Part shown: positions 1 to 64,000 of the stretch, in pieces
Numbering within the stretch: position 1 is the first letter of the stretch
Layout: the number at the start of each line of letters is the position of its first letter
Assembly (NCBI RefSeq): GCF_012027395.1
Contig: NZ_SNUJ01000001.1
Location: 62,001-126,000, forward strand
Direction of reading: 5' to 3'
DNA from: Thermococcus sp. LS1
Lineage (GTDB): Archaea; Methanobacteriota_B; Thermococci; Thermococcales; Thermococcaceae
Length of the DNA: 64,000 nt
The notes under the pieces: model-generated
The model's input: only the letters and a program-made list of their open reading frames with translations
Told to the model about the DNA's origin: nothing
Database searches by the model: none
Made by a program: the position numbers and the translations under genes

Positions 1-56
1 TAACCCCTGCCGAGTTCCTTGAGGTCGTCGAAAGGGATAAAAACTTCAAGGCGTAG
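1..56 (+). CDS. 3' end of a truncated upstream gene
   Basis: An open frame (codons from base 3) runs to a TAG at 54-56 and encodes the tail TPAEFLEVVERDKNFKA. It lies 18 bases before the next start on the same strand. The window cuts off the rest, so the product cannot be identified, and the call rests only on the open frame and spacing. Confidence 0.4.
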   Translation, partial: TPAEFLEVVERDKNFKA

Positions 57-74
57 TTAAATTAGTGAGCACCT

Positions 75-1592
75 ATGTGCAAGATGGCACACTTCGGGAA
101 CTGCGACCCCGAGACAGCCGACCAGGAGTACTGCATTTTCCACAAGCCGAACAAGAGCAAGGAAGAGGCTGTAGAGTTCTACAGGAAGTTTCTGGAGAGG
201 TTTAAGCCGAGGGTCGAGGAGATTGAGGTTGATGGAAGGAAGACAAAGAGGCTGGTTTTCGAGGAACCAGTGGATGCGAGGGAGTATGTGTTTCCGAAAA
301 TTCCAGATGAACCAATTGAGTACAAGGATAGGAATGGGAACAAATGGGAACAGAAGTTTTCGTTTAAATATGCAGTTTTCAAGAATACTGCAAACTTCAA
401 TAAAGCCACGTTTAAAGAGGATGTATCCTTTGAGCAGGTTCATTTTGAAAAGGGGGTCGATTTTATTAAAAGCAATTTTTTAGGCTATGCAGACTTCTCA
501 AATGCCGTTTTTCATAAAGATACACAATTTGCAGAGGCAACTTTTGAAGAAATAGAGTTTTTCGGAGCCACCTTCAAAGGTAGGGCAAAGTTCGTAAGTT
601 GTATATTTAAGAAAGGTGCAGATTTCTGGTTTGCAAAGTTTAATGACGCTGCTGTATTCAGTATGAGCGAGTTTAAAGAACAGGCTTATTTTCATCAAAT
701 AACATTTAGATCGAAGGTAGATTTCAGGGGCTGTAGATTTGAGGGTTACACTACATTCTCTCATTCCCAGATTGAGGATGCAGACTTCAAATATTGCAGG
801 TTTCAGGACATAGCAGAATTCTGGAATACTTCATTTAACGGGAATGCATATTTTGACAACTCAAGCTTTGAATACGTTGTCTCATTTGAAGGCATAGATA
901 GTAATCCCAACGTTAGATTTCATAAGATACTAAGCTTTTCTAACTGCGATTTTCGGCAAGGAATTAAATTTATCGGATCTCTCGATGAAGAAAAGTTCCA
1001 AAAGATGTTCAATCAAAAGTATCCTCAGTCTCTCCAAGAGGCCGCAAGAGTTCAACGCCTCAGTTATGAAAAAGAAGGCAAGCGCGACGAAGCCGATAGA
1101 ATGTTCGTTCTTGAACGTCGTGCTTATCGTAAAGTCTTGAAAAATCGTGCAAAAGAAAAATATTTTAACGCAAAAACGCCTTATCAAAAATTTGAAGCTA
1201 TCCTGTTTTTGATTTATGCATACATCTCAACAGCAATAGAAACAGTGTTAGCAGACTGGATATCACTCTATGGAACTAGTTGGGGGCGGATTATCCTAAG
1301 CTCTTTCTGGGTAATCACTGCAAATGCAATCCTGTACTGGACATTATCCCACTTCTCTTATGTAGAGGTCTATGGAATTCCCATTGGGACTATTTATACC
1401 AATGGAATCTCTCAAGGTGTTCCAGGCTTTTTAAACGCCCTCTACTACAGCCTCGTCACCTTCACCACCCTCGGCTACGGCGACATGCACCCGACCGGCT
1501 GGCTCAAAGCCCTGAGCGCAATCGAAGCCCTCACCGGGGCGGTCTTCATGGCTCTTATCGTCGCCGTCATAGCTCGCAAATGGATGCGCTAA
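75..1592 (+). CDS. pentapeptide-repeat / two-TM potassium channel fusion protein
   Basis: A 505-residue protein. Residues about 95-290 are a run of five-residue repeats with Phe at the repeat position (for example ADFSNAVF and ANFNKATF), expected to fold as a right-handed beta-helix. After a charged linker (about 310-375) come two membrane segments flanking the pore motif TTLGYGD (about residue 462), the signature of a K+-selective Ion_trans_2 channel. The likely role is a ligand- or protein-gated K+ channel with a soluble beta-helix sensor; gating is inferred. Base composition is mosaic: roughly 290-1430 is AT-rich, while the last 150 bases encoding the pore and final helix match the GC-rich neighbours. 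This suggests recombination between a foreign sensor segment and a resident channel end. Confidence 0.8.
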   Translation: MCKMAHFGNCDPETADQEYCIFHKPNKSKEEAVEFYRKFLERFKPRVEEIEVDGRKTKRLVFEEPVDAREYVFPKIPDEPIEYKDRNGNKWEQKFSFKYAVFKNTANFNKATFKEDVSFEQVHFEKGVDFIKSNFLGYADFSNAVFHKDTQFAEATFEEIEFFGATFKGRAKFVSCIFKKGADFWFAKFNDAAVFSMSEFKEQAYFHQITFRSKVDFRGCRFEGYTTFSHSQIEDADFKYCRFQDIAEFWNTSFNGNAYFDNSSFEYVVSFEGIDSNPNVRFHKILSFSNCDFRQGIKFIGSLDEEKFQKMFNQKYPQSLQEAARVQRLSYEKEGKRDEADRMFVLERRAYRKVLKNRAKEKYFNAKTPYQKFEAILFLIYAYISTAIETVLADWISLYGTSWGRIILSSFWVITANAILYWTLSHFSYVEVYGIPIGTIYTNGISQGVPGFLNALYYSLVTFTTLGYGDMHPTGWLKALSAIEALTGAVFMALIVAVIARKWMR

Positions 1593-1614
1593 TCAACCTT
1601 CGGTTAAGGCCAAC

Positions 1615-1623
1615 TTTTTATAT
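1615..1623 (+). promoter_or_regulatory. TATA box for the FAD oxidoreductase gene
   Basis: TTTTTATAT lies about 30 bases before the ATG at 1654 and after the stop of the channel gene. Archaeal initiation about 25 bases downstream would leave a short leader containing the GGTGGTG ribosome-binding site. Confidence 0.5.
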
Positions 1624-1653
1624 CCCTCCTTCCTCTTTTCTCCGGTGGTGTCT

Positions 1654-2973
1654 ATGAAAATCGTCGTCATCGGTTCTGGAACTGCCGGAAGCAACTTCGC
1701 CCTCTTCATGAGGAAGCTCGACAGGAAAGCCGAGATAACCGTCATCGGAAAGGAACCAACGATGCAGTACTCCCCCTGCGCCCTGCCGCACGTGATAAGC
1801 GGCACGATAGAGAAGCCCGAGGACGTTATTGTCTTTCCGAACGAGTTCTACGAGAAGCAGAAAATAACCCTCATGCTCGACACTGAGGCCAAGGAGATAG
1901 ACAGGGAGCGGAAAGTTGTCATTACAGAAAAAGGTGAAGTTCCCTACGATAAGCTGGTTTTAGCAGTTGGATCCAAAGCTTTTATCCCACCGATCAAGGG
2001 CGTCGAGAACGAAGGCGTCTTCACGCTCAAGAGCCTCAACGACGTGAGGAAGATAAAGGCCTACATAGCCGAGAGGAAGCCGAAGAAGGCTGTCGTCATT
2101 GGCGCCGGCCTGATCGGTCTTGAAGGCGCGGAGGCCTTCGCAAAGCTCGGCATGGAGGTCCTCGTCGTCGAGCTGCTGGACAGGCTTTTACCCACGATGC
2201 TCGACAAAGATACCGCCAAGCTTGTCCAGACCGAAATGGAAAAGCACGGTGTTTCCTTCCGCTTCGGCGTCGGTGTGAGCGAGATAATTGGAAGCCCCGT
2301 CAAGGCCGTCAAGATTGATGACGAGGAAGTCGAGGCTGATCTGGTTCTCGTCGCCACCGGTGTGAGGGCCAACGTTGACCTCGCTAAAAAAGCGGGCCTC
2401 GAAGTTAACCGCGGAATAGTCGTCAACGAGCACCTCCAGACGAGCGACCCTGACATATACGCGATAGGCGACTGTGCGGAAGTTATTGACGCCGTTACCG
2501 GAGGAAGAATCCTCAGCCAGCTGGGAACTTCTGCAGTGAGGATGGCGAAAGTGGCAGCGGAGCACATAGCAGGAAAGGACGTCTCTTTCAGGCCCGTCTT
2601 CAACACGGCAATAACCGAGCTCTTTGGCCTTGAGATCGGCACCTTCGGCATGACGGAGGATAGGGCGAAGAAGGAGGGCATCGCGATAGCCGTCGGTAAG
2701 TTCAAAGGCTCCACCAAGCCCGAGTACTATCCCGGAGGCAAGCCGATAACAGTTAAGGTCATCTTCAGGAAAGACGATAGAAAGCTCATCGGCGCTCAGA
2801 TAGTCGGCGGCGAACGCGTCTGGGGCAGGATAATGACGCTCTCTGCCCTAGCACAGAAAGAGGCAACCGTCGAGGACATCGTTTACCTCGAAACTGCCTA
2901 TGCCCCTCCGATAAGCCCGACGATTGACCCGATAAGCATCGCGGCCGAGATGGCTTTGAGGAGGTTCCGCTGA
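1654..2973 (+). CDS. FAD-dependent pyridine nucleotide-disulfide oxidoreductase (Nox1 / CoA-disulfide reductase type)
   Basis: A 439-residue flavoprotein with an N-terminal FAD-binding GSGTAGS motif, a second NAD(P)-binding GAGLIGLEGAE motif near residue 150, the FAD-contact motif YAIGDCAE near 270 and a C-terminal dimerisation domain. The single redox cysteine sits in SPCALP near residue 43, as in CoA-disulfide reductases and thermococcal NADH oxidases. Members reduce CoA disulfides, oxygen or sulfur using NAD(P)H; the sequence closely resembles the P. furiosus protein called Nox1, as I remember it. The ATG at 1654 was preferred to in-frame GTGs at 1645 and 1648, which lie within the GGTGGTG ribosome-binding site. 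It is a single gene with its own promoter. The exact substrate cannot be read from sequence. Confidence 0.85.
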   Translation: MKIVVIGSGTAGSNFALFMRKLDRKAEITVIGKEPTMQYSPCALPHVISGTIEKPEDVIVFPNEFYEKQKITLMLDTEAKEIDRERKVVITEKGEVPYDKLVLAVGSKAFIPPIKGVENEGVFTLKSLNDVRKIKAYIAERKPKKAVVIGAGLIGLEGAEAFAKLGMEVLVVELLDRLLPTMLDKDTAKLVQTEMEKHGVSFRFGVGVSEIIGSPVKAVKIDDEEVEADLVLVATGVRANVDLAKKAGLEVNRGIVVNEHLQTSDPDIYAIGDCAEVIDAVTGGRILSQLGTSAVRMAKVAAEHIAGKDVSFRPVFNTAITELFGLEIGTFGMTEDRAKKEGIAIAVGKFKGSTKPEYYPGGKPITVKVIFRKDDRKLIGAQIVGGERVWGRIMTLSALAQKEATVEDIVYLETAYAPPISPTIDPISIAAEMALRRFR

Positions 2974-3191
2974 GTGGGGCTCTGGGCCCCTTCCCCTCTC
3001 ATTAATGACGTACTCGGTTTTCCACCTCTGGAGAGGTTTTCACAGTGCTGAAAGGCGAGAAGTGTTCAGGAAGATGGAGATTGCCTCCCTCTTAGTGCCC
3101 TCACCTTCTTGGTCCCCTTCTTCCTCTAAGCTGTTGGAACATCAACAAAGTTTAAGTGTCCCCCCAACAACTTGAGTTTTAGGTGATGGAC

Positions 3192-4928
3192 ATGGGCGTG
3201 AACGAAAGGGATAAAATACTTCTCGGTCTTGGAACCGGAGTGCTGCTGGCGTCGAGCCTGAGGGTCTTCGTTGCCGGCGCTTATTCCAGCCTTGAGAAGA
3301 CGTTCTTCTACGGCGTGAACTTCCCATCGGGACTTGGTATAATACTCCTTATACTCGCCGCCATCCTCGTTGGCAAAATGAGCAGAAAAGCTGGAGCGGT
3401 CCTAATGGCGGCCTACGCGGTGGCTTCCCTTGCCACTGACGCCACCGAGTACACCCACCTGATAGCGGCCTTCACCATTCCGATCGCCCTCGCACTCGTC
3501 AAGGAGCTCGACATGAAATACCTAACAATGGGCATTGTGGCCGACTTGAGCCTCAGGGTTCTCGCGGTCGGGGGCGAACCCCTAGACTTCCCGCACACGA
3601 GGGTTATTCTGGGAGTTCTCATTCTCCTCGGGGCCTTTGCCCTCTGGAAGGAAGAGGGAACTCTCAAAAAACCTGGCTTCGGCCTCTACGCCTTCGCAGC
3701 CCTGCTGGAGCTCGGCCTCATCTATCCGAATGCCGTCATGCGCTACTCAGGAATCACCGTCTATTACCTACCGCATTTCATAGGCTACTCGCTTGTCATT
3801 GGTCTGGCGATTATTGCAGGACCCTACCTGGCCAAAAAACCTGGCGTAGCGTCTGCCCTTCTCATCGTAGGTGTGGCGACGCTCTTCGTCAAGCCTGCCA
3901 GTTTGATAGGTCTTCCCCTTGCCCTTGCATCAGCCATCGCCTTAGTTGAAAGCGCTAAGGGCAGCAGGGGTGGGGTAATCGGCGCCGCTTACCTCTTCCT
4001 CGTGGCAACTTTGGCTTTGGGCGCCTACGTCGGCAGGGACATCGGCTTGCCCTTCATGGAGGACAGGCTTGAGGCCCTAATTCTAGCCGCTTCCGTGATC
4101 TACGCCCTCGCGAGCTACGGTGGAAGTACCGAGGTTAGGCTTCCAAACGCAAAAGAAATAGTGGGCCCGCTTCTCGGCCTCGCAGTGGTTTCGGTAATAG
4201 TTCTAGCCCTCTTCAACGTGGGCCCAACTTACGTTGAAGCCAAGAAGGACGTCCTCATCTGGAGCTACAACGTCCACCAGGGCTTCGGGCCTTACCAGGG
4301 GACGTTCAACGGCTACGAGCTGATTAACCTCCTGAAGGAGCAGAAGCCCGATATCTGGGCGGCTCAGGAGGTCGTCGGTGGAATGATCGGCAACGGCTAC
4401 CAGGATGTCCCCCTGATGATCTCCGCATACCTCGGCTACGCCTACGAGTACAAACCGGCCGTTGAAGGAACCTACGGCATAGCGGTCTTCTCGCACTGGC
4501 ACATGAAGACGGAGAGTGAACTCAACCTCGAGAGCGTCGGACAGGCGAGGCCGGCTCAGAAGGTAACCATCGATGAGCTCGGATTAACCATCGTCAACGT
4601 GCACATGGGGCTGAACGAGACAGAGAGAGCAATGCAGGCGGAAGAGCTCCTCAAGTTCGCGGAGAGCGAACCGGTAGCCCAGATAATAGCAGGCGACACT
4701 AACGCCGAGCCGGATGAGAAGGCCATCGAAATACTCACGCGCGACTACTATGACTCTTTTGAGAAGAGGCCGCCATACACCTTCAACTGGGGCAACATCG
4801 ACATCGAAAACATCGACTACATCCTGCTCAAGAAGGACTGGCCGGCAAAGGTCAAAGACTACGGATGCCTCTGCGATGTGGAAGTTTCCGACCACAGGCC
4901 GATATGGACCGTCATCGAGCTGCCGTGA
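3192..4928 (+). CDS. multi-TM membrane protein with C-terminal endonuclease/exonuclease/phosphatase domain
   Basis: 578 residues. The first ~345 are about ten hydrophobic helices. The last ~225 form an EEP-family domain, with SYNVHQG at its start, a metal-binding Glu in AAQEVV, NVHMG, the GDTNAEPDE motif and the terminal SDHRP catalytic His. EEP domains cleave phosphodiester or phosphomonoester bonds in nucleic acids, phosphoinositides or sphingolipids. Fusion to a long membrane anchor favours a lipid or extracellular substrate; that is inference. Start chosen at ATG 3192, preceded by GGTGATG; an earlier GTG lies within that site. A T-rich terminator follows. Confidence 0.8.
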   Translation: MGVNERDKILLGLGTGVLLASSLRVFVAGAYSSLEKTFFYGVNFPSGLGIILLILAAILVGKMSRKAGAVLMAAYAVASLATDATEYTHLIAAFTIPIALALVKELDMKYLTMGIVADLSLRVLAVGGEPLDFPHTRVILGVLILLGAFALWKEEGTLKKPGFGLYAFAALLELGLIYPNAVMRYSGITVYYLPHFIGYSLVIGLAIIAGPYLAKKPGVASALLIVGVATLFVKPASLIGLPLALASAIALVESAKGSRGGVIGAAYLFLVATLALGAYVGRDIGLPFMEDRLEALILAASVIYALASYGGSTEVRLPNAKEIVGPLLGLAVVSVIVLALFNVGPTYVEAKKDVLIWSYNVHQGFGPYQGTFNGYELINLLKEQKPDIWAAQEVVGGMIGNGYQDVPLMISAYLGYAYEYKPAVEGTYGIAVFSHWHMKTESELNLESVGQARPAQKVTIDELGLTIVNVHMGLNETERAMQAEELLKFAESEPVAQIIAGDTNAEPDEKAIEILTRDYYDSFEKRPPYTFNWGNIDIENIDYILLKKDWPAKVKDYGCLCDVEVSDHRPIWTVIELP

Positions 4929-4956
4929 GGTTTTTTACTCTTCCAACCTTTTTTGA
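4929..4956 (+). terminator. poly-T terminator after the EEP membrane protein
   Basis: Two T6 tracts separated by a pyrimidine-rich spacer begin two bases after the TGA. Oligo-T tracts are the usual intrinsic terminators in Thermococcales. Confidence 0.5.
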
Positions 4957-5013
4957 AAATTGAACCACAACTCTTAAATTCCAAACCAGACGTATCTCCG
5001 CCCGGTGAAAAAT

Positions 5014-6174
5014 ATGAAGGAGATTTCATTGATTCTGGTGTCCATTGCAACCATTATTATTCCTCCCCTCGTCATGAGACACTGGGGCCGCAAAATCCTG
5101 AGAGAAGAGCTACCAAAGAAAGAGAAAAACTACAATCTGCTGAAGGCTGAAGTCACCTGTATCTTTGGAGCCTTCATACTCTACTTGCCTGCGATGATAG
5201 CCCTCGGAGCCCTTGACTGGGCCTCTGACGTGGTAGATAAGCTCCCCCTACCTGAAATATTCAAGGTGTTTGCATTTGCAGCAATCCTGATCTTCCCGCT
5301 TCTGCTGTCAATCTTCCTCATCATCTACGAGACCGTCAAAGTAGGGGTGAATATTACAGAGGAAAAGATTGAAAATCCAAAAAAGGAGGTTCTGAAAGTT
5401 CTCGCACTTATTCTTGGTCCAACAGTTGGCTTTGCCTTTATCTGGCTGCTGCTGATACTCTACCTGCCAGAGAGTTTGACCTCAAAGTGGTGGTTTGACC
5501 TGCTCATGTACTCAACCCTAATATTCGCTTTCTTTGCGCTCTTTCCACTCATCCTCATTAGAGTTGGGACAAAGAGCGAACTCGACCCCGAGCTTAAGGC
5601 CGAGCTCATGGGGTTCTGTGAGGAGCATGGAGTTAAAGTCAGGGACATTATCGTTAAAGGAAAGCCCGGTCAAAAGCTTGCCAATGCCATGGTTACGGGT
5701 ATAATCCCCCGCTACCGCTACGTTGTTTTAACCCGCTATCTGGTTGATAACTTCGAAGAGGACGAGATTAAAGCGGTCTTAGCCCATGAGATTGGGCACA
5801 TAAAAGGAAAGCACCTCTGGATAAACGCGGCTTTGAGCATCGGTTGGTTCATCTTCTGGATAGGACTCATCTACATCCTCCACAAATTCAACGTTCAGCT
5901 GTTCTCATCGCCGTGGGTTTTCTTCGGCGTTTTCTTCTTTGCCTTCTACTTCTGGCTCTTTGTTATTGAATCAAGGATAGCCATAAGGAACGAGTTCAAG
6001 GCAGATGAGTTCGCGGCGAATGTCGTGGGGCTTGAGCCAACTCTAAGGGCGCTTAAAAAGCTGGCCGAGCTCAATCTGCTGCCGGAAAAAACGGGGAAAT
6101 GGTTTAACCTGTTGAACAGACACCCTTCGATTGAAAAGAGGGCAGAGCATTTAGAAGAACTGAGGGGTGTCTGA
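5014..6174 (+). CDS. M48-family membrane zinc metalloprotease (HtpX/Ste24-like)
   Basis: 386 residues. The zinc motif HEIGH starts at residue 258, and the third ligand lies in FKADEFAA about 75 residues later. Several hydrophobic helices precede and surround the motif, the layout of HtpX/Ste24 proteases that degrade or mature membrane proteins on the cytoplasmic face. Start set at ATG 5014 behind the GGTG at 5004; an in-frame GTG at 5005 is part of that site. The next small membrane-protein gene begins one base after the stop, so the two are probably translationally coupled. Substrate unknown. Confidence 0.85.
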   Translation: MKEISLILVSIATIIIPPLVMRHWGRKILREELPKKEKNYNLLKAEVTCIFGAFILYLPAMIALGALDWASDVVDKLPLPEIFKVFAFAAILIFPLLLSIFLIIYETVKVGVNITEEKIENPKKEVLKVLALILGPTVGFAFIWLLLILYLPESLTSKWWFDLLMYSTLIFAFFALFPLILIRVGTKSELDPELKAELMGFCEEHGVKVRDIIVKGKPGQKLANAMVTGIIPRYRYVVLTRYLVDNFEEDEIKAVLAHEIGHIKGKHLWINAALSIGWFIFWIGLIYILHKFNVQLFSSPWVFFGVFFFAFYFWLFVIESRIAIRNEFKADEFAANVVGLEPTLRALKKLAELNLLPEKTGKWFNLLNRHPSIEKRAEHLEELRGV

Positions 6175-6175
6175 G

Positions 6176-6340
6176 ATGAAATTGCTTCAGTTTGTTAAAG
6201 ATGACCCGGGAAGGATTGTGATTATCTGCGGGTTTTTCCTAATGGTTCTGGGACTCCTCTTTCGTGACGGCAGTGCACTATCCCTGAGCGTGATGTTTCT
6301 TTCGACTGGTTTAATCCTTCAGCGGAGGGAACGGCATTGA
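6176..6340 (+). CDS. 54-residue two-helix membrane protein
   Basis: ATG at 6176 follows the protease stop by one base and opens a 54-codon frame. The protein starts MKLLQFVKDDPGR, has two hydrophobic stretches (about 14-28 and 34-48) and a basic end QRRERH, predicting a helical hairpin. The tight coupling suggests a partner or regulator of the M48 protease. No family recognised; reality rests on the coupling and clear membrane topology. Confidence 0.6.
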   Translation: MKLLQFVKDDPGRIVIICGFFLMVLGLLFRDGSALSLSVMFLSTGLILQRRERH

Positions 6341-6373
6341 AACAAAATTATTGATTAAAAAGGAGGCATGAAA

Positions 6374-7228
6374 ATGAAAAAGCTCGGCATCCTGTTGCTG
6401 GTCGTTTTTCTGGTCGGGATTGGTGCTGGATGTATATGGGAGAACACGGGGACATCCACTACGCCCGCCGCAACGTCAAACACATCATCCCCAAAAGTAG
6501 TCCTCCAGCCCAAGCACTACCCGACGGAGGAGCTTCTCAAAAACATGAGGAGTATAAAGCAGTTCACCTACCTCGAAAACACAAGCATGATACTTCACGT
6601 CAGTATCTCTCAGAGGAACGTTACCCGGGATGAAGGCAACGTTACTGTGGTTTACAAACGGGAGGGCTATATTGATCTCGAGGGCAGGGAAGCCGACGTC
6701 AACACTACGACCAGAACCTTTCCGGGAGGGGCCGCCGTTTTCTCGCGCCAGATTATAAGGGACGGCGAAATCTATGTCTTTTCAAGCGGAACATGGCAGA
6801 AGCTGACGAATGAGACCCTCGGAATTGATCCGGAGGCAGTTCTAAACCTCACCTGGGAATACAACGTTGTGAGCTTCGTGGCAAAGTATCTACAGGAGGA
6901 ACCCTTCAACACAACCATCGAAAACGATACGCAGCTGCTCTACTATCGGATAACAAAGGAAGACCTCGATGCCATTACCAGGCTGTTCATAGGCTCCAAT
7001 GCGAACATGACGTTCAACGTTACCAACGGCATCCTTGAGGTCAGGTTCAGGAATGGCGTTTTTGTCGGAGGCAGAATAGCCTATCAAATGGAGATTCGTA
7101 TCTGGGGCAAGGACATCTACGGTCAGAAATTTGAAGTCTATGAAAAGGGTCATGTCTACGATGAGTTCGTTGTTAGGGACATAAACGTCAAGAAGCCCGT
7201 CAAAAAGCCCGTTTCCTACCGTGCTTGA
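6374..7228 (+). CDS. predicted membrane-anchored lipoprotein
   Basis: 284 residues. The N-terminus is a Lys-rich, hydrophobic signal ending in a lipobox-like GIGAGC (Cys about residue 20), followed by a Thr/Ser/Pro linker, the usual architecture of thermococcal lipoproteins. The remainder is beta-rich with many Asn-X-Thr/Ser sites suited to surface N-glycosylation, and resembles LolA/LppX-like outer-surface lipoproteins in overall character only. ATG 6374 has AGGAGG seven bases upstream; the ATG at 6368 is too close to it. Function unknown. Confidence 0.7.
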   Translation: MKKLGILLLVVFLVGIGAGCIWENTGTSTTPAATSNTSSPKVVLQPKHYPTEELLKNMRSIKQFTYLENTSMILHVSISQRNVTRDEGNVTVVYKREGYIDLEGREADVNTTTRTFPGGAAVFSRQIIRDGEIYVFSSGTWQKLTNETLGIDPEAVLNLTWEYNVVSFVAKYLQEEPFNTTIENDTQLLYYRITKEDLDAITRLFIGSNANMTFNVTNGILEVRFRNGVFVGGRIAYQMEIRIWGKDIYGQKFEVYEKGHVYDEFVVRDINVKKPVKKPVSYRA

Positions 7229-7265
7229 GGGAAAGTTTTTTGGAACCTCTTTCTAACTTTTCACG

Positions 7266-7808
7266 ATGTTTCCGGGCAGGAGAAAAGTCAGCAAGCTAAT
7301 GGCCTATATCCTGCGGCACTCGCCGGAGGAGTTCGGACTGAGGCCAGACATGGAAGGCTTCGTGCCCCTTCCCGAACTCGTCGATGCCCTAAGGACGGTT
7401 TATCCAGATGTTACGGAGGAGTTCGTACGCGAAGTAGTCGCCCGCGATGCGAAGGGCCGCTACGAGATTCAAGGAGACAGAATACGCGCCCGCTACGGTC
7501 ACAGCTTTCCGGTGAGCCTGAACCACGAAGAAGACACCGAGAGCCTTTTCCTCTATCACGGCACGCCGAGGAGGAACCTCGAGAGCATCCTCCGCGAAGG
7601 GTTGAAGCCCATGAGGAGGCAGTTCGTCCACCTAAGCACGAGCAAAAGCGAGGCAATCGAAACCGGCAGGCGGCACGGGCGGGACGTGGTTCTTCTGGTA
7701 ATAGACGCCGAATGCCTCCGAAAGAAAGGCTTGAAGGTTTACAAAGCCGGAAAGAATGTCAGGATAGTCGAGAAAGTCCCACCGGAGTGCATCACTCTGG
7801 CAGTCTAA
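7266..7808 (+). CDS. kptA: RNA 2'-phosphotransferase (Tpt1/KptA)
   Basis: A 180-residue protein of the normal family length. KptA transfers an RNA 2'-phosphate to NAD+, yielding ADP-ribose 1''-2'' cyclic phosphate and nicotinamide. Family landmarks are visible: N-terminal winged-helix start [12 protein letters not shown], then GHSFPV, the NAD-binding YHGTPRRN, the RRQFVHLS strand and a late VRIVEKVP. The catalytic Arg-His-Arg-Arg set is therefore present. The archaeal RNA ligase RtcB does not leave a 2'-phosphate, so the biological substrate in this cell is uncertain. Its 3' end overlaps the convergent MFS gene by 17 bases. Confidence 0.92.
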
Positions 7809-9030
7809 GCGCGAAGAGGAAAGCTACTCCGAGAGGCACGAGCGTGCTCGTGAAGTTCAGCTTAAAGCTTATGGCAGAGAGATAGCCTCCGAGTAATGGA
7901 CCTACGACCCAGCCGAGGCTCATCATAGCGTTGAGCAGGCCCATCGCCTGACCCCTCTCCGTCGCTCTGACCTTCGTGGCAACATAGGTCGAGGAGGCGT
8001 TTAGGGTCAGAGACCACTTGACGCCCGAAAAGAGGGCCACGACGATCATCAGGTAGAGATTCTTAGCGAAAGCGTAGCCGAGGAAAGCGATGGCGTAGCC
8101 GGCTATCGCCAGCAGGTAGAATTTCTTGGCGCCGTAGCGGTCAATCAGCTTCCCGAGGTAGTATCCGCTCACCGCCGCCGCTAAAGAGTCTATTCCAAAA
8201 AGTATCCCTACCCACTCGCTCCCAAAGACCTCCCCAAAGTAAACCGAGACCACTGAATAGACCTGACCGGAAGCTATCATTACGAGCAGAACTGTAAAGT
8301 AGAAAAGGCCCAGATGGCCCCTCATGAGCCGCTTGAATGCCGCACCCTGGAAAGTTGCCTTTTCGCTTTCCCGCCCTTCCTGGACGAGTATAAGCTTTCT
8401 TGGAGCCCTTTTCGGCCTCGGCCTCTCCCTGAGGAGGAGAACTATCGCGGAGGAAAGGACGAGGAGAGCCCCTGCTATGAGGAAGATTCCTCTGATCCCG
8501 ACGTATTTTATAAGGAAGCCGCCGATGAAGTTGCCCAGCATATAGCCCGCGTTCTCAATCGAACCGAAGAGCCCGTAGGCCGAACCCACCCGGGTTGAGA
8601 GCTCCGCTATCAGCGCAGAATGGGCCGGCATCATGGCCGAACCAAGTGCCCCCTGGAACGTCCTCAAGGCAAGCAAAGCTAGCGGAGTTGAAACGACCGC
8701 CATGAGGGCATAGAAGGTTCCCGTAGAGAACAGGCCGAAGGATATGAAGGCCTTCCGGTTCCTAGTCCTATCGGAGAGATAGCCAAAGGGATACTGGAAG
8801 ACCGTCGAGGTCAGGTTGAAGGCGACGCTTAGAAGCCCGACCATCAGCATGCCGCCGCCGAGGAGCTTCATGTAGACGCTGAGATAGGGAAAGGCCATGC
8901 CGAAGGCCGCGTTGGCGATGAACATACTCACCGCTAGCAGGACCACGTTCCTGCGCTTGATCTTTATTCTGCGGACCTTCCCTGCCTTCTCGCGCCTTCC
9001 CTGCGTTACGACGAGCTCCCTTCTGCTCAT
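7792..9030 (-). CDS. major facilitator superfamily transporter
   Basis: 412 residues with about twelve hydrophobic helices. The MFS loop signature appears as [13 protein letters not shown] between helices 2 and 3, and a weaker copy [11 protein letters not shown] lies between helices 8 and 9. An unusually basic N-terminal tail (RRIKIKRRN) precedes the first helix. The family exports drugs or moves small metabolites; the substrate cannot be told. A TTTTATAAG element about 26 bases before the ATG suggests a leaderless transcript. Galactokinase lies upstream on the same strand but has its own promoter. Confidence 0.85.
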
Positions 9031-9203
9031 CGCTCGCGCCTATGGGAAGCCTCTTATAAAACTTCCTCCAAGGTGATTTTAGGCTGAGGATTTATTATGG
9101 CGCTGAAGCATCTCGATGGTTCTCTCTTCAGAACACGACCTTTGAGAGAACTTGGAAAAAGTGCCAATGTTTATGGAGAGATAAAAGATACAAGAGAGAC
9201 ATC

Positions 9204-10265
9204 CTAAACCCTCCTCACAGCAACACCATCGGTCGGGAGAACAAGGTAGTAGTCGGCCTCCCAGTTGAAGGCACGCTGGTACTCCTCCAAGACTGTCCTA
9301 GCAATGCTCAGTGCCCTGTCACTATCGACTATCGCTATGGCCGAACCGCCGAAACCTGTTCCCGTGAGCTTCGCGCCATAGGCGCCGAGCTGGAGGGATC
9401 TACGAACGAAGAAGTCCAGCTCTTCGCAGCTTACATCATAGTTCCTCGCCAGATCCCAGTGAGAAGCTGTAATAAGCTCTCCCAATGTGTCTACATCCCC
9501 CACCCTGAGTGCATCCCTTGCCTCGAGAACGCGCCGGTTTTCTCTAACGATGTAGCCGAAGAGGCGCCTGTAGAGGGAGGGAATGTTTCTCAGCTCTGCC
9601 TCTTCAACCTCCTTAGAAGTTCTCTTACCGAGAAGCCTTAAGGTTTCTTCTGCAACCTTCCTACGCTCCACGTAGGCTGAGTTGGCCAGCTCCCTCTTGA
9701 CACCGGTATAGAAGACGATCACCTGAATGTCCCTCGGGAATTTTATGTATTCGTGCCTCAGCGTATCAGTATCAAGGAAAATGACGTGCTCCTTCCTCCC
9801 ATGGGTCATGGTGAACTGGTCGAGTATTCCACAGGGGACACCCACAAACTCGTTTTCGGCTTTCTGAGCCAGGAGGGCCATTTCTATGGGAAGTAATCTC
9901 AGTTTATATGCCTCGTTGAGAAACGCCAGAACTGCAAGCTCAAGACTCGCTGAAGAACCCAAACCCGAGCCTATAGGCAAGTCTCCATTCAGAATTCCCT
10001 TCATGCCACCTACCTCGTGCCCTTCCTCCCAGAGAACCCAGAAGATTCCCTTTATGTAGTCCGCCCAGTCTCCACTTCTTCTGATGTCATCAAGCGAGAA
10101 CTCCTTGACCTCACGGAATATCTGCGAGTAAACCCTGATCTGCTCGTCCTCCCTGGCATGCAGAACCGTATGGATGTTTATTGCCATCGGCATGACGTAG
10201 CCAAGGGCGTAATCAGTGTGCTCACCGATAAGATTCACCCGACCGGGAGAATCAACGCGATACAT
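9204..10265 (-). CDS. galK: galactokinase
   Basis: 353 residues, GHMP-kinase fold. It phosphorylates galactose at C1 using ATP, the first Leloir step. The galactokinase signature lies near the N-terminus (GRVNLIGEHTDYALG); the ATP-binding GHMP motif is LPIGSGLGSSAS (about residue 110); the C-terminal motif KLTGTGFGGSAIA is intact. The catalytic Asp is in GILDQFTM. The sequence upstream of the ATG contains GGTGG and a TATA-like TTAAATATT at 10294-10302. No galT or beta-galactosidase gene is adjacent, so the rest of the pathway must be elsewhere. Confidence 0.93.
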   Translation of the reverse strand: MYRVDSPGRVNLIGEHTDYALGYVMPMAINIHTVLHAREDEQIRVYSQIFREVKEFSLDDIRRSGDWADYIKGIFWVLWEEGHEVGGMKGILNGDLPIGSGLGSSASLELAVLAFLNEAYKLRLLPIEMALLAQKAENEFVGVPCGILDQFTMTHGRKEHVIFLDTDTLRHEYIKFPRDIQVIVFYTGVKRELANSAYVERRKVAEETLRLLGKRTSKEVEEAELRNIPSLYRRLFGYIVRENRRVLEARDALRVGDVDTLGELITASHWDLARNYDVSCEELDFFVRRSLQLGAYGAKLTGTGFGGSAIAIVDSDRALSIARTVLEEYQRAFNWEADYYLVLPTDGVAVRRV

Positions 10266-10314
10266 GATTCCACCTAGATCAGTAGGGCTCGAAAATATTT
10301 AAGGGTAGCGAGGC

Positions 10315-11720
10315 TCAGGCGTTGCTGTACTGCTTTAGGATGTTGTAGATGTGCTGTGCTGCGTCGGTGTAGAGGGTGAACTTCTTGCCCCTCGCATGGA
10401 ACTCCACGTAGTAGCCGCCGCCCAGTATGGCCTTCTTCAGCTCAAGCCAGCTTACCTCCTTCAATGGGATGTCCTCGTAGACCTCCCCAACTCCAGCGGC
10501 CCTCAAAGCGGCCTTGACAGCGACGGTGGCAACCGTGCCCCTCAACCTGTATTTCCCAGTAAGCTTCAAGCGCTTGTTCGTGATAACGAGCGTTCCGACC
10601 CTCTCCTGGCTCATTGCGCCCATCTTGAAGCGCACCTCACCGCGGTATAGTTCCTTCTCCGGCTCCTCCTCCGGTACGGAGACCTTCTCAACTTGGGCGG
10701 GAACCTCAACCGGTTTCGCTTCGGCGAAGCGTTTGGCCTGCTCCTCCGTGAGCTTCGCCACCGCCCCCGTCTCGGCCTCGTAGGCCTCAACAACGGTCTT
10801 GAGCAGGAAGTAGTGGAACTCGAAGAGGTACTTGAAGAACTTGACGTCGCCGATTACGAACCTGTCCCGCTCGTCGAGCATCTCCCTTGCCTCGCTGAGG
10901 AGCTCGCGCATCTTTTCAACGTCGCCGAGGTAGAGGGCGTCGCAGGCGCGGGCGGCGAAGGAAAGCGGGTCTATAATATTCTTCGGGGCAATATACCAAT
11001 CCCATCCGGGGGATTGTGAATCAAAGGCCCGAGGTTCAATCTTTGATTGGAAAACTGCGTCTAATGCAAATATTGAAAATTTGAATTTTTCTGAAGCTTC
11101 TGAGAAGTTGCCCTCTGATAGGTGCTTTAGTCCTTCAGTTAGGGGATAATAAAGATATTCCGGTATCGTGGATTTTTCCAATTTTTTGTATTCGCTTGCA
11201 CACTCCTCATAACTAAGGGAGTGTTTTTGTAATTCATTCTGGATAAGAGTTTTGAACTTCTCTTTAAGCTCGAGATACCTCGTTGCAAGGTTTTTTACGC
11301 TTTCAACTTTTTCTTTGTTGATACGCCCTTGGGCATAAATCATAAACAACAAAAAACCGGATCCAATACTTAATCCTAGTAATATTCCAATGGACATTCC
11401 CCTATCTAATAACAACGTATCTTCTAACAGTAATCCAAGCATAACCCCAACTACATAAAAACCTATAAAATAGAAACCAAGGAGTAGCAGAAAATTGCCT
11501 TTACTATTTTCCCATAATTCCTTTATTGCCCCACCAAAACCACTATATTCTTTGTACTTCTCGTACTCCCAATAATCATCCCGCAGTCTCTCTCCTCAAC
11601 AAGCGGTTTAATGGCCTCCGCGCACTTTAGGATTTTCTCCACATCCACCGGACTCTTTATTCTCTCAAGCTCCGCCTTCATCTTTTCCAGAAGAGCGTCG
11701 AGATTGACGTTGGCCTGCAA
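10315..11720 (-). pseudogene. frameshifted membrane protein with C-terminal PH/GRAM-like domain
   Basis: The long frame (10315 to 11442, 375 residues) begins inside a hydrophobic region, but the same frame stays open to about 11586, encoding RDDYWEYEKYKEYSGFGG and a membrane helix. Another frame starts at TTG 11720 behind GGTGGTG and encodes a helical N-terminus ending KPLVEER at about 11588. The two join perfectly if one GA is removed from the GAGAGAGA run at about 11583-11590, or by a -1 ribosomal shift. The rebuilt protein (~467 residues) has a helical N-terminus, two TM helices, a helical middle and a C-terminal beta-rich domain (about the last 110 residues) like bacterial PH/GRAM domains. 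Roughly 10980-11560 is AT-rich compared with both ends. Function unknown. Confidence 0.6.
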
Positions 11721-11802
11721 TGGACACCACCAGGGTAAAAATAAGTGCATTGATGTATTTAGCCCTTTCGCCCAGTTGCGGACCTTCACAGGCGGGCTTC
11801 GC

Positions 11803-11815
11803 GGGGGTTACCCCC
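11803..11815. other. GC hairpin in the gap upstream of the frameshifted gene
   Basis: GGGGGTTACCCCC can form a very stable short hairpin. It sits in the 220-base gap 11721-11940, where I see no credible gene. It may be a terminator or the relic of a mobile element. Confidence 0.3.
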
Positions 11816-11940
11816 ACTTTGTCATCAAGTGCCCGATTTCCGATGGTTCTCGCTAAAAATCCCTTGGAGAGTTCCACGATGACCCTCTCCAGAAGAAAGA
11901 AGAGGGAGCTTTTTCTCCCGAGAATGAGAGAAAGAAAAAC

Positions 11941-13110
11941 TTATCCCATCTGCAGCGCTTCTCCGCGGAGCTCACCGCGCTCAAATCTGTATGGGTCGTA
12001 CCACTCGACTGGAAGGTTCGTTATCCCTTTGGTTATCAAATCGGCGACCATCTCCGCCACAGCCGGCGCCATCATGAAACCGTGACCGGAAAAGCCAGCG
12101 GCAATGTAGTAATCGCTCAGCTCCTCGATTTTCCCTATGGCAGGGTTGCTATCAGGCGTTTTAGCGTAGTAGCCCGCCCATGTTCTGAGTATAAGGAGCT
12201 CCCTCAGGGCCGGGATTATCTTGGTGAAGTAGTAGCTGACCTCACGGAGGAACTCGTAGGTCGGATTGAGGTCGTAGGTCGGTCCCAGCTCGTAGCCGAC
12301 GCCTCCAACAACGCCACCGTGACTGGTCTGGGTGAGATAAGCGTGCCCGTACTTGAAGGAGATGACCATCGGCTTAATCGCTCCCTTCCTTATGGGCTGG
12401 GTTATCACCGCTTGGTGCTTGTAGGGTTCTATCGGAACCTGGGTCTTTATCCCGGCCATCGCGTTGATGAGCTTGGCCCAGGCGTTGGTGGCGTTAACGA
12501 CGATGCCCGTCTTGATAACTCCCCTGTTGGTCTTGAGACCCTTTATCTCACCGTTCTCGATGATGAAATCCTTGACCTCCGTGTACTCAACCAGCTTAGC
12601 CCCAAAGCGCTCGGCGTTGAGGGCAAATGCAGCGGTTGAGTAGAAGGGATCGGCCTTTCCATCAGTGGGGTTCCACGATGCCGCTATGACCTCACTTATG
12701 TCAAGGAGCGGGACTATCTCCTTCGCCTCTTCTGGAGTTATGAGCCTCGTCGGGACGCCGAAGCGGTTCTGGATGGCTATGTTCCTCTTGAACTCCTTGA
12801 CCTCATCATCGTCGTAGAGCAGGAAGAGATAGCCGGTCTGCTCGAAGGAGAAGCCGTACTCTTCACTATAACGCTTCCAGAGCTCGACGGAGCGCTTCAT
12901 GACCTGAACGTTGGCCTCGTCGTTGAACTGCTGCCTTATGCCAGTTCCACAGCGGAAGGTCGAGCCTGAGCCTATGAAGCGCTTCTCTATGACGGTGACC
13001 TCCTCACCGCGTTTAGCTAGCTCGTGGGCGAGGGTCACACCTATTATTCCCCCGCCGATGATAACGATTTCGCTTCTTTCGGGAAGTTCTTTCGTCGGCA
13101 TGGCCATCAT
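11941..13110 (-). CDS. L-proline dehydrogenase beta subunit (FAD-dependent, sarcosine-oxidase-like)
   Basis: 389 residues of the DAO/sarcosine oxidase beta family. An FAD-binding dinucleotide fold starts at IVIIGGGIIGVTLAHELA near residue 15, and SGHGFMMAPAVAEMVADL near the C-terminus closes the flavin site. In Thermococcales this family, paired with the subunit encoded just upstream, is the two-gene (alpha/beta) dye-linked L-proline dehydrogenase; beta is the catalytic subunit oxidising proline to pyrroline-5-carboxylate. Its ATG overlaps the alpha stop, and a proline/sodium-type symporter lies in the same cluster, which supports proline as substrate over sarcosine or opines. The third in-frame ATG (MPTKEL) is an alternative start. 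Confidence 0.8.
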   Translation of the reverse strand: MMAMPTKELPERSEIVIIGGGIIGVTLAHELAKRGEEVTVIEKRFIGSGSTFRCGTGIRQQFNDEANVQVMKRSVELWKRYSEEYGFSFEQTGYLFLLYDDDEVKEFKRNIAIQNRFGVPTRLITPEEAKEIVPLLDISEVIAASWNPTDGKADPFYSTAAFALNAERFGAKLVEYTEVKDFIIENGEIKGLKTNRGVIKTGIVVNATNAWAKLINAMAGIKTQVPIEPYKHQAVITQPIRKGAIKPMVISFKYGHAYLTQTSHGGVVGGVGYELGPTYDLNPTYEFLREVSYYFTKIIPALRELLILRTWAGYYAKTPDSNPAIGKIEELSDYYIAAGFSGHGFMMAPAVAEMVADLITKGITNLPVEWYDPYRFERGELRGEALQMG

Positions 13111-14591
13111 CCCCCAGCGGCGGTAACCTTCATCTTCACGTTCTTGAGCGGCGGTCTCGCGACCGGCAGGTCAATCCTCGCCATGTCCAGGTTGGCCCTC
13201 TGAGAAACCACCACCGCGCCGTTAAAGAGGCAGAAGCGACCTTGGCAAAAGCCCATGGCCAGGTGGGTAAGGCGCTTGATTATCTGAAGGTCTGTTATGC
13301 CACTTCTCACCACGTCATCGACCTTCTTCAGCGAGACGTCGCAGCCACATATCTGGACGTCCTCCAGATTAAAGGAGTCGAACTCTATCCTGTGGATGGT
13401 GATAGCCTCAGGCTCGTACTCCTTCAGCTTCTCCTCATAAACGCACGGCTGGGCCTCGTAGCCGAACTCCTCAAGGATGTATGCCCCAACGAGTCTGCCC
13501 TCGAGGTAGTTGGCATAGTGGGGCTTTATGCTGACGGCGCTTCCAGCGACGTAGATGCCATCCCTTATTCTGTGCTGGGAGTCGAGAACTGGCATGTAGT
13601 AGCCCCTCTTAAAGCGAAGCTTTCCGCCGGCCTGGGTTATCGGGTTTATGTCCGGCCTCCTGCCGTCGGAAACTATCACAGCGTCAACCTCGTAAACGTT
13701 GCCGTTCATGTCTATCAGCTTTTCAACCTTTTCCGTTCCTTCAACGCGCTTCGGGTTTGGGACGACGATGTACTCAATGTCCCACCTCTCGAGCTCAGGA
13801 ACGATGTCCTCGGGCCTGCTTCCAACGACTGCGACTTTTTTGCCGGGAGCGACACCCCAGACGTTCATGACCTCAAGGGCAAAGTCGCGCCTGAAAACGC
13901 CCGGAATGTCGTTGTTCTCAAAGAGGAGAATATTGCCAACTGCTCCAACGGCCAAAACAACGCGTCTCGCCATGAGTTCTATAAGCCGGTCCCCCTTAAC
14001 GATGGGAACCAGGAAGTACTCCCCCTTGTCGAAGATTCCCAATGCTATCGTCTTCCTGAAAACGCGAACGTTCTCATTGAATTGGGCAACGAGTGACTTT
14101 ATGACCGCCTTGGGCTCACCATCAAAACCTTCCTGTGGGAGGCCCCTGAGCCACATGTCTCCGCCGAGCCAGCCGCGCTCCTCAATGAGGGCGACCGTCA
14201 GATGCTCCTGAAGCTCAAGTGCTGCCCCTATTCCGGCGGGGCCAGCACCTATAACGGCCACATCAACGACCTGTCTCGTTACGGGCTTGCTCTTGTCTAT
14301 CTCAACAGTCTCCTGAAAATCCCCATAGTTCTGACGCTCTATTCTCATGCCATCCTTTACAACCGTTTTTCTGCCGTTGATGTTCTTCACGCCGTTGACG
14401 ACCATCGGAACGGGGCCGAACGTAAAGGCCCCTCTCTTTCTCCCCTCTGTGCTGGTGGTAAGCCAGTAGATGCCGTTAGCCAGAAGGGCAACAGTGAGCT
14501 TTTCACCTTCATAAGCCTCGAGAGGTTTCCCCTCAAAGTAAATCGTGATTCTCCTAGAAGGGTCTTTTTCCGTCAGGTCGAGCGGTCTCAT
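13107..14591 (-). CDS. L-proline dehydrogenase alpha subunit (FAD/NAD-type, BFD-like Fe-S)
   Basis: 494 residues, matching the ~55 kDa alpha chain of the hetero-octameric proline dehydrogenase. Residues about 15-85 resemble the SoxA/HcnA-type 2Fe-2S domain, but the expected cysteines are missing. A FAD-binding fold starts at DVAVIGAGPAGIGAAL (about residue 115), followed by a second nucleotide fold near GKKVAVVGSRPED. The C-terminal BFD-like segment has four cysteines: CGC and, after about 35 residues, FCQGRFC. It is expected to pass electrons from beta to an acceptor. GGGGTGGGAG precedes the ATG and a TATA-like TTTATAAGC lies upstream (14645-14655). Confidence 0.8.
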   Translation of the reverse strand: MRPLDLTEKDPSRRITIYFEGKPLEAYEGEKLTVALLANGIYWLTTSTEGRKRGAFTFGPVPMVVNGVKNINGRKTVVKDGMRIERQNYGDFQETVEIDKSKPVTRQVVDVAVIGAGPAGIGAALELQEHLTVALIEERGWLGGDMWLRGLPQEGFDGEPKAVIKSLVAQFNENVRVFRKTIALGIFDKGEYFLVPIVKGDRLIELMARRVVLAVGAVGNILLFENNDIPGVFRRDFALEVMNVWGVAPGKKVAVVGSRPEDIVPELERWDIEYIVVPNPKRVEGTEKVEKLIDMNGNVYEVDAVIVSDGRRPDINPITQAGGKLRFKRGYYMPVLDSQHRIRDGIYVAGSAVSIKPHYANYLEGRLVGAYILEEFGYEAQPCVYEEKLKEYEPEAITIHRIEFDSFNLEDVQICGCDVSLKKVDDVVRSGITDLQIIKRLTHLAMGFCQGRFCLFNGAVVVSQRANLDMARIDLPVARPPLKNVKMKVTAAGG

Positions 14592-14717
14592 GCTCCCACC
14601 CCAAAGATTTTACGAAACGAACGTTCTTCAATATACATCAATGCTTATAAACGTTAGGTTGACCAAAAAGGGTCTAAAACCATTGGTTAAACAAATAGGA
14701 GAAAAGAGGAGGAAACG

Positions 14718-16334
14718 TCAGGCAAGGCCCTTCGTGAGGACGAACTCGGCGACGTTCTCGAGCTGGCTCTTGGTTCTGGTTTCCATGACGGTTTTGCCGC
14801 CCTTCTCGATGGGCACCTTCTTGAATATCTCCTCATGGAGCCTGACGACGTCCTCCGGCGGCTTGGTGAGGAGGCTAACGATTATAATCACCAGCAGTGC
14901 CACGAAGAAGTTGATGAAGAACACTGGGACGCCGTTGAACCAGCCGCCGATGGTTCCGAAGAAGCCCGGAGCGTCCGGGTGGAAGGCCCAGCCATATATC
15001 TTGGCCTCAAGCAGAACCTCACTGACCAGACCGTAGGCCATGCCAACTATTCCGCCCTCCTTGGTTACTTTCTTCCACCAGAGGCTGAGCGTCAGAATTG
15101 GGCCAAAGCCTACAGCGAGACCTCCCCATGCCGTTGCAACCATCTGGTAGATAATTTTCGGACCGCTTATTGCGAACCAGAGGCCGACGAGGGCAACGGC
15201 GGCGACGACAACCCTAGAGATGTTGACCATCTGCTTCTTTCCGAGCTCTTTTCCGAGAACCTTGTGGTAGAAGTCCCTCGCGATAGCTGAGGAGGCAACC
15301 AGCAGCTGTGAATCCGCCGTACTCATAACTGCAGAGATTATGCCCGCGATGACGAATCCGGCCAGCCAGCTGGGCATCAGCTCAACAGCCATGGCTGGTA
15401 TTACCTTCTCAGGATCGCTGACCTGAAGGATGCCTGCCTGATACATAGCGAAGCCGAGGAATCCAGCGAAGAATGCTCCCCAGAGGACGATTATAGTCCA
15501 GGTGCCGCTGATAAATATTCCCGGCCTCCTGAGCTTCCTCGGGTCTTCAACACTCATATAACGGGTGACTATGTGCGGCTGACCGAGGTAGCCGACTATC
15601 CATGAAGCGTAACCGATGGCAAAGATTATCGCCGCCCAGCCGGTGGCCCCTCCGAAGGGATGGAGCTTGTTTGGGTCCACCTGTCCTATTATTTCCGTCG
15701 CCTTGTCGAGACCGCCTATCTTGGCCAGAGCCAGGAACGGGACGATTATCAGCGTCAGCAACATAAAGAGCGCCTGAACGACGTCGGTCCAAACAACGGC
15801 AAAGAATCCACCGGTAATAACGTAAGCCGTCAGGATTATGACGGTTATCAGTATTCCCGCGTTGTCGCTTATTCCGAAGCCCTCCGCAAAGGTCTTACCG
15901 CCCGCGGTGAACTGAGCGGCAACGTAGGCAGTCATGAAGATTATGATTATCAGCGCGCTGAGAATCCTTATCATCTTGGTGTCATCTTTGAGTCTGGCCT
16001 CCAGGTAGTCCGGTACCGTTATTGCCCTGAATTTGCCCGCGTAGATTCTGAGCCTCGGCCCTATGAGGAGGTAGTCAGCCAGCGTTCCGAAGAGGCAGCC
16101 TATCGCTGCCCAGAAGGCTCCAAGACCGCTCTTGAAGGCCGCTCCAGGATATCCGAGCATCAGCCAACCGGAGAAGTCGCTCGCCTTGTCGCTCAGGGTT
16201 GCGGCCAAAACGTGGACTCTCCTACCTCCGACGAAGTACTGCTCCTCAGTCTTGGTGTACTTGTTGGCCCACCAGCCGATGTAAGCCAGGAGGGCGAGAT
16301 AGACCAGAAAACCAAAGAGTATCCCGCCGTTCAT
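14718..16334 (-). CDS. putP: sodium/solute symporter (PutP-like, probable proline uptake)
   Basis: 538 residues, about thirteen hydrophobic helices. SSF-family marks include FVGGRRV near the N-terminus, SDKASDFSGWLMLGYPG, and the sodium-site helix AVMSTADSQLLVASSAIARD near residue 340. Adjacent proline dehydrogenase genes make proline the likely substrate; this is inferred from context. Its start overlaps the stop of the preceding small gene by four bases (ATGA), so the two are one transcript. A 126-base gap with a TATA-like element separates it from the dehydrogenase genes, which therefore may be expressed separately. Confidence 0.85.
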   Translation of the reverse strand: MNGGILFGFLVYLALLAYIGWWANKYTKTEEQYFVGGRRVHVLAATLSDKASDFSGWLMLGYPGAAFKSGLGAFWAAIGCLFGTLADYLLIGPRLRIYAGKFRAITVPDYLEARLKDDTKMIRILSALIIIIFMTAYVAAQFTAGGKTFAEGFGISDNAGILITVIILTAYVITGGFFAVVWTDVVQALFMLLTLIIVPFLALAKIGGLDKATEIIGQVDPNKLHPFGGATGWAAIIFAIGYASWIVGYLGQPHIVTRYMSVEDPRKLRRPGIFISGTWTIIVLWGAFFAGFLGFAMYQAGILQVSDPEKVIPAMAVELMPSWLAGFVIAGIISAVMSTADSQLLVASSAIARDFYHKVLGKELGKKQMVNISRVVVAAVALVGLWFAISGPKIIYQMVATAWGGLAVGFGPILTLSLWWKKVTKEGGIVGMAYGLVSEVLLEAKIYGWAFHPDAPGFFGTIGGWFNGVPVFFINFFVALLVIIIVSLLTKPPEDVVRLHEEIFKKVPIEKGGKTVMETRTKSQLENVAEFVLTKGLA

Positions 16335-16510
16335 GCCTTACCCTCCTTCCTAAGTTCTACCATAAGGTCTTCGTCGTAGGCCAGAATCTCATCGTCGACG
16401 TAGTACTCCTTGCCGGTTATTCTGTCCCAGTAGCCGTAGACCAGCATTGTCAAAATAGCCAAAAAAGTCGGAACCAGTAGGGTTGCCCAGGCTGCACCAC
16501 TAAGGCCCAT
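16331..16510 (-). CDS. small single-TM accessory subunit of the SSF symporter
   Basis: 59 residues with one hydrophobic helix (AAWATLLVPTFLAILTMLVYG) then an acidic cytoplasmic tail. Short membrane proteins encoded directly upstream of and overlapping SSF transporters are common and are thought to be small subunits. ATG 16510 is preceded by GAGGTGG at good spacing; the in-frame TTG at 16525 is less likely. Confidence 0.65.
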   Translation of the reverse strand: MGLSGAAWATLLVPTFLAILTMLVYGYWDRITGKEYYVDDEILAYDEDLMVELRKEGKA

Positions 16511-16689
16511 TTTGTACCACCTCAATACACCAGTGTGAATTAAAGGGCATCAGTCCCCATTATGGGCATTTGCAAATATAAATGTATTGGTTTAACAATT
16601 CCAAAAATGAAATGCAATGTTCAGAAAGAGCAACAAGCTTCGGGGCAACAGTTAATAAGAGTTGAGGTATAAAATGTTGGGGTTGAGAT

Positions 16690-17175
16690 ATGAAAGTCAA
16701 GGTCATGAGACCAATATTCAAACCAGAGGATGGCTCAAACACGGATTTCGTGCTGTATCCATACTACATATTCCACCTCAGGCTTTTCTACAAGCGCCTT
16801 GGAAGGAGCGACAGGGTTTTTGACTACTACGCCTACGTTGATCTCTACCGGCTCGGTGCCGAGAGGGGAGACGGCTTCATAGAGCTCTACGAGTGGAACG
16901 TCGACGAGAGGCAGGTAATGGAACCGCTGGTGGACTACGAAGAGGCCAGATTCAAAGCCTTCGAGAGTGCCATAACCTGGGGAAACTCGAGGGTCATATC
17001 CTGGTGGCTGCCGAGAATTGAGATAATCAGAGAAGAGCAGGCCTACAAGGTCTTCTGGGTGTTTAAAAAAGGTGGAGAGACCTTTGTGATGGACAGCCTG
17101 AACGGAAATGAATTTAAGCTGAAGGATTTAACCGGAACCAAGGAAAGAACGTGCAAAGGGCTCTGGTGCCGGTGA
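16690..17175 (+). CDS. conserved hypothetical protein, soluble
   Basis: 161 residues, no signal peptide or membrane helix. It is rich in aromatic residues (many Tyr/Trp/Phe), with a central acidic stretch and a C-terminal FKKGGETFVMDSLNG beta region. I do not recognise a family. It ends five bases before the stop of the convergent GTPase gene. Confidence 0.65.
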   Translation: MKVKVMRPIFKPEDGSNTDFVLYPYYIFHLRLFYKRLGRSDRVFDYYAYVDLYRLGAERGDGFIELYEWNVDERQVMEPLVDYEEARFKAFESAITWGNSRVISWWLPRIEIIREEQAYKVFWVFKKGGETFVMDSLNGNEFKLKDLTGTKERTCKGLWCR

Positions 17176-17179
17176 GAGC

Positions 17180-18346
17180 TCATCTCGCGTGAATCTCCAC
17201 TATGTCCCCATCCTCCAGCACGTGGTCGGCCCCAACCCTCTGGCCCGGGAACTTGACACTCTTACCCCAGACACGAGCGTATCGGAAGTTCTTGGCAAAG
17301 TCCTTGTGGATTCTTTCCGCCAAATCCATAACCGTTGAGCCCTTCTTGAGCGGTACCGGAGGATAGGCCGGCTCTTCCCCGGGACTCTTCGTGAAGACCC
17401 TTATTATTCCGGCCAGCTCGTACAGCTCGTCCTTGAGCTTGTCGAGGTTTATCTTCTTTCTCGCGGAGACGGGTATGATTCTGAATCTGTCTCCGTAAGC
17501 CTGAACGAGCCTCTCGTAGTTCTCTTTGCTTCCAGGGGCGTCGCCCTTGTTGGCGATGATTATCGCCCTTCTCCAGACGAGGCTCTCGTCGAGCGCATCG
17601 GCGAACTCCTCCAAAGTCACAGGCTCTTTGACGGTTATCTCAGCGGAGTGAATCCTCTCCTCGCGGAGCATCTTCATGACTTCGCTTACCTCGCCCTTTA
17701 TGTTCTCCTGACCGTTGATGATTATTCCACCGCTCGCTGTCCTCTTTATCTCGACCCTCGGGCGGCGCTTGTTGAGTTTTATTCCCGCCCTCTCGAACTC
17801 CCGCAGGAGGATTTCCATCTGCTTTACGGGATCCTGAGAGAGATCAACGACGATGGCTATAGCATCGGCGTTCCTTATAACGCTCAGGAGCTGAGGCCCC
17901 ATGCCCTTTCCGAGGGCGGCACCCTCGACGAGGCCGGGCACCTCAACGAGCTGTATCTGAACATCCTTGTGATGCATCATTCCAGGGATGGGCTCGACTG
18001 TAGTGAAGGCATAATCAGCAACGTCGATATCAACGTTTGTCAGCGCCTTCATGAGGGAGGACTTTCCTACATTCGGAAGGCCAGCCAGGACTATCTGAGC
18101 AGCACCTTCCTTCCTAACGCTGAAGGAGTAGCCTCCACCTTTCTTCTGAACCTGCCTCTGCTTTTCAAGCTCCTTCCTCAGCTCAGCTAGCTTTCGCTTT
18201 ATCTGGAGCCTGAGCTTCTCCGTTCCCTTGTGCTTGGGAACGGTGGAGTACATTTTCTCGAGGGCCCGAATCTTCTCTGGAATCGTCTTGGCGTTCCGGT
18301 ATTCTTCCTCCGCTGCTAGGTACTCCGCTGTTACGTTGGTTGGCAT
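17180..18346 (-). CDS. DRG-family GTP-binding protein with TGS domain
   Basis: 388 residues. A basic coiled-coil N-terminus (about 1-85) precedes the G domain: P-loop GLPNVGKSSL (about 96), switch I with YAFTTVEPIPG, G3 VEVPGLVEGA and the NKGD-type G4 element ANKGDAPG, with G5 PVSARKK. A C-terminal TGS domain ends in HVLEDGDIVEIHAR. DRG/Obg-type GTPases bind ribosomes and act in translation. The start MPTNVT at 18346 has GGAGGG upstream; a longer frame to 18559 would cross the promoter of the divergent Lrp gene. Confidence 0.9.
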   Translation of the reverse strand: MPTNVTAEYLAAEEEYRNAKTIPEKIRALEKMYSTVPKHKGTEKLRLQIKRKLAELRKELEKQRQVQKKGGGYSFSVRKEGAAQIVLAGLPNVGKSSLMKALTNVDIDVADYAFTTVEPIPGMMHHKDVQIQLVEVPGLVEGAALGKGMGPQLLSVIRNADAIAIVVDLSQDPVKQMEILLREFERAGIKLNKRRPRVEIKRTASGGIIINGQENIKGEVSEVMKMLREERIHSAEITVKEPVTLEEFADALDESLVWRRAIIIANKGDAPGSKENYERLVQAYGDRFRIIPVSARKKINLDKLKDELYELAGIIRVFTKSPGEEPAYPPVPLKKGSTVMDLAERIHKDFAKNFRYARVWGKSVKFPGQRVGADHVLEDGDIVEIHAR

Positions 18347-18422
18347 GGCTGACCCTCCAGAAGCCTCTGGATTAAAGAGCGGATGGCGTTTTATAAAAGT
18401 ATGGTTCTCGAAAATCGGCAAG

Positions 18423-18430
18423 TTTATATA
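18423..18430 (+). promoter_or_regulatory. TATA box of the Lrp-family gene
   Basis: TTTATATA about 35-42 bases before the ATG at 18465, within the short divergent gap shared with the DRG GTPase gene. Transcription would start near 18452, giving a leader that holds the GGTGATG ribosome-binding site. Confidence 0.6.
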
Positions 18431-18464
18431 ATCTTCCGAAAATTTTTTACAGGCGGTGATGCTC

Positions 18465-18917
18465 ATGCGAATGGGTTTGGACAAAATAGACAAAAAGATT
18501 CTCGCCATACTCCAAAAGAACAGCAGAACGCCCCTGCGGGAGATCTCCAAGGAGGTCAATCTGGCCGAATCGACCGTTTATGAAAGGATAAAGAAGCTGA
18601 AAGAGAAAGGCATCATAAAGAAGTTCACCGTCATTCTCGACCCGGATTCCCTTGGCTTCAGGATTCTCGCGTTTATACTCATAAAGTCCAAGGCCGGCAA
18701 GTACTCCTACGTCGCCCAGGAGCTTAAGCAGTACCCGGAGATAATCGAAATCTATGAGACCACCGGCGACTACGACATGCTCGTGAAGATAAGAACAAGT
18801 GGAAGCGAGGAGCTCAACGAGTTCCTCGACACCATCGGTGAAATCGAGGGCGTTGAGGCGACCCACACCATGGTCGTGCTCAAGGTCCACAAAGAGACGA
18901 CGGAACTTCCGCTCTAA
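18465..18917 (+). CDS. Lrp/AsnC-family transcriptional regulator
   Basis: 150 residues. The N-terminal helix-turn-helix runs DKKILAILQKNSRTPLREIS then VNLAESTVYERIKKL. The C-terminal RAM domain has the ligand-loop pattern ETTGDYDMLVKI and GVEATHTMVVL. Lrp proteins sense amino acids and repress or activate metabolism genes as octamers. The GTG and ATG at 18456 and 18459 belong to the ribosome-binding site. Its targets are not evident; it is the only Lrp gene in this amino-acid-catabolism-rich window. Confidence 0.9.
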   Translation: MRMGLDKIDKKILAILQKNSRTPLREISKEVNLAESTVYERIKKLKEKGIIKKFTVILDPDSLGFRILAFILIKSKAGKYSYVAQELKQYPEIIEIYETTGDYDMLVKIRTSGSEELNEFLDTIGEIEGVEATHTMVVLKVHKETTELPL

Positions 18918-18993
18918 TGCCCATTTTTGTCCACAAAAGCTTATAAGTGTCCCATTTCTATTTCTCTCTGAGCGTTAATATGGGGGTGTTTCT

Positions 18994-19494
18994 ATGAAGG
19001 TACTGTTTCTGAGCGCGGATGGTTTTGAGGATCTGGAGCTGATATACCCGCTCCACCGGATTAAAGAAGAAGGCCACGAGGTTTACGTCGCCAGTTTCCA
19101 GAGGGGCAAGATAACCGGAAAGCACGGTTACACCGTAAACGTCGACTTAGCTTTTGACGAGGTTGATCCTGATGAGTTCGATGCCCTCGTTCTTCCCGGT
19201 GGGAAGGCCCCGGAGATAGTCAGGCTCAACGAGAAGGCGGTTATGATAACCAAGAGGATGTTCGAGAAAGGCAAGCCGGTCGCGAGCGTATGCCACGGGC
19301 CACAGATACTCATCTCCGCCAAAGTCCTTAAAGGCAGGAAGGGAACCAGCACGATAACCATCAGGGATGATGTGATAAACGCTGGAGCAGAATGGATCGA
19401 CGCAGAGGTAGTCGTCGACGGCAACTGGGTCAGCTCAAGGCACCCAGGCGACCTGCACGCCTGGATGAGGGAGTTTGTGAAGCTCCTCCGCTGA
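18994..19494 (+). CDS. pfpI: PfpI/DJ-1 family intracellular protease or deglycase
   Basis: 166 residues, the exact length of PfpI. The nucleophile Cys lies in VASVCHGPQIL (about residue 100) with its neighbouring His, and Glu12 (GFEDLEL) completes the site. The C-terminal SSRHPGDLHAW helix is typical. The family forms hexameric rings; members have been described as ATP-independent proteases and as protein deglycases. A GGGGGTG ribosome-binding site precedes the ATG. Confidence 0.92.
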   Translation: MKVLFLSADGFEDLELIYPLHRIKEEGHEVYVASFQRGKITGKHGYTVNVDLAFDEVDPDEFDALVLPGGKAPEIVRLNEKAVMITKRMFEKGKPVASVCHGPQILISAKVLKGRKGTSTITIRDDVINAGAEWIDAEVVVDGNWVSSRHPGDLHAWMREFVKLLR

Positions 19495-19573
19495 GCTCCA
19501 ACTTTTCTTGTTAACTTTTCTCCGGCATAAGCCTTATACAGAAAAGTGATGAGATTTTTCATAGGTGCAAGCC

Positions 19574-20296
19574 ATGAAAAGGCGAGGCGGGACTCTCGGT
19601 GCACTCCTAGTATTAATCCTCGTGGCAGTTCTTGTGGGTGCGGCGGTGACGTTAGCCTTAGCGCTCCACGGCGACATTGAGATCAGAGGTATAACCCCAA
19701 AAAAGACCGCCGGAGCACTCGTCGAGTTTGGAAAGTTCAATGCGTCCTCTCTTGTTGTCAGGAGCACCGTGGGAGATGTATACGTGGTCAAGGCAAACGT
19801 GAGCGGCCTCGTGGTCAAGAGCAACCTTCCAATAAACGTTAGCTTTGAAAACGGCGTCCTCGAAGTGTACTGCCCGATTAAAGAGAGCATTACCGGCAAA
19901 AGGAACATCTGCAACGACTACAAGAACGGCACCGTTGTGGTAGAAGTTAGTGGAGAGCTCGAGTACCTGGGCATGAGGGACGCCGTCGGGGACTTCCTGA
20001 TCTCGGCAGGAGTCAAGAGGATAACAGTGAGGCACGTCGTTGGCGATTTCGATGGCGAGAGCTGGGCGGGGTACACGATCGAGAACGCAGTTGGAGGTAT
20101 AACTCTCCACGCGAACGACCATGTGAGCATCAACAATGTGGTAGGCGATATCCTAGTAATCGTCCCGCCGGACTTTAGTGTGGCCCTAAACGCCGAGGAT
20201 GTGCTGGGAAACGTTAAGAACACAGCAGGCGGGAACAACGGCACAATAGTCGTTTCGATTTCCAATGTGGTCGGTGATGTGAGCATCAAGGGATGA
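19574..20296 (+). CDS. membrane-anchored beta-repeat protein, toastrack/DUF4097-like
   Basis: 240 residues. A basic start and single TM helix (about 8-31) are followed by an extracytoplasmic beta-rich domain with a recurring Val-Gly-Asp motif: STVGDVYV, DAVGDFLI, HVVGDFDG, NVVGDILV, NVVGDVSI. Such regular strands fit the single-stranded beta-solenoid called toastrack (DUF4097/DUF2807 group). The next genes encode a PspC protein and a small TM protein, the partners of toastrack domains in bacterial envelope-stress systems. Start at ATG 19574; GTG 19565 is within the ribosome-binding region. Family assignment is from repeat pattern and context, not a profile search. Confidence 0.6.
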   Translation: MKRRGGTLGALLVLILVAVLVGAAVTLALALHGDIEIRGITPKKTAGALVEFGKFNASSLVVRSTVGDVYVVKANVSGLVVKSNLPINVSFENGVLEVYCPIKESITGKRNICNDYKNGTVVVEVSGELEYLGMRDAVGDFLISAGVKRITVRHVVGDFDGESWAGYTIENAVGGITLHANDHVSINNVVGDILVIVPPDFSVALNAEDVLGNVKNTAGGNNGTIVVSISNVVGDVSIKG

Positions 20297-20338
20297 CTTT
20301 TTAAGCCCCTTCCCCTTTCTTACAACCGGTGAGGAGAA

Positions 20339-20767
20339 ATGGTGAAGAAGCTGATGCGCTCAAAGGAGAACAGGGTCTTCCTCGGGGTTATTGGGGGGAT
20401 AGCCGAGCACCTTGAAGTAGACCCGACGCTCCTCAGGATTATCTTTGTCGTCCTGCTGGTATTCAACCCCTTCGCGATGGTCCTGCTCTACTTCCTGCTT
20501 GCCCTCGTCCTGCCCGAGGAGGGGGGCGAGGAGAAGCCCATCGAGGAGAGGCTCAACGAACTGGCGGACGAGACCGGAAAGAGTATCAACGAGGTCTTTT
20601 CAAGGAACGACAACACCAAACCCCTCGCGGTAATACTGATAGTAATCGGCGCGGCCCTTATAGCAAAGCCGTTCTTCCCCCTGATAATCGGCCCCGTTGG
20701 AGGAACGACGCTCCTCGCGGCAGCTCTCTTGGTGATAGGCATAATACTGCTGACGAAGGGTGATTGA
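20339..20767 (+). CDS. PspC-domain membrane protein
   Basis: 142 residues. The N-terminus matches PspC: KENRVFLGVIGGIAEHLEVD then a TM helix with LLRIIFVVLLVF. A cytoplasmic linker ELADETGKSINEVF and two further hydrophobic helices follow. PspC proteins sense membrane stress in phage-shock and LiaF-type systems. It lies 42 bases after the toastrack-like gene and its stop region overlaps the ribosome-binding site of the next small membrane-protein gene. Confidence 0.8.
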   Translation: MVKKLMRSKENRVFLGVIGGIAEHLEVDPTLLRIIFVVLLVFNPFAMVLLYFLLALVLPEEGGEEKPIEERLNELADETGKSINEVFSRNDNTKPLAVILIVIGAALIAKPFFPLIIGPVGGTTLLAAALLVIGIILLTKGD

Positions 20768-20768
20768 A

Positions 20769-20996
20769 ATGAGAACGCTCGGAATAATCTTCGTTTTCCT
20801 TGGGCTTGTCCTCCTGCTGAAGCAGTTCAATCCAGCTTTCATAGCCTGGCTCCAGCCCTACGCTGGGGCGATAAAGGGTGCCTTCTGGGGCGTTACGCTG
20901 GTAGCCTTCGGCCTCTACATGCTGACAAAGAGAACCGCGAGGAGGGTTGTACTGGTCCTCTACCTCATCTATCTGCTCCTCTATCTGGTGGTCTGA
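20769..20996 (+). CDS. small three-helix membrane protein (LiaI-like)
   Basis: 75 residues with three hydrophobic helices separated by short polar turns (LLLKQFNPAF, LTKRTARR). The size, glycine pattern and position after PspC recall LiaI/LiaF-TM small proteins; this is suggestive only. ATG 20769 follows GGGTGAT; the frame to GTG 20760 overlaps the pspC stop. The CitG-like gene starts on the base after its stop. Confidence 0.6.
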   Translation: MRTLGIIFVFLGLVLLLKQFNPAFIAWLQPYAGAIKGAFWGVTLVAFGLYMLTKRTARRVVLVLYLIYLLLYLVV

Positions 20997-21893
20997 ATGG
21001 AGCGGTGGAGGATCATAAAGGCCTTCACCCTCGGCCCGCTCCTTGAAGCAGCTATCCCGAAGCCCGGCAACGTGAATCGCTTTAGGGACTTCGAGGATCT
21101 GACCTTTTACCACTTTCTCTTCGCTGAAACTGCCGTTATAGACATCTACTACGAGGCCGTTAAGGTCGGTGAGCTCCTCAGGAAAGGAGCCCTCCTGCCG
21201 AGTGAGGCAGGAATCGGCGAGCTGATCAAAAGAGCAGTTCAGAACGCGAAGGAGGCACAGAACGCCAATCCCAACTTCGGCATAATAACCCTCTCCATTC
21301 CACTGATGATTGCCTTGTCCATGGGCAGGAACATGCTCGATGCCAGGGAGAAGGTGAAGCTCCTCATCGAGGAATCCACCGTGAGGGATACTATGGAGCT
21401 CTACCGTGCAATAAGGATAGCCAACCCGAAAGGCATCCCCAGCGGCGTTAAGTACGACGTTTACAGCAACGATTCCTTCAGGGAGCTCTTCCAGGACGGA
21501 ATAAACCTAGCAAGGCTCGCCGAGATGAGCTGCGAGAGGGAACTGATATTCTGCGAGTGGCTCAACCAGTACGAGCTCAGCTACAGTACCTTCGCGAGGC
21601 TTTACGAACTCGTCAGAGAGAAATCGCTCGAGGAAGCAGTTCAAACGGCTTTTCTGGAGCTTTTGGCGGGCAACCTCGACACGCTCATCATCAGAAAAGC
21701 GGGCATAGAGGAGGCAAAGCTCGTCCAGAGAAAGGCGAGGGAAGTCCTGGAAGGGAAGCTTACGCTCGGGGAGTTCGACTCCTTTATGAGGGAAAAGAAG
21801 GACTTAAGGAACCCCGGAAGTCTGGCGGACGTAATGGCAGTAGCGTTGAGCCTCCTCATCTTAAGGGGCTACCGTTTCACTCCAGAACCCTGA
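20997..21893 (+). CDS. CitG/MdcB-type triphosphoribosyl-dephospho-CoA synthase family protein
   Basis: 298 residues. Family marks are AIPKPGNVNRF near residue 20, NPNFGIITLSIPL near 93 and a C-terminal GSLADVMAVALSLL. Bacterial members make the prosthetic-group precursor of citrate or malonate lyase from ATP and dephospho-CoA. No lyase acyl-carrier gene is visible here, so the archaeal protein probably uses another nucleotide-transfer reaction. ATG directly abuts the preceding stop, indicating one transcript with the PspC cluster; the last 17 bases overlap the convergent gene. Confidence 0.8.
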   Translation: MERWRIIKAFTLGPLLEAAIPKPGNVNRFRDFEDLTFYHFLFAETAVIDIYYEAVKVGELLRKGALLPSEAGIGELIKRAVQNAKEAQNANPNFGIITLSIPLMIALSMGRNMLDAREKVKLLIEESTVRDTMELYRAIRIANPKGIPSGVKYDVYSNDSFRELFQDGINLARLAEMSCERELIFCEWLNQYELSYSTFARLYELVREKSLEEAVQTAFLELLAGNLDTLIIRKAGIEEAKLVQRKAREVLEGKLTLGEFDSFMREKKDLRNPGSLADVMAVALSLLILRGYRFTPEP

Positions 21894-22158
21894 ACCTCTT
21901 TGCCCCGCCGAGCCCAAAGCCCAGAGCCTTACTGTCAACAACAACCGCGTCCTTTCCGAGTTCGTCGAGGATGCGGAGCTTTAATCCCGAAAGCTCGAGG
22001 ACTTCCTCCTCACCGCCGAACTCCTCGTTCACCTGTCCTTTTATGAATTCGTAAGCTTCGAAGCCGACAAGAACGACATCGGGCTCGTAGCCGTCGAGCT
22101 TTAGCTCGTTGGCCTTCTCCTCAATCAGGCTTAGAACCCTGATCAAATCTCCCCTCAT
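21877..22158 (-). CDS. small conserved Thermococcales protein (possibly DUF1884)
   Basis: 93 residues, acidic and soluble. It begins with a helix, then YEPDVVLVGFEAYEFIKG and a GGEEEVLELSGLKLRIL strand region, and ends in a glycine-rich GFGLGGAKRF. From memory this pattern fits the DUF1884 family of small pyrococcal proteins; I am not certain. GGTGG precedes the ATG. Function unknown. Confidence 0.6.
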   Translation of the reverse strand: MRGDLIRVLSLIEEKANELKLDGYEPDVVLVGFEAYEFIKGQVNEEFGGEEEVLELSGLKLRILDELGKDAVVVDSKALGFGLGGAKRFRVLE

Positions 22159-22201
22159 ACAACCACCGAAAGAATTTGGAGAAGGGGCTTAAAAGTCTTC
22201 C

Positions 22202-22843
22202 TCAGAGGCCGAAGGCGCCCTTTATGCCGTTTATTATCATCTGGACGGCCATAGACGTTAGTATCAGACCCATCATCCTTGTCATGACCTTGATTCCGAC
22301 CCTTCCGAGTTTGGTTTTGATTCTGTTGGCCGAGCACAGGACGAGCCATACCGTGAGACCTATTGCCATTATGCTGGCTATGACCGTCGCTTTCTCCGGA
22401 AGGCTCACGCTCTTGGCGGTGTAGATCATCACCGTCGTTATCGCGCCCGGACCTGAAATCAGCGGGATGGCGAGAGGAATTATCGCAACCTCCTCAAGGG
22501 TTACCACTTCCTCGTCGAACTCCTCCGTTTCCTCCCTGCTTATCTTGATCGAGGAGAGACTTCCCGAGAGCATATCCATCGCCATGCGGAAGAGTAGAAT
22601 ACCGCCGGCTATGGCGAAGGCATCTATGCTCGAGCCGAAGAACCAGAATATCCACTGGCCGATGAGGGCGAAGGTTACGAGCGTTACCACTACCGTTATG
22701 GCAGTTTTCCTCGCTATCTCTCTTCTCTCGCTCCATGAAAGGTCGTGAGTGACGCCCAGGAAGACTGGCACTGCTCCAACGGGATTCGTTATCGCAAAGA
22801 GGCCGCCGTAGAGTATGACGAAGTACTTGAGGAGCTCTATCAC
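22202..22843 (-). CDS. MarC-family integral membrane protein
   Basis: 213 residues with six hydrophobic helices. The family pattern is clear: FAITNPVGAVPVFLGVT in the first helix-loop, AGGILLFRMAMDMLSG in the third, and PLAIPLISGPGAITTVM before the fourth. MarC proteins are widespread transporters of unknown substrate; a role in antibiotic resistance was withdrawn. The start is GTG 22843 behind GGTGGT. Confidence 0.88.
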   Translation of the reverse strand: MIELLKYFVILYGGLFAITNPVGAVPVFLGVTHDLSWSERREIARKTAITVVVTLVTFALIGQWIFWFFGSSIDAFAIAGGILLFRMAMDMLSGSLSSIKISREETEEFDEEVVTLEEVAIIPLAIPLISGPGAITTVMIYTAKSVSLPEKATVIASIMAIGLTVWLVLCSANRIKTKLGRVGIKVMTRMMGLILTSMAVQMIINGIKGAFGL

Positions 22844-22884
22844 TTTACCACCCGCGGCGGCTGAGAGAAAAGAAGTTTAAAAAA

Positions 22885-23292
22885 CTAACTCTTGATAATC
22901 TCGAAGGAGTACGTAAGCTCCGCTCCACTGAGCTTTATGTGGGCCGAGGCGGAGCAGTATTTGTCCTGACTCAGCTCTATCGCGCGTTTGGCTTTCTCCT
23001 CGCTCACGTCACCGTAAATTTTGTAATGGAGGTGAACCTTCTTGTATATCCTCGGGTGCTCCTCCCTTCTCTCACCGCTGATTTCGACTTCCAGGCCCTC
23101 AATCGGCTCGCGCATCTTCTGGAGTATCATAACCACATCATAGGCGGTGCAGCCAGCAACGCTCAGAAGGAGAAGCTTCATGGGGCTTATACCACCCTCG
23201 CCAAGGATGACGGAGCAGCTATCGCTCTCTATCCTTCCGATGAACTGATAGTCCTTGAACCACTCCACCCGGCCTTTAACCTCGTCCCCCAT
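22885..23292 (-). CDS. OsmC-family protein
   Basis: 135 residues. The conserved cysteines of OsmC/YhfA hydroperoxide reductases are present: one in LLSVAGCTAYDV and one in DKYCSASAHI, about 60 residues apart. Family members reduce organic hydroperoxides through these thiols. ATG 23292 with GGGTG upstream is preferred over the longer frame to 23319. It diverges from the radical SAM gene across 58 bases. Confidence 0.85.
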   Translation of the reverse strand: MGDEVKGRVEWFKDYQFIGRIESDSCSVILGEGGISPMKLLLLSVAGCTAYDVVMILQKMREPIEGLEVEISGERREEHPRIYKKVHLHYKIYGDVSEEKAKRAIELSQDKYCSASAHIKLSGAELTYSFEIIKS

Positions 23293-23350
23293 ATTTTTCA
23301 CCCATAAAAGTAAACACAATTTCTTTTAAGGCCTTTTCGTAGGCACAAAT

Positions 23351-24193
23351 ATGTATATACGGCCCTTCGACCCATGGAAGGCAAAGCTCTGCACATGCCC
23401 CTTTAAGTACACACTGAACGTCTACACCGGTTGCGATCATGCCTGCGTTTACTGCTACATAACGAGCTACATCCCCCACGCCTTTCGTGTGAGGATAAAG
23501 GAGGGACTTTTACCAAAGCTCGAGAAAGAACTGAGAAAGTTCGACAGAAGGTACATCATAGCGCTCTCATACTCTTCCGACCCCTATCCAACCATAGAGC
23601 GTGAGCTCGGAATAACGAGGAAGGTTCTCGAGCTTTTCAAGAGATACGACATCCGCTGTTTGCTCCTCACGAAGTCGGACGTCTTCGAGCGTGACCTCGA
23701 TATCCTGAAGGAGCTCAAGTGCGCCGTTGGGATAACCGTGACCACCGTAGACGAGAGAAAGGCAAAGCTCCTGGAGCCGAACGCACCCGCACCTAAAGAC
23801 AGAATTAGAGTCCTCAAAAAGGCTAAAAGCGAGGGAATCCCAGTTTACGCGCGCATAGATCCGATAATCCCGTTTTACACCTGGGGAGACTTCGATAAGA
23901 CCCTCAATGCGCTGAGCTTCGTTAATCACATAACCGTCTCGACGCTCAAGCTGAGAATCGATTCAAAGAGAAGGATGTTTGCGAAGTTCCCGGAGCTCAT
24001 GGAAAAGCTGTGGCCGCTCTATGAAAAGGGTGAGAGGATAGGGGGGTATTACTACCTTCCGCGGGAGCTTAGAATAAAGATCCTTCAAGAGGCGGAGAGA
24101 AAAATAACCGAGAGGGGTATTACGTTTGGCTCGTGTCGGGAAGGTTATCGGTCGTATCCGAGCTGCGACGGTTCTCATCTAGTTCCTCTCTGA
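23351..24193 (+). CDS. radical SAM protein, SPL/Rv2578c type
   Basis: 280 residues. The radical SAM 4Fe-4S motif is CDHACVYCY near residue 29, preceded by NVYTGC, and the core contains YSSDPYPTIE and LLTKSD typical of the spore-photoproduct-lyase-like group (COG1533). These enzymes use SAM to generate a 5'-deoxyadenosyl radical; the substrate of archaeal members is unknown. Its last 74 bases overlap the end of the convergent amidotransferase-like gene. Confidence 0.85.
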   Translation: MYIRPFDPWKAKLCTCPFKYTLNVYTGCDHACVYCYITSYIPHAFRVRIKEGLLPKLEKELRKFDRRYIIALSYSSDPYPTIERELGITRKVLELFKRYDIRCLLLTKSDVFERDLDILKELKCAVGITVTTVDERKAKLLEPNAPAPKDRIRVLKKAKSEGIPVYARIDPIIPFYTWGDFDKTLNALSFVNHITVSTLKLRIDSKRRMFAKFPELMEKLWPLYEKGERIGGYYYLPRELRIKILQEAERKITERGITFGSCREGYRSYPSCDGSHLVPL

Positions 24194-24953
24194 CTTCAGC
24201 CTCTATCTCCAGTCTCTCCATCTCCCGCTTCTTGGCCCGGTATTCTGCAGCAGCCAGTACAAAAGCCTCGAAGAGCGGCTCCATTTCGGGCAAATGCTCC
24301 GCCTGCCACTGGACGCCAATCACAAAGCTCTCTTCTGCCTCGATCGCCTCGATGAGACCGTCAACGGCGTAGGCAACGGGCTTTATTCCCTCACCGACCC
24401 GCTTGATGGCCTGGTGGTGGAAGCTGTTGACGCGCAGATAGACCTCGTTGGTACCCTCTATGTTGAGCTTGTCCTTGAGAATCTCATAGAGCTTCGAGCT
24501 CATCTTTATCCTTACTCCATGGACGCGCTGGGTCGGACCGATAAGCTTCAGATCCCAGTCGTGCTTGATGGCTTTAGGAATCTCCGTTAGATCCTGATAC
24601 AGAGTTCCACCCAGGGCAACGTTTATAACGTGCATTCCACGGCCGATGCCCAGAATTGGCACACCTTTCTCAATCGCTTTTTTTACAAGGCATATCTCAA
24701 ATTCGTCCCTCTCCACATCCACATATTTGATGAAACTCGATGGATCCTCACCGTAGAAATGGGGATGAACGTCGGGGCCCTCAATGAGGAGGATTCCGTC
24801 GGCGTGCTCCAGAACCTCCTCCGGAGAGGAATCCGCAGTGAAAACCGCAGGAATGCCCCCGGCTTTAATCACCTTTTCCACGTGCATTTTATCGAGAAAA
24901 AGACGGTTTCTGGAATGGTCTATCTGACCGATTATACCTATCAAAGGCTTCAT
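24120..24953 (-). CDS. class I glutamine amidotransferase homologue (peptidase C26) without catalytic Cys and His
   Basis: 277 residues of the PuuD/gamma-Glu-GABA hydrolase family: IIGQI at the start, the loop LLIEGPDVHPHFY, the elbow LGIGRGMHVINVALGG and NSFHHQAI. In active members the elbow reads GICRG; here residue 104 is Gly (codon GGC). The usual GVQWHPE is GVQWQAEH, so His217 is Gln; Glu219 remains. The triad is therefore broken while the fold appears intact, suggesting a binding or regulatory role. A charged 45-residue C-terminal extension lies partly in the overlap with the radical SAM gene. Start ATG 24953 has GGTGG upstream. Confidence 0.85.
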   Translation of the reverse strand: MKPLIGIIGQIDHSRNRLFLDKMHVEKVIKAGGIPAVFTADSSPEEVLEHADGILLIEGPDVHPHFYGEDPSSFIKYVDVERDEFEICLVKKAIEKGVPILGIGRGMHVINVALGGTLYQDLTEIPKAIKHDWDLKLIGPTQRVHGVRIKMSSKLYEILKDKLNIEGTNEVYLRVNSFHHQAIKRVGEGIKPVAYAVDGLIEAIEAEESFVIGVQWQAEHLPEMEPLFEAFVLAAAEYRAKKREMERLEIEAEVREELDENRRSSDTTDNLPDTSQT

Positions 24954-25015
24954 AGCGACCACCTGAAAAGAAGTTGAAGAAGGGAGTATAAAAAGGTTTA
25001 CGGAAAAGGATGAAA

Positions 25016-26257
25016 TCAGCCCTTAAGGGCCTTCATTTCCTCCTCTATGACCTCTGCGAGCCTCTTAACGCCCTCACGTATCTTCTCTTCTGGGACATAG
25101 GTAAAGTTCAAGCGCATGGTGTTCTTGACGTCCCTGTGGGCAAAGAATGCCTCACCCGGAACGTAGGCGACACCCTTGGCAACGGCCTTCTCCATCATGA
25201 GCTTGGTGTCGATGCCCTCAGGGAGGGTAACCCAGATGAACATTCCTCCGTCCGGCTTGGTCCACTTAACGCCCTCCGGCATGTACTCCTCGAGGGCCTC
25301 GAGCATCGCATCTCTTCTCGGCTTGTAGAACTCTATAACCTTCGGAATGTGCTCGTCGAGGTGGCCGTCAGCAACGTACTTCCAGGCGATGACCTGACCG
25401 AATGGGTTGGCACAGAGGTCAACGGCCTGTTTGGCTATCTCCATCTTCCTGATGAAGTGCGGGTGGGCTGCTATCCATCCCAGCCTGAAGCCTGGAGCAA
25501 ATATCTTCGAGAAGGTGCCAAGATAGATAACCCTTCCCTCGTCGTCAAAGTGCTTAATAGGCGGAATCGGCTCTCCGGAGTAGCGGAGCTCGCTGTACGG
25601 GCTGTCCTCAACGATGAGGAAGTCATACTCCTGGGCCAGTTCTATGAGCTTCTTCCTCCTGTCGAGGCTCATCGTAACACCCATCGGGTTCTGGAACGTC
25701 GAGACGGTGTAGACGAACTTGATCCTCTTGCCCTCGGCGTTGAGCTTCTTGAGCTTCTCCTCGAGGAGGTCAACCATCATACCATCGTCGTCCATTGGAA
25801 TTGAGACGAATTCCGGCTCGTAGTACTTGAAGGCGTTGAGAGCAGCCAGATAGGTTGGACCCTCAACGACGACTATGTCGCCGGGGTTTATGAAGACCCT
25901 TCCAATGAGATCAAGGGCTTGCTGGCTTCCAGCGACCATCATTATCTCGACTTTGCTCGTTGGGATACCGTAGCGCTTTTCCATCCACTCCGCGAGAGCA
26001 AGGCGGAGCGGTGTGAAGCCCTTGGTCGTTCCGTACTGGAGGGCCTTATCTGCATGAGTGGTAAGTATCTCGGCGGTTATCTTCTTGATCGTCTCCACAG
26101 GGAATGTCTCCGGGGCTGGAAGGCCGCCGGCGAGCGAAATAACATCTGATGTCTCGACGAGCTTGAGGAGCTCTCTAATCTCCGAGGCCTTCATTTCCTG
26201 AGCCTTGTTAGAGAAGTAAGTCTCAAAATCCAGTGAACCAGAACTCAGCTTCCGCAT
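25016..26257 (-). CDS. PLP-dependent class I aminotransferase (aromatic / 2-aminoadipate type)
   Basis: 413 residues. Fold type I marks: SLAGGLPAPETFP, ALQYGTTKGFTPLR, the PLP-phosphate region AGSQQALDLIGR, EDSPYSELRYSG and the Schiff-base lysine in LGTFSKIFAPGFRLGW. It closely resembles the broad-specificity aromatic/kynurenine aminotransferases of Pyrococcus and LysN-type enzymes, which transfer amino groups from aromatic residues to 2-oxoglutarate. This would feed indolepyruvate and phenylpyruvate to the ior operon at 40.7-43.3 kb. ATG 26257 has GGAGGA upstream; ATG 26287 lacks a site. Confidence 0.88.
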   Translation of the reverse strand: MRKLSSGSLDFETYFSNKAQEMKASEIRELLKLVETSDVISLAGGLPAPETFPVETIKKITAEILTTHADKALQYGTTKGFTPLRLALAEWMEKRYGIPTSKVEIMMVAGSQQALDLIGRVFINPGDIVVVEGPTYLAALNAFKYYEPEFVSIPMDDDGMMVDLLEEKLKKLNAEGKRIKFVYTVSTFQNPMGVTMSLDRRKKLIELAQEYDFLIVEDSPYSELRYSGEPIPPIKHFDDEGRVIYLGTFSKIFAPGFRLGWIAAHPHFIRKMEIAKQAVDLCANPFGQVIAWKYVADGHLDEHIPKVIEFYKPRRDAMLEALEEYMPEGVKWTKPDGGMFIWVTLPEGIDTKLMMEKAVAKGVAYVPGEAFFAHRDVKNTMRLNFTYVPEEKIREGVKRLAEVIEEEMKALKG

Positions 26258-26377
26258 GAGTTTTTCCTCCACTTCCGTTCCCCCCATTCAATGAACACTT
26301 TTGAGCGCGTCACCAATTCTATACACGTAAGGGTAGCGGCGATTGGTTATAAATCTTTCTGCAATGGTCGTTAGAGC

Positions 26378-26395
26378 CCTTTACTTTTGTAAAGG
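26378..26395. promoter_or_regulatory. perfect palindrome between aminotransferase and R15P isomerase genes
   Basis: CCTTTAC and GTAAAGG form a perfect 7-base inverted repeat around TTTT. It lies about 25 bases upstream of a TATA-like element for the minus-strand aminotransferase gene (complement of 26347-26355). Position and symmetry suit an activator-binding site for that gene. Confidence 0.4.
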
Positions 26396-26498
26396 AGCCT
26401 TTTTGAGCCTGTTTGTGAACATCAAAGAACATAAGGCTTCACCAGTGAACACGAAAAGTTCTATAAACCCCCTAGACATAATGTGAATTTACCGGTAA

Positions 26499-27479
<981 letters not shown>

Positions 27480-27533
27480 GGTTTTTCCTTGTCTCTTTAT
27501 TTCTCGTCATTTGATGGTGAAAAATGAAAGGCT

Positions 27534-28394
27534 TTAACCTCCGACGCTTCCTGCGGTGAACGCTTCGGCATATGCCTTCACGACTTCCTCATCGCCCATT
27601 ATCATGAGGACTCTGACGAGATCCATGCCCTTCACTTGGGCAAATTCCACGTAGAGGTACTGACTGTCTCTAACGAAAAAAGCTGAATACATGGGTTTTA
27701 ATGCCTCTGTTTCTAAGATTTCCACATGTTCCTTTTCTTTGAAGCCAGAGAATTTGATTTTATTAAGAGTGGCCTTTAAAATTTCCTCGGGCTTACAGGT
27801 ACAAGTTCCGTTGAACCAAGTGGAAACGAACCGTCCTCCACCAGTGCTGTTGAACCAGTAAGGGTTCTCCAAGAGCTCACCTGCCTCGATTTTCCAGCTT
27901 CCGTTGGATATCGGTATCGTGTAAACTGCTATTCTCACTGAACCCGCGGAGACAGCGGTCTCTTTTCGTTTGTCCACCCTTTTCAAATCGCTCCAAGAGT
28001 TCCCGTCGTTTTTGACTCTCCACCGAAGGAATAGACCATAGCCAGCTTTCCCTTCCGCTTCCAGCACTGCCTTTCCTGTAGCCTTGGTGATGTAGCACGG
28101 TGGGCTTATCCCCAGTTCCTCAGCCCAGTCTTCGATCACGTAAAAGCCCTTATCTCCATGGGGCCACGGGGTAAAGCTCTCCTCGTACTCTACAACTGAC
28201 CCGTTTGGTAGATAACGGTGAACAGTTACCACAGGCATCGAGGGCCAGTAGGATACGTTCGAAGTTAGGAGGCAATTCTTTGAACCTTCATCCTGTTCTG
28301 TCTCTCGGATGGGCATTTTGGAATACAACACCACCGCAAGAAAAAGTAAAATAATGGAAAGTATGAGCAGTTTTGTGATAGTTCTACCGTTCAA
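27534..28394 (-). CDS. secreted/membrane-anchored hypothetical protein, partner of the papain-like gene
   Basis: 286 residues from TTG 28394, or 289 from GTG 28403. A single N-terminal hydrophobic helix (LLILSIILLFLAVVLY) anchors an extracellular beta-rich domain with several Asn-X-Ser/Thr sites and a paired CTCK cysteine motif. The GGGGGTGAT just before the TTG is a very strong ribosome-binding site inside the end of the upstream gene, so the two are translationally coupled. No family recognised; it may bind or control the upstream protease-like protein. Confidence 0.65.
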   Translation of the reverse strand: MNGRTITKLLILSIILLFLAVVLYSKMPIRETEQDEGSKNCLLTSNVSYWPSMPVVTVHRYLPNGSVVEYEESFTPWPHGDKGFYVIEDWAEELGISPPCYITKATGKAVLEAEGKAGYGLFLRWRVKNDGNSWSDLKRVDKRKETAVSAGSVRIAVYTIPISNGSWKIEAGELLENPYWFNSTGGGRFVSTWFNGTCTCKPEEILKATLNKIKFSGFKEKEHVEILETEALKPMYSAFFVRDSQYLYVEFAQVKGMDLVRVLMIMGDEEVVKAYAEAFTAGSVGG

Positions 28395-29640
28395 CTGTAT
28401 CACCCCCGGATAATGGTTCTGGCCCGCTTATGCATGTTGGGTATATTACGTATAAATCCGCGTTTTGCCAGTTCCCTACCAAAATCCAGTCCACGCTTAA
28501 TGCCTCATAATTTCTTGCTCCCGTGTGGACTTGTAGGTATTCGTACCCGTTGCTGTAAATTCGGTATCCTGTAAAGGACATTACATGAGGCCATGTTATC
28601 CATTTACCACTTTCCTCTAAATACGCCTGAAATGTTCTAAATAATCCTGGTCTGTTGTTGTCAACCTCATACTTCAATTTGCCAAACAACCAGGAGGGAT
28701 CTGGATTCTCGTACCAATAAACTTGATATGAGCAATGTGGAGGATCAGCCAGTTCCCCTTCCCAGTAGCGGCGAATGGCGTCTTGGTAAAATGCTTCAAG
28801 ACCAGGCCCAATGTCATCGGGAGCAGTGTTCCCACAGTAATCAGTGTGCATAAGGTCATGGAGGATATCTATTATGGCCTCCCGATACCAGTCAGTACGA
28901 TATTGAGGCTCGTAATAACCCACAACCATAGAACCTGCGATTGGAGCGCATGCGTCGTCATCTCCCCAGGGATCCGGGGCTGGCCCAAGGTTTGAATCTG
29001 TATCTGATGCTCCTCCTGGATCTGTATCGGTCCATGCTGGAACGCCGTAGATTATCTTCTCAGACGTTATTGTTGCCAGTGGAGTAATCGGGTATTTCGG
29101 TGTTGTAAGTACTATGGATTCTATTGATTTCCACTCTTTTTGGTTCTTGGTGGCCTCAACTTCCAGTGAGAGAGTGTACCTGCTTGGCTTTTTGTACTCC
29201 CTCCCCTTTATGTCCATTAATTTGTCTCCTATTAGTAACCCATAGCTTAGCCCTCCAAGGTAGGCAAAGCGGTAGTTTTTCGCTCCTTTCCTCACCGCAA
29301 GTTCTTTCATCAAGTCGCTTGGGGTCTTTTCCCCAAAGCCCGCTTCGAGAATTGCCGGCGGCAAATTCCTGTTGGCAGAGACGATTATGTAGCCGATGGT
29401 TTTTCCATTCTTGACCATTCTGAACTCATAAGCGGCTAATCTACCATCGGGGAAGTAGAGGGGTGTTGGGTTGGTTGGGACTGCCCCGTTGAATTCCGGG
29501 AACTTGTGAAGTTCCCTGACTGCCAGTGCTTTGACTGTCGCTAGAGGTACTGCTTCTGGCTTGTCAACTGGTGCTGCCGTCACGATCCCCCCTAACAAGA
29601 AAAGTCCGATAAGTAATACTGCAGGGGCCTTCCAGTTCAT
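28384..29640 (-). CDS. secreted papain-like (C39-type) cysteine peptidase-like protein
   Basis: 418 residues. A signal peptide (WKAPAVLLIGLFLLGGIVTAA) is followed by a propeptide-like region with GYIIVSANRNLPPAIL, reminiscent of streptopain propeptides. The mature part carries a probable nucleophile in DDACAPIAGSMVVGYYE, a candidate His in WPHVMSFTGY and an Asn/Asp near the end (ALSVDWILVGNW), the order of papain-like peptidases. An extracellular peptidase would supply peptides for the fermentation genes nearby. Start ATG 29640 has GGAGGTG six bases upstream. Confidence 0.65.
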   Translation of the reverse strand: MNWKAPAVLLIGLFLLGGIVTAAPVDKPEAVPLATVKALAVRELHKFPEFNGAVPTNPTPLYFPDGRLAAYEFRMVKNGKTIGYIIVSANRNLPPAILEAGFGEKTPSDLMKELAVRKGAKNYRFAYLGGLSYGLLIGDKLMDIKGREYKKPSRYTLSLEVEATKNQKEWKSIESIVLTTPKYPITPLATITSEKIIYGVPAWTDTDPGGASDTDSNLGPAPDPWGDDDACAPIAGSMVVGYYEPQYRTDWYREAIIDILHDLMHTDYCGNTAPDDIGPGLEAFYQDAIRRYWEGELADPPHCSYQVYWYENPDPSWLFGKLKYEVDNNRPGLFRTFQAYLEESGKWITWPHVMSFTGYRIYSNGYEYLQVHTGARNYEALSVDWILVGNWQNADLYVIYPTCISGPEPLSGGDTVER

Positions 29641-29700
29641 GACCTGCACCTCCGGGAAAATAGCAGTGCACAATGAAACGTCAAAATATTTAAACATTTC

Positions 29701-29717
29701 TATCATCAGGAATGATA
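29701..29717. promoter_or_regulatory. TGM-like palindrome upstream of the secreted peptidase gene
   Basis: TATCAT-N5-ATGATA matches the Thermococcales glycolytic motif TATCAC-N5-GTGATA except for one base in each half, with the same spacing. It lies just upstream of a TATA-like TTAAATATT (complement of about 29686-29696) of the minus-strand gene, the placement associated with activation by Tgr/TrmB-like regulators. Confidence 0.4.
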
Positions 29718-29950
29718 AAGTAGTATAAAACCAAGTTATTTAGATAAGAATTCTAAATTATTGAACAAACACGAACTCACTCAAGATGAATCAACATCCT
29801 TCATAATAGAAGGAATCAAACGATCAGACTTTGGCCATTCGGTTATGTCCTTTCAAAACACAGGGATGATATTAAACGAACCACACGCAAGGGTTTAAAA
29901 CGCCTAACCCTTTTATACTTCGGAGACAAAAAACTGAGAGGGTGATGATA
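29718..29950. other. AT-rich gap before nop5, no convincing gene
   Basis: With the corrected starts, 29641-29950 is a 310-base divergent gap. It holds the two promoters and the palindrome at 29701. A short open stretch on the plus strand from TTG 29763 to about 29900 has no ribosome-binding site and no recognisable product, so I do not call it a gene. TTTTATACT at 29911-29919 is the likely nop5 TATA box. Confidence 0.5.
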
Positions 29951-31216
29951 ATGAAAGCGTACCTTGCTGAGAACGTCAGGGGCATCTACGCCTTTGACGA
30001 GAGCGGTAATCTCATCGACCAGAAGGTCTTCTCGGGAAAGCCAGAAGTGAGCCTTGACAGGCTTTTGAAGGGCGAGTCGAGCGACGAGCTCCTTTCGTTC
30101 CTCAAAGAGCTTGAAAGCAGGGGCTACGACGAGTTCGTAGTCGAGGACTCGGAGCTGAGCAGGGCTTTAAAGGAGCTCGGATACAATGTTACTGCTGAGT
30201 TCCCCAACATAGCCGGTGAAAAGCTCCGTTCAAACCCGGAGGAGTTTTTGGGCGAGAACTGGTTTGAGGAGTACTTCAGCGTCGGTGTGGCCCTGACAAG
30301 GCTCCGCATACAGGAACAGAGCGGTGCGAGAGATAAGATGATAATCCAGGCCATTGAGGCGCTTGATGACATTGACAAAGTCATCAACCTCCTAGTTTCC
30401 CGCCTCAGGGAGTGGTACAGCCTCCACCTCCCGGAGCTGGACGAGATTCTGCCCAAGCATCAGCAGTACGTTGCCTTCGTCAAGACCATAGGACCGAGGG
30501 AAAACGTCACCGAGGAGAAGCTCAGGGAGCTTGGCCTTCCCGATGGAAAGATCGAAAAGATAGTCAAGGCCGCCGAGAGCTCCATGGGCGCCCCGCTCGG
30601 CAAGTTCGATAGCGACATAATCCAGAAGCTCGCCAGCGAGATAAGCGACCTCTATAAGCTGAGGGAGCAGATAGAGGACTACCTCGAGACTGCCATGGAC
30701 GAGGTCGCCCCGAACCTCAAGGCCCTCGTTGGTGCGAAGCTCGGTGCCAGGCTACTCAGCCTCGCTGGAGGCCTCAAGGAACTCGCCATGATGCCGGCAT
30801 CGACCATACAGGTTCTCGGTGCCGAGAAGGCGCTCTTCAGGCACCTCAGAACCGGTGCCAAGCCGCCGAAGCACGGTGTCATATTCCAGTATCCCGCCAT
30901 AAACCGCTCACCGTGGTGGCAGAGGGGTAAGATAGCAAGGGCTCTCGCCGGCAAGCTTGCCATAGCTGCCAGAGTCGACTACTTCTCCGGCGAATACATC
31001 GCTGAAGAGCTCAAGCAGGAGTTGGAGCAGAGGATAAAGGAGATCAAGGAAAAGTACCCGAACCCACCCAAGAGGAAGGCCAAGCCAGAGAAGAAAAAGA
31101 AGGAGAAGAAGTTCAAGAAGAAGGGCAAGGAGAAGTTCAGGGGCAAGGAAAAGAAGAAAGGAAAAGGCGAGGGTAAAAAGGGTGGAAAGAAGAAAAAGAA
31201 GGGTGGCAAGAGGTGA
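29951..31216 (+). CDS. nop5: C/D box RNP core protein Nop5
   Basis: 421 residues. Nop5 bridges L7Ae-bound C/D guide RNA to fibrillarin in the 2'-O-methylation RNP. It has an N-terminal fibrillarin-binding domain, a long coiled coil (about 120-260) and the NOP domain with GAKLGARLLSLAGGLKELAMMPASTIQ... pattern (seen around residues 262-300), where GAEKALFRHL follows. The last ~60 residues are an extreme Lys/Glu/Gly tail. Start ATG 29951; upstream GTG and ATG lie in the GGTGATGATA site. The fibrillarin gene follows by five bases. Confidence 0.95.
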   Translation: MKAYLAENVRGIYAFDESGNLIDQKVFSGKPEVSLDRLLKGESSDELLSFLKELESRGYDEFVVEDSELSRALKELGYNVTAEFPNIAGEKLRSNPEEFLGENWFEEYFSVGVALTRLRIQEQSGARDKMIIQAIEALDDIDKVINLLVSRLREWYSLHLPELDEILPKHQQYVAFVKTIGPRENVTEEKLRELGLPDGKIEKIVKAAESSMGAPLGKFDSDIIQKLASEISDLYKLREQIEDYLETAMDEVAPNLKALVGAKLGARLLSLAGGLKELAMMPASTIQVLGAEKALFRHLRTGAKPPKHGVIFQYPAINRSPWWQRGKIARALAGKLAIAARVDYFSGEYIAEELKQELEQRIKEIKEKYPNPPKRKAKPEKKKKEKKFKKKGKEKFRGKEKKKGKGEGKKGGKKKKKGGKR

Positions 31217-31221
31217 TTTGA

Positions 31222-31902
31222 ATGAAGATTAAAAAGCACAAGTTCCCGGGCGTTTACGTCTTCATCGATGAGGACGGGAGCGAGAAGATAGCCACCAAGA
31301 ACCTCGTCCCCGGCCAGAAGGTCTACGGCGAGAGGCTGATCAAGTTTGAGGGCGAGGAGTACAGGGTCTGGAACCCGAGGAGGTCAAAGCTCGGCGCGGC
31401 CATACTCAATGGCCTCAAGCACTTCCCGATTAAGCCGGGCTCAACCGTGCTCTACCTCGGTGTAGCGAGCGGAACTACTGCATCTCACGTCAGCGACATA
31501 GTCGGCTGGGAGGGCAAGGTCTTTGGAGTGGAGTTCTCGCCGCGCGTCCTCAGGGAGCTCGTTCCGATAGTCGAGGAGAGAAGGAACATAGTTCCGATAC
31601 TCGGCGATGCAACGAAGCCAGAAGGTTATCGCGCGCTGGTTCCCAAGGTGGACGTCATCTTCGAGGACGTCGCCCAGCCTACGCAGGCGAAGATACTCAT
31701 CGACAACGCAAAGGTCTTCCTCAAGAGCGGCGGCTACGGAATGATATCCGTCAAGAGCAGGAGCATTGACGTCACCAAGGAACCGGAGCAGGTCTTCAAG
31801 GAGGTCGAGAAGGAGCTTGCAACCTACTTCGAGGTCGTCGAGAGGCTTTCGCTTGAGCCCTACGAGAAGGACCACGCGCTGTTCGTGGTCAGGAAGCCTT
31901 GA
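31222..31902 (+). CDS. flpA: fibrillarin-like rRNA/tRNA 2'-O-methyltransferase
   Basis: 226 residues, typical for archaeal fibrillarin. The SAM site includes [18 protein letters not shown] (about residue 76), [14 protein letters not shown] and the Asp of [10 protein letters not shown]; the catalytic region continues [16 protein letters not shown]. It methylates ribose 2'-OH groups at sites chosen by C/D box guide RNAs, bound to Nop5 encoded just upstream in the same operon. Confidence 0.96.
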
Positions 31903-31936
31903 GTCTCTCTTTACTTTTGAGCATGGGGGTGCCGGG

Positions 31937-32401
31937 ATGGTTTTTGACTCGGCGATCCCTCTATTGGTGGTACTGGCGCCATTTCTGCTCATTGTTTCTT
32001 TTGTGGCCATCAAGATAAAGCTCTACCTCGATGAGTACGTTCCCCGCAGGGTTGTCGTTAGGCATGATGGCGGACGTAAGATCATTTCTGTGGAGACGAA
32101 GAAGAAAAACATCCAGATACCTGTGAAGGAGTTTTGGAGGACGAACTGCAGAGAGACGCTTGAGGTCAGGCTCAACGGGCTTGCCTTTGGGAGGTACCGA
32201 CTGGGCCTCTACAAGGGCGCATACGGGTATGTCGACTCCTACGCGGTCTCGGATTCCGGCCTGCTCATAGAGGACACAAACGGGAAAAGATACTACCTTG
32301 CTTTTGATAACATTGATGAAGTCGTGGATGCGATAATGGATGACAGCATAAGAGAGAAGGCAATAACGGTGAGAGATAAAGCGAAGGAAAATAGAACTTA
32401 A
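31937..32401 (+). CDS. hypothetical single-TM protein
   Basis: 154 residues. An N-terminal helix (SAIPLLVVLAPFLLIVSFVA) anchors a small domain of alternating strands with an acidic end (FDNIDEVVDAIMDD). The start ATG 31937 follows GGGGGTG. The beta pattern with RLGLYKGAYGYVDSYAVSD resembles small PH-like folds, but I recognise no family. It is likely co-transcribed with flpA; a hairpin follows its stop. Confidence 0.65.
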   Translation: MVFDSAIPLLVVLAPFLLIVSFVAIKIKLYLDEYVPRRVVVRHDGGRKIISVETKKKNIQIPVKEFWRTNCRETLEVRLNGLAFGRYRLGLYKGAYGYVDSYAVSDSGLLIEDTNGKRYYLAFDNIDEVVDAIMDDSIREKAITVRDKAKENRT

Positions 32402-32416
32402 AGGGATCGGCAGTAT

Positions 32417-32439
32417 CCAGAAACGACAACATTTTCTGG
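32417..32439 (+). terminator. hairpin after the single-TM gene
   Basis: CCAGAAA and TTTCTGG form a perfect 7-base stem with a 9-base loop, 16 bases after the stop codon. It may mark the transcript end before the HMG-CoA synthase promoter, although no long T tract follows. Confidence 0.35.
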
Positions 32440-32531
32440 AATTCTTGTCACTTGGAGACTCGGTTGAATTCAGATGAGCTTCACCTGGTATCGCCAATCG
32501 TCGAAAAAGCCTTTCACTTTCACCGAAAGAC

Positions 32532-32540
32532 TTTTATAAC
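32532..32540 (+). promoter_or_regulatory. TATA box of the mevalonate operon
   Basis: TTTTATAAC lies about 55 bases before the HMG-CoA synthase ATG, with a purine-rich sequence just upstream as a possible BRE. Initiation near 32562 would leave a ~30-base leader ending in AGGTGATG. Confidence 0.55.
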
Positions 32541-32592
32541 TCCCGTCTCAACCTTAGGCGGAGTTACGTTCAACTTTTGTAGGTGATGCCCC

Positions 32593-33645
32593 ATGAGAAA
32601 GCTCCTGAAGCCCGTCAAGGACGTCGGTATCGTCGGCTACGGTGCCTACGTTCCAAGGTATAGAATCAAAGCCGAAGAGATAGGAAGGGTCTGGGGAGTT
32701 TCGAGCTTCCCGATCGAGGAGAAAGCCGTTCCAGGTCTTGACGAGGATGCACTCACAATTGGAATTGAGGCAGCGAGAAACGCCCTCAAAAGGGCGAGGA
32801 TAGATCCAAAGCTCATCAGGGCGGTGTGGTTTGGCTCGGAGTCCAAGCCCTACGCCGTTAAGCCCACCGGAACTGTAATAGCTGAAGCCATCGGCGCTAC
32901 GCCAGACGTCAGCACCGCCGACTTCGAGTTCGCCTGTAAGGCTGGAACCGAGGCACTTCAGACCGCCATCGGTTTCGTCGGCTCAGGAATGGCCGACTAT
33001 GCCATGGCCATCGGTGCCGACACCGCCCAGGGAAGGCCCGGTGACCACCTCGAGTTCACCGCCGGCGCTGGAGGTGCCGCTTTCATAGTTGGCGAGAAGA
33101 GCTCCGAGACCGTTGCGTATTTTGAGGGAAGCTACTCCTACGTCACCGACACTCCGGACTTCTGGAGGCGCCAGCACGAGCACTACCCGAGGCACGGAAA
33201 CAGGTTCACCGGGGAGCCGGCATACTTCCACCACATAGTCAACGCCGCCAAGACCCTGATGGAGGAGCTTGGTTTAACCGTCAACGACTTCGACTATGCC
33301 GTCTTCCACCAGCCTAACGTTAAGTTCCCGCTTACCGTCGGCAAGATTCTTGGAATCCCCAAAGAGAAGATACTCCCAGGACTGCTCACCGGAATCATAG
33401 GAAACACCTACAGCGGCGCGACTATGGTAGGCATTTCCGCCGTTCTCGATATCGCCAAGCCTGGCGACAGGATTCTGTGGGTCTCCTTCGGTTCTGGAGC
33501 AGGAAGCGATGCCTTCAGCATCGTCGTACAGGACGCCATAGAGGAGAAGCGCGACCTCGCGCCGAAGACTATGGACTACGTGAACAGGAAGAAGTACATC
33601 GACTACGCCCTCTATGCGAAGGCGAGAAGGAAGTACATAATGTGA
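32593..33645 (+). CDS. hydroxymethylglutaryl-CoA synthase (archaeal)
   Basis: 350 residues. It condenses acetoacetyl-CoA with acetyl-CoA to HMG-CoA for mevalonate and ether-lipid synthesis. The nucleophilic Cys is in [13 protein letters not shown] (about residue 114), the general base Glu in [13 protein letters not shown], and the His in [11 protein letters not shown] (about 238). The thiolase gene begins ten bases later and a DUF35 gene after that, the arrangement known to form a channeling complex in methanogens. Confidence 0.95.
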
Positions 33646-33655
33646 GGTGGTTGAA

Positions 33656-34816
33656 ATGAAGAAGGCCGTCATAATCGGTGTCGGAATGACCCCCGTTGGG
33701 GAACACTGGAAGCTTGCCCTTCGCGATCTGGCCGTTGAGGCGGTTCTCAAGGCTATGGACGACGCTGGAATCGACAGGGTTGACTCCCTTTACGTTGGAA
33801 ACATGGTCTCAGGATCATTCGTCGAGCAGGAGAACCTCGGAGCGCTCATAGCCGACTGGGCTGGCTTGGGAAACATCCCCGCCGTTAAGATTGAGGCAGC
33901 CTGTGCCAGTGGCGGTGCCGCCGTCCAGGAAGGAGTTAAGGCCGTTCTGAGTGGTCTCGAGGATGTAGTTGCCGTCGTCGGCGTTGAGAAGATGACCGAT
34001 GCCTGGCCAAGCGACGCCACCCGCTACTTGGCTTACGCCGCCGACGCCGAGTGGGAGCTCTTCCACGGGGCCAGCTTCGTCGCCCTTAACGCGCTCATCA
34101 TGCGCTATTACATGAAGACCTATGGCTACACCGAGGAGGACTTGGCTTTATTCGCCGTTAACGCTCACGCCAACGGCGCTAAGAACCCCTACGCGATGTT
34201 CAAGAGGCCGATAAAGGTTGAGACCGTCCTCAAGAGCCCATACATTGCTGACCCGCTCAAGCTCTTTGACGCGTCCCCTGTCTGCGACGGTGCCGCGGCC
34301 CTGATAATCACCACACCGGAGAAAGCGAAGGAGCTCGGTGTTCCTAAGGAGAAGTGGGTCGAGGTCGCCGGAATAGGAAGGGCCATCGACACCATAAACC
34401 TCGCCAACAGAGAGGATCTTCTTGACCTCAAAGCTGCAAGGGTAGCCGCTCAGAGGGCATACAAGATGGCAGGCGTCGAACCAAAGGATATAGACTTCTT
34501 CGAGGTTCATGATGCGTTCACAGTTATGGCCGCCCTCAGCCTAGAAGCTCTCGGCGTTGCCAAGAAAGGCGAGGGAGCAAAGCTCGCGAAGGAGGGTCAG
34601 ATAGCCATCGACGCTGATTATCCGATACAGACCATGGGTGGACTAAAGGCCAGAGGACACCCAGTCGGAGCGACCGGCGTTTACCAGACAGTCGAAGCGG
34701 TTCTCCAGCTGCGCGGAGAAGCGCCGAGCCAGGTACCCGATGCTGAAGTGGGTCTGACCCAGAACATAGGTGGAACCGGCTCGAACATAACTGTTAACGT
34801 CCTGAGGAGGGTCTGA
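33656..34816 (+). CDS. acetyl-CoA C-acetyltransferase (thiolase, SCP-x-like archaeal type)
   Basis: 386 residues. It joins two acetyl-CoA to acetoacetyl-CoA and hands this to HMG-CoA synthase. The nucleophilic Cys is in IEAACASGGAAVQEG (about residue 85); the C-terminal part has EVHDAFTVM and the catalytic GLKARGHPVGATG loop. A final Cys typical of bacterial thiolases is replaced in the archaeal type. ATG 33656 follows GAGGTGGTTGAA; the in-frame GTG 33647 overlaps that site. Confidence 0.94.
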   Translation: MKKAVIIGVGMTPVGEHWKLALRDLAVEAVLKAMDDAGIDRVDSLYVGNMVSGSFVEQENLGALIADWAGLGNIPAVKIEAACASGGAAVQEGVKAVLSGLEDVVAVVGVEKMTDAWPSDATRYLAYAADAEWELFHGASFVALNALIMRYYMKTYGYTEEDLALFAVNAHANGAKNPYAMFKRPIKVETVLKSPYIADPLKLFDASPVCDGAAALIITTPEKAKELGVPKEKWVEVAGIGRAIDTINLANREDLLDLKAARVAAQRAYKMAGVEPKDIDFFEVHDAFTVMAALSLEALGVAKKGEGAKLAKEGQIAIDADYPIQTMGGLKARGHPVGATGVYQTVEAVLQLRGEAPSQVPDAEVGLTQNIGGTGSNITVNVLRRV

Positions 34817-34818
34817 AA

Positions 34819-35223
34819 ATGGCGAGGCCGATGCAGGTTTCGAGGCACTGGAGGCACTTCCGTGAGAAGTACAGGCTCATCGGCGGTAAGTGCGAGAACG
34901 GCCACGTTCACTTCCCGAAGAGGAGCGTCTGCCCCGTCTGCGGCTCGAGGAACATCGAGGAGATTGAGCTCAGTGGTAGGGGCAAGATCCTAAGCTGGAC
35001 CATCGTTAGGAACCCGCCGAGCGGCTTCGAGTACTACAAGCCCTATCCGCTCGCCCTTATCGAGCTCGAGGAGGGACCGGTGGTACTGGCCCAGCTGACG
35101 GACGTCGATCCCGAGGAGATTGACTTCGGCATGGAGGTCGAGGTCGTCACCAAGAAGATAAGGGAGTTCGAGGAGGACGGAATAATCCTCTACGGCTACA
35201 AGTTCAGGCCGCCGATTAAGTGA
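34819..35223 (+). CDS. DUF35 OB-fold/zinc-ribbon scaffold of the thiolase-HMG-CoA synthase complex
   Basis: 134 residues. An N-terminal helix (RHWRHFREKYRLIGGKC) precedes a rubredoxin-like zinc ribbon whose cysteines are in GGKC and CPVCGSR, then an OB fold with ILSWTIVRNPPSGFEYYKPYP. The methanogen homologue binds thiolase and HMG-CoA synthase and shares their CoA-binding site, making the unfavourable thiolase step proceed. It starts two bases after the thiolase stop. Only three of four zinc-site cysteines are evident; a His nearby (NGHVHFP) may serve instead. Confidence 0.92.
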   Translation: MARPMQVSRHWRHFREKYRLIGGKCENGHVHFPKRSVCPVCGSRNIEEIELSGRGKILSWTIVRNPPSGFEYYKPYPLALIELEEGPVVLAQLTDVDPEEIDFGMEVEVVTKKIREFEEDGIILYGYKFRPPIK

Positions 35224-35256
35224 GAAGCCTCTTTTTCCACCATTTTTCCCAAACAA
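35224..35256 (+). terminator. T-rich terminator of the mevalonate operon
   Basis: Three T5 tracts follow the DUF35 stop within 33 bases. No gene lies between here and the convergent gene ending at 35338. Confidence 0.45.
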
Positions 35257-35337
35257 TTTCTGGCATTAATGTATCAAGCCAGTGGTGACTTCATTATCCA
35301 AACGAAGTCAACCAAACAAAAGAAATCTGGAACAGTA

Positions 35338-35631
35338 TCAACTCTTCTCAATCCTCATCCTATCCCCGCTCTCGAACTCCAGCTCAAGTTTGCCTTTCTC
35401 CATCTTCACCTTCACACCATCAACAACGGCCTCTAGCTTTCCATCCTTGGCCTCGACGCCGAGCATCTCGGCTATCTCTCCAACACTCCTCAGCGAGCCG
35501 CTCATCGTGGTTTCGAGCTTCTCCCCACCGCTCTCTATCGTAACCTTCAGCTTCCCCTTTCCTTCCCGTATAAAACTCTCCTCGTTCAAGTTTCCCACCT
35601 TCTCAGGGTTTGGCGGACGTATGCAGGGCAT
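35338..35631 (-). CDS. small beta-rich hypothetical protein
   Basis: 97 residues, soluble. Alternating Lys/Glu strands (GKLKVTIESGGEKLETTMSG, KLEAVVDGVKVKMEKG) predict a small beta sheet with one helix (VGEIAEMLGV). ATG 35631 behind GGGTGG is preferred to GTG 35640. It follows the GNAT gene by 17 bases on the same strand and is probably co-transcribed. No family recognised. Confidence 0.6.
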   Translation of the reverse strand: MPCIRPPNPEKVGNLNEESFIREGKGKLKVTIESGGEKLETTMSGSLRSVGEIAEMLGVEAKDGKLEAVVDGVKVKMEKGKLELEFESGDRMRIEKS

Positions 35632-35648
35632 CCCATCCACCCAATAGT

Positions 35649-36152
35649 TTAGCTTTCCCTCTTCCCTTTATCATCCTTTCGAATGTCCTTCACCATTCGA
35701 ACCCATATCCCGCTCTGCTCTACCCTTCTGAAGCCGTAGTCCTCGTAGAATTTCATGGCCTTCTCGTTCTTCTCGCCCACCCAGAGCTCTATCCTGTCGT
35801 TGTACTTGCTCAAGTATTCGAGGCACTTTTCCATCAGCTTGTGCCCGATTCCGTGTCCCTGAAAGCGCTTATCAACGACGAACTCGTGGATAGCTCCAAC
35901 GGTCCTCCCCTCGTACTTGCTGTACCAGTCGTTGTCACAGACGATAAAGCCGGCTATCTCGTCGCCGACCTTGGCAACAAAGAAGCCGTCCTTGGCTTTG
36001 TTCCAGCACCAGCGGAGGTAGCGCTTGGCGTAACTCTCCCCCTCACCGCCGTACTCTCGCATACCTTCGTAGCCGCTCATGTATATCTCTATCAGCCTCT
36101 CAAGGGTCTCCTGATCGAGCTTTTGCAGCTTCTCTATCCTTACCTCACTCAT
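35649..36152 (-). CDS. GNAT-family N-acetyltransferase
   Basis: 167 residues. The acetyl-CoA-binding motif A is VVDKRFQGHGIGHKLMEKCLEYL (about residues 92-114), with the Q/R-x-x-G-x-G/A loop as RFQGHGIG, and motif B ends KFYEDYGFRRVEQSG. RimI-like proteins acetylate protein N-termini or small amines; the acceptor is unknown. ATG 36152 is preferred to an upstream in-frame TTG. It diverges from the MBF1-like gene. Confidence 0.88.
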   Translation of the reverse strand: MSEVRIEKLQKLDQETLERLIEIYMSGYEGMREYGGEGESYAKRYLRWCWNKAKDGFFVAKVGDEIAGFIVCDNDWYSKYEGRTVGAIHEFVVDKRFQGHGIGHKLMEKCLEYLSKYNDRIELWVGEKNEKAMKFYEDYGFRRVEQSGIWVRMVKDIRKDDKGKRES

Positions 36153-36222
36153 CAATATAAGCTCATCGAGGGGTTTAAAAAGGATAGCTCCGAGCTTTAG
36201 GTGGAGTCAGAAGGTGATTAAA

Positions 36223-36756
36223 ATGGCAAAGGCTAAGCCGAAGTACTGCGAGATATGCGGCGCGCCCATAAGGGGTCCAGGTCACAGGATAAGGCTCGAA
36301 GGAGCCGAGGTTCTCGTCTGCGACCGCTGTTATGAGAAGTATGGAAGGAAAAAGGCGGGCTTCAGCATAATGCCCACAGGCAGGCAGCCAGTCAGGAGGA
36401 CCTACTCACGGCCAAAACCCAAGCCGGCTCCTAAGCCGAGGACGGAAAGACCTCTTTACACAGAGGAGATAGTCGAGGACTTCGCTGAGAGGGTTTACAG
36501 GGCCATACAGCGCTCGGGCAAAAGCTACGAGGAGCTTTCGCACGAAATTGGCCTTTCGATGAAAGACCTGCGCGCGATAGCCCACGGCTACCGTGAGCCC
36601 ACGATAAAGGAAGCGAAGAAGCTCGAGAAGTACTTCAAGATAACCCTCATCGAGAGAGTTGAAGAAGAAGTTAAGGAGAAGGCCACAATTCCAAAGGACT
36701 ACGAACCGACACTTGGCGATATAGCCAACATCAAGATTCGGAAGAGGAAGAAGTGA
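36223..36756 (+). CDS. archaeal multiprotein bridging factor 1 (MBF1)
   Basis: 177 residues. An N-terminal zinc ribbon (CEICGAPI then CDRCYEKY), a basic Pro/Lys/Arg linker (about 55-80) and a Cro/CI-type helix-turn-helix (KSYEELSHEIGLSMKDLRAI, about 105-150) are the archaeal MBF1 layout. aMBF1 associates with the 30S ribosomal subunit and may link translation or transcription factors. ATG 36223 follows AAGGTGAT. Confidence 0.92.
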   Translation: MAKAKPKYCEICGAPIRGPGHRIRLEGAEVLVCDRCYEKYGRKKAGFSIMPTGRQPVRRTYSRPKPKPAPKPRTERPLYTEEIVEDFAERVYRAIQRSGKSYEELSHEIGLSMKDLRAIAHGYREPTIKEAKKLEKYFKITLIERVEEEVKEKATIPKDYEPTLGDIANIKIRKRKK

Positions 36757-36760
36757 GGGC

Positions 36761-37171
36761 TCAGAACTCCTCCAGCTCTTCCTCTTCCCTCTTCTTCTTA
36801 AGCTCCTCAGCCTTCGTTCTCTTCGGCGGGTGGAAGCCTTTGAGCTTCTCGAAGGTTCCCCACATACGAATTAACTCCTCCCAGACCTCTGTATCGGGGG
36901 GAATAACCAGGATGTGAGCCGGTGGGTGTATGTCCATCAGCCTGCCTATGGCCTTAGCTGGAGGCAAATCTATCTGCGCTATCACGTGAGCCCTGAACTT
37001 TTTCCTCGGCTTCTCACCGCTTATCTTCTCAAACGCCCAATCAGAGAGTGCGGGGGGCATTATCCTCGGGTCTCCCCTTATCTTCATGCCGCCGTAGCGG
37101 ACGAGGTCGGCCAGTGCTATGCTGGCCTTCTGGAAGTTGTCGGTCCTTACCAATACCATCGTGTTTCTCAT
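36761..37171 (-). CDS. conserved archaeal protein, DUF356-like
   Basis: 136 residues, soluble. It has MVLVRTDNFQKA near the start, a basic centre and MDIHPPAHILVIPPDTE near residue 100, a pattern I associate with the archaeal DUF356 family (from memory). The charged C-terminal tail is mostly Glu and Lys. Its stop is four bases from the MBF1 stop (convergent). Function unknown. Confidence 0.65.
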   Translation of the reverse strand: MRNTMVLVRTDNFQKASIALADLVRYGGMKIRGDPRIMPPALSDWAFEKISGEKPRKKFRAHVIAQIDLPPAKAIGRLMDIHPPAHILVIPPDTEVWEELIRMWGTFEKLKGFHPPKRTKAEELKKKREEEELEEF

Positions 37172-37289
37172 GTTCTCACCAATTCGTCCTTGTCGTGAGC
37201 CTTTTTAAGCCTTCTCAATTTTTAGTTACCGAAAGTTTTAAAAAATTCGAGTGAGGAAAAAAGTGCAGAAAACAACCGGAGGGATGATG

Positions 37290-38993
37290 ATGTTCCTGAA
37301 GAGGAGGCACCTGGAGATTCTCAGGGAGATGAAAAACACCGAAAGTGGAGCCGAAATTGAGGCCAAGCTTCCAGAGGAGTTCCAGCTCAGAGCGCTTGAA
37401 CTCTACATACTCGGCTTTGTTGAGCTCGAGGGTGGAAAAATCAGGTTCACCGAGGCCGGGAAGAAAATGCTCGAGTTCGCTGAGAAGCTCGATGTGGAGA
37501 AGCTCCCCGACCTCTTCGCTGACAGCGAGATAATCAAGATACTCGAACTGGCTGTCGAGACCGGTCAGATTCCAGAGGAGTGGATGGAGCTTCTTAGGGA
37601 GAGGCAGCTGGCCGACGAGAACGGTATCAACGACCTCGGCAGGGAGCTTCTCCAGATATACCGCGAGAGCCACCCGATAGTCTACCTCACACCCGAGGTA
37701 GTCTCCTTCCTGAGAGGGATGCCCAAGATTGGAACACTCGACGAGCTGGTGAACTACAAGAACTCGAAGCTCTACGGGGATAACATCGTCAACGCTCTGC
37801 AGGCCATGAGACTGCTTCTGATTTCACCGGCAACGGAGAAAGGTAAGGCCTTCGCCACAACGCCAGCTGCCAAGCTCGCACTCAAAGCTGCAAGCATGAT
37901 TCCCGTCTTCGCCGGAGCTATAATCCTGAGGAAAGAGGATTTTGAAGCCCTCAAGGCCGGAAAGAGGAGCGAGAGCAGCGATGCCCAGGGCTTCACCGAT
38001 GAGAAAGGAATCACTGAATTCGGTAAGACCGTCATGGAGACCTACGAGGCCATGGGAAGGGTTGAGGAGAAGGTACTGCCCATTTACCTGCTCGCAGACG
38101 AGCTCAAAGTTCTCAGGGCGATAGCAGAGATAGAGAAGAAGCACGAGGCCAACCCGGAGATACTGCCCACCTACACCGAGATCGAGAAGCTTGCCAAGGT
38201 CGATGACCTCGGAGCCATACTTCACCTGCTCGAATCAAAGGAACTCCTCGAGAGAAAGTTCATGAAAAACAAAGACACCTATTGGTTAACCGGGTGGGGC
38301 AGAGAAGCCAAGGAGTTCGGCATTGTAACGCCCGATGGAATGAAGGCCTTAACCTACGCCGAGAGCGGCGACGTTCCAACGGCCGAATGGGTGGTTAAAG
38401 CCAGGGAGGAGGGGCTCATCAGGAACGGAATAACCGACAAGGGCAGGTTCTACCTCAGGCTCAGCAGGGAAATCAAGAGGAAGCCGTATCTCACCAAGTA
38501 CGATGCCGCCATACTCATCAAGACGCCCAGGAAGAAGTACATTCTGCGGGACGAGCTGGTCGGACTCGTTAGAGACTACGTTGGCGGGAACGAGAAGGAC
38601 ATCGTAAGGGCCATAGGCGAGGCAGAGGCCAAAGGATTCATAGTTGAGCTCCAGAACGGCATGATCAAGCTCACCGAGCTTGGGGAGGAAGTTAAGACTG
38701 CCATAGAGAACGCCAAGGCCCAAGAAATCGTGAAAGTCAAGTTCAGCATTACCCCAACCCTCTACAACGTGCTCCGTGTAATCTACGAAAACATAGAAAC
38801 ATTCAACAGGATCTGGAAGGAGAGCACCGAAATCAAGGGATACAAGAAGGACGAGATCGACGTCATTAAGAAGCACCTAAGCCTCAGCGATGAGGAGATA
38901 AAGAAAGCCCTAACAATGCTGAGGGCACTTGGATTCCTCGGCGAGAAGAGCCTCACAGAGGCCGGAAAGGTGCTCGTCGAGGCTTATCTCTGA
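37290..38993 (+). CDS. DUF505-family protein with tandem winged-helix modules
   Basis: 567 residues. At least six copies of a winged-helix-like unit end in patterns such as GFVELEGGKIRFTEAGKKML, NGINDLGRELL, KGITEFGKTVME, NGITDKGRFYL, GMIKLTELGEEV and KSLTEAGKVL. The family (DUF505) is confined mainly to archaea and has no known function; the repeated wings suggest nucleic-acid or protein binding. GGAGGG sits before three consecutive ATGs; the third (37290) has the best spacing. TBP follows downstream with its own promoter. Confidence 0.8.
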   Translation: MFLKRRHLEILREMKNTESGAEIEAKLPEEFQLRALELYILGFVELEGGKIRFTEAGKKMLEFAEKLDVEKLPDLFADSEIIKILELAVETGQIPEEWMELLRERQLADENGINDLGRELLQIYRESHPIVYLTPEVVSFLRGMPKIGTLDELVNYKNSKLYGDNIVNALQAMRLLLISPATEKGKAFATTPAAKLALKAASMIPVFAGAIILRKEDFEALKAGKRSESSDAQGFTDEKGITEFGKTVMETYEAMGRVEEKVLPIYLLADELKVLRAIAEIEKKHEANPEILPTYTEIEKLAKVDDLGAILHLLESKELLERKFMKNKDTYWLTGWGREAKEFGIVTPDGMKALTYAESGDVPTAEWVVKAREEGLIRNGITDKGRFYLRLSREIKRKPYLTKYDAAILIKTPRKKYILRDELVGLVRDYVGGNEKDIVRAIGEAEAKGFIVELQNGMIKLTELGEEVKTAIENAKAQEIVKVKFSITPTLYNVLRVIYENIETFNRIWKESTEIKGYKKDEIDVIKKHLSLSDEEIKKALTMLRALGFLGEKSLTEAGKVLVEAYL

Positions 38994-39069
38994 ACCATTT
39001 TCTTTTTGTCCGTACTTTTAACACCTGAATGACCTAAACCTTTAAAAACTCCTTGCGTTCATTTATAAA

Positions 39070-39083
39070 GGGTTTTTAAACCC
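39070..39083. promoter_or_regulatory. inverted repeat in the TBP promoter
   Basis: GGGTTT and AAACCC form a perfect 6-base inverted repeat with a 2-base spacer. It lies between two TATA-like elements (39041-39047 and 39062-39069) and the GGAGGTG at 39091. The position over a possible start site suggests an operator, possibly for autoregulation. Confidence 0.35.
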
Positions 39084-39103
39084 ACCATCTGGAGGTGTAA
39101 GCC

Positions 39104-39676
39104 TTGGTCGACATGAGCAATGTAAAGCTCAGGATTGAGAACATTGTTGCTTCTGTGGACTTATTCACGCAGCTCAACCTTGAGAAGGTCATCGAAATAT
39201 GCCCCAACTCCAAGTACAATCCCGAGGAGTTTCCGGGAATAATATGCCGCTTCGAGGAACCGAAGGTGGCCCTGCTAATATTCAGCTCCGGCAAGCTCGT
39301 CGTCACCGGTGCCAAGAGCGTCGAGGACATCGAGAGGGCCGTCAACAAGCTGATCCAGATGCTGAAGAAGATAGGCGCCAAGTTCCAGCGCGCGCCGCAG
39401 ATAGACATTCAGAACATGGTCTTCAGCGGCGACATCGGCATGGAGTTCAACCTCGATGCCGTCGCTCTGAGCCTGCCCAACTGTGAGTACGAGCCCGAGC
39501 AGTTCCCGGGCGTTATCTACCGCGTCAAGGAGCCCAGGGCGGTAATACTGCTCTTCTCCTCAGGAAAGATAGTTTGCTCTGGAGCCAAGAGCGAGCACGA
39601 CGCCTGGGAGGCCGTTAGGAAGCTCCTCAGGGAGCTTGAGAAGTACGGGCTCATCGAGGAAGAGGAGGAGTGGTGA
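39104..39676 (+). CDS. tbp: TATA-box-binding protein (TBP)
   Basis: 190 residues made of two direct repeats of about 90 residues (compare [20 protein letters not shown] with [20 protein letters not shown]; both continue [10 protein letters not shown] / [10 protein letters not shown]) and an acidic tail EEEEEW. It binds TATA elements and recruits TFB and RNA polymerase. The start is TTG 39104, six bases after a perfect GGAGGTG, giving the same MVDMS start as known pyrococcal TBPs. The next gene overlaps or immediately follows the stop. Confidence 0.96.
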
Positions 39677-39696
39677 ACTCTTGGAGGGCGCGGGCC

Positions 39697-40704
39697 TTGC
39701 CCGCTTATGAAGTTTTGTACTCTCCCCTTTTCCGTGAACACAGGCCAAAAGAGTACCATCCCGAAAATCCGAGCAGACTTGATTACGCAATCGACGGGCT
39801 TGAACAACACAACCTCTGGATCAACGTAAGGGAGCCGGAGGACGCGACCGTAGCCGAACTTCTCAAAGTTCACGGACGCGAACACGTCGAACTCGTTAGA
39901 AAACTGAGTACAGATTTTGACTACCTCGATCCCGATACCTACGTTTCTCCGGGAACCTGGGAGGCGGCTTTGAAGGCGTTAGGGGCTTCAAAAGAGGCCG
40001 CCCTATCCGCCATGGAGAAGAAAGGCCTTTATCTTGCCCTGGTTAGACCGCCCGGGCACCACGCAGGCAAAGACGGCAGGGCATTCAACGCCCCCTCCTT
40101 AGGCTTCTGCATCTTCAATAACGCTGCATTTGCCGCATACACTCTGAAGGAACTCGAAGGGAAGGCCGTTATCATAGACTTCGATGCCCACCACGGCAAC
40201 GGGACGCAGGAGATATTCTGGCACGACCCGAACGTAATCCACATAGACCTCCACGAGCGCGACATCTATCCCTGGAGCGGTTACGAGCATGACGTCGGCG
40301 GCAGAGATGCAAAAGGAACAAAAATAAACATACCCATGCCTCATTACTCTACTGATGACGACTACATCTTCGCCTGGAGAGAGGTCGTACTGCCGATCCT
40401 TGAGGAAATCAAACCGAAGGTCGTTTTAGTATCTGCAGGCTTTGATGGCTTTCGCGGCGAGTACCTCACGATGCTCAGACTAACGGAAAGGTTCTTCCGC
40501 TATGCGGGCTCAACGCTGTCCAAGTACTCCCTTGCGGTAATCCTCGAGGGCGGCTATAACGTTGGGCTGAAGAAAGGTCTGCCGGCTTTCATAGAGGGCT
40601 ACTTAAACGGGGGAGACGTCGAAGAAATCGCCCATCCAGGCTACGAGGCAATAAAAACGGTGGAGAGTGTGGTAGAAATACAGAGGGAGTGGTGGAGGAT
40701 TTAA
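39697..40704 (+). CDS. histone deacetylase / acetylpolyamine deacetylase family protein
   Basis: 335 residues. Zinc hydrolase marks: RPPGHHAGKDG (tandem His), DFDAHHGNGTQEIF (zinc Asp and His), the second zinc Asp in SAGFDGF and EGGYN near the C-terminus. Relatives deacetylate lysines or acetylated polyamines. Start is ambiguous: TTG 39697 has GGAGGG upstream; GTG 39673 would overlap the TBP stop. Coupling to tbp points to transcription, but the polyamine genes at 52.5-53.9 kb make an acetylpolyamine substrate equally possible. Confidence 0.87.
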   Translation: MPAYEVLYSPLFREHRPKEYHPENPSRLDYAIDGLEQHNLWINVREPEDATVAELLKVHGREHVELVRKLSTDFDYLDPDTYVSPGTWEAALKALGASKEAALSAMEKKGLYLALVRPPGHHAGKDGRAFNAPSLGFCIFNNAAFAAYTLKELEGKAVIIDFDAHHGNGTQEIFWHDPNVIHIDLHERDIYPWSGYEHDVGGRDAKGTKINIPMPHYSTDDDYIFAWREVVLPILEEIKPKVVLVSAGFDGFRGEYLTMLRLTERFFRYAGSTLSKYSLAVILEGGYNVGLKKGLPAFIEGYLNGGDVEEIAHPGYEAIKTVESVVEIQREWWRI

Positions 40705-40718
40705 GAAAAATAGGGGCA

Positions 40719-41327
40719 TCAGAGCCCCAGCATCTCTTTTGCAGCCTGGACTCCGAGGTCGAAGGCCTTCATGTTGACCTCAACGGCCTTCGGCGGGACG
40801 CTTACGCGGATAACCTCCTTAACGTGCTCGGCGTCGAGCGGGAAGCCCGGTGTCTGAGTCAGCGCGCCGATGAGGACGACGTTCGTGGTGATGACGTTGC
40901 CGGCCTTCATGGCGAGCTCTTCGGCGTCGAAAGCCATGAACTTGGCCTCAAAGTCCTCCTCGACGACCTTCTTTATCTCCTCGAGGCTCGGGTACTTGGC
41001 GAGGCCCATGGAGACCTGAACCGGCGGAATCGGCCTCGCGTTGGTGAAGACCAGGCCACCCTTCTTGAGGTAGTTGATGTAACGGAGGGCCTCAACCGGC
41101 TCAAAGCTTAGGATAACGTCGGCCTTTCCCTCAGGAACCATCGCACCGTAAACGTCCTCGCCGAAGCGGACGTAAGCGATAACGCTACCAAAGCGCTGGC
41201 TCATGCCGTGAACCTCACCAACTCTCACTTTGTAGCCAGCGTGGAGGGCGGCCCAGCCAAGAAGGTTGGCGGCGGTGAGGATACCCTGGCCGCCAACTCC
41301 GGTGATAACGATGTTGTATTCCCTCAT
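40719..41327 (-). CDS. iorB: indolepyruvate:ferredoxin oxidoreductase, beta subunit
   Basis: 202 residues. The gamma-type domain of 2-oxoacid:ferredoxin oxidoreductases shows [20 protein letters not shown] at the N-terminus and [17 protein letters not shown]. With IorA it oxidises aryl pyruvates from aromatic amino acids to aryl-acetyl-CoA, reducing ferredoxin. Its ATG overlaps the iorA stop by four bases. Confidence 0.95.
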
Positions 41328-43270
41328 AGCTCTCCCTCCCTGACCTTCTCAAAGGCACCGAACGGACAGACCTGCGCACATCCGCCACAGCCCCAGCACA
41401 TGAGCGGGTCGACCTTGGCCTTGCCGCTCTCGGCATCCCAGTAGATCGCAGGACAGCCGTAGGCGTTGATACATATCTTACAGCCGGTACACTTCTCCTC
41501 GTTGACCTGGTATAGCGGCCACTTGATTCCGGCCCTTCTGAGCTCACCAATCCTGTGGAGGGCGCAGACCCTTCTCGAAACAACGACGCTCACACCCTCA
41601 ACCTGGAGGGCTTTCTTGATGGTCTCGATGGTGGCCTTTATGTCGTAGGGGTCAACGACCGCAACGAAGTCCGCACCGAGTGCCCTGGCAACCTCTTCAA
41701 TCTTGATCTGCTTACCCGGTCCGTGCGGGGTGTCGCCCGTTCCCGGGTTCGGCTGGTCGCCGGTCATTGCCGTGACGAGGTTGTCCACGACAACTATGAC
41801 GACGTTGGAGCGGTTGTAGATGGCGTTCGCCAGAGCCGGAAGTCCAGTGTGGAAGAAGGTCGAGTCTCCAATGGTTGCCACGATGACCTTCTTCTCTTTG
41901 CCCTCCTTGTGCTCATCCTCAGCGACAGAGCCGTTGAGGGCTATGCTGAGACCGTGGGCAACTCCGATCGAACCGCCCATCGCGACGGTTGTATCGACGG
42001 CCTTGAGCGGCGGGAGAACACCGAGGGTGTAACAACCGATGTCGCTCGGGAATATCGCCCTAGGCGTCGCGGCCTTCTTTATGGCGTAGAAGGTGTTCCT
42101 GTGAGGACAGGCAGGACAGAGGCTCGGCGGCCTCGGCGGGACCATCTCACTAACTTTCTTATACTTCTCGTCAAGCTCGGCGAAGTCTATGGGCGTCTCA
42201 AGGCCGAGGAACTTCGCTATGGCCTCGACGGCCCTCCTCGTGGTCATCTCGTAAATCCTCGGGACGAGATCCTTGCCGTGAATCGGGATGGTGAGGCCCT
42301 TGTCGTAGGCCCAGGTCTTGACCTGCTCCTCAACGACGGGCTCGAGTTCCTCAACGATGAGAACCTTCTCAAGGCCGTCAATGAACTTCTCGAGCAGGCC
42401 GTAGGGAACAGGGAAGGGCGTTCCAAGCTTGAGGATCTTGACGTCTTCGATGCCGAGCCAGGCAAGGGCTTCTTTAACGTAGGCGTAGCTCAGACCGGGA
42501 GCGATGATACCGATCTTGGCGTCTTCCTTACCCTCTATCCAGTTGAATGGGCAGTTGTTAAGCTCCTCGCGGATCTTCTCGATCTTCTCTAGTATCTGCG
42601 GGTGGAAGCGTCTGGCGTTGGCTGGAACATCGACGAATCTGCTCGGATCCTTTTTGAACTCACCGAACTTCCTCTTACCGGTCTTTATTTCCTCTGGAAG
42701 CTCGCCGAGAACAACATCTCCCCTCGCGTGGGAGCTCCTGGTGGTGGTTCTGAGGATAACGAAATGCTTAAACTTCTCGCTCAGCTCGAAGGCGTACTTC
42801 GTCATCTCCTTGGCTTCATGCGGTGAAATCGGCTCGAGAACCGGGACGTTGGCGAACTTAGCGTAAACACGGGTATCCTGCTCGTTCTGGCTGCTCCACA
42901 TGCTTGGGTCGTCCGCCACCATTATGACGAAGCCGCCCTCGACGCCCATTCCGACGGCGCTGAGGAAAGTATCCGCCGCGACGTTCAAACCAACGTGCTT
43001 CATTGCCGTCATGGCCCTCAATCCGGCCCAGGCAGCGCTCAGAGCGGTCTCAAAAGCCACTTTCTCGTTGGTCGAGTACTCCATGTAAACACCGGCCTTT
43101 TTAGCAACCATGGCCATGGTGTCGGTGAGCTCTGAGCTTGGCGTTCCAGGATATGCCGCGAAAACCGCTATGTTGGCCTCAAGCGCTCCCCTGGCTATGG
43201 CCTGGTTACCGAGGAGGATAACCTTCTCCCCGGGCTTGTCCCACAACACTATGTCGGTAACCTTCGCCAT
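41324..43270 (-). CDS. iorA: indolepyruvate:ferredoxin oxidoreductase, alpha subunit
   Basis: 648 residues. N-terminal pyrimidine-binding domain, a middle region [14 protein letters not shown] with a Cys pair, the TPP/Mg site [16 protein letters not shown] followed by [18 protein letters not shown], and two C-terminal 4Fe-4S motifs, [14 protein letters not shown] and [12 protein letters not shown]. It binds thiamine diphosphate, decarboxylates aryl pyruvates and passes electrons to ferredoxin. Start ATG 43270 with GAGGTGAT. It is 11 bases after acdA. Confidence 0.96.
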
Positions 43271-43281
43271 CCAAAATCACC

Positions 43282-44661
43282 TCATTTTTCTTCCTTCAAA
43301 ACTCCAACGTCCTTCGCGAACTCGACAAGGGCATAAGCGGCAGAAGCAACATCTTCCGGCCTCTCATAGCTTGGAATGCCTGCCTTTTCGAGAACCTCCT
43401 TGGCGGGCTCGCTTATGTAGCCGGCCATGAAGAGTCCAAGAACGGGCTTGCCGTTGTTGACCTCTTTAACCGCCCTGACGACACCTTCAGCGTGCTCGGT
43501 TGGCGTCATTCCTGCGAAGGTTGGGACGACGCATATCGCTATGAGCATGTCAACATTCGGATCCTCGAGGAGGAGCTTCGCAGTTCTGTAGTAGTCCTCG
43601 CCTCTCGCGCTCGCTATCATGTCAACAGGGTTCTTCACCGCTGCCATCGGCGGGAGGAAAGAGCGGAGTCCCTCCATCGTCTTCTCCTCGAGGTTTGCAA
43701 GCTTGAGGCCGCGCTTATCAATTTCATCCGCAGTGAGGACTCCTGGCCCACCAGCGTTGGTTATTATCGCGACGCGCTTACCCTTCGGCAATGGCTGGGT
43801 GAAAGCCCTCGCCATGCTTAGCATGTCATCTATAGTATCAGCCACGATGATGCCGCTCTGCTTGAATGCGGCTTCGTATATCTTGTATGAACCAGCAAGA
43901 GAACCCGTGTGGCTTGAGGCTGCCCTGGCTCCACTCTCACTCTTTCCAGCCTTGAGGACTATGACCGGCTTCTTCTTGGTAACACGCTTTGCGACCTCCA
44001 TGAACTTCCTTCCATCCTTGATGCCCTCGATGTAGAGTGCTATGGCCTTGCTCTCCGGGTCGTTCGCCAAATACTCCATGAACTCGGCGAAGTCAACATC
44101 GGCCATGTTGCCTATGCTGACGAACTTGGAAAACCCTATGCCCTCCTTGATGGTCTTGTAGATGATTCCAGCCCCCAGAGCTCCGCTCTGGCTGATGAAG
44201 GCGATGTCCCCCTTCTTGGCGTTGGCTACGAAGGTGGCGTTCATGTCGTTGTGAGTGTTCATTATGCCGACGCAGTTCGGTCCGACAATCCTCATGCCGT
44301 ATCTGTGGGCTATCTCAACGAGCTCGCGCTCCTCCCTCTTGCCCTCCTCGCCAACCTCGCCGAAGCCCGCTGTTATGAGGATTACTCCCTTGACTCCCTT
44401 TTCGCCGCAGTCGATTATCGTCTGCTTTACGAACCTCTTCGGGACGACGACAACCGCGAGCTCAACCTCATCTGGGATGTCCTTGACGTTTTTGTAGGCT
44501 TTGACGCCCTGAACGACCTCATCCTTGACGTTAACCGGGTAAACCTTGCCGTCCTTGTAATCTTTGAGGTTCTTGAAGACCTCGTAGCCTAACTTGAGGG
44601 GGTCATTAGAAGCTCCAATAACAGCTATGGCCTTGGGTTTAAAGAAGTAATCAAACGTCAT
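43282..44661 (-). CDS. acdA: acetyl/acyl-CoA synthetase (ADP-forming) alpha subunit
   Basis: 459 residues. A CoA-binding domain (IAVIGASNDPLKLGYEVF), two ligase-CoA domains and the phosphorylatable His in SSHTGSLAGSYKIYE (about 255) are visible. ADP-forming synthetases convert acyl-CoA, ADP and Pi to acid, CoA and ATP; the beta (ATP-grasp) subunit is encoded elsewhere. Its place ahead of iorAB suggests the aryl-acid isoform, which makes ATP from arylacetyl-CoA. ATG 44661 follows GGTGATG. Confidence 0.93.
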   Translation of the reverse strand: MTFDYFFKPKAIAVIGASNDPLKLGYEVFKNLKDYKDGKVYPVNVKDEVVQGVKAYKNVKDIPDEVELAVVVVPKRFVKQTIIDCGEKGVKGVILITAGFGEVGEEGKREERELVEIAHRYGMRIVGPNCVGIMNTHNDMNATFVANAKKGDIAFISQSGALGAGIIYKTIKEGIGFSKFVSIGNMADVDFAEFMEYLANDPESKAIALYIEGIKDGRKFMEVAKRVTKKKPVIVLKAGKSESGARAASSHTGSLAGSYKIYEAAFKQSGIIVADTIDDMLSMARAFTQPLPKGKRVAIITNAGGPGVLTADEIDKRGLKLANLEEKTMEGLRSFLPPMAAVKNPVDMIASARGEDYYRTAKLLLEDPNVDMLIAICVVPTFAGMTPTEHAEGVVRAVKEVNNGKPVLGLFMAGYISEPAKEVLEKAGIPSYERPEDVASAAYALVEFAKDVGVLKEEK

Positions 44662-44847
44662 CACATCACCGAGCTAGACTCGGCGGAATTCTATATAAGC
44701 TTTCCTAAAAAGGACAGTGAGGCAGATATGGGCATGGAAGGGAACAAGTAAAGCTCTGATGGGCTAAAAAGACCATCACTGCCCACTTCCAAAGAAGTCG
44801 AAAGATTTAAGTGAGCTTTGGTTATTATATCCGCTGGAGGTGATGAC

Positions 44848-45522
44848 ATGGTGAAGGTGAGGTTTTTGGGCCACGCTGCCTTCGAGATCGTCGGAAGCAA
44901 GAGGATTCTGATAGATCCCTTCCTGACCGGCAATCCTGCGGCTGCCGCGAGGCCAGAAGAGCTTGAAGCCGACCTGATTTTGATAACCCACGCCCACGGT
45001 GATCACATTGGTGACGCCGTGGGGATAGCCAAAAGAACTGGCGCCAAGATAGTCGCCATGTACGACATAGCCAATTACCTCGTCGAGAACAACCCCGGTA
45101 TAACAACTATCGGAATGAACTATGGTCCGACCGAGGTTGATGGGGTCAAGATAGTCCAGGTTCCAGCCTGGCACTCCAGCAGCGACGGCAAGTACAGCAT
45201 CGGAAACGCGGCTGGATACGTAATCGAGCTTGATGGAGTCAAGATCTATCACGCCGGCGACACCTTCGTGTTCAAGGACATGGAGCTCCTCAACGAACTC
45301 TACGGGCCGATTGACCTGGCTTTACTCCCGATTGGAGGCCACTTCACGATGGGACCGAGGGAGGCCGCAAAGGCTGTGGAGCTTCTTAAGCCAAGGAAGG
45401 TCGTCCCTATGCACTACAACACCTGGCCGCCGATCGCCGCGGACCCGGAAGAGTTCAAGAGGCTCGTCGGGGACAAGGCGGAGGTCATCATCCTCAAGCC
45501 GGGCGAGAGCCTGGAACTTTGA
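44848..45522 (+). CDS. UPF0173 metallo-beta-lactamase-fold hydrolase
   Basis: 224 residues. The metal motif is THAHGDHIGD (about residue 47), with further ligands in VPAWHSS, YHAGDT and MHYNTWPP. This family (YtkL/UPF0173) has uncharacterised hydrolase activity. The start ATG 44848 follows a perfect GGAGGTGATG; the longer frame from 44818 lies upstream of that site. Confidence 0.88.
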   Translation: MVKVRFLGHAAFEIVGSKRILIDPFLTGNPAAAARPEELEADLILITHAHGDHIGDAVGIAKRTGAKIVAMYDIANYLVENNPGITTIGMNYGPTEVDGVKIVQVPAWHSSSDGKYSIGNAAGYVIELDGVKIYHAGDTFVFKDMELLNELYGPIDLALLPIGGHFTMGPREAAKAVELLKPRKVVPMHYNTWPPIAADPEEFKRLVGDKAEVIILKPGESLEL

Positions 45523-45567
45523 AAAACCTTTTAAGGAGCTTTCCCTACTCTTTTTTCAGGTGATAAA

Positions 45568-46566
45568 ATGGTTAAAAGGGCCATTGCCTTGGTGCTCATC
45601 CTGTTCATGGTTTCATCCCTCACACTGCCCCTCTCCGCCGCTCAGGAGGAGACCCCAAAATACGACCTGATAATCGTGAGGAACGATGATTTGATAGATT
45701 ACATCGTGGCGTGGCCCTACGCCAAGATGCTCGGTGTCCCTATTCTGCCCGTTGATCCGAAGGAACTCGATCCTGGAACGCTGGCCCAGCTCCAGTCCTA
45801 CGCTCAGTTCGGCTGGAACCATGTACTTATCATAGGAGACTCTCAGGCCGTAAGCAACGAGGTTCAGGACGAACTGCTGAACATAGGCTTTGTGGTCGAA
45901 AGGATAGGTGGAGCCGTTAGAACGGAAACCGCCGCAAAACTGGCCCTCCATTTCTACCCCAACGGCGCGGAGACCGTTGTTGTCGCAAGCTCCAGTGATT
46001 ACGGTTCGGCTCTGGCGGCGGCAAGATGGGCAATGAACTATGGCTATCCTCTGCTCCTCACACAGGAAGACGCTCTGTCAGACTCAACGGCCAACGCAAT
46101 ACAGAAACTCAACCCAGATCTTGTCATACTGATCGGGGCAGGAATGTCAAAGGATGTCCAGAAGAAGATAGAGTCCCTGGGTTACGAGACCTACTGGGTG
46201 AAGGAGAACATAGAGATAACCGTGCCCAAACCTGAAGAAGGAACCAATTGGGTCATGGTTATCGCCGCGGTGATGCTGTCTCTGGCAGTCGCAGTACCGG
46301 TTTCGCTCTACTACGCCAAGAAGCGCTGGGCGGCAAACAGGGTGCCTATCGAGGTGCTCACCGAAAAAGAGCGCATAGTTGTCAAGGCAATCCTTGAGAA
46401 GGGTGGAGTTGTCAAGCAGGAAGAGCTTCCGGAGCTTACCGGTTACTCGAGACCAACGATAAGCAGAATCATCCAGGAACTCGAGAAGAAGCAACTCGTG
46501 ACAAGAGAGAAGGTCGGGAAGACGTTCATCGTCAAGCTGACGAAGGAGATAATAATCAGAGACTAA
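45568..46566 (+). CDS. membrane-spanning cell-wall-binding-like sensor with cytoplasmic winged helix
   Basis: 332 residues. A signal sequence (1-24) leads to an extracytoplasmic region (about 30-212) with three repeats resembling cell-wall-binding repeat 2 (PF04122): LIIVRNDD...GVPILPVDP, HVLIIGDSQAVSNEV...IGGAVRTETA, TVVVASSSDYGSALAA...LLLTQED, then VILIGAGMSKDV. One TM helix (about 228-250) follows, and residues 264-330 form a winged-helix domain (KERIVVKAILEKGGVVKQEE, TGYSRPTISRIIQELEKKQL) of the MarR/IclR-like kind. The order implies a one-piece transmembrane transcription regulator. Targets unknown. ATG follows AGGTGATAAA. Confidence 0.8.
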   Translation: MVKRAIALVLILFMVSSLTLPLSAAQEETPKYDLIIVRNDDLIDYIVAWPYAKMLGVPILPVDPKELDPGTLAQLQSYAQFGWNHVLIIGDSQAVSNEVQDELLNIGFVVERIGGAVRTETAAKLALHFYPNGAETVVVASSSDYGSALAAARWAMNYGYPLLLTQEDALSDSTANAIQKLNPDLVILIGAGMSKDVQKKIESLGYETYWVKENIEITVPKPEEGTNWVMVIAAVMLSLAVAVPVSLYYAKKRWAANRVPIEVLTEKERIVVKAILEKGGVVKQEELPELTGYSRPTISRIIQELEKKQLVTREKVGKTFIVKLTKEIIIRD

Positions 46567-46639
46567 CGGTCAGCAAGCCCGAACCGCTCATCACGGTTCA
46601 GACCCTTAATCTTTTCTTCATCCCAGAAAAAGGGAAGAA

Positions 46640-46786
46640 TCAGGCCTTCCTGAAGAGATGGCCGTGCGCTTTGTTGATGTGCCTCACGTAGTCCTTACTC
46701 CTGCGGAAGACCATCCCGCACCTGGGGCAGCGGAAGTAGAGCTCTCCGTCCCTGTCCTTGAACTTGATGGCCTTCAGCACCGCCAT
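46640..46786 (-). CDS. 48-residue C2H2-type zinc-finger protein
   Basis: Too short for usual ORF cut-offs but convincing: ATG 46786 after GGAGG, TGA at 46642-46640. The protein holds one classical C2H2 finger, [22 protein letters not shown] (positions about 20-41), and basic ends. Such mini zinc fingers are common in Thermococcales genomes. A TATA-like element (complement of about 46826-46834) is upstream. Probable DNA- or RNA-binding protein of unknown role; adjacent to the tnpB element on the opposite strand. Confidence 0.75.
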
Positions 46787-46944
46787 CTCCTCCACCCCCG
46801 TCGCTGGTAGGAGATTGAATTTTTAAGCTTTACCTTTTTCTTGGGCCTCGTCGTTCACGGTGGGGATGTAGTAAACAACCCATGGAGCCTTTTAGCAAGA
46901 AAGCAACACTCTTTTAAAGCCTAAAAATCATACCATATCTTAAG

Positions 46945-48109
46945 ATGAAGCGAACAGCAACAGTCAAACTCCAGCCCTCGAAAGAGCAGGAAAACTCCTC
47001 TTCGAGTTAGCGGACATTAGTGCTAAAGCGTGGAATAGAGTAAACTACCTCCGAAGACAAGAATACTTCCAAGGAAAACCCATAGACTTCTTGAAAACTC
47101 AAAAAGTCGTTTACGAGGAATTCAAGAAGGAAATCGGTTCTGCGACAATCCAAACAATAGCAAGGAAAAACGCCGAAGCTTGGAAGGGTTTCTTCTCGCT
47201 CGTGAGGAAGAAGAGGAATGGAGAACTCCCCTTTTGGCTTAAACCAAAACCACCGAACTACTTGAAAGAGAACGGAAAGCGTAAGCCTCTCATAGTTCTG
47301 AGGAACACTCAATACGGGTTGAGGAGAATAAACTCATCCTCAAGGGACTCGGAAAGTTCAAACACCTCAAAATTCAATTCAAGGGGAGAATTCATCTCAA
47401 GGGCAAGGAAGGGAGATTAGAGATTACCTACGACCCCGTTAAGCGTAAATGGTATGCCCGCATCAGTTACACGGTTGAGAAAAAACTAATCAAGGGTGAG
47501 TGGGTGAAGGTTCCAAGAAAACCTTTGGGTAACATTTCAGCGGGGATAGACTTGGGAGTGAACAATTTAATGGCTGTGTATGTTGAAAACGGTCAAAGTT
47601 TCTTGGTCAATGGCCGACCCTTGAAGTCAATAGCCTTTTACTGGCAGAGGAAGATTGCCAATTACCAGTCCAAACTCAATAGATCGGGAGCTAAGACGAG
47701 CAGGAAACTCAAAAGAATGCACGAAAAGGCCAAACTCCAAGCGAGGCACTACATTAACACGGCTGTAAGACAAACCGTCGAAAAACTCTATCACCTTGGT
47801 GTTTCGAGAATCGTGGTCGGCTATCCGAAGGACATATCCAGAAACTCTAAGAGAGGAAAAAGACAGAATTTTATCCTCTCCCACGTGTGGAGGTTTAATT
47901 ACGTTATTCAAAGGCTGAAGGAAGTTGCTGAAGAGTATGGTATCACTGTTGAAGTCGTTGATGAGGCTTTTACTTCTAAGCTTTGCCCTGTTTGCGGGAA
48001 GCCTCATGAAGGGGCTCGCTTTGTTCGTGGTCTTTATGCGTGTCCCGCAACGGGGTTTACCTTCAATGCTGACCTCGTTGGAGCGTTTAACATTTTGAAA
48101 AAGTGGTAA
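46945..48109 (+). pseudogene. tnpB: TnpB of an IS200/IS605-type element, two frameshifts
   Basis: The reading frame MKRTATVKLQPSKEQE from ATG 46945 breaks near 46991, continues as LLFELADISAKAWNRVNYL to about 47318, breaks again, and resumes VEENKLILKGLGKFKHL to the TAA at 48107. Restoring one A near 46991 and one base in TACGGG near 47318 gives one 388-residue TnpB. RuvC residues are still present: Asp in GIDLGVNN, Glu in VDEAFTSK and Asp in FNADLVGAFNIL. The zinc ribbon has CPVCGK, but the second pair is CPATG, one Cys short. No tnpA is present, so the element could only have moved in trans. The loss of frame predicts an inactive nuclease. Confidence 0.85.
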
Positions 48110-48236
48110 AAACGATAACCCCGAATCTGGGCGGGCTTTACGCTCAGAGGAGGGGTAATGGGGGGAAGGCCCTCCCCGAGGGGCCGAAGGTTCGCTTTAG
48201 TTTGGGCTTTAATGAGGCCCCTCAAACCTCCAGCTG
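48110..48236 (+). ncRNA. candidate omega RNA / right end of the TnpB element
   Basis: The GC-rich, highly foldable sequence directly after the tnpB stop contains short complementary blocks (GGGG...CCCC pairs around 48160-48190). TnpB guide RNAs arise from the tnpB 3' end and right transposon end, so this is where one would lie. No expression evidence; the exact ends are unknown. Confidence 0.35.
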
Positions 48237-48267
48237 GGCGAGGGATTAAACCATTGAAACCCTCGCC
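48237..48267. terminator. 8-bp perfect hairpin between tnpB element and convergent gene
   Basis: GGCGAGGG and CCCTCGCC form a perfect 8-base stem around a 15-base loop. It lies 19 bases beyond the stop of the minus-strand gene at 48286, so it may act as its terminator, or be part of the transposon right end. Confidence 0.4.
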
Positions 48268-48285
48268 TGGCAGGAGGAGGTCAGG

Positions 48286-49098
48286 TCAGACCCATATCCT
48301 GTTGCCCTTCACCTTGAGGTAGCCCAGCGTTTGAAGCTCCTTCAGGAAGTCTTCTATCGCTTCTTCATCAAAGTATATGTTGAGCCTCTCGTGCTTCCCC
48401 TCGACCACTATGGGTTCTCTCTCAAGGAGGGCGTCAATGAGCTCGTTCTTCTTCCTGTGCTTTTCAGCGAGATCGAGGATGACGTCGGCCAGGACGGAGC
48501 GAGCTATACCGTCGAACATCGCCTCAACGATACTCTCCTCGGTTGCATAGTCCTCAGCTATCTCGAGGGCAGCCTCAACAAGCTCCCTGTCAACCTCCAT
48601 GACCTCAACGTAGTAGTGCTTCTCCAGTGTGAACTCTGTCACCATGCTCGTCTCAAAGCGCTCCTCGAGCTCCTCGAGGTACTCGTCAACCTCCTCTATC
48701 GGAAAGCGCAGCTCGACCCTCAAGCCATCCAGCGGAGGTTTCTCCATGAGGACGAGCCTTCCGTCCTCCTCAACGACCGCACCAGTCTCGATGAGCGAGG
48801 TGACTATGAGCAGCTTACCCAGGTCAGACTCGTCAAAGAGCTCCTCAAGGGCCTTCCCCTGGTTGACCTCCCAGTTGACCATGATGTCGTCGAAGGCAGC
48901 CCTCAGCTCCTCGAGGCTCTCTTCAAGGGGCTCTATACCCTCCGCCTTCTCAACGAGCTCGGCATAGGTGCCGCTTATGACGATGTAGTGAGCTATCTCG
49001 GGCGAAACCTCTTCCTTGGTCCTGTTCATTATCCCAGCCCTGCTCAGCTCCCTCGAGAGGGCGTTCATATCGTCCTTGCTAAGAACCTCGAACCTCAA
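48286..49098 (-). CDS. acidic hypothetical protein
   Basis: 270 residues from TTG 49098 (GGTGAG upstream), or 273 from GTG 49107. Highly acidic and helical, with no membrane segment. The second half has a repeated layout of short strands and helices (EFTLEKHYYVEVMEVDRELV, then IVVEGKHERLNIYFDEEAIE) and ends YLKVKGNRIWV, a winged-helix-like finish. No family recognised. It is the last gene of a five-gene cluster on this strand (UbiA, glycosyltransferase, creatininase, membrane protein, this one), separated by 43 bases from its neighbour. Confidence 0.65.
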   Translation of the reverse strand: MRFEVLSKDDMNALSRELSRAGIMNRTKEEVSPEIAHYIVISGTYAELVEKAEGIEPLEESLEELRAAFDDIMVNWEVNQGKALEELFDESDLGKLLIVTSLIETGAVVEEDGRLVLMEKPPLDGLRVELRFPIEEVDEYLEELEERFETSMVTEFTLEKHYYVEVMEVDRELVEAALEIAEDYATEESIVEAMFDGIARSVLADVILDLAEKHRKKNELIDALLEREPIVVEGKHERLNIYFDEEAIEDFLKELQTLGYLKVKGNRIWV

Positions 49099-49141
49099 CC
49101 GTCTCACCGATTAAAGAGAAAGCAGGAAAGGTTATTAACCT

Positions 49142-49783
49142 TTAGGCCTCGGCAAGGGTCGAGAGGAGCGCCTTCAGGGGCTTGTTGTGGAGGGACGAGA
49201 GAACTTCCTTAAGTTCTCCCTCCATACCCTTCTGATAGGAGGTGTAGAGGTACAGCGCGTAGGCCATGAGCTTCGGGTCGCCCTCGTTCATTCTCTCAAC
49301 GGCTTCCGCCAGGACAGGATTGGTTAGAAGCTCATCGGCGAGGCTCCTCAAGGCTTCCCTGTTCCCTTCCTCAATGGCCTTCCTAAGTGGACGGTAGAAG
49401 AGGGACAAAACAAGTCTGGCGAGCCTCTCCCTCTCCTCTAGCTCATCCATTGGTGTCTTTGGCTCCTCCCGCTTGCTCCACAGCAGGTATATGAGCGGGA
49501 AAACTATGGCCGTTAAGGCAACAAAGAGATACGGCAGGAGCGGGATATTGATCTCTCCGGGGAGGCGGTTCCTGATGCTCATGAGGGCGAGGAATCCCAC
49601 AAGCATCCAGACGCCCATGAGCAGGAGATAGTAGATCAAGTAGTCTTTTCTCCGGAACGCCCTGTACTTGGACGGTGCGCCTATCTCATCAAGGTAGCGA
49701 AGTCTGTTCTCCACGAGCTCTATCTCAGCCTCGAGGCGCTTTATGCGCTTATCAAGTTCCTCCAGAACTTTCTCGTTTTCCAT
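49142..49783 (-). CDS. coiled-coil membrane protein of unknown function
   Basis: 213 residues. An N-terminal coiled coil (EELDKRIKRLEAEIELVENR) is followed by two hydrophobic helices (about 50-70 and 80-102) and a C-terminal helical domain. The ATG overlaps the creatininase stop (TAATG), showing translational coupling. No family recognised. Confidence 0.7.
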   Translation of the reverse strand: MENEKVLEELDKRIKRLEAEIELVENRLRYLDEIGAPSKYRAFRRKDYLIYYLLLMGVWMLVGFLALMSIRNRLPGEINIPLLPYLFVALTAIVFPLIYLLWSKREEPKTPMDELEERERLARLVLSLFYRPLRKAIEEGNREALRSLADELLTNPVLAEAVERMNEGDPKLMAYALYLYTSYQKGMEGELKEVLSSLHNKPLKALLSTLAEA

Positions 49784-50499
49784 TAATCCTCACCCAGCAG
49801 AAGGCGGGCTATCTTCTCGCTGATTACACCCAGTATTGCCTCGCCGTTCTCCCTCGTCGCCGACCCAGGGTCGTCGTTGACCCCATCCGGGAACAGTTCC
49901 CTCCCTATGTCCTTCCTGATGACCCTAACCCTGCTCGTCCTTTTCTCGCCGACTGCTTTGTCCATCTTCACTAGTTCCGGTCTTATGGCGAGTATCACCG
50001 ACGTTTCGTCCTGGCCTGCATGGCCCTGGCTGGAGCATATGCTGAGTATGTCCTCCCTGAAGTCGATCCACCAGTTTATGAGCCATATCTCGGCGTTCGG
50101 ATAGCTCTCCGCAACTTCCTCGGCGGCCTCAACGAGCGGATAAACGTTGCCCCCATGGCCGTTCATGAGAACTACCCTCTTGAAGCCCTCCTCGACGAAC
50201 TCCGAGATGACTTCCCTAACGTAGGCTTTGAAGGCATCGGCCCTAACGTCGATGGTCCCGGGATAAACGTTCAGGACGAATGTATGGCCGTACCATATCG
50301 GCGGCGCTATTAGAACGTCCTTCCCCGCGTTTCTCACTCTCTTCTCCACGCGCCTGCAGAGCTCTAGAGGGGCAAAAACGTCGGTACCCAGAGGCAGGTG
50401 CCTGCCGTGGGCTTCCACACTCCCAACGGGAATAAGAACCGTGTCTATCGATTTCTTAGCTTCCTCAAAATCAGGCCAGGTGAGTTCTTCCATCCTCAT
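49783..50499 (-). CDS. creatininase-family metal-dependent amidohydrolase
   Basis: 238 residues. The family signature LIPVGSVEAHGRHLPLGTD (about residue 23) with the Glu and His ligands, the second motif LMNGHGGN (about 114) and SSQGHAGQDETS near 160 are intact. Members hydrolyse creatinine or act as ArfB-type formamide hydrolases in archaeal flavin/F420 precursor synthesis; either is possible. Start ATG 50499 (ATG 50493 is an alternative). It begins 10 bases after the glycosyltransferase stop. Confidence 0.88.
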   Translation of the reverse strand: MRMEELTWPDFEEAKKSIDTVLIPVGSVEAHGRHLPLGTDVFAPLELCRRVEKRVRNAGKDVLIAPPIWYGHTFVLNVYPGTIDVRADAFKAYVREVISEFVEEGFKRVVLMNGHGGNVYPLVEAAEEVAESYPNAEIWLINWWIDFREDILSICSSQGHAGQDETSVILAIRPELVKMDKAVGEKRTSRVRVIRKDIGRELFPDGVNDDPGSATRENGEAILGVISEKIARLLLGED

Positions 50500-50509
50500 A
50501 ATTATCCCC

Positions 50510-51652
50510 TTACCCCATAAGGAGTGCATCCTCATAAGCCTTTTCTATCTCCGCGGTGACCTTTTTCCACGAGTAGCGCTCCTCCACAGCTTTCCTTCCG
50601 TTGCTTCCGAACCACTTTGCAAGTTCCTCGTCGTTGAGGAGCTTTTGAATTGCCTCCCTAAGCGAAAGCTCGTTGCCTGGTGGAACGAGGAGTCCACTTT
50701 CACTCTCCTTAATTATCTCGGGGATTCCCCCAACGTCCGTCGCGACAACGGGAATGCCTGATGCCATCGCCTCGAGAATCACTATACCGAAAGCTTCCGC
50801 CGTAATGGATGGAAGGACGAAGACATCCGCCATACCAAAGAGCTTCGGAAGGAGAGAGCTCTCTACATAGCCAAGGAAGCGCACCCTGTCCTCCACCTTC
50901 AGGAACTTAGCCTGCGCCTTCAGGAAGGGGAGCATCTCGCCTGAGCCAACCATGAGGAGCGTCGCGTCCTCTATCTTCGAGAAGGCATTAATGAGAACCT
51001 GAGGGCCCTTGCGGTAGCTCATCCTGCTGACGTACAGGACGACCTTTCCTTCAATGCCGAGTTCGGACTTGAGGCGCTCCCTTTCCGTCTTACTCAAAGG
51101 TTTGAAGATCTCATCGTCCACCCCGTTCGGGATGACCCTCACAGGAACGTCCGTGAAGTGGTTGATGAACGCCTCCGCAGCCTTGCTGACGGCTATTATC
51201 TCATGGGGATAGCGGAGATACCTGCTGAAGAGAGGGATAGTTAGTCCGAGAGCTTCCCAGAGCCGCGATTCGTGGGAAAAAGATATGCTGTGGGTCGTCA
51301 GCAGGGTCGCCTTCCCAAGGGTTCTGCCGGCTTTAACAGCCTTAAGCGCGAGAGGTGTAAAGGCGTGGTGGGAGTGCACGACATCGTAATCCTCCAAAAA
51401 TTCACCCAGCTCTTCACTTGATGCGAGGGAGTAGCTCATGTTGATCCCAAGTATAGGGCTTACCCTCCCCGGAACCTTAACGAGCTCGATGCCGAGGCTT
51501 TCGAGTTCCTCCTCCTTCCCGGTCTCGAGGTCGTTGGTAACAATGGCCACTTCATGACCGCGCTCTCTGAGGTGGATTGCAAGGTGGTGCATGTGGCTGG
51601 CGACACCACCAACCTTGGGGTAGTACCAGTCACTGACGAGGGCGATCCTCAT
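50510..51652 (-). CDS. GT4-family glycosyltransferase
   Basis: 380 residues with two Rossmann domains. The acceptor-side glycine loop is YYPKVGGVASHMHHLA; the nucleotide-sugar site has YVSRMSYRKGPQVLI, the HAFTPLA segment and the EX7E motif AEAFGIVILEAMASGIPVV. It transfers a sugar from a nucleotide donor, probably to a lipid or glycan. The ATG follows directly after the UbiA stop, so the two are one operon. Confidence 0.9.
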   Translation of the reverse strand: MRIALVSDWYYPKVGGVASHMHHLAIHLRERGHEVAIVTNDLETGKEEELESLGIELVKVPGRVSPILGINMSYSLASSEELGEFLEDYDVVHSHHAFTPLALKAVKAGRTLGKATLLTTHSISFSHESRLWEALGLTIPLFSRYLRYPHEIIAVSKAAEAFINHFTDVPVRVIPNGVDDEIFKPLSKTERERLKSELGIEGKVVLYVSRMSYRKGPQVLINAFSKIEDATLLMVGSGEMLPFLKAQAKFLKVEDRVRFLGYVESSLLPKLFGMADVFVLPSITAEAFGIVILEAMASGIPVVATDVGGIPEIIKESESGLLVPPGNELSLREAIQKLLNDEELAKWFGSNGRKAVEERYSWKKVTAEIEKAYEDALLMG

Positions 51653-52441
51653 TCACACCACCGTCCCGAGCATGTGTGTGATGAGCAAAGCGACTACTCC
51701 TGCGTCCATAAGCCTGTAGTTGCCCCTGAACCCGTAAACGGCCACTCCCAGTGCCCCGAGGGCGAAGTTGAAGGAAGCGAGCAGGAGCACCAGTGAGAGG
51801 CCCGAGAAGACCACCACGAGGGTCTCTGAGGCTTCCCTGCCGAGGACTATTGGCGTGGTTTTCAAGCCTGCCCTGAGGTCGCTCTCGTAGTCCTCAAGGT
51901 GGTTTCTCAGCTCTAAGGCAAAGGAATAAAGGAGCACCGCGACGGCTATGGTTATCTCCCCCCGCGTGAGGATACCATCGAAGTAAGCCCCGTAGAGGAA
52001 GGGCAACACCCCGAAGAATATTCCGTGGGAGAGCACGTCGATTATCGGACGGGCCTTGAGCCTCGGTGGGGCTGAGTAAACCGTTGCAAGGGCAACCATT
52101 GTAATGTATATCCAGAACTCGCCTCTGCCAAGGGTGCTGGCGAGGAAAATTCCCACGAGAATAATCAATGTGGAGGATATGACTCCAGCACGGAAGCTCA
52201 GCTCACCGCTGGCTACCGGGTTCTTATCCCACTTGGCCGGGTTGAGGGAATCGGTATCGGCATCGAAACAGTTGTTTATCGCGAAGGCATATGCAACATA
52301 CAGGAGGAGCGAGACAACCAGTATGAACGCATCATAAACATCGGGATTACGGGAAAAACTCATCGCTAGGCCAAGAAGGCCCATGCCAACGAACGCTCTT
52401 CCATCGAGGATTCTGGTGTTTTTGAAGATTGCCTTAAGCAC
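51653..52441 (-). CDS. UbiA-family prenyltransferase
   Basis: 262 residues with about eight hydrophobic helices. Both prenyl-diphosphate Asp motifs are present: NNCFDADTDSLNP and DYESDLRAGLKTTP. UbiA enzymes attach a polyprenyl group to an acceptor, such as the glycerol-phosphate lipid precursor or a quinone-like ring. The glycosyltransferase directly downstream suggests a glycolipid or lipid-carrier product. Start is GTG 52441 behind GGAGGTGATT. Confidence 0.9.
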   Translation of the reverse strand: MLKAIFKNTRILDGRAFVGMGLLGLAMSFSRNPDVYDAFILVVSLLLYVAYAFAINNCFDADTDSLNPAKWDKNPVASGELSFRAGVISSTLIILVGIFLASTLGRGEFWIYITMVALATVYSAPPRLKARPIIDVLSHGIFFGVLPFLYGAYFDGILTRGEITIAVAVLLYSFALELRNHLEDYESDLRAGLKTTPIVLGREASETLVVVFSGLSLVLLLASFNFALGALGVAVYGFRGNYRLMDAGVVALLITHMLGTVV

Positions 52442-52482
52442 GGGTTAATCACCTCCAAAAGGTATTGAAGTAAGGAGAAGGG

Positions 52483-53331
52483 TTAGACCTTCTCCAGAAG
52501 CCCCCTCACATACTTTGGCATCTGGAAGAGGGTCTCGTGCCTCTCCGGATCGTAGTAGTAGAGCTTAAGCTCCTTCGCGCGCTGAAGGTCAACCTTTCTG
52601 AAGTCGATATCTCCCTTGACTCCGACGAGGAAGCTCCATGGAGATGCGTAGCCTATGACAGGGAAGCTGAAGTAGTGAACCTCGTCGAAGACCTTCTTCA
52701 TATCCCTGTAGGCGTCGAGCAGCTCGTTGGTGAATAGGTACACACTGCCTGCCTGGGTGATGTACAGACCGTTATCGTTGAGCTTCTCGTAGGCGTTTCT
52801 GAAGAATCCCTCGCTGAAGAGCATCTTTGCCGGTCCAACGGGATCCGTTGAGTCAACAATGATGACGTCAAACTTCTCATCCGTGTTTTTGAGGTACTCA
52901 ACGCCGTCGCCGACTATAACTTCCGCCCTCGGGTCCTCGAAGGCGCCCCTCGCGACGTTCATGTAGATCTTGGAGACCTCTATGACCATCTCGTCTATCT
53001 CGACCATGATGGCTTTTTCCACAGTCTTGTGCCTCAGCACTTCTCTCAGCGTTCCTCCGTCGCCGCCACCTATGATGAGCACCCTTCTCGGATTAGGGTG
53101 AGCGAGCATGACGGGGTGGACGAGGGGCTCGTGGTAGCTTTCCTCACCTATCTCGACGAGCTGAACCGTCCCGTCGAGGACAAGGAGTTTGCCGAAACCT
53201 TCGGTTTCGTAGAGCTCGAGCCTCTGATACTTAGTCTGGGTCTCAAAGAGCCTCTCCTTAACCTTGAAGCCCACTCCGTAGCCCCTCGGATACCACTCGA
53301 TGAATGCATTCTCCTGCTCGTTAAATCCCAT
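52483..53331 (-). CDS. speE: polyamine aminopropyltransferase (spermidine synthase family)
   Basis: 282 residues. The SAM-binding core is [20 protein letters not shown] (about 82), with [12 protein letters not shown] and [13 protein letters not shown] (catalytic Asp). It transfers aminopropyl from decarboxylated SAM; the T. kodakarensis homologue prefers agmatine, making N1-aminopropylagmatine. The neighbouring arginine decarboxylase gene supplies agmatine, supporting that route. Confidence 0.93.
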
Positions 53332-53383
53332 AAGTTTCCACCTCTAAAAGCTGAAGAAGGGAAAGGGCTTAAAAACTAAACCC

Positions 53384-53857
53384 TCAGTAGGGGAACATTA
53401 CGACAGCGGCTATGGCCGCAGCCGGCTTGTCCCTGACGGTTATTTCGGCCGAGGCGACCTTGAACTCCTTCAGCTTCCAGCCTCTGACGCGGAAGCCTTC
53501 CTCGACCATCTTCCTGACCATTTCCTCGGCCTCTTCCTTGGTGCAGTATCCGGCGTACTCGTAGATTAGTCCACCCTCGTTGCCCTCACTGATGCCTATG
53601 CCAAGCGCGGCGCTGATGGTCATCCCGGGCTCATCGCTCTCGATGTGCGCATAGACGGTCGGAAGCAGCATTCCTATTGGCACGTCGTGGACTTCGTCGA
53701 TCCACTCGATGTGAGCAGGTATGACGCTGCTCAGCTTGACGAGGTTGACGTTGCCTATGCCCAGCTTGAGGAGAGCGTTATCGAAGGCGTTAAGTTTAGT
53801 CCCGCCTTCTGCGGTGGCAGCACCTATAAAGGCTCTTTTCGGGGTCGTCCAGCTCAT
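53384..53857 (-). CDS. pdaD: pyruvoyl-dependent arginine decarboxylase
   Basis: 157 residues. The proenzyme cleaves itself at the Ser-Ser in LVKLSSVIP (about 42-43), creating the pyruvoyl group on the alpha chain. GLIYEYAGYCTKEEAEEM and a conserved Glu-rich segment follow as in archaeal PdaD. It converts arginine to agmatine, the first step of thermophile polyamine synthesis. GGAGGAAG precedes the ATG. speE lies 52 bases downstream on the same strand. Confidence 0.93.
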   Translation of the reverse strand: MSWTTPKRAFIGAATAEGGTKLNAFDNALLKLGIGNVNLVKLSSVIPAHIEWIDEVHDVPIGMLLPTVYAHIESDEPGMTISAALGIGISEGNEGGLIYEYAGYCTKEEAEEMVRKMVEEGFRVRGWKLKEFKVASAEITVRDKPAAAIAAVVMFPY

Positions 53858-54022
53858 CTCAGCTTCCTCCTTTCCTTTCTCACGGATTAGACGGTTATAC
53901 GTTAAAGCGAGGATTCGCTCACTCGCTAATCTGTGGGGGACTTAAAAACGTTTCGCTATATTGGAAAGAACTTCAAAAAATCTTTTCTAGGCAAAATATA
54001 AGGGAGAGCAAGGTTTGAGGAA

Positions 54023-55171
54023 TTAACCGGCTGTTTTCTGCGGTTTTGCTATGTAGTGATTCACCACTCTGCCCAGAGTTGCAGAGGTGAATATTCCAAG
54101 GACGCTTGCCAGGGAGGCCATGGCGTACATGTGTTCGCTTAAAACACCCGAGACGTAACCGATTTCACCCACGAGAAGGCCAAGGACGCCGAAGCTTGCT
54201 ATTCCAGCGCCCCTAACGATGGACGTTGAAACGTCCTTGTGTCGGACCACAGCCGCTGACAGGACAAGCCTGACGACGTAGACCACGACGAAGAACTCCA
54301 GCACGATGAGGGAAAGCTCAGTCTCAAAGTTCAAGCCACGCCAGGCAAAGAATATGGGAGCGAAGATGCCGTAGGTAACTCCGCTCACGATAGTGGTGAG
54401 CCTCTCGTACTGCTTAGTTCCGACGAGGTCGCTGTGCATCATGAGACCGGCCAGGAAACCGCCTATGCTGAAGTGCATACCAATCTCCTCGCTGATGAAC
54501 GCTAGGGATGTGGAAAACACCATGAACAGGCCAAATACAGCCTCGTCGCTCTTAAGCCTCCTCAGGAACCTTATGATATAGACTTTCTGCTTTATGCCTA
54601 TGATGTAGTTGATGTACATGATGCCGCCAATGAAGACCGCATCCTTGAGGATGCTGGTCACAATGGGAGTGTAGTTCCCGGGGCTTTCGTGTATTCTAAC
54701 CATTATATAGACTATGAAGAGGCTCATGACTTCACTTATGACCGCGTATGAGAGGGCAACATGAAGGAAATCCTCACCAAAGAAGCGCTTTAGGCGGAGC
54801 ACTATTGGAGCGGACGCTATTGACAGTATCGCCGCTGCAATGACGTTGTCCGAACTTATCGTCCAGTTCGTGAAGGGCAGGGTCACCACAAACATTGCAA
54901 TATACGTGAGCACATAGAGGGGCAGGGTTATCCTGCCGGCGTAGTGGAGCTCCTCCGGCGTCACCTCAAGACCAGCCGAAATCATCAGGAAAAAGAGACC
55001 AAGCTCGGCCATCAGAAGCATCTGATCTCTCGGCATCTCCAGCAGAATGGCGCTGAGTATCATACCTGCGGTTATTTCACCGAGGAAGCCAGGATAACCC
55101 AGTCTCTCGAAGCCTTCAGCTAGAAGCCTTGCAAAGGCTATGATTACAAAGACGTACCCTATGATTTCCAT
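54023..55171 (-). CDS. CPA2-family cation:proton antiporter
   Basis: 382 residues, eleven to twelve hydrophobic helices. The family region GYPGFLGEITAGMILS near the N-terminus, FFLMISAGLEVTPEEL, and FSIGGFLAGLMMHSD match Kef/NapA-type transporters, though without a C-terminal TrkA domain. It exchanges Na+ or K+ for H+. Transcribed away from the ACT gene; the Mrp antiporter follows about 0.5 kb further on. Confidence 0.86.
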   Translation of the reverse strand: MEIIGYVFVIIAFARLLAEGFERLGYPGFLGEITAGMILSAILLEMPRDQMLLMAELGLFFLMISAGLEVTPEELHYAGRITLPLYVLTYIAMFVVTLPFTNWTISSDNVIAAAILSIASAPIVLRLKRFFGEDFLHVALSYAVISEVMSLFIVYIMVRIHESPGNYTPIVTSILKDAVFIGGIMYINYIIGIKQKVYIIRFLRRLKSDEAVFGLFMVFSTSLAFISEEIGMHFSIGGFLAGLMMHSDLVGTKQYERLTTIVSGVTYGIFAPIFFAWRGLNFETELSLIVLEFFVVVYVVRLVLSAAVVRHKDVSTSIVRGAGIASFGVLGLLVGEIGYVSGVLSEHMYAMASLASVLGIFTSATLGRVVNHYIAKPQKTAG

Positions 55172-55248
55172 GTTGGTTTCCTATGGCGGCTGGGTTAATA
55201 ATGTTTCCGCTGGGCAAGGCTTTTATCAATTAAATGAGAGCTTTACCC

Positions 55249-55656
55249 ATGAGGCATTACGAGATAGTTCGAATAAAGGAGAACGGAAAGGTTGAGATAC
55301 CCCTCGATTACGCCTATGAGCTCGGTCTTGTCGAAGGTGCCTACTTCCTTCTGGAGATTGACACGGACCTCAACGAGGTGCACATGGAAAGGATAGCCCT
55401 GCCAGGGAAGAGGCTCGTGGAAGTCGAGCTTATTGTCGAAGACAAGCCCGGTGTTCTGGCGAAGATAAGCGGTCTCTTCGGGAAGCACGGAGCGAACATA
55501 CTCTTCAGCGAGTCCGAGGAGCTTGAAGGCATAGAGCTGGCCGGGATAGTTGCGGTCATAGACGTGAGCGGAATGAGCGGCACGCTGGAGGGGCTGAGAG
55601 GGGAACTTGAGGTGCTGAAGGAAGTTAAGGAAGTAGTCCTACGCCCCCTGGAGTAG
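55249..55656 (+). CDS. AbrB-like / ACT-domain regulatory protein
   Basis: 135 residues. Residues about 1-52 (VRIKENGKVEIPLDYAYELGLVEG) look like a SpoVT/AbrB DNA-binding strand set; about 57-135 are an ACT domain (VEDKPGVLAKISGLFGKHGANI). ACT domains bind amino acids, so an amino-acid-responsive regulator is likely. A TTTTAT element sits about 27 bases before ATG 55249, so the message may be leaderless; ATG 55234 would then lie upstream of the start site. The last 18 bases overlap the convergent mnhD. Confidence 0.75.
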   Translation: MRHYEIVRIKENGKVEIPLDYAYELGLVEGAYFLLEIDTDLNEVHMERIALPGKRLVEVELIVEDKPGVLAKISGLFGKHGANILFSESEELEGIELAGIVAVIDVSGMSGTLEGLRGELEVLKEVKEVVLRPLE

Positions 55657-57141
55657 GACCGATACCAGAGTTGCCAGTATAAAAATCGCCGTGAGGACGT
55701 TTACCTCCTTTCCTATTTCTCCAAAGCCGACGTGAACTCTCTTCTCGAAAATACCCGCTGCCTTCAGAAGGAAGAACAGAACCATGGCTAGGACTATGTA
55801 TACGATGTCCTTTGGATCAAAGACGGCTCCTAAATACAGCCCAGAGCCTAAGGTGACAAGGGCGAGGAAGATGGAGGAAAACTTCCAGACTGCTTTAATG
55901 TCCTCGGAGGTGCCCTTCAGCAGGTGGTAGTTGAGCTTTGTGAAGGAAACCAGCGTGCCGACGCTTCCGGCGTAGAGGACGTACTTCCACGCCCCATCGA
56001 GGCCAGAAGAGATCAAGCCCTTCGCGTAGGAGCCTACGAAGGGAGAAACGCCGCCTATAGCCAGACTGAGCACGACCACGGAAAGCGCCATGAGGGGCGC
56101 GTTCCTGTAGCCGAACTTCCCGAGCTCCCGGGTTTTTCTTCCCAGAGCACCAACGCTCAGGAAGAGGCCACCCTTGAAGAGGGAATGGGCCAGCGCGTAG
56201 TATGCTGCCCCGAGGAAGTTGAGGCTCGCTATCCCAAGGAGCACATAGCCCATCTGGGAGACTGTGTGGTAAGCGAGCAGCCTCTTCGCGTCCCTCTGGA
56301 GGAGTGCCATGCCTATGCCGAAGAAGATAGAAGCGATTCCCGTACCCATGGCGATGGTTCTTAGGGTTCCCCCTACAGGAAGGGCCGAGAACATGAGGAT
56401 CAAGCCGTAGGCGGGAGCTTTAACCACCGCCCCCGAGAGAACCGCGCTGACCGGGGTGGGAGCGCTCGAGTGGGCATCCGGAAGCCATGAGTGAAGCGGA
56501 AAGATGCCCGCCTTCAGGAGCAGCGAGGCAAAGGCTATCCCAACGGCCGCGTTCAGCTCCCTCGAGGGGACGGCGTTCTCGGATATAAGGCTGAGGTTTA
56601 GATAGCCAGTTTCCATATATATCAGCCCTATGGCGAAGACGAAGAAGTAGGAAGCCAGAAGTGAGAGCATGAGGTACTTGAAGGCAGCTCTCCTCGAGTT
56701 CGGCTCGTCTGAGAAGGTTATGAGCGCGAAGGCCGAGACAGATGCAATCTCCATGTAGATGTAGAAGTTAAAGAGGTCTCTGGCTATGAACGCTCCCAGA
56801 AGGCCAGCGTGGAGAAGCAGGAGCAAAGCTAAAGCCTTGGGCGTTTTCTTGTCCCTGAAGTCAAAGTAGGAGATTGAGTAAAGTGCCGCAAAGGCGAAGA
56901 GTATGAGCTCCCCTACAATGAATGGCATGCTTAGTTCGCTTATCCCGACCTCTATGCCGCTTATCCGGTTCCAGCCGCCGACTATCTCCCCCTCCGGGAT
57001 ACCCATAAAGAGAACCGCGGCAGGGAGGAGGGCACCGAGCAGGAAGGGAATCTGAATCACTTGCTTTTTTGCCCTCAGCGTGTCCAGCAGGACGATAAAG
57101 AAGGCGAAGAGGAGTGGAAACGCTACCATCAGCGAAATCAC
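55639..57141 (-). CDS. mnhD: Mrp Na+/H+ antiporter subunit D (NuoM/N-like)
   Basis: 500 residues, about fourteen helices. The proton-pump motif LPDAHSSAPTPVSAVLSGAVVKAP (about 200-225) with its His and Lys, and an upstream Glu in FNFYIYMEIASVSA, mark the MrpD/NuoL-M-N fold that carries ion exchange. Last gene of an eight-gene cluster whose members overlap by 4-25 bases. Confidence 0.9.
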   Translation of the reverse strand: MISLMVAFPLLFAFFIVLLDTLRAKKQVIQIPFLLGALLPAAVLFMGIPEGEIVGGWNRISGIEVGISELSMPFIVGELILFAFAALYSISYFDFRDKKTPKALALLLLLHAGLLGAFIARDLFNFYIYMEIASVSAFALITFSDEPNSRRAAFKYLMLSLLASYFFVFAIGLIYMETGYLNLSLISENAVPSRELNAAVGIAFASLLLKAGIFPLHSWLPDAHSSAPTPVSAVLSGAVVKAPAYGLILMFSALPVGGTLRTIAMGTGIASIFFGIGMALLQRDAKRLLAYHTVSQMGYVLLGIASLNFLGAAYYALAHSLFKGGLFLSVGALGRKTRELGKFGYRNAPLMALSVVVLSLAIGGVSPFVGSYAKGLISSGLDGAWKYVLYAGSVGTLVSFTKLNYHLLKGTSEDIKAVWKFSSIFLALVTLGSGLYLGAVFDPKDIVYIVLAMVLFFLLKAAGIFEKRVHVGFGEIGKEVNVLTAIFILATLVSVLLQGA

Positions 57142-57428
57142 AGCCCGTCCCTCCGCATGCGCATTATAATTGCCAAGGCTAGGGAAGTTATCGCGACATC
57201 AACTACAAGGGTAGTGAGCATAAGCGTCGCTGGGAGCGGGTCAACGGGATCCGTGGGCATTATGGGGACGTCCTTTCCCGGCAAATATGCCAGCCCCACG
57301 AAGAAGAGAACCAGGCCAAGGGAGACGACGTTGATGGAGAGCACTAGCTTTATCGGCTCCTTTTTGGCCATCAGGCCGTAGGTTCCGATGAGCATGATTA
57401 CTACTCCCGCCTGCTCCGGGCTAATCAC
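57138..57428 (-). CDS. mnhC: Mrp Na+/H+ antiporter subunit C (NuoK-like)
   Basis: 96 residues, three helices; GTYGLMAKKEPIKLVLSINVVSLG is the NuoK/MnhC core with its Glu, and the C-terminus has LMLTTLVVDVAITSLALAI. Overlaps mnhB and mnhD by 8 and 4 bases. Confidence 0.9.
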   Translation of the reverse strand: MISPEQAGVVIMLIGTYGLMAKKEPIKLVLSINVVSLGLVLFFVGLAYLPGKDVPIMPTDPVDPLPATLMLTTLVVDVAITSLALAIIMRMRRDGL

Positions 57429-57822
57429 TTTCCACCCACCTCAGCAGGATGTAGAATACGAACGTGAACGCCGCACCGACCTCGAGGCCGACGATGACGT
57501 TGAAGGGAACTATTATGCCTCCTTCCGTTGGAAGGAAGTTCGCGTAGAACGCCCCGAAGGCAAGGCCAGCAACGCCGAGGAGCACGAGGAACGCTCCGGC
57601 GGAGCTTTCTATCAGTCCAGCCCAGTTGAACTTGAATTTCCTGCGAACTTTTTTATAGCCGTGGGATGTGATTAGGAGTATTACCGCCACTGCGAGGATT
57701 ACACCGCCCTGGAAACCCCCTCCCGGGCTGAGATGGCCGTAGAGCATAAGGTAAGCCGCGTAGGTTACGAGGAAGGGGCTGACGAGCTTCGTGGTCGTCC
57801 TCACGACGATGCTCATCTTCAC
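57421..57822 (-). CDS. mnhB: Mrp Na+/H+ antiporter subunit B
   Basis: 133 residues with four helices; YGHLSPGGGFQGGVILAVAV is the MnhB (PF04039) signature, followed by AGLAFGAFYANFLP. Overlaps the preceding 80-residue gene by four bases. Confidence 0.9.
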   Translation of the reverse strand: MKMSIVVRTTTKLVSPFLVTYAAYLMLYGHLSPGGGFQGGVILAVAVILLITSHGYKKVRRKFKFNWAGLIESSAGAFLVLLGVAGLAFGAFYANFLPTEGGIIVPFNVIVGLEVGAAFTFVFYILLRWVESD

Positions 57823-58061
57823 TTCTTCTTCCCTCCAATGAGCAGGTAGAAGCCAATGACGGCGGTGAAGAGCAGGCTCGCCTCCCCGAGACTGTCATAG
57901 GCTCTCCAGCCAGCTAAGATGGCCGAGACCAGGTTGGGTATCCCTATTTCATCCCAGTTCTCAACGTAGTAGGCATAGCTTCCGCCAAAGGAGTGGGAGT
58001 AGTCCAAGTTAAGGAGGACAACAGCCAGTGCGAGAGTTATCAGGAGAGCGGCCTTCCTCAC
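57819..58061 (-). CDS. small Mrp-associated subunit (MbhE-like)
   Basis: 80 residues: an N-terminal helix, an extracytoplasmic loop SHSFGGSYAYYVENWDEIGIPN and a second helix GEASLLFTAVIGFYLLIG. This matches the part of MnhA/MnhB encoded separately in thermococcal membrane hydrogenase operons (mbhE). Overlaps both neighbours by four bases. Confidence 0.8.
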   Translation of the reverse strand: MRKAALLITLALAVVLLNLDYSHSFGGSYAYYVENWDEIGIPNLVSAILAGWRAYDSLGEASLLFTAVIGFYLLIGGKKK

Positions 58062-58288
58062 CTCGTCACCTCCTCTATCGTGAAGAGGAATATTCCGATG
58101 ACTATCGCGCCGACGACTATGGCCGAGAGGGCAACATCGGGGGCTCTGAGCTCGAATAAAGCCAAGATGAAAAGCAGACTGAGGAGGGAGTACTTAACAA
58201 CTGCATTAACCAGGTTCTTTTCCTCAACAACAGCCACTGCGAGTATTATCATGGCCACGAAGACGACATCAAGGATTGTCCCAAGCAT
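58058..58288 (-). CDS. DUF4040 subunit (MbhD-like, MrpA C-terminal homologue)
   Basis: 76 residues, two to three helices; LFELRAPDVALSAIVVGAIVIGIFLF is typical of the DUF4040 domain corresponding to the end of MrpA. Overlaps mnhG by 20 bases. Confidence 0.8.
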   Translation of the reverse strand: MLGTILDVVFVAMIILAVAVVEEKNLVNAVVKYSLLSLLFILALFELRAPDVALSAIVVGAIVIGIFLFTIEEVTR

Positions 58289-58583
58289 ACATGTCCACCA
58301 CTACTTTGGGCTTTACGCCGTACTTGTAGGCCCCGCGCGCTATGGCGTGGGAGACCATGGGGTTTATCATCGCTATCAGGAAGGCCAGCACGAGAAACTT
58401 CAGCCTCACCAGAGCCGGAGCGTTCATCATGAGGACGAGCGCTAAGATTATGCTCATCGCGCCGCCTGTGTCGCACTTCGTTGCCGCGTGGAGGCGGGTG
58501 TAAACGTCGGGGAAGCGGAGTATCCCCAAAGCGCCAAAGAGCATAACCGCCCCACCGAACAGGAGGAGTATCGTCTCAATCAT
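58269..58583 (-). CDS. mnhG: Mrp Na+/H+ antiporter subunit G
   Basis: 104 residues with three helices; FGALGILRFPDVYTRLHAATKCDTGG is the MnhG/PhaG signature. Overlaps mnhF by eight bases; helps assemble the antiporter. Confidence 0.92.
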   Translation of the reverse strand: MIETILLLFGGAVMLFGALGILRFPDVYTRLHAATKCDTGGAMSIILALVLMMNAPALVRLKFLVLAFLIAMINPMVSHAIARGAYKYGVKPKVVVDMYAWDNP

Positions 58584-58848
58584 GAGCAGCCCTCCTCTCC
58601 AGGTATTTAGCCAGAATTAACCCCCCAACGGCGTTCACCATGAGCAGGACTATGGCGAGGTCTATCAGGTAGTACTCCTCCCTGATGACCGATACAATGG
58701 CTATTATCATCACCACCTTCGTCGTTATCGTGTTGAGCCCCACTATCCTGTCAGGAAGGGTCGGTCCCCTAACCACGCGGTAGGTTATCAGTATCGCCGT
58801 AAAGACCAGCAGGTAGAAGGTACTCACCAGAAGACTTTCTTGAGCCAT
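58576..58848 (-). CDS. mnhF: Mrp Na+/H+ antiporter subunit F
   Basis: 90 residues, three helices; YRVVRGPTLPDRIVGLNTITT is the MnhF core. ATG 58848 overlaps mnhE by 25 bases; a downstream GTG (MSTFYLL, about 58826) overlapping the mnhE stop is also a possible start. Confidence 0.9.
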   Translation of the reverse strand: MAQESLLVSTFYLLVFTAILITYRVVRGPTLPDRIVGLNTITTKVVMIIAIVSVIREEYYLIDLAIVLLMVNAVGGLILAKYLERRAAHD

Positions 58849-59429
58849 TCCTCGATATCCCCCTTTATCTTCTCTCCAGCCTTCTCACGGTTGAGCGTTT
58901 CGAGGTCTATCCAGTGGACGTAAAGGTAAGTTTCCCCGAGCTTCTTGCTGACGTCAAGGGTTAGAGTTCCCGGCGTCAGGGTTATGGAGTTTGCCAAGAT
59001 GGTAACACCCGTGTCGGAGTGCAGATCGGTCTTTATCTTGACTATGCCAGGGTGGATGTCCAAGAAGATCACGTTTTTAGCCACCTTGAGGTTGCTCTCT
59101 ATGAGCCTGAAGGCCATTATGATGAGGTACTGCGGAAGGTAGAGGAAGGCAAAGTAGAGAAGCTTCTCCAGAACGTGGCCGCTCCGCCTTATGTCCTCGG
59201 TCAGCAGGTCCCTCATGAAAGAGGCTATTATCAGGGTAACTGCCGCGCCCAGAGAGAGGTTCCTCGGCTCGAGATCAGCAGAGATGACCACCCAAAATGC
59301 CAGCAGGGCGGCCCAGGTGAGGACTATTCGCTCCCAGACTGGGAGCTTCGACGCCTCAAACCTCTCATGGAGAACCCTCTCTCGGAGGTTCTCGAGCCTC
59401 TCTTTGAGGTAGAAGGGGATGCGGCTCAT
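58824..59429 (-). CDS. mnhE: Mrp Na+/H+ antiporter subunit E
   Basis: 201 residues. Helices near 43-60 and 95-115 precede the MnhE domain with ANSITLTPGTLTLDV and YLYVHWIDLET. First gene of the cluster. The start is MSRIPF at 59429: a TTATAA lies about 23 bases upstream, suggesting a leaderless message, and no ribosome-binding site is present. The frame to 59519 would read through this promoter. Confidence 0.88.
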   Translation of the reverse strand: MSRIPFYLKERLENLRERVLHERFEASKLPVWERIVLTWAALLAFWVVISADLEPRNLSLGAAVTLIIASFMRDLLTEDIRRSGHVLEKLLYFAFLYLPQYLIIMAFRLIESNLKVAKNVIFLDIHPGIVKIKTDLHSDTGVTILANSITLTPGTLTLDVSKKLGETYLYVHWIDLETLNREKAGEKIKGDIEEWLKKVFW

Positions 59430-59625
59430 GTTGTAATCTATGGCGCGGGAAGTTATAACGGTTTTGCAGATGCAAAGAGAATGCCCAGAAATGTGAAATC
59501 CGTTCGGAGAACTCCCCAAAAATAGGGAATTTTTGCGCCCAGAGCCCTTCTCGGCCGGCCATGAGAGGGTTCCGTCATGGAAAGGTTTAAATCTCGAGCG
59601 GTTTTAGAGGAATTTGGTGATGCTT

Positions 59626-60030
59626 ATGATTGAGGTCGGTGAATACAAGGTCAAGGAGGGCCTTTACTACACAAAGGACCACGAGTGGGTCCAGGTTCTT
59701 GAGGACGGTACTGTTCTCGTCGGAATAAGCGACTACGCCCAGAAGGAGCTCGGTGACCTTGCCTACGTCGAGCTCCCTGAGGTCGGTAAAGAAGTCAGCA
59801 AGGGCGACGTTCTCTGTGAGCTCGAGAGCGTCAAGGCTGTTTCCGAGGTCTACGCTCCGGTCAGCGGCGAGGTTGTCGAGGTCAACGAGGAGCTTGAGGA
59901 CAGCCCCGAGGTTCTTAACGAGGACCCCTACGAGAACTGGATAGCCAAGCTCAAGCCGAGCAACCTCGACGATGAACTCAAGGAGCTCATGGACGCCGAG
60001 GCTTACGCGGAGTATCTCAAGTCCCTTTGA
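59626..60030 (+). CDS. gcvH: glycine cleavage system H protein
   Basis: 134 residues. The lipoyl-carrying Lys is in ELESVKAVSEVYAPVSG (about residue 63), within the KDHEW...VGISDYAQKELGDL beta domain. It shuttles the aminomethyl group between P, T and L proteins. ATG 59626 after GGTGATG is preferred to TTG/GTG/ATG codons upstream. Other gcv genes are not in the window. Confidence 0.93.
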   Translation: MIEVGEYKVKEGLYYTKDHEWVQVLEDGTVLVGISDYAQKELGDLAYVELPEVGKEVSKGDVLCELESVKAVSEVYAPVSGEVVEVNEELEDSPEVLNEDPYENWIAKLKPSNLDDELKELMDAEAYAEYLKSL

Positions 60031-60107
60031 TTGCCCTCAACTTTTCTCTCCCTTTCGCTTCGGAACGCTTAAGTATCTTACAGCCCTATTCTCTTCGGTG
60101 ATCCCCC

Positions 60108-60446
60108 ATGAAGGTTCTGAAGGAATGGGACGTTAAGGTTAGACTCGTGAAGACGAAACGCGGCGCTATTCTTCACATGATAGCGCTCGAGCCCGGCCAC
60201 TTCTACCTCGAGCAGAACCCGCTGAAGGACTCCAAGTACGGCGTTGCTTACCGGAAGATCAAGGAAAACTTCCCCGAGTTCTACATGTTCTGGGAAATAA
60301 AGAACAACCGCTATACGGGCAAGCTTCTGGCCGGGGCGTTCTTGGAGAAGAAGGAAATAGACGAGTTCGTTACACTCCTGGCAAAGAGTGAGGACTTCAA
60401 GAAGTTCGAGGAGATACTGGAGGAAATCGAGGAGATGGAGGAGTGA
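60108..60446 (+). CDS. conserved hypothetical protein, small and soluble
   Basis: 112 residues. A beta-rich N-terminus (WDVKVRLVKTKRGAILHMIA, with EPGHFYLEQNPLKDSKYGVAY) is followed by a charged helical tail ending in Glu runs. GGTGATC lies just before the ATG. No family recognised; it follows gcvH on the same strand by 77 bases with its own TATA-like element possible. Confidence 0.65.
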   Translation: MKVLKEWDVKVRLVKTKRGAILHMIALEPGHFYLEQNPLKDSKYGVAYRKIKENFPEFYMFWEIKNNRYTGKLLAGAFLEKKEIDEFVTLLAKSEDFKKFEEILEEIEEMEE

Positions 60447-60695
60447 GCTCAGGCTTTGACCATCATCATCTTTTTCTCAGATACCCTAGAGGTCTTCATC
60501 GCTCGTTTCTTCCTCTTTTCAAGGGGTTAAAAGGCTGACGGCTCGGCCAGTATGCCCTTCATCATGGCATGCCCGATTCAGCCACTCCGGAGTTCGTCAT
60601 CGCCAGAGTTTCATTCGCCAGGGAATTGATAAAGGTGCCGCAACTTCTGGGGCAGTAGTTGTAAGAGGAAAGTTGAGAAGAACAGAGAAAAGAGC
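60447..60695. other. 249-base gap without a clear gene
   Basis: Between a plus-strand stop and the convergent SudA/NfnL stop. It has no ribosome-binding site with an open frame. Short C-box-like ATGATGA (minus strand, about 60562-60568) and a CTGA were noted, but spacing is too long for a C/D guide RNA. Confidence 0.4.
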
Positions 60696-63013
<2,318 letters not shown>

Positions 63014-63084
63014 AATGAACACCTCCGTACACGTGGTCAAACTTGGGCATCTAAAGGTTTGCAATATAAAGTGTTTATAAATAT

Positions 63085-63093
63085 GTTGTCAAC
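63085..63093. promoter_or_regulatory. candidate SurR site upstream of sudB
   Basis: GTTGTCAAC fits the SurR consensus GTT-N3-AAC exactly. It sits immediately upstream of a TATA-like ATTTATAAAC (complement of 63071-63082) for the sudBA transcript. SurR, the redox-sensitive sulfur-response regulator of Thermococcales, activates genes when bound in this position. Confidence 0.5.
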
Positions 63094-63235
63094 CAAAGGT
63101 TTAAAAGTGAAAAAGAATTTCGAAGAACGAGTCCGAAATGCCAAAATGACTCGATTATACCCCCAAAGTTTGAAAATTCGAACGTCCAAGAAACGAGCTT
63201 AAACTGTACGCATATTGGAAAAGGAGAAAAGGCCC

Positions 63236-63997
63236 TTAGAGCTTTCTAAGGAATGTTATGTATCCTGTGTGCGCCAGCATCGTTGTTTTTGGTCTCATGC
63301 ACTCCTTCTTGACCTCGTGCTCCCTGACAAGGACCTCCACAACCCTCGGTTTGTAGAAGTGCTCCCTGTACTCCTGGAGGGCCTGGAAGAAGCGATGAAC
63401 CTGGTTCATGCACGGCGTGTAGGCAACAAAGTAACCACCGGGCCTGAGGACTTCAACGGCATGCGGGAGAACATTCTCGGGCTGTGGAAGGTCGAGGACG
63501 ATGTGGTCGGCGTAGTCCTCATCGATGCCCTCGTAGATGTTCTTGAGCTTTATCGTGACCCTGTCAGAGAAACCGGCTAGCTCGACGTTCTTCTGCGCTA
63601 TCCTGGCGAAGTCTTCCCTTACCTCGTAGCTGATAACCCTGCCGGCCGGGCCAACGATGTTCGCGAGGAAAATCGTCAGCGCTCCACTGCCGACACCAGC
63701 CTCTATAACCGTATCTCCCGGCGAGATTCCGGCGTAGGCGATGATTATTCCCGCGTCCTTGGGGTGCACTATCTGGGGTCCTCGTTTCATTTTGGCTATT
63801 ATGTCGTTGATGTCAGGCTTCAGTATCTTGAACTCCTCACCCTTGTGGCTGGTCAGGGTGTCTCCATAGCTCTTATCGAGAAGCTCCCCAAGGTTGATTA
63901 TACCCAAATCCGTGTGGAACTCCCTATTTGAGACCGTTACAAGGTACCTCTTCCCCCTCCTGTCTATCAGCAGTACCTTATCCCCCTCCCGAATCAA
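63236..63997 (-). CDS. trmI: tRNA (adenine-58-N1)-methyltransferase TrmI
   Basis: 253 residues. The SAM site is VIEAGVGSGALTIFLANIVG (about 98), with SYEVREDFARIA and the Asp of HIVLDLPQPENVLP; an N-terminal OB-like domain GDKVLLIDRRGKRYLVTV precedes it. Archaeal TrmI methylates N1 of A57/A58 in the T-loop, aiding thermal stability. The start TTG 63997 lies at the window edge; its upstream signals are not visible, though MIREGDKV matches other archaeal starts. Confidence 0.93.
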   Translation of the reverse strand: MIREGDKVLLIDRRGKRYLVTVSNREFHTDLGIINLGELLDKSYGDTLTSHKGEEFKILKPDINDIIAKMKRGPQIVHPKDAGIIIAYAGISPGDTVIEAGVGSGALTIFLANIVGPAGRVISYEVREDFARIAQKNVELAGFSDRVTIKLKNIYEGIDEDYADHIVLDLPQPENVLPHAVEVLRPGGYFVAYTPCMNQVHRFFQALQEYREHFYKPRVVEVLVREHEVKKECMRPKTTMLAHTGYITFLRKL

Positions 63998-64000
63998 ACG

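Follow-up and report, generated by a model that had tools for sequence, protein, structure and literature searches.

The locus examined here raises the question of what an archaeal protein could do that joins a CWB2 ectodomain to a winged helix-turn-helix (wHTH) through one membrane-spanning segment. The window, that is the whole stretch of 64,000 nucleotides of Thermococcus sp. LS1 DNA that was analysed, carries an open reading frame at 45568-46566 (+) that reads through and encodes 332 amino acids. We consider this protein to be, with good probability, a single-pass transmembrane one-component transcription regulator sensing the cell surface. This reading draws on its domains and fold, its topology, the conservation of its ectodomain, its spread through the class, the siblings of the same layout in the genome and the precedent of ArnR.

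Domains, fold and predicted topology

The signal peptide was assigned to residues 1-25 (45568..45642, +), which begin with MVKR and end with LPLSAA before a Q, an S-x-A cleavage-like site. It is followed by two CWB2 units, unit 1 at residues 32-110 (45661..45897, +) and unit 2 at residues 111-212 (45898..46203, +), by a transmembrane (TM) helix at residues 228-248 (46249..46311, +) and by a predicted cytoplasmic wHTH of the DUF7343/MarR-like type at residues 262-325 (46351..46542, +). The Pfam family CW_binding_2 (PF04122) matched with an E-value of 1.5e-15 and 57.9 bits (cut-off 24.9), in two stretches, the best of which (residues 112-191) falls in unit 2 and the second in unit 1; unit 1 gave an additional, separate weak family match. 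A phmmer search against the PDB returned Cwp6 of C. difficile (E 5e-17), with an alignment spanning residues 25-194, as well as several SlpA HMW chains. The PILL motif is fitted by P161-L-L-L164 in unit 2 and is degenerate in unit 1 (P58-I-L-P61); P58, P161, L163 and L164 are invariant in 20 orthologues. The CWB2 units number two, whereas the C. difficile anchor has three. For the C-terminal domain, the DUF7343 winged helix (PF24034) was matched in Pfam with an E-value of 3.1e-10, above the curated cut-off, which the MarR_2 profile also exceeds.

An AlphaFold2 model built on 20 orthologues had a pLDDT of 86 and a pTM of 0.58, as expected where domains sit loosely relative to each other. It shows a beta-alpha pattern in unit 1 and one helix (residues 228-256) across the TM region. 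Foldseek matched this model to Cwp6, SlpA and Cwp8 (E 1e-6 to 5e-9), with an rmsd of 2.6 over 192 columns for Cwp6, while the C-terminal part resembled MarR-type regulators and TFE winged helices. Hydropathy revealed hydrophobic segments at residues 5-23 and 229-247 only. The segment C-terminal to the TM helix holds three to five K/R, with a net charge of +2 to +3, in 20/20 orthologues, and the preceding segment is less positive in nearly all of them. Because a signal peptide is combined with a positive flank on the C-terminal side, the prediction supports an external CWB2 part and an internal winged helix. The order signal-CWB2-TM-wHTH proposed in the initial annotation is agreed upon by Pfam, the PDB sequence search, AlphaFold2/Foldseek and the charge topology; its winged helix is borne out by the two profiles over cut-off and the fold match, and its topology by the positive flank, no inversion being seen.

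Conservation, spread and the case for a sensor

Mean identity among the 20 orthologues was highest in the wHTH (0.86), with the CWB2 units close behind (0.77 and 0.72) and far above the TM helix (0.54), the linkers and the signal peptide (0.38), which is variable yet always present. Conservation of CWB2 near the level of the wHTH points to a specific job of the ectodomain outside the cell. Two stretches are the most conserved, SRPTISRIIQ (helix region) and REKVGKTF (wing), both basic and near-invariant in Thermococcales. Winged helices can serve protein contacts as well, and the domain could be conceived as a module that contacts proteins or lies close to the membrane and does not bind DNA; this is very improbable in view of these two stretches and of the MarR families matched over cut-off.

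The protein might also be a structural tether and not a sensor, CWB2 holding the envelope and the winged helix holding DNA, so that the chromosome or a locus would be fixed to the surface. One protein does span the wall side and the DNA, and the remark in the initial annotation that CWB2 is known for anchoring, not sensing, agrees with the literature that we searched, in which the fold is described only as an anchor. However, in the literature on C. difficile all three units are needed for anchoring, meet through their PILL motifs and bind PSII, and the regulator has two in place of the three tandem units of a CWB2 wall anchor. A wHTH of the MarR/TrmB type and sibling proteins that share the layout but vary in their ectodomains fit sensors better, and one clade has lost the protein and is viable, so that we regard a tether as improbable. 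We know of no secondary wall polymer in Thermococcales. Since a two-unit regulator alone cannot build a three-fold module, oligomerisation or a partner is likely for the sensor that we favour.

Full-length orthologues were present in 79 of 94 Thermococcales genomes, and near-full-length matches (E 1e-60 to 1e-72) in 18 of 21 genomes from other families of the class. The survey of Thermococcales thus found the same architecture in nearly all, and it also extends beyond the order, with relatives in Methanofastidiosia, Theionarchaea and other class members among the named genomes scanned. Two Guaymas MAGs labelled Thermoproteota hold relatives at 26% identity and nearly full length, both with signal peptide, TM helix and DUF7343; one of them has a CWB2 score under the cut-off and the other has none, and the CWB2 fold would there follow from the full-length alignment. 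PF04122 is below cut-off or absent in some far relatives such as L218, L235 and L236. Judged from these sequence comparisons, the CWB2-TM-wHTH architecture is old and class-wide.

Genomic surroundings and candidate targets

A gene for an MBL-fold hydrolase (UPF0173-like; Lactamase_B_3, Pfam PF13483, 8e-30) is located at 44848..45522 (+), 45 nt upstream of the regulator. It adjoins the regulator in genera g1, g3, g5 and g6 while other neighbours vary, and in family f3, on the Methanofastidiosia side, the regulator directly follows an MBL-fold gene of another MBL family (L109 4177-5076, L112 998-1918). In g2 the two genes are not adjacent and the MBL gene lies near the genes of the CWB2-stalk proteins described below, with one gene between. 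The pairing is suggestive only. A BRE GAAAAACC and a TATA-like TTTTAAGG read by consensus at 45521..45536 (+), right where the preceding gene ends, are the probable core promoter of the regulator itself; most g1 and g5 genomes have them conserved in front of the orthologue. An obligatory operon of MBL gene and regulator was rejected, because this conserved BRE/TATA stands just past the MBL stop codon and the genes are unlinked in g2.

On the other side, a 50-aa single C2H2 zinc-finger protein is encoded just downstream at window positions 46640-46795 (-), convergent with the regulator. An IS605-type TnpB at 46800-48200 separates the regulator from its usual downstream neighbour; it comprises a 201-aa ORF at 47504-48109 with OrfB and TNB domains and a further frame at 47091-47420, looks split, and has no counterpart there in relatives, L035 for example. 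In families f2 and f3 aEF-1beta comes after the regulator.

Elsewhere in the genome, three secreted proteins, each about 380-400 aa long, combine a CWB2 module with a helical stalk (L003, G000:C2:533356; L004/L064, C1:2150-3295; L005, C3:66318). Their family extends through Thermococcales with two to three members per genome (relatives L065-L093), and our literature searches found no published description of a secreted CWB2-stalk family. A stalk protein model from AlphaFold2 (pTM 0.83) contains two CWB2 units and a helical bundle and matched SlpA/Cwp6 in Foldseek; the two-unit CWB2 module is shared with the regulator (hhalign 97%, E 4e-11).

The three stalk genes share a promoter element, ACGATTTCGT-GAAAAAAG-CTTAAATA, in which ACGATTTCGT directly precedes the BRE/TATA GAAAAAAGCTTAAATA; in 29/30 stalk loci the element is placed 33-37 bp before the start. 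Searched as a 26-mer with at most three mismatches, it has exactly three sites in this genome, all at its stalk genes, and is present in 62/94 genomes overall, the matches in genomes other than this one being only in part paired with a gene; a reversed control pattern gave 0 matches in the 94 genomes. Imperfectly palindromic, the 10-bp element has halves that sometimes co-vary (ATGATTTCAT) and sometimes do not (ACGATTTCAT), so its dyad symmetry is suggestive. The stalk element was not found in the window, including in front of the regulator, and there is thus no sign of autoregulation through it. In some g5 genomes the same element also stands about 130 bp before a DUF257 (PF03192) gene (L194:1475-1500, L195:2107-2132). 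EarA was rejected as the reader of the stalk promoters, since the motif published for it in Thermococcales, A(C/G)(C/G)TACA(T/C), differs. Genus g2 has both the regulator and stalk genes, but the element was not found there; in g2 and some others that lack it, the stalk upstream regions hold repeated GAAACG/AAACG hexamers (L094, L095, L096; L180, L182), which could be sites of another regulator.

Among genomes at least 90% complete, both regulator and stalk were present in 61, the regulator only in 4, a stalk only in 1 and neither in 9 (Fisher 5e-8), and no CWB2 protein was found in any of ten regulator-less genomes tested. Co-absence was nevertheless rejected as strong independent evidence, because in a tree of one gene, spermidine synthase, most regulator-less genomes form one clade, which means one or two events; G037, nested in this clade (support 0.97-0.98), carries both regulator and stalk. 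Several Thermococcus genomes and families f2-f4 have the regulator and no stalk protein at all, so that the stalks cannot be the universal target of the regulator and it must have other work. G077 and G075 keep stalks and element while the regulator was not detected; as the upstream MBL gene is missing there too, the absence may be an assembly gap. The asymmetry, a stalk rarely without regulator and the regulator often without stalk, fits stalks that depend on the regulator, but goes back to one or two evolutionary events.

For a surface-sensing regulator, these elements can be joined in a mechanism in which the paired CWB2 module would bind an envelope component, be it an S-layer protein, a surface glycan or a partner CWB2 protein. 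Such binding, or oligomerisation via the PILL faces, would alter how the winged helices pair inside the cell; their dimer would then bind promoters from its place in the membrane, in the manner of ArnR. In its most specific form, the targets would be the two to three secreted CWB2-stalk genes with their one dedicated promoter element: the CWB2 receptor would control them via ACGATTTCGT and sense the products of its own regulon, or a shared ligand, by CWB2-CWB2 contact. We put this last step forward tentatively and hold it to be rather unlikely. If true, one protein would close a feedback loop on surface composition, by which the cell adjusts a surface protein by watching its own surface.

A different target step, whose probability comes near to an even chance, keeps the same envelope-responsive regulator and leaves the surface-sensing statement untouched: the stalk genes would be read by another factor through their element, and the regulator would control other genes, possibly that of the MBL hydrolase. 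This accords with the persistence of the regulator without stalks and of the element without the regulator in G077/G075, and with the MBL neighbour that recurs in four genera amid differing neighbours and, as another type, in f3. Its MBL version has to face the MBL gene being kept in the regulator-less clade, where it evidently does not need the regulator, the separated pair in g2 and the predicted promoter that the regulator has of its own.

Whichever its targets, the conserved CWB2-wHTH membrane protein probably, on its sequence features, senses the cell surface directly. It provides a conserved candidate surface receptor in which a domain thought to be anchor-only is placed at the position of a sensor, together with a short list of candidate targets with one promoter element. 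To our knowledge there is no archaeal species in which sensing of the state of the S-layer is understood. Thermococcus kodakarensis and Pyrococcus furiosus are genetically tractable for testing, if the orthologue is present.

Comparison with known systems

The initial annotation had supposed that archaea usually lack such designs, which is contradicted by a survey that found transmembrane transcription regulators (TTRs) in 367/404 archaeal species, about 4 per genome (PMC10269533), by ArnR/ArnR1 (PMC6396743) and by this genome itself. At least three further proteins here (L055, L057 and L059) have the order signal-ectodomain-TM-wHTH; like the regulator they carry a signal peptide, an ectodomain, a TM helix and a winged helix of the same DUF7343 type, whereas their ectodomains, as read from sequence alone, are beta-type and not CWB2. 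L057 and L059, which lie 2.4 kb from each other, are closely related paralogues. The layout family is already known and the unusual part is CWB2 as ectodomain; literature searches on DUF7343 and on an archaeal CWB2 regulator returned nothing on point. What is new is the CWB2 ectodomain as a putative sensor, its class-wide age and a candidate regulon.

TTRs, of the ToxR and TcpP type in bacteria and with many archaeal members, resemble the regulator in combining a DNA-binding domain with at least one TM segment and in being single-pass (PMC10269533). The regulator shows a DNA-binding profile and a TM helix in the same protein, with the DNA-binding domain predicted to be cytoplasmic. In ToxR-type proteins the DNA-binding domain is N-terminal, whereas the regulator carries its wHTH C-terminally, behind a signal peptide and a CWB2 ectodomain. 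ArnR and ArnR1 of Sulfolobus acidocaldarius, which act on surface-structure genes, are likewise archaeal, membrane-bound and one-component; they differ by an N-terminal HTH and by HAMP and sensor domains near the membrane, with no CWB2 described (PMC6396743). The ArnR-family order (N-terminal HTH, HAMP, sensor, TM) is thus distinct from the order SP-CWB2-TM-wHTH. Finally, Cwp6, Cwp8 and SlpA of C. difficile share with the regulator the CWB2 fold (PF04122) and export, and their PILL motif has PILL-like counterparts in the regulator, but they have no wHTH and their three CWB2 units make up a trimer that binds the PSII polymer, where the archaeal regulator joins two units to a TM helix and a wHTH.
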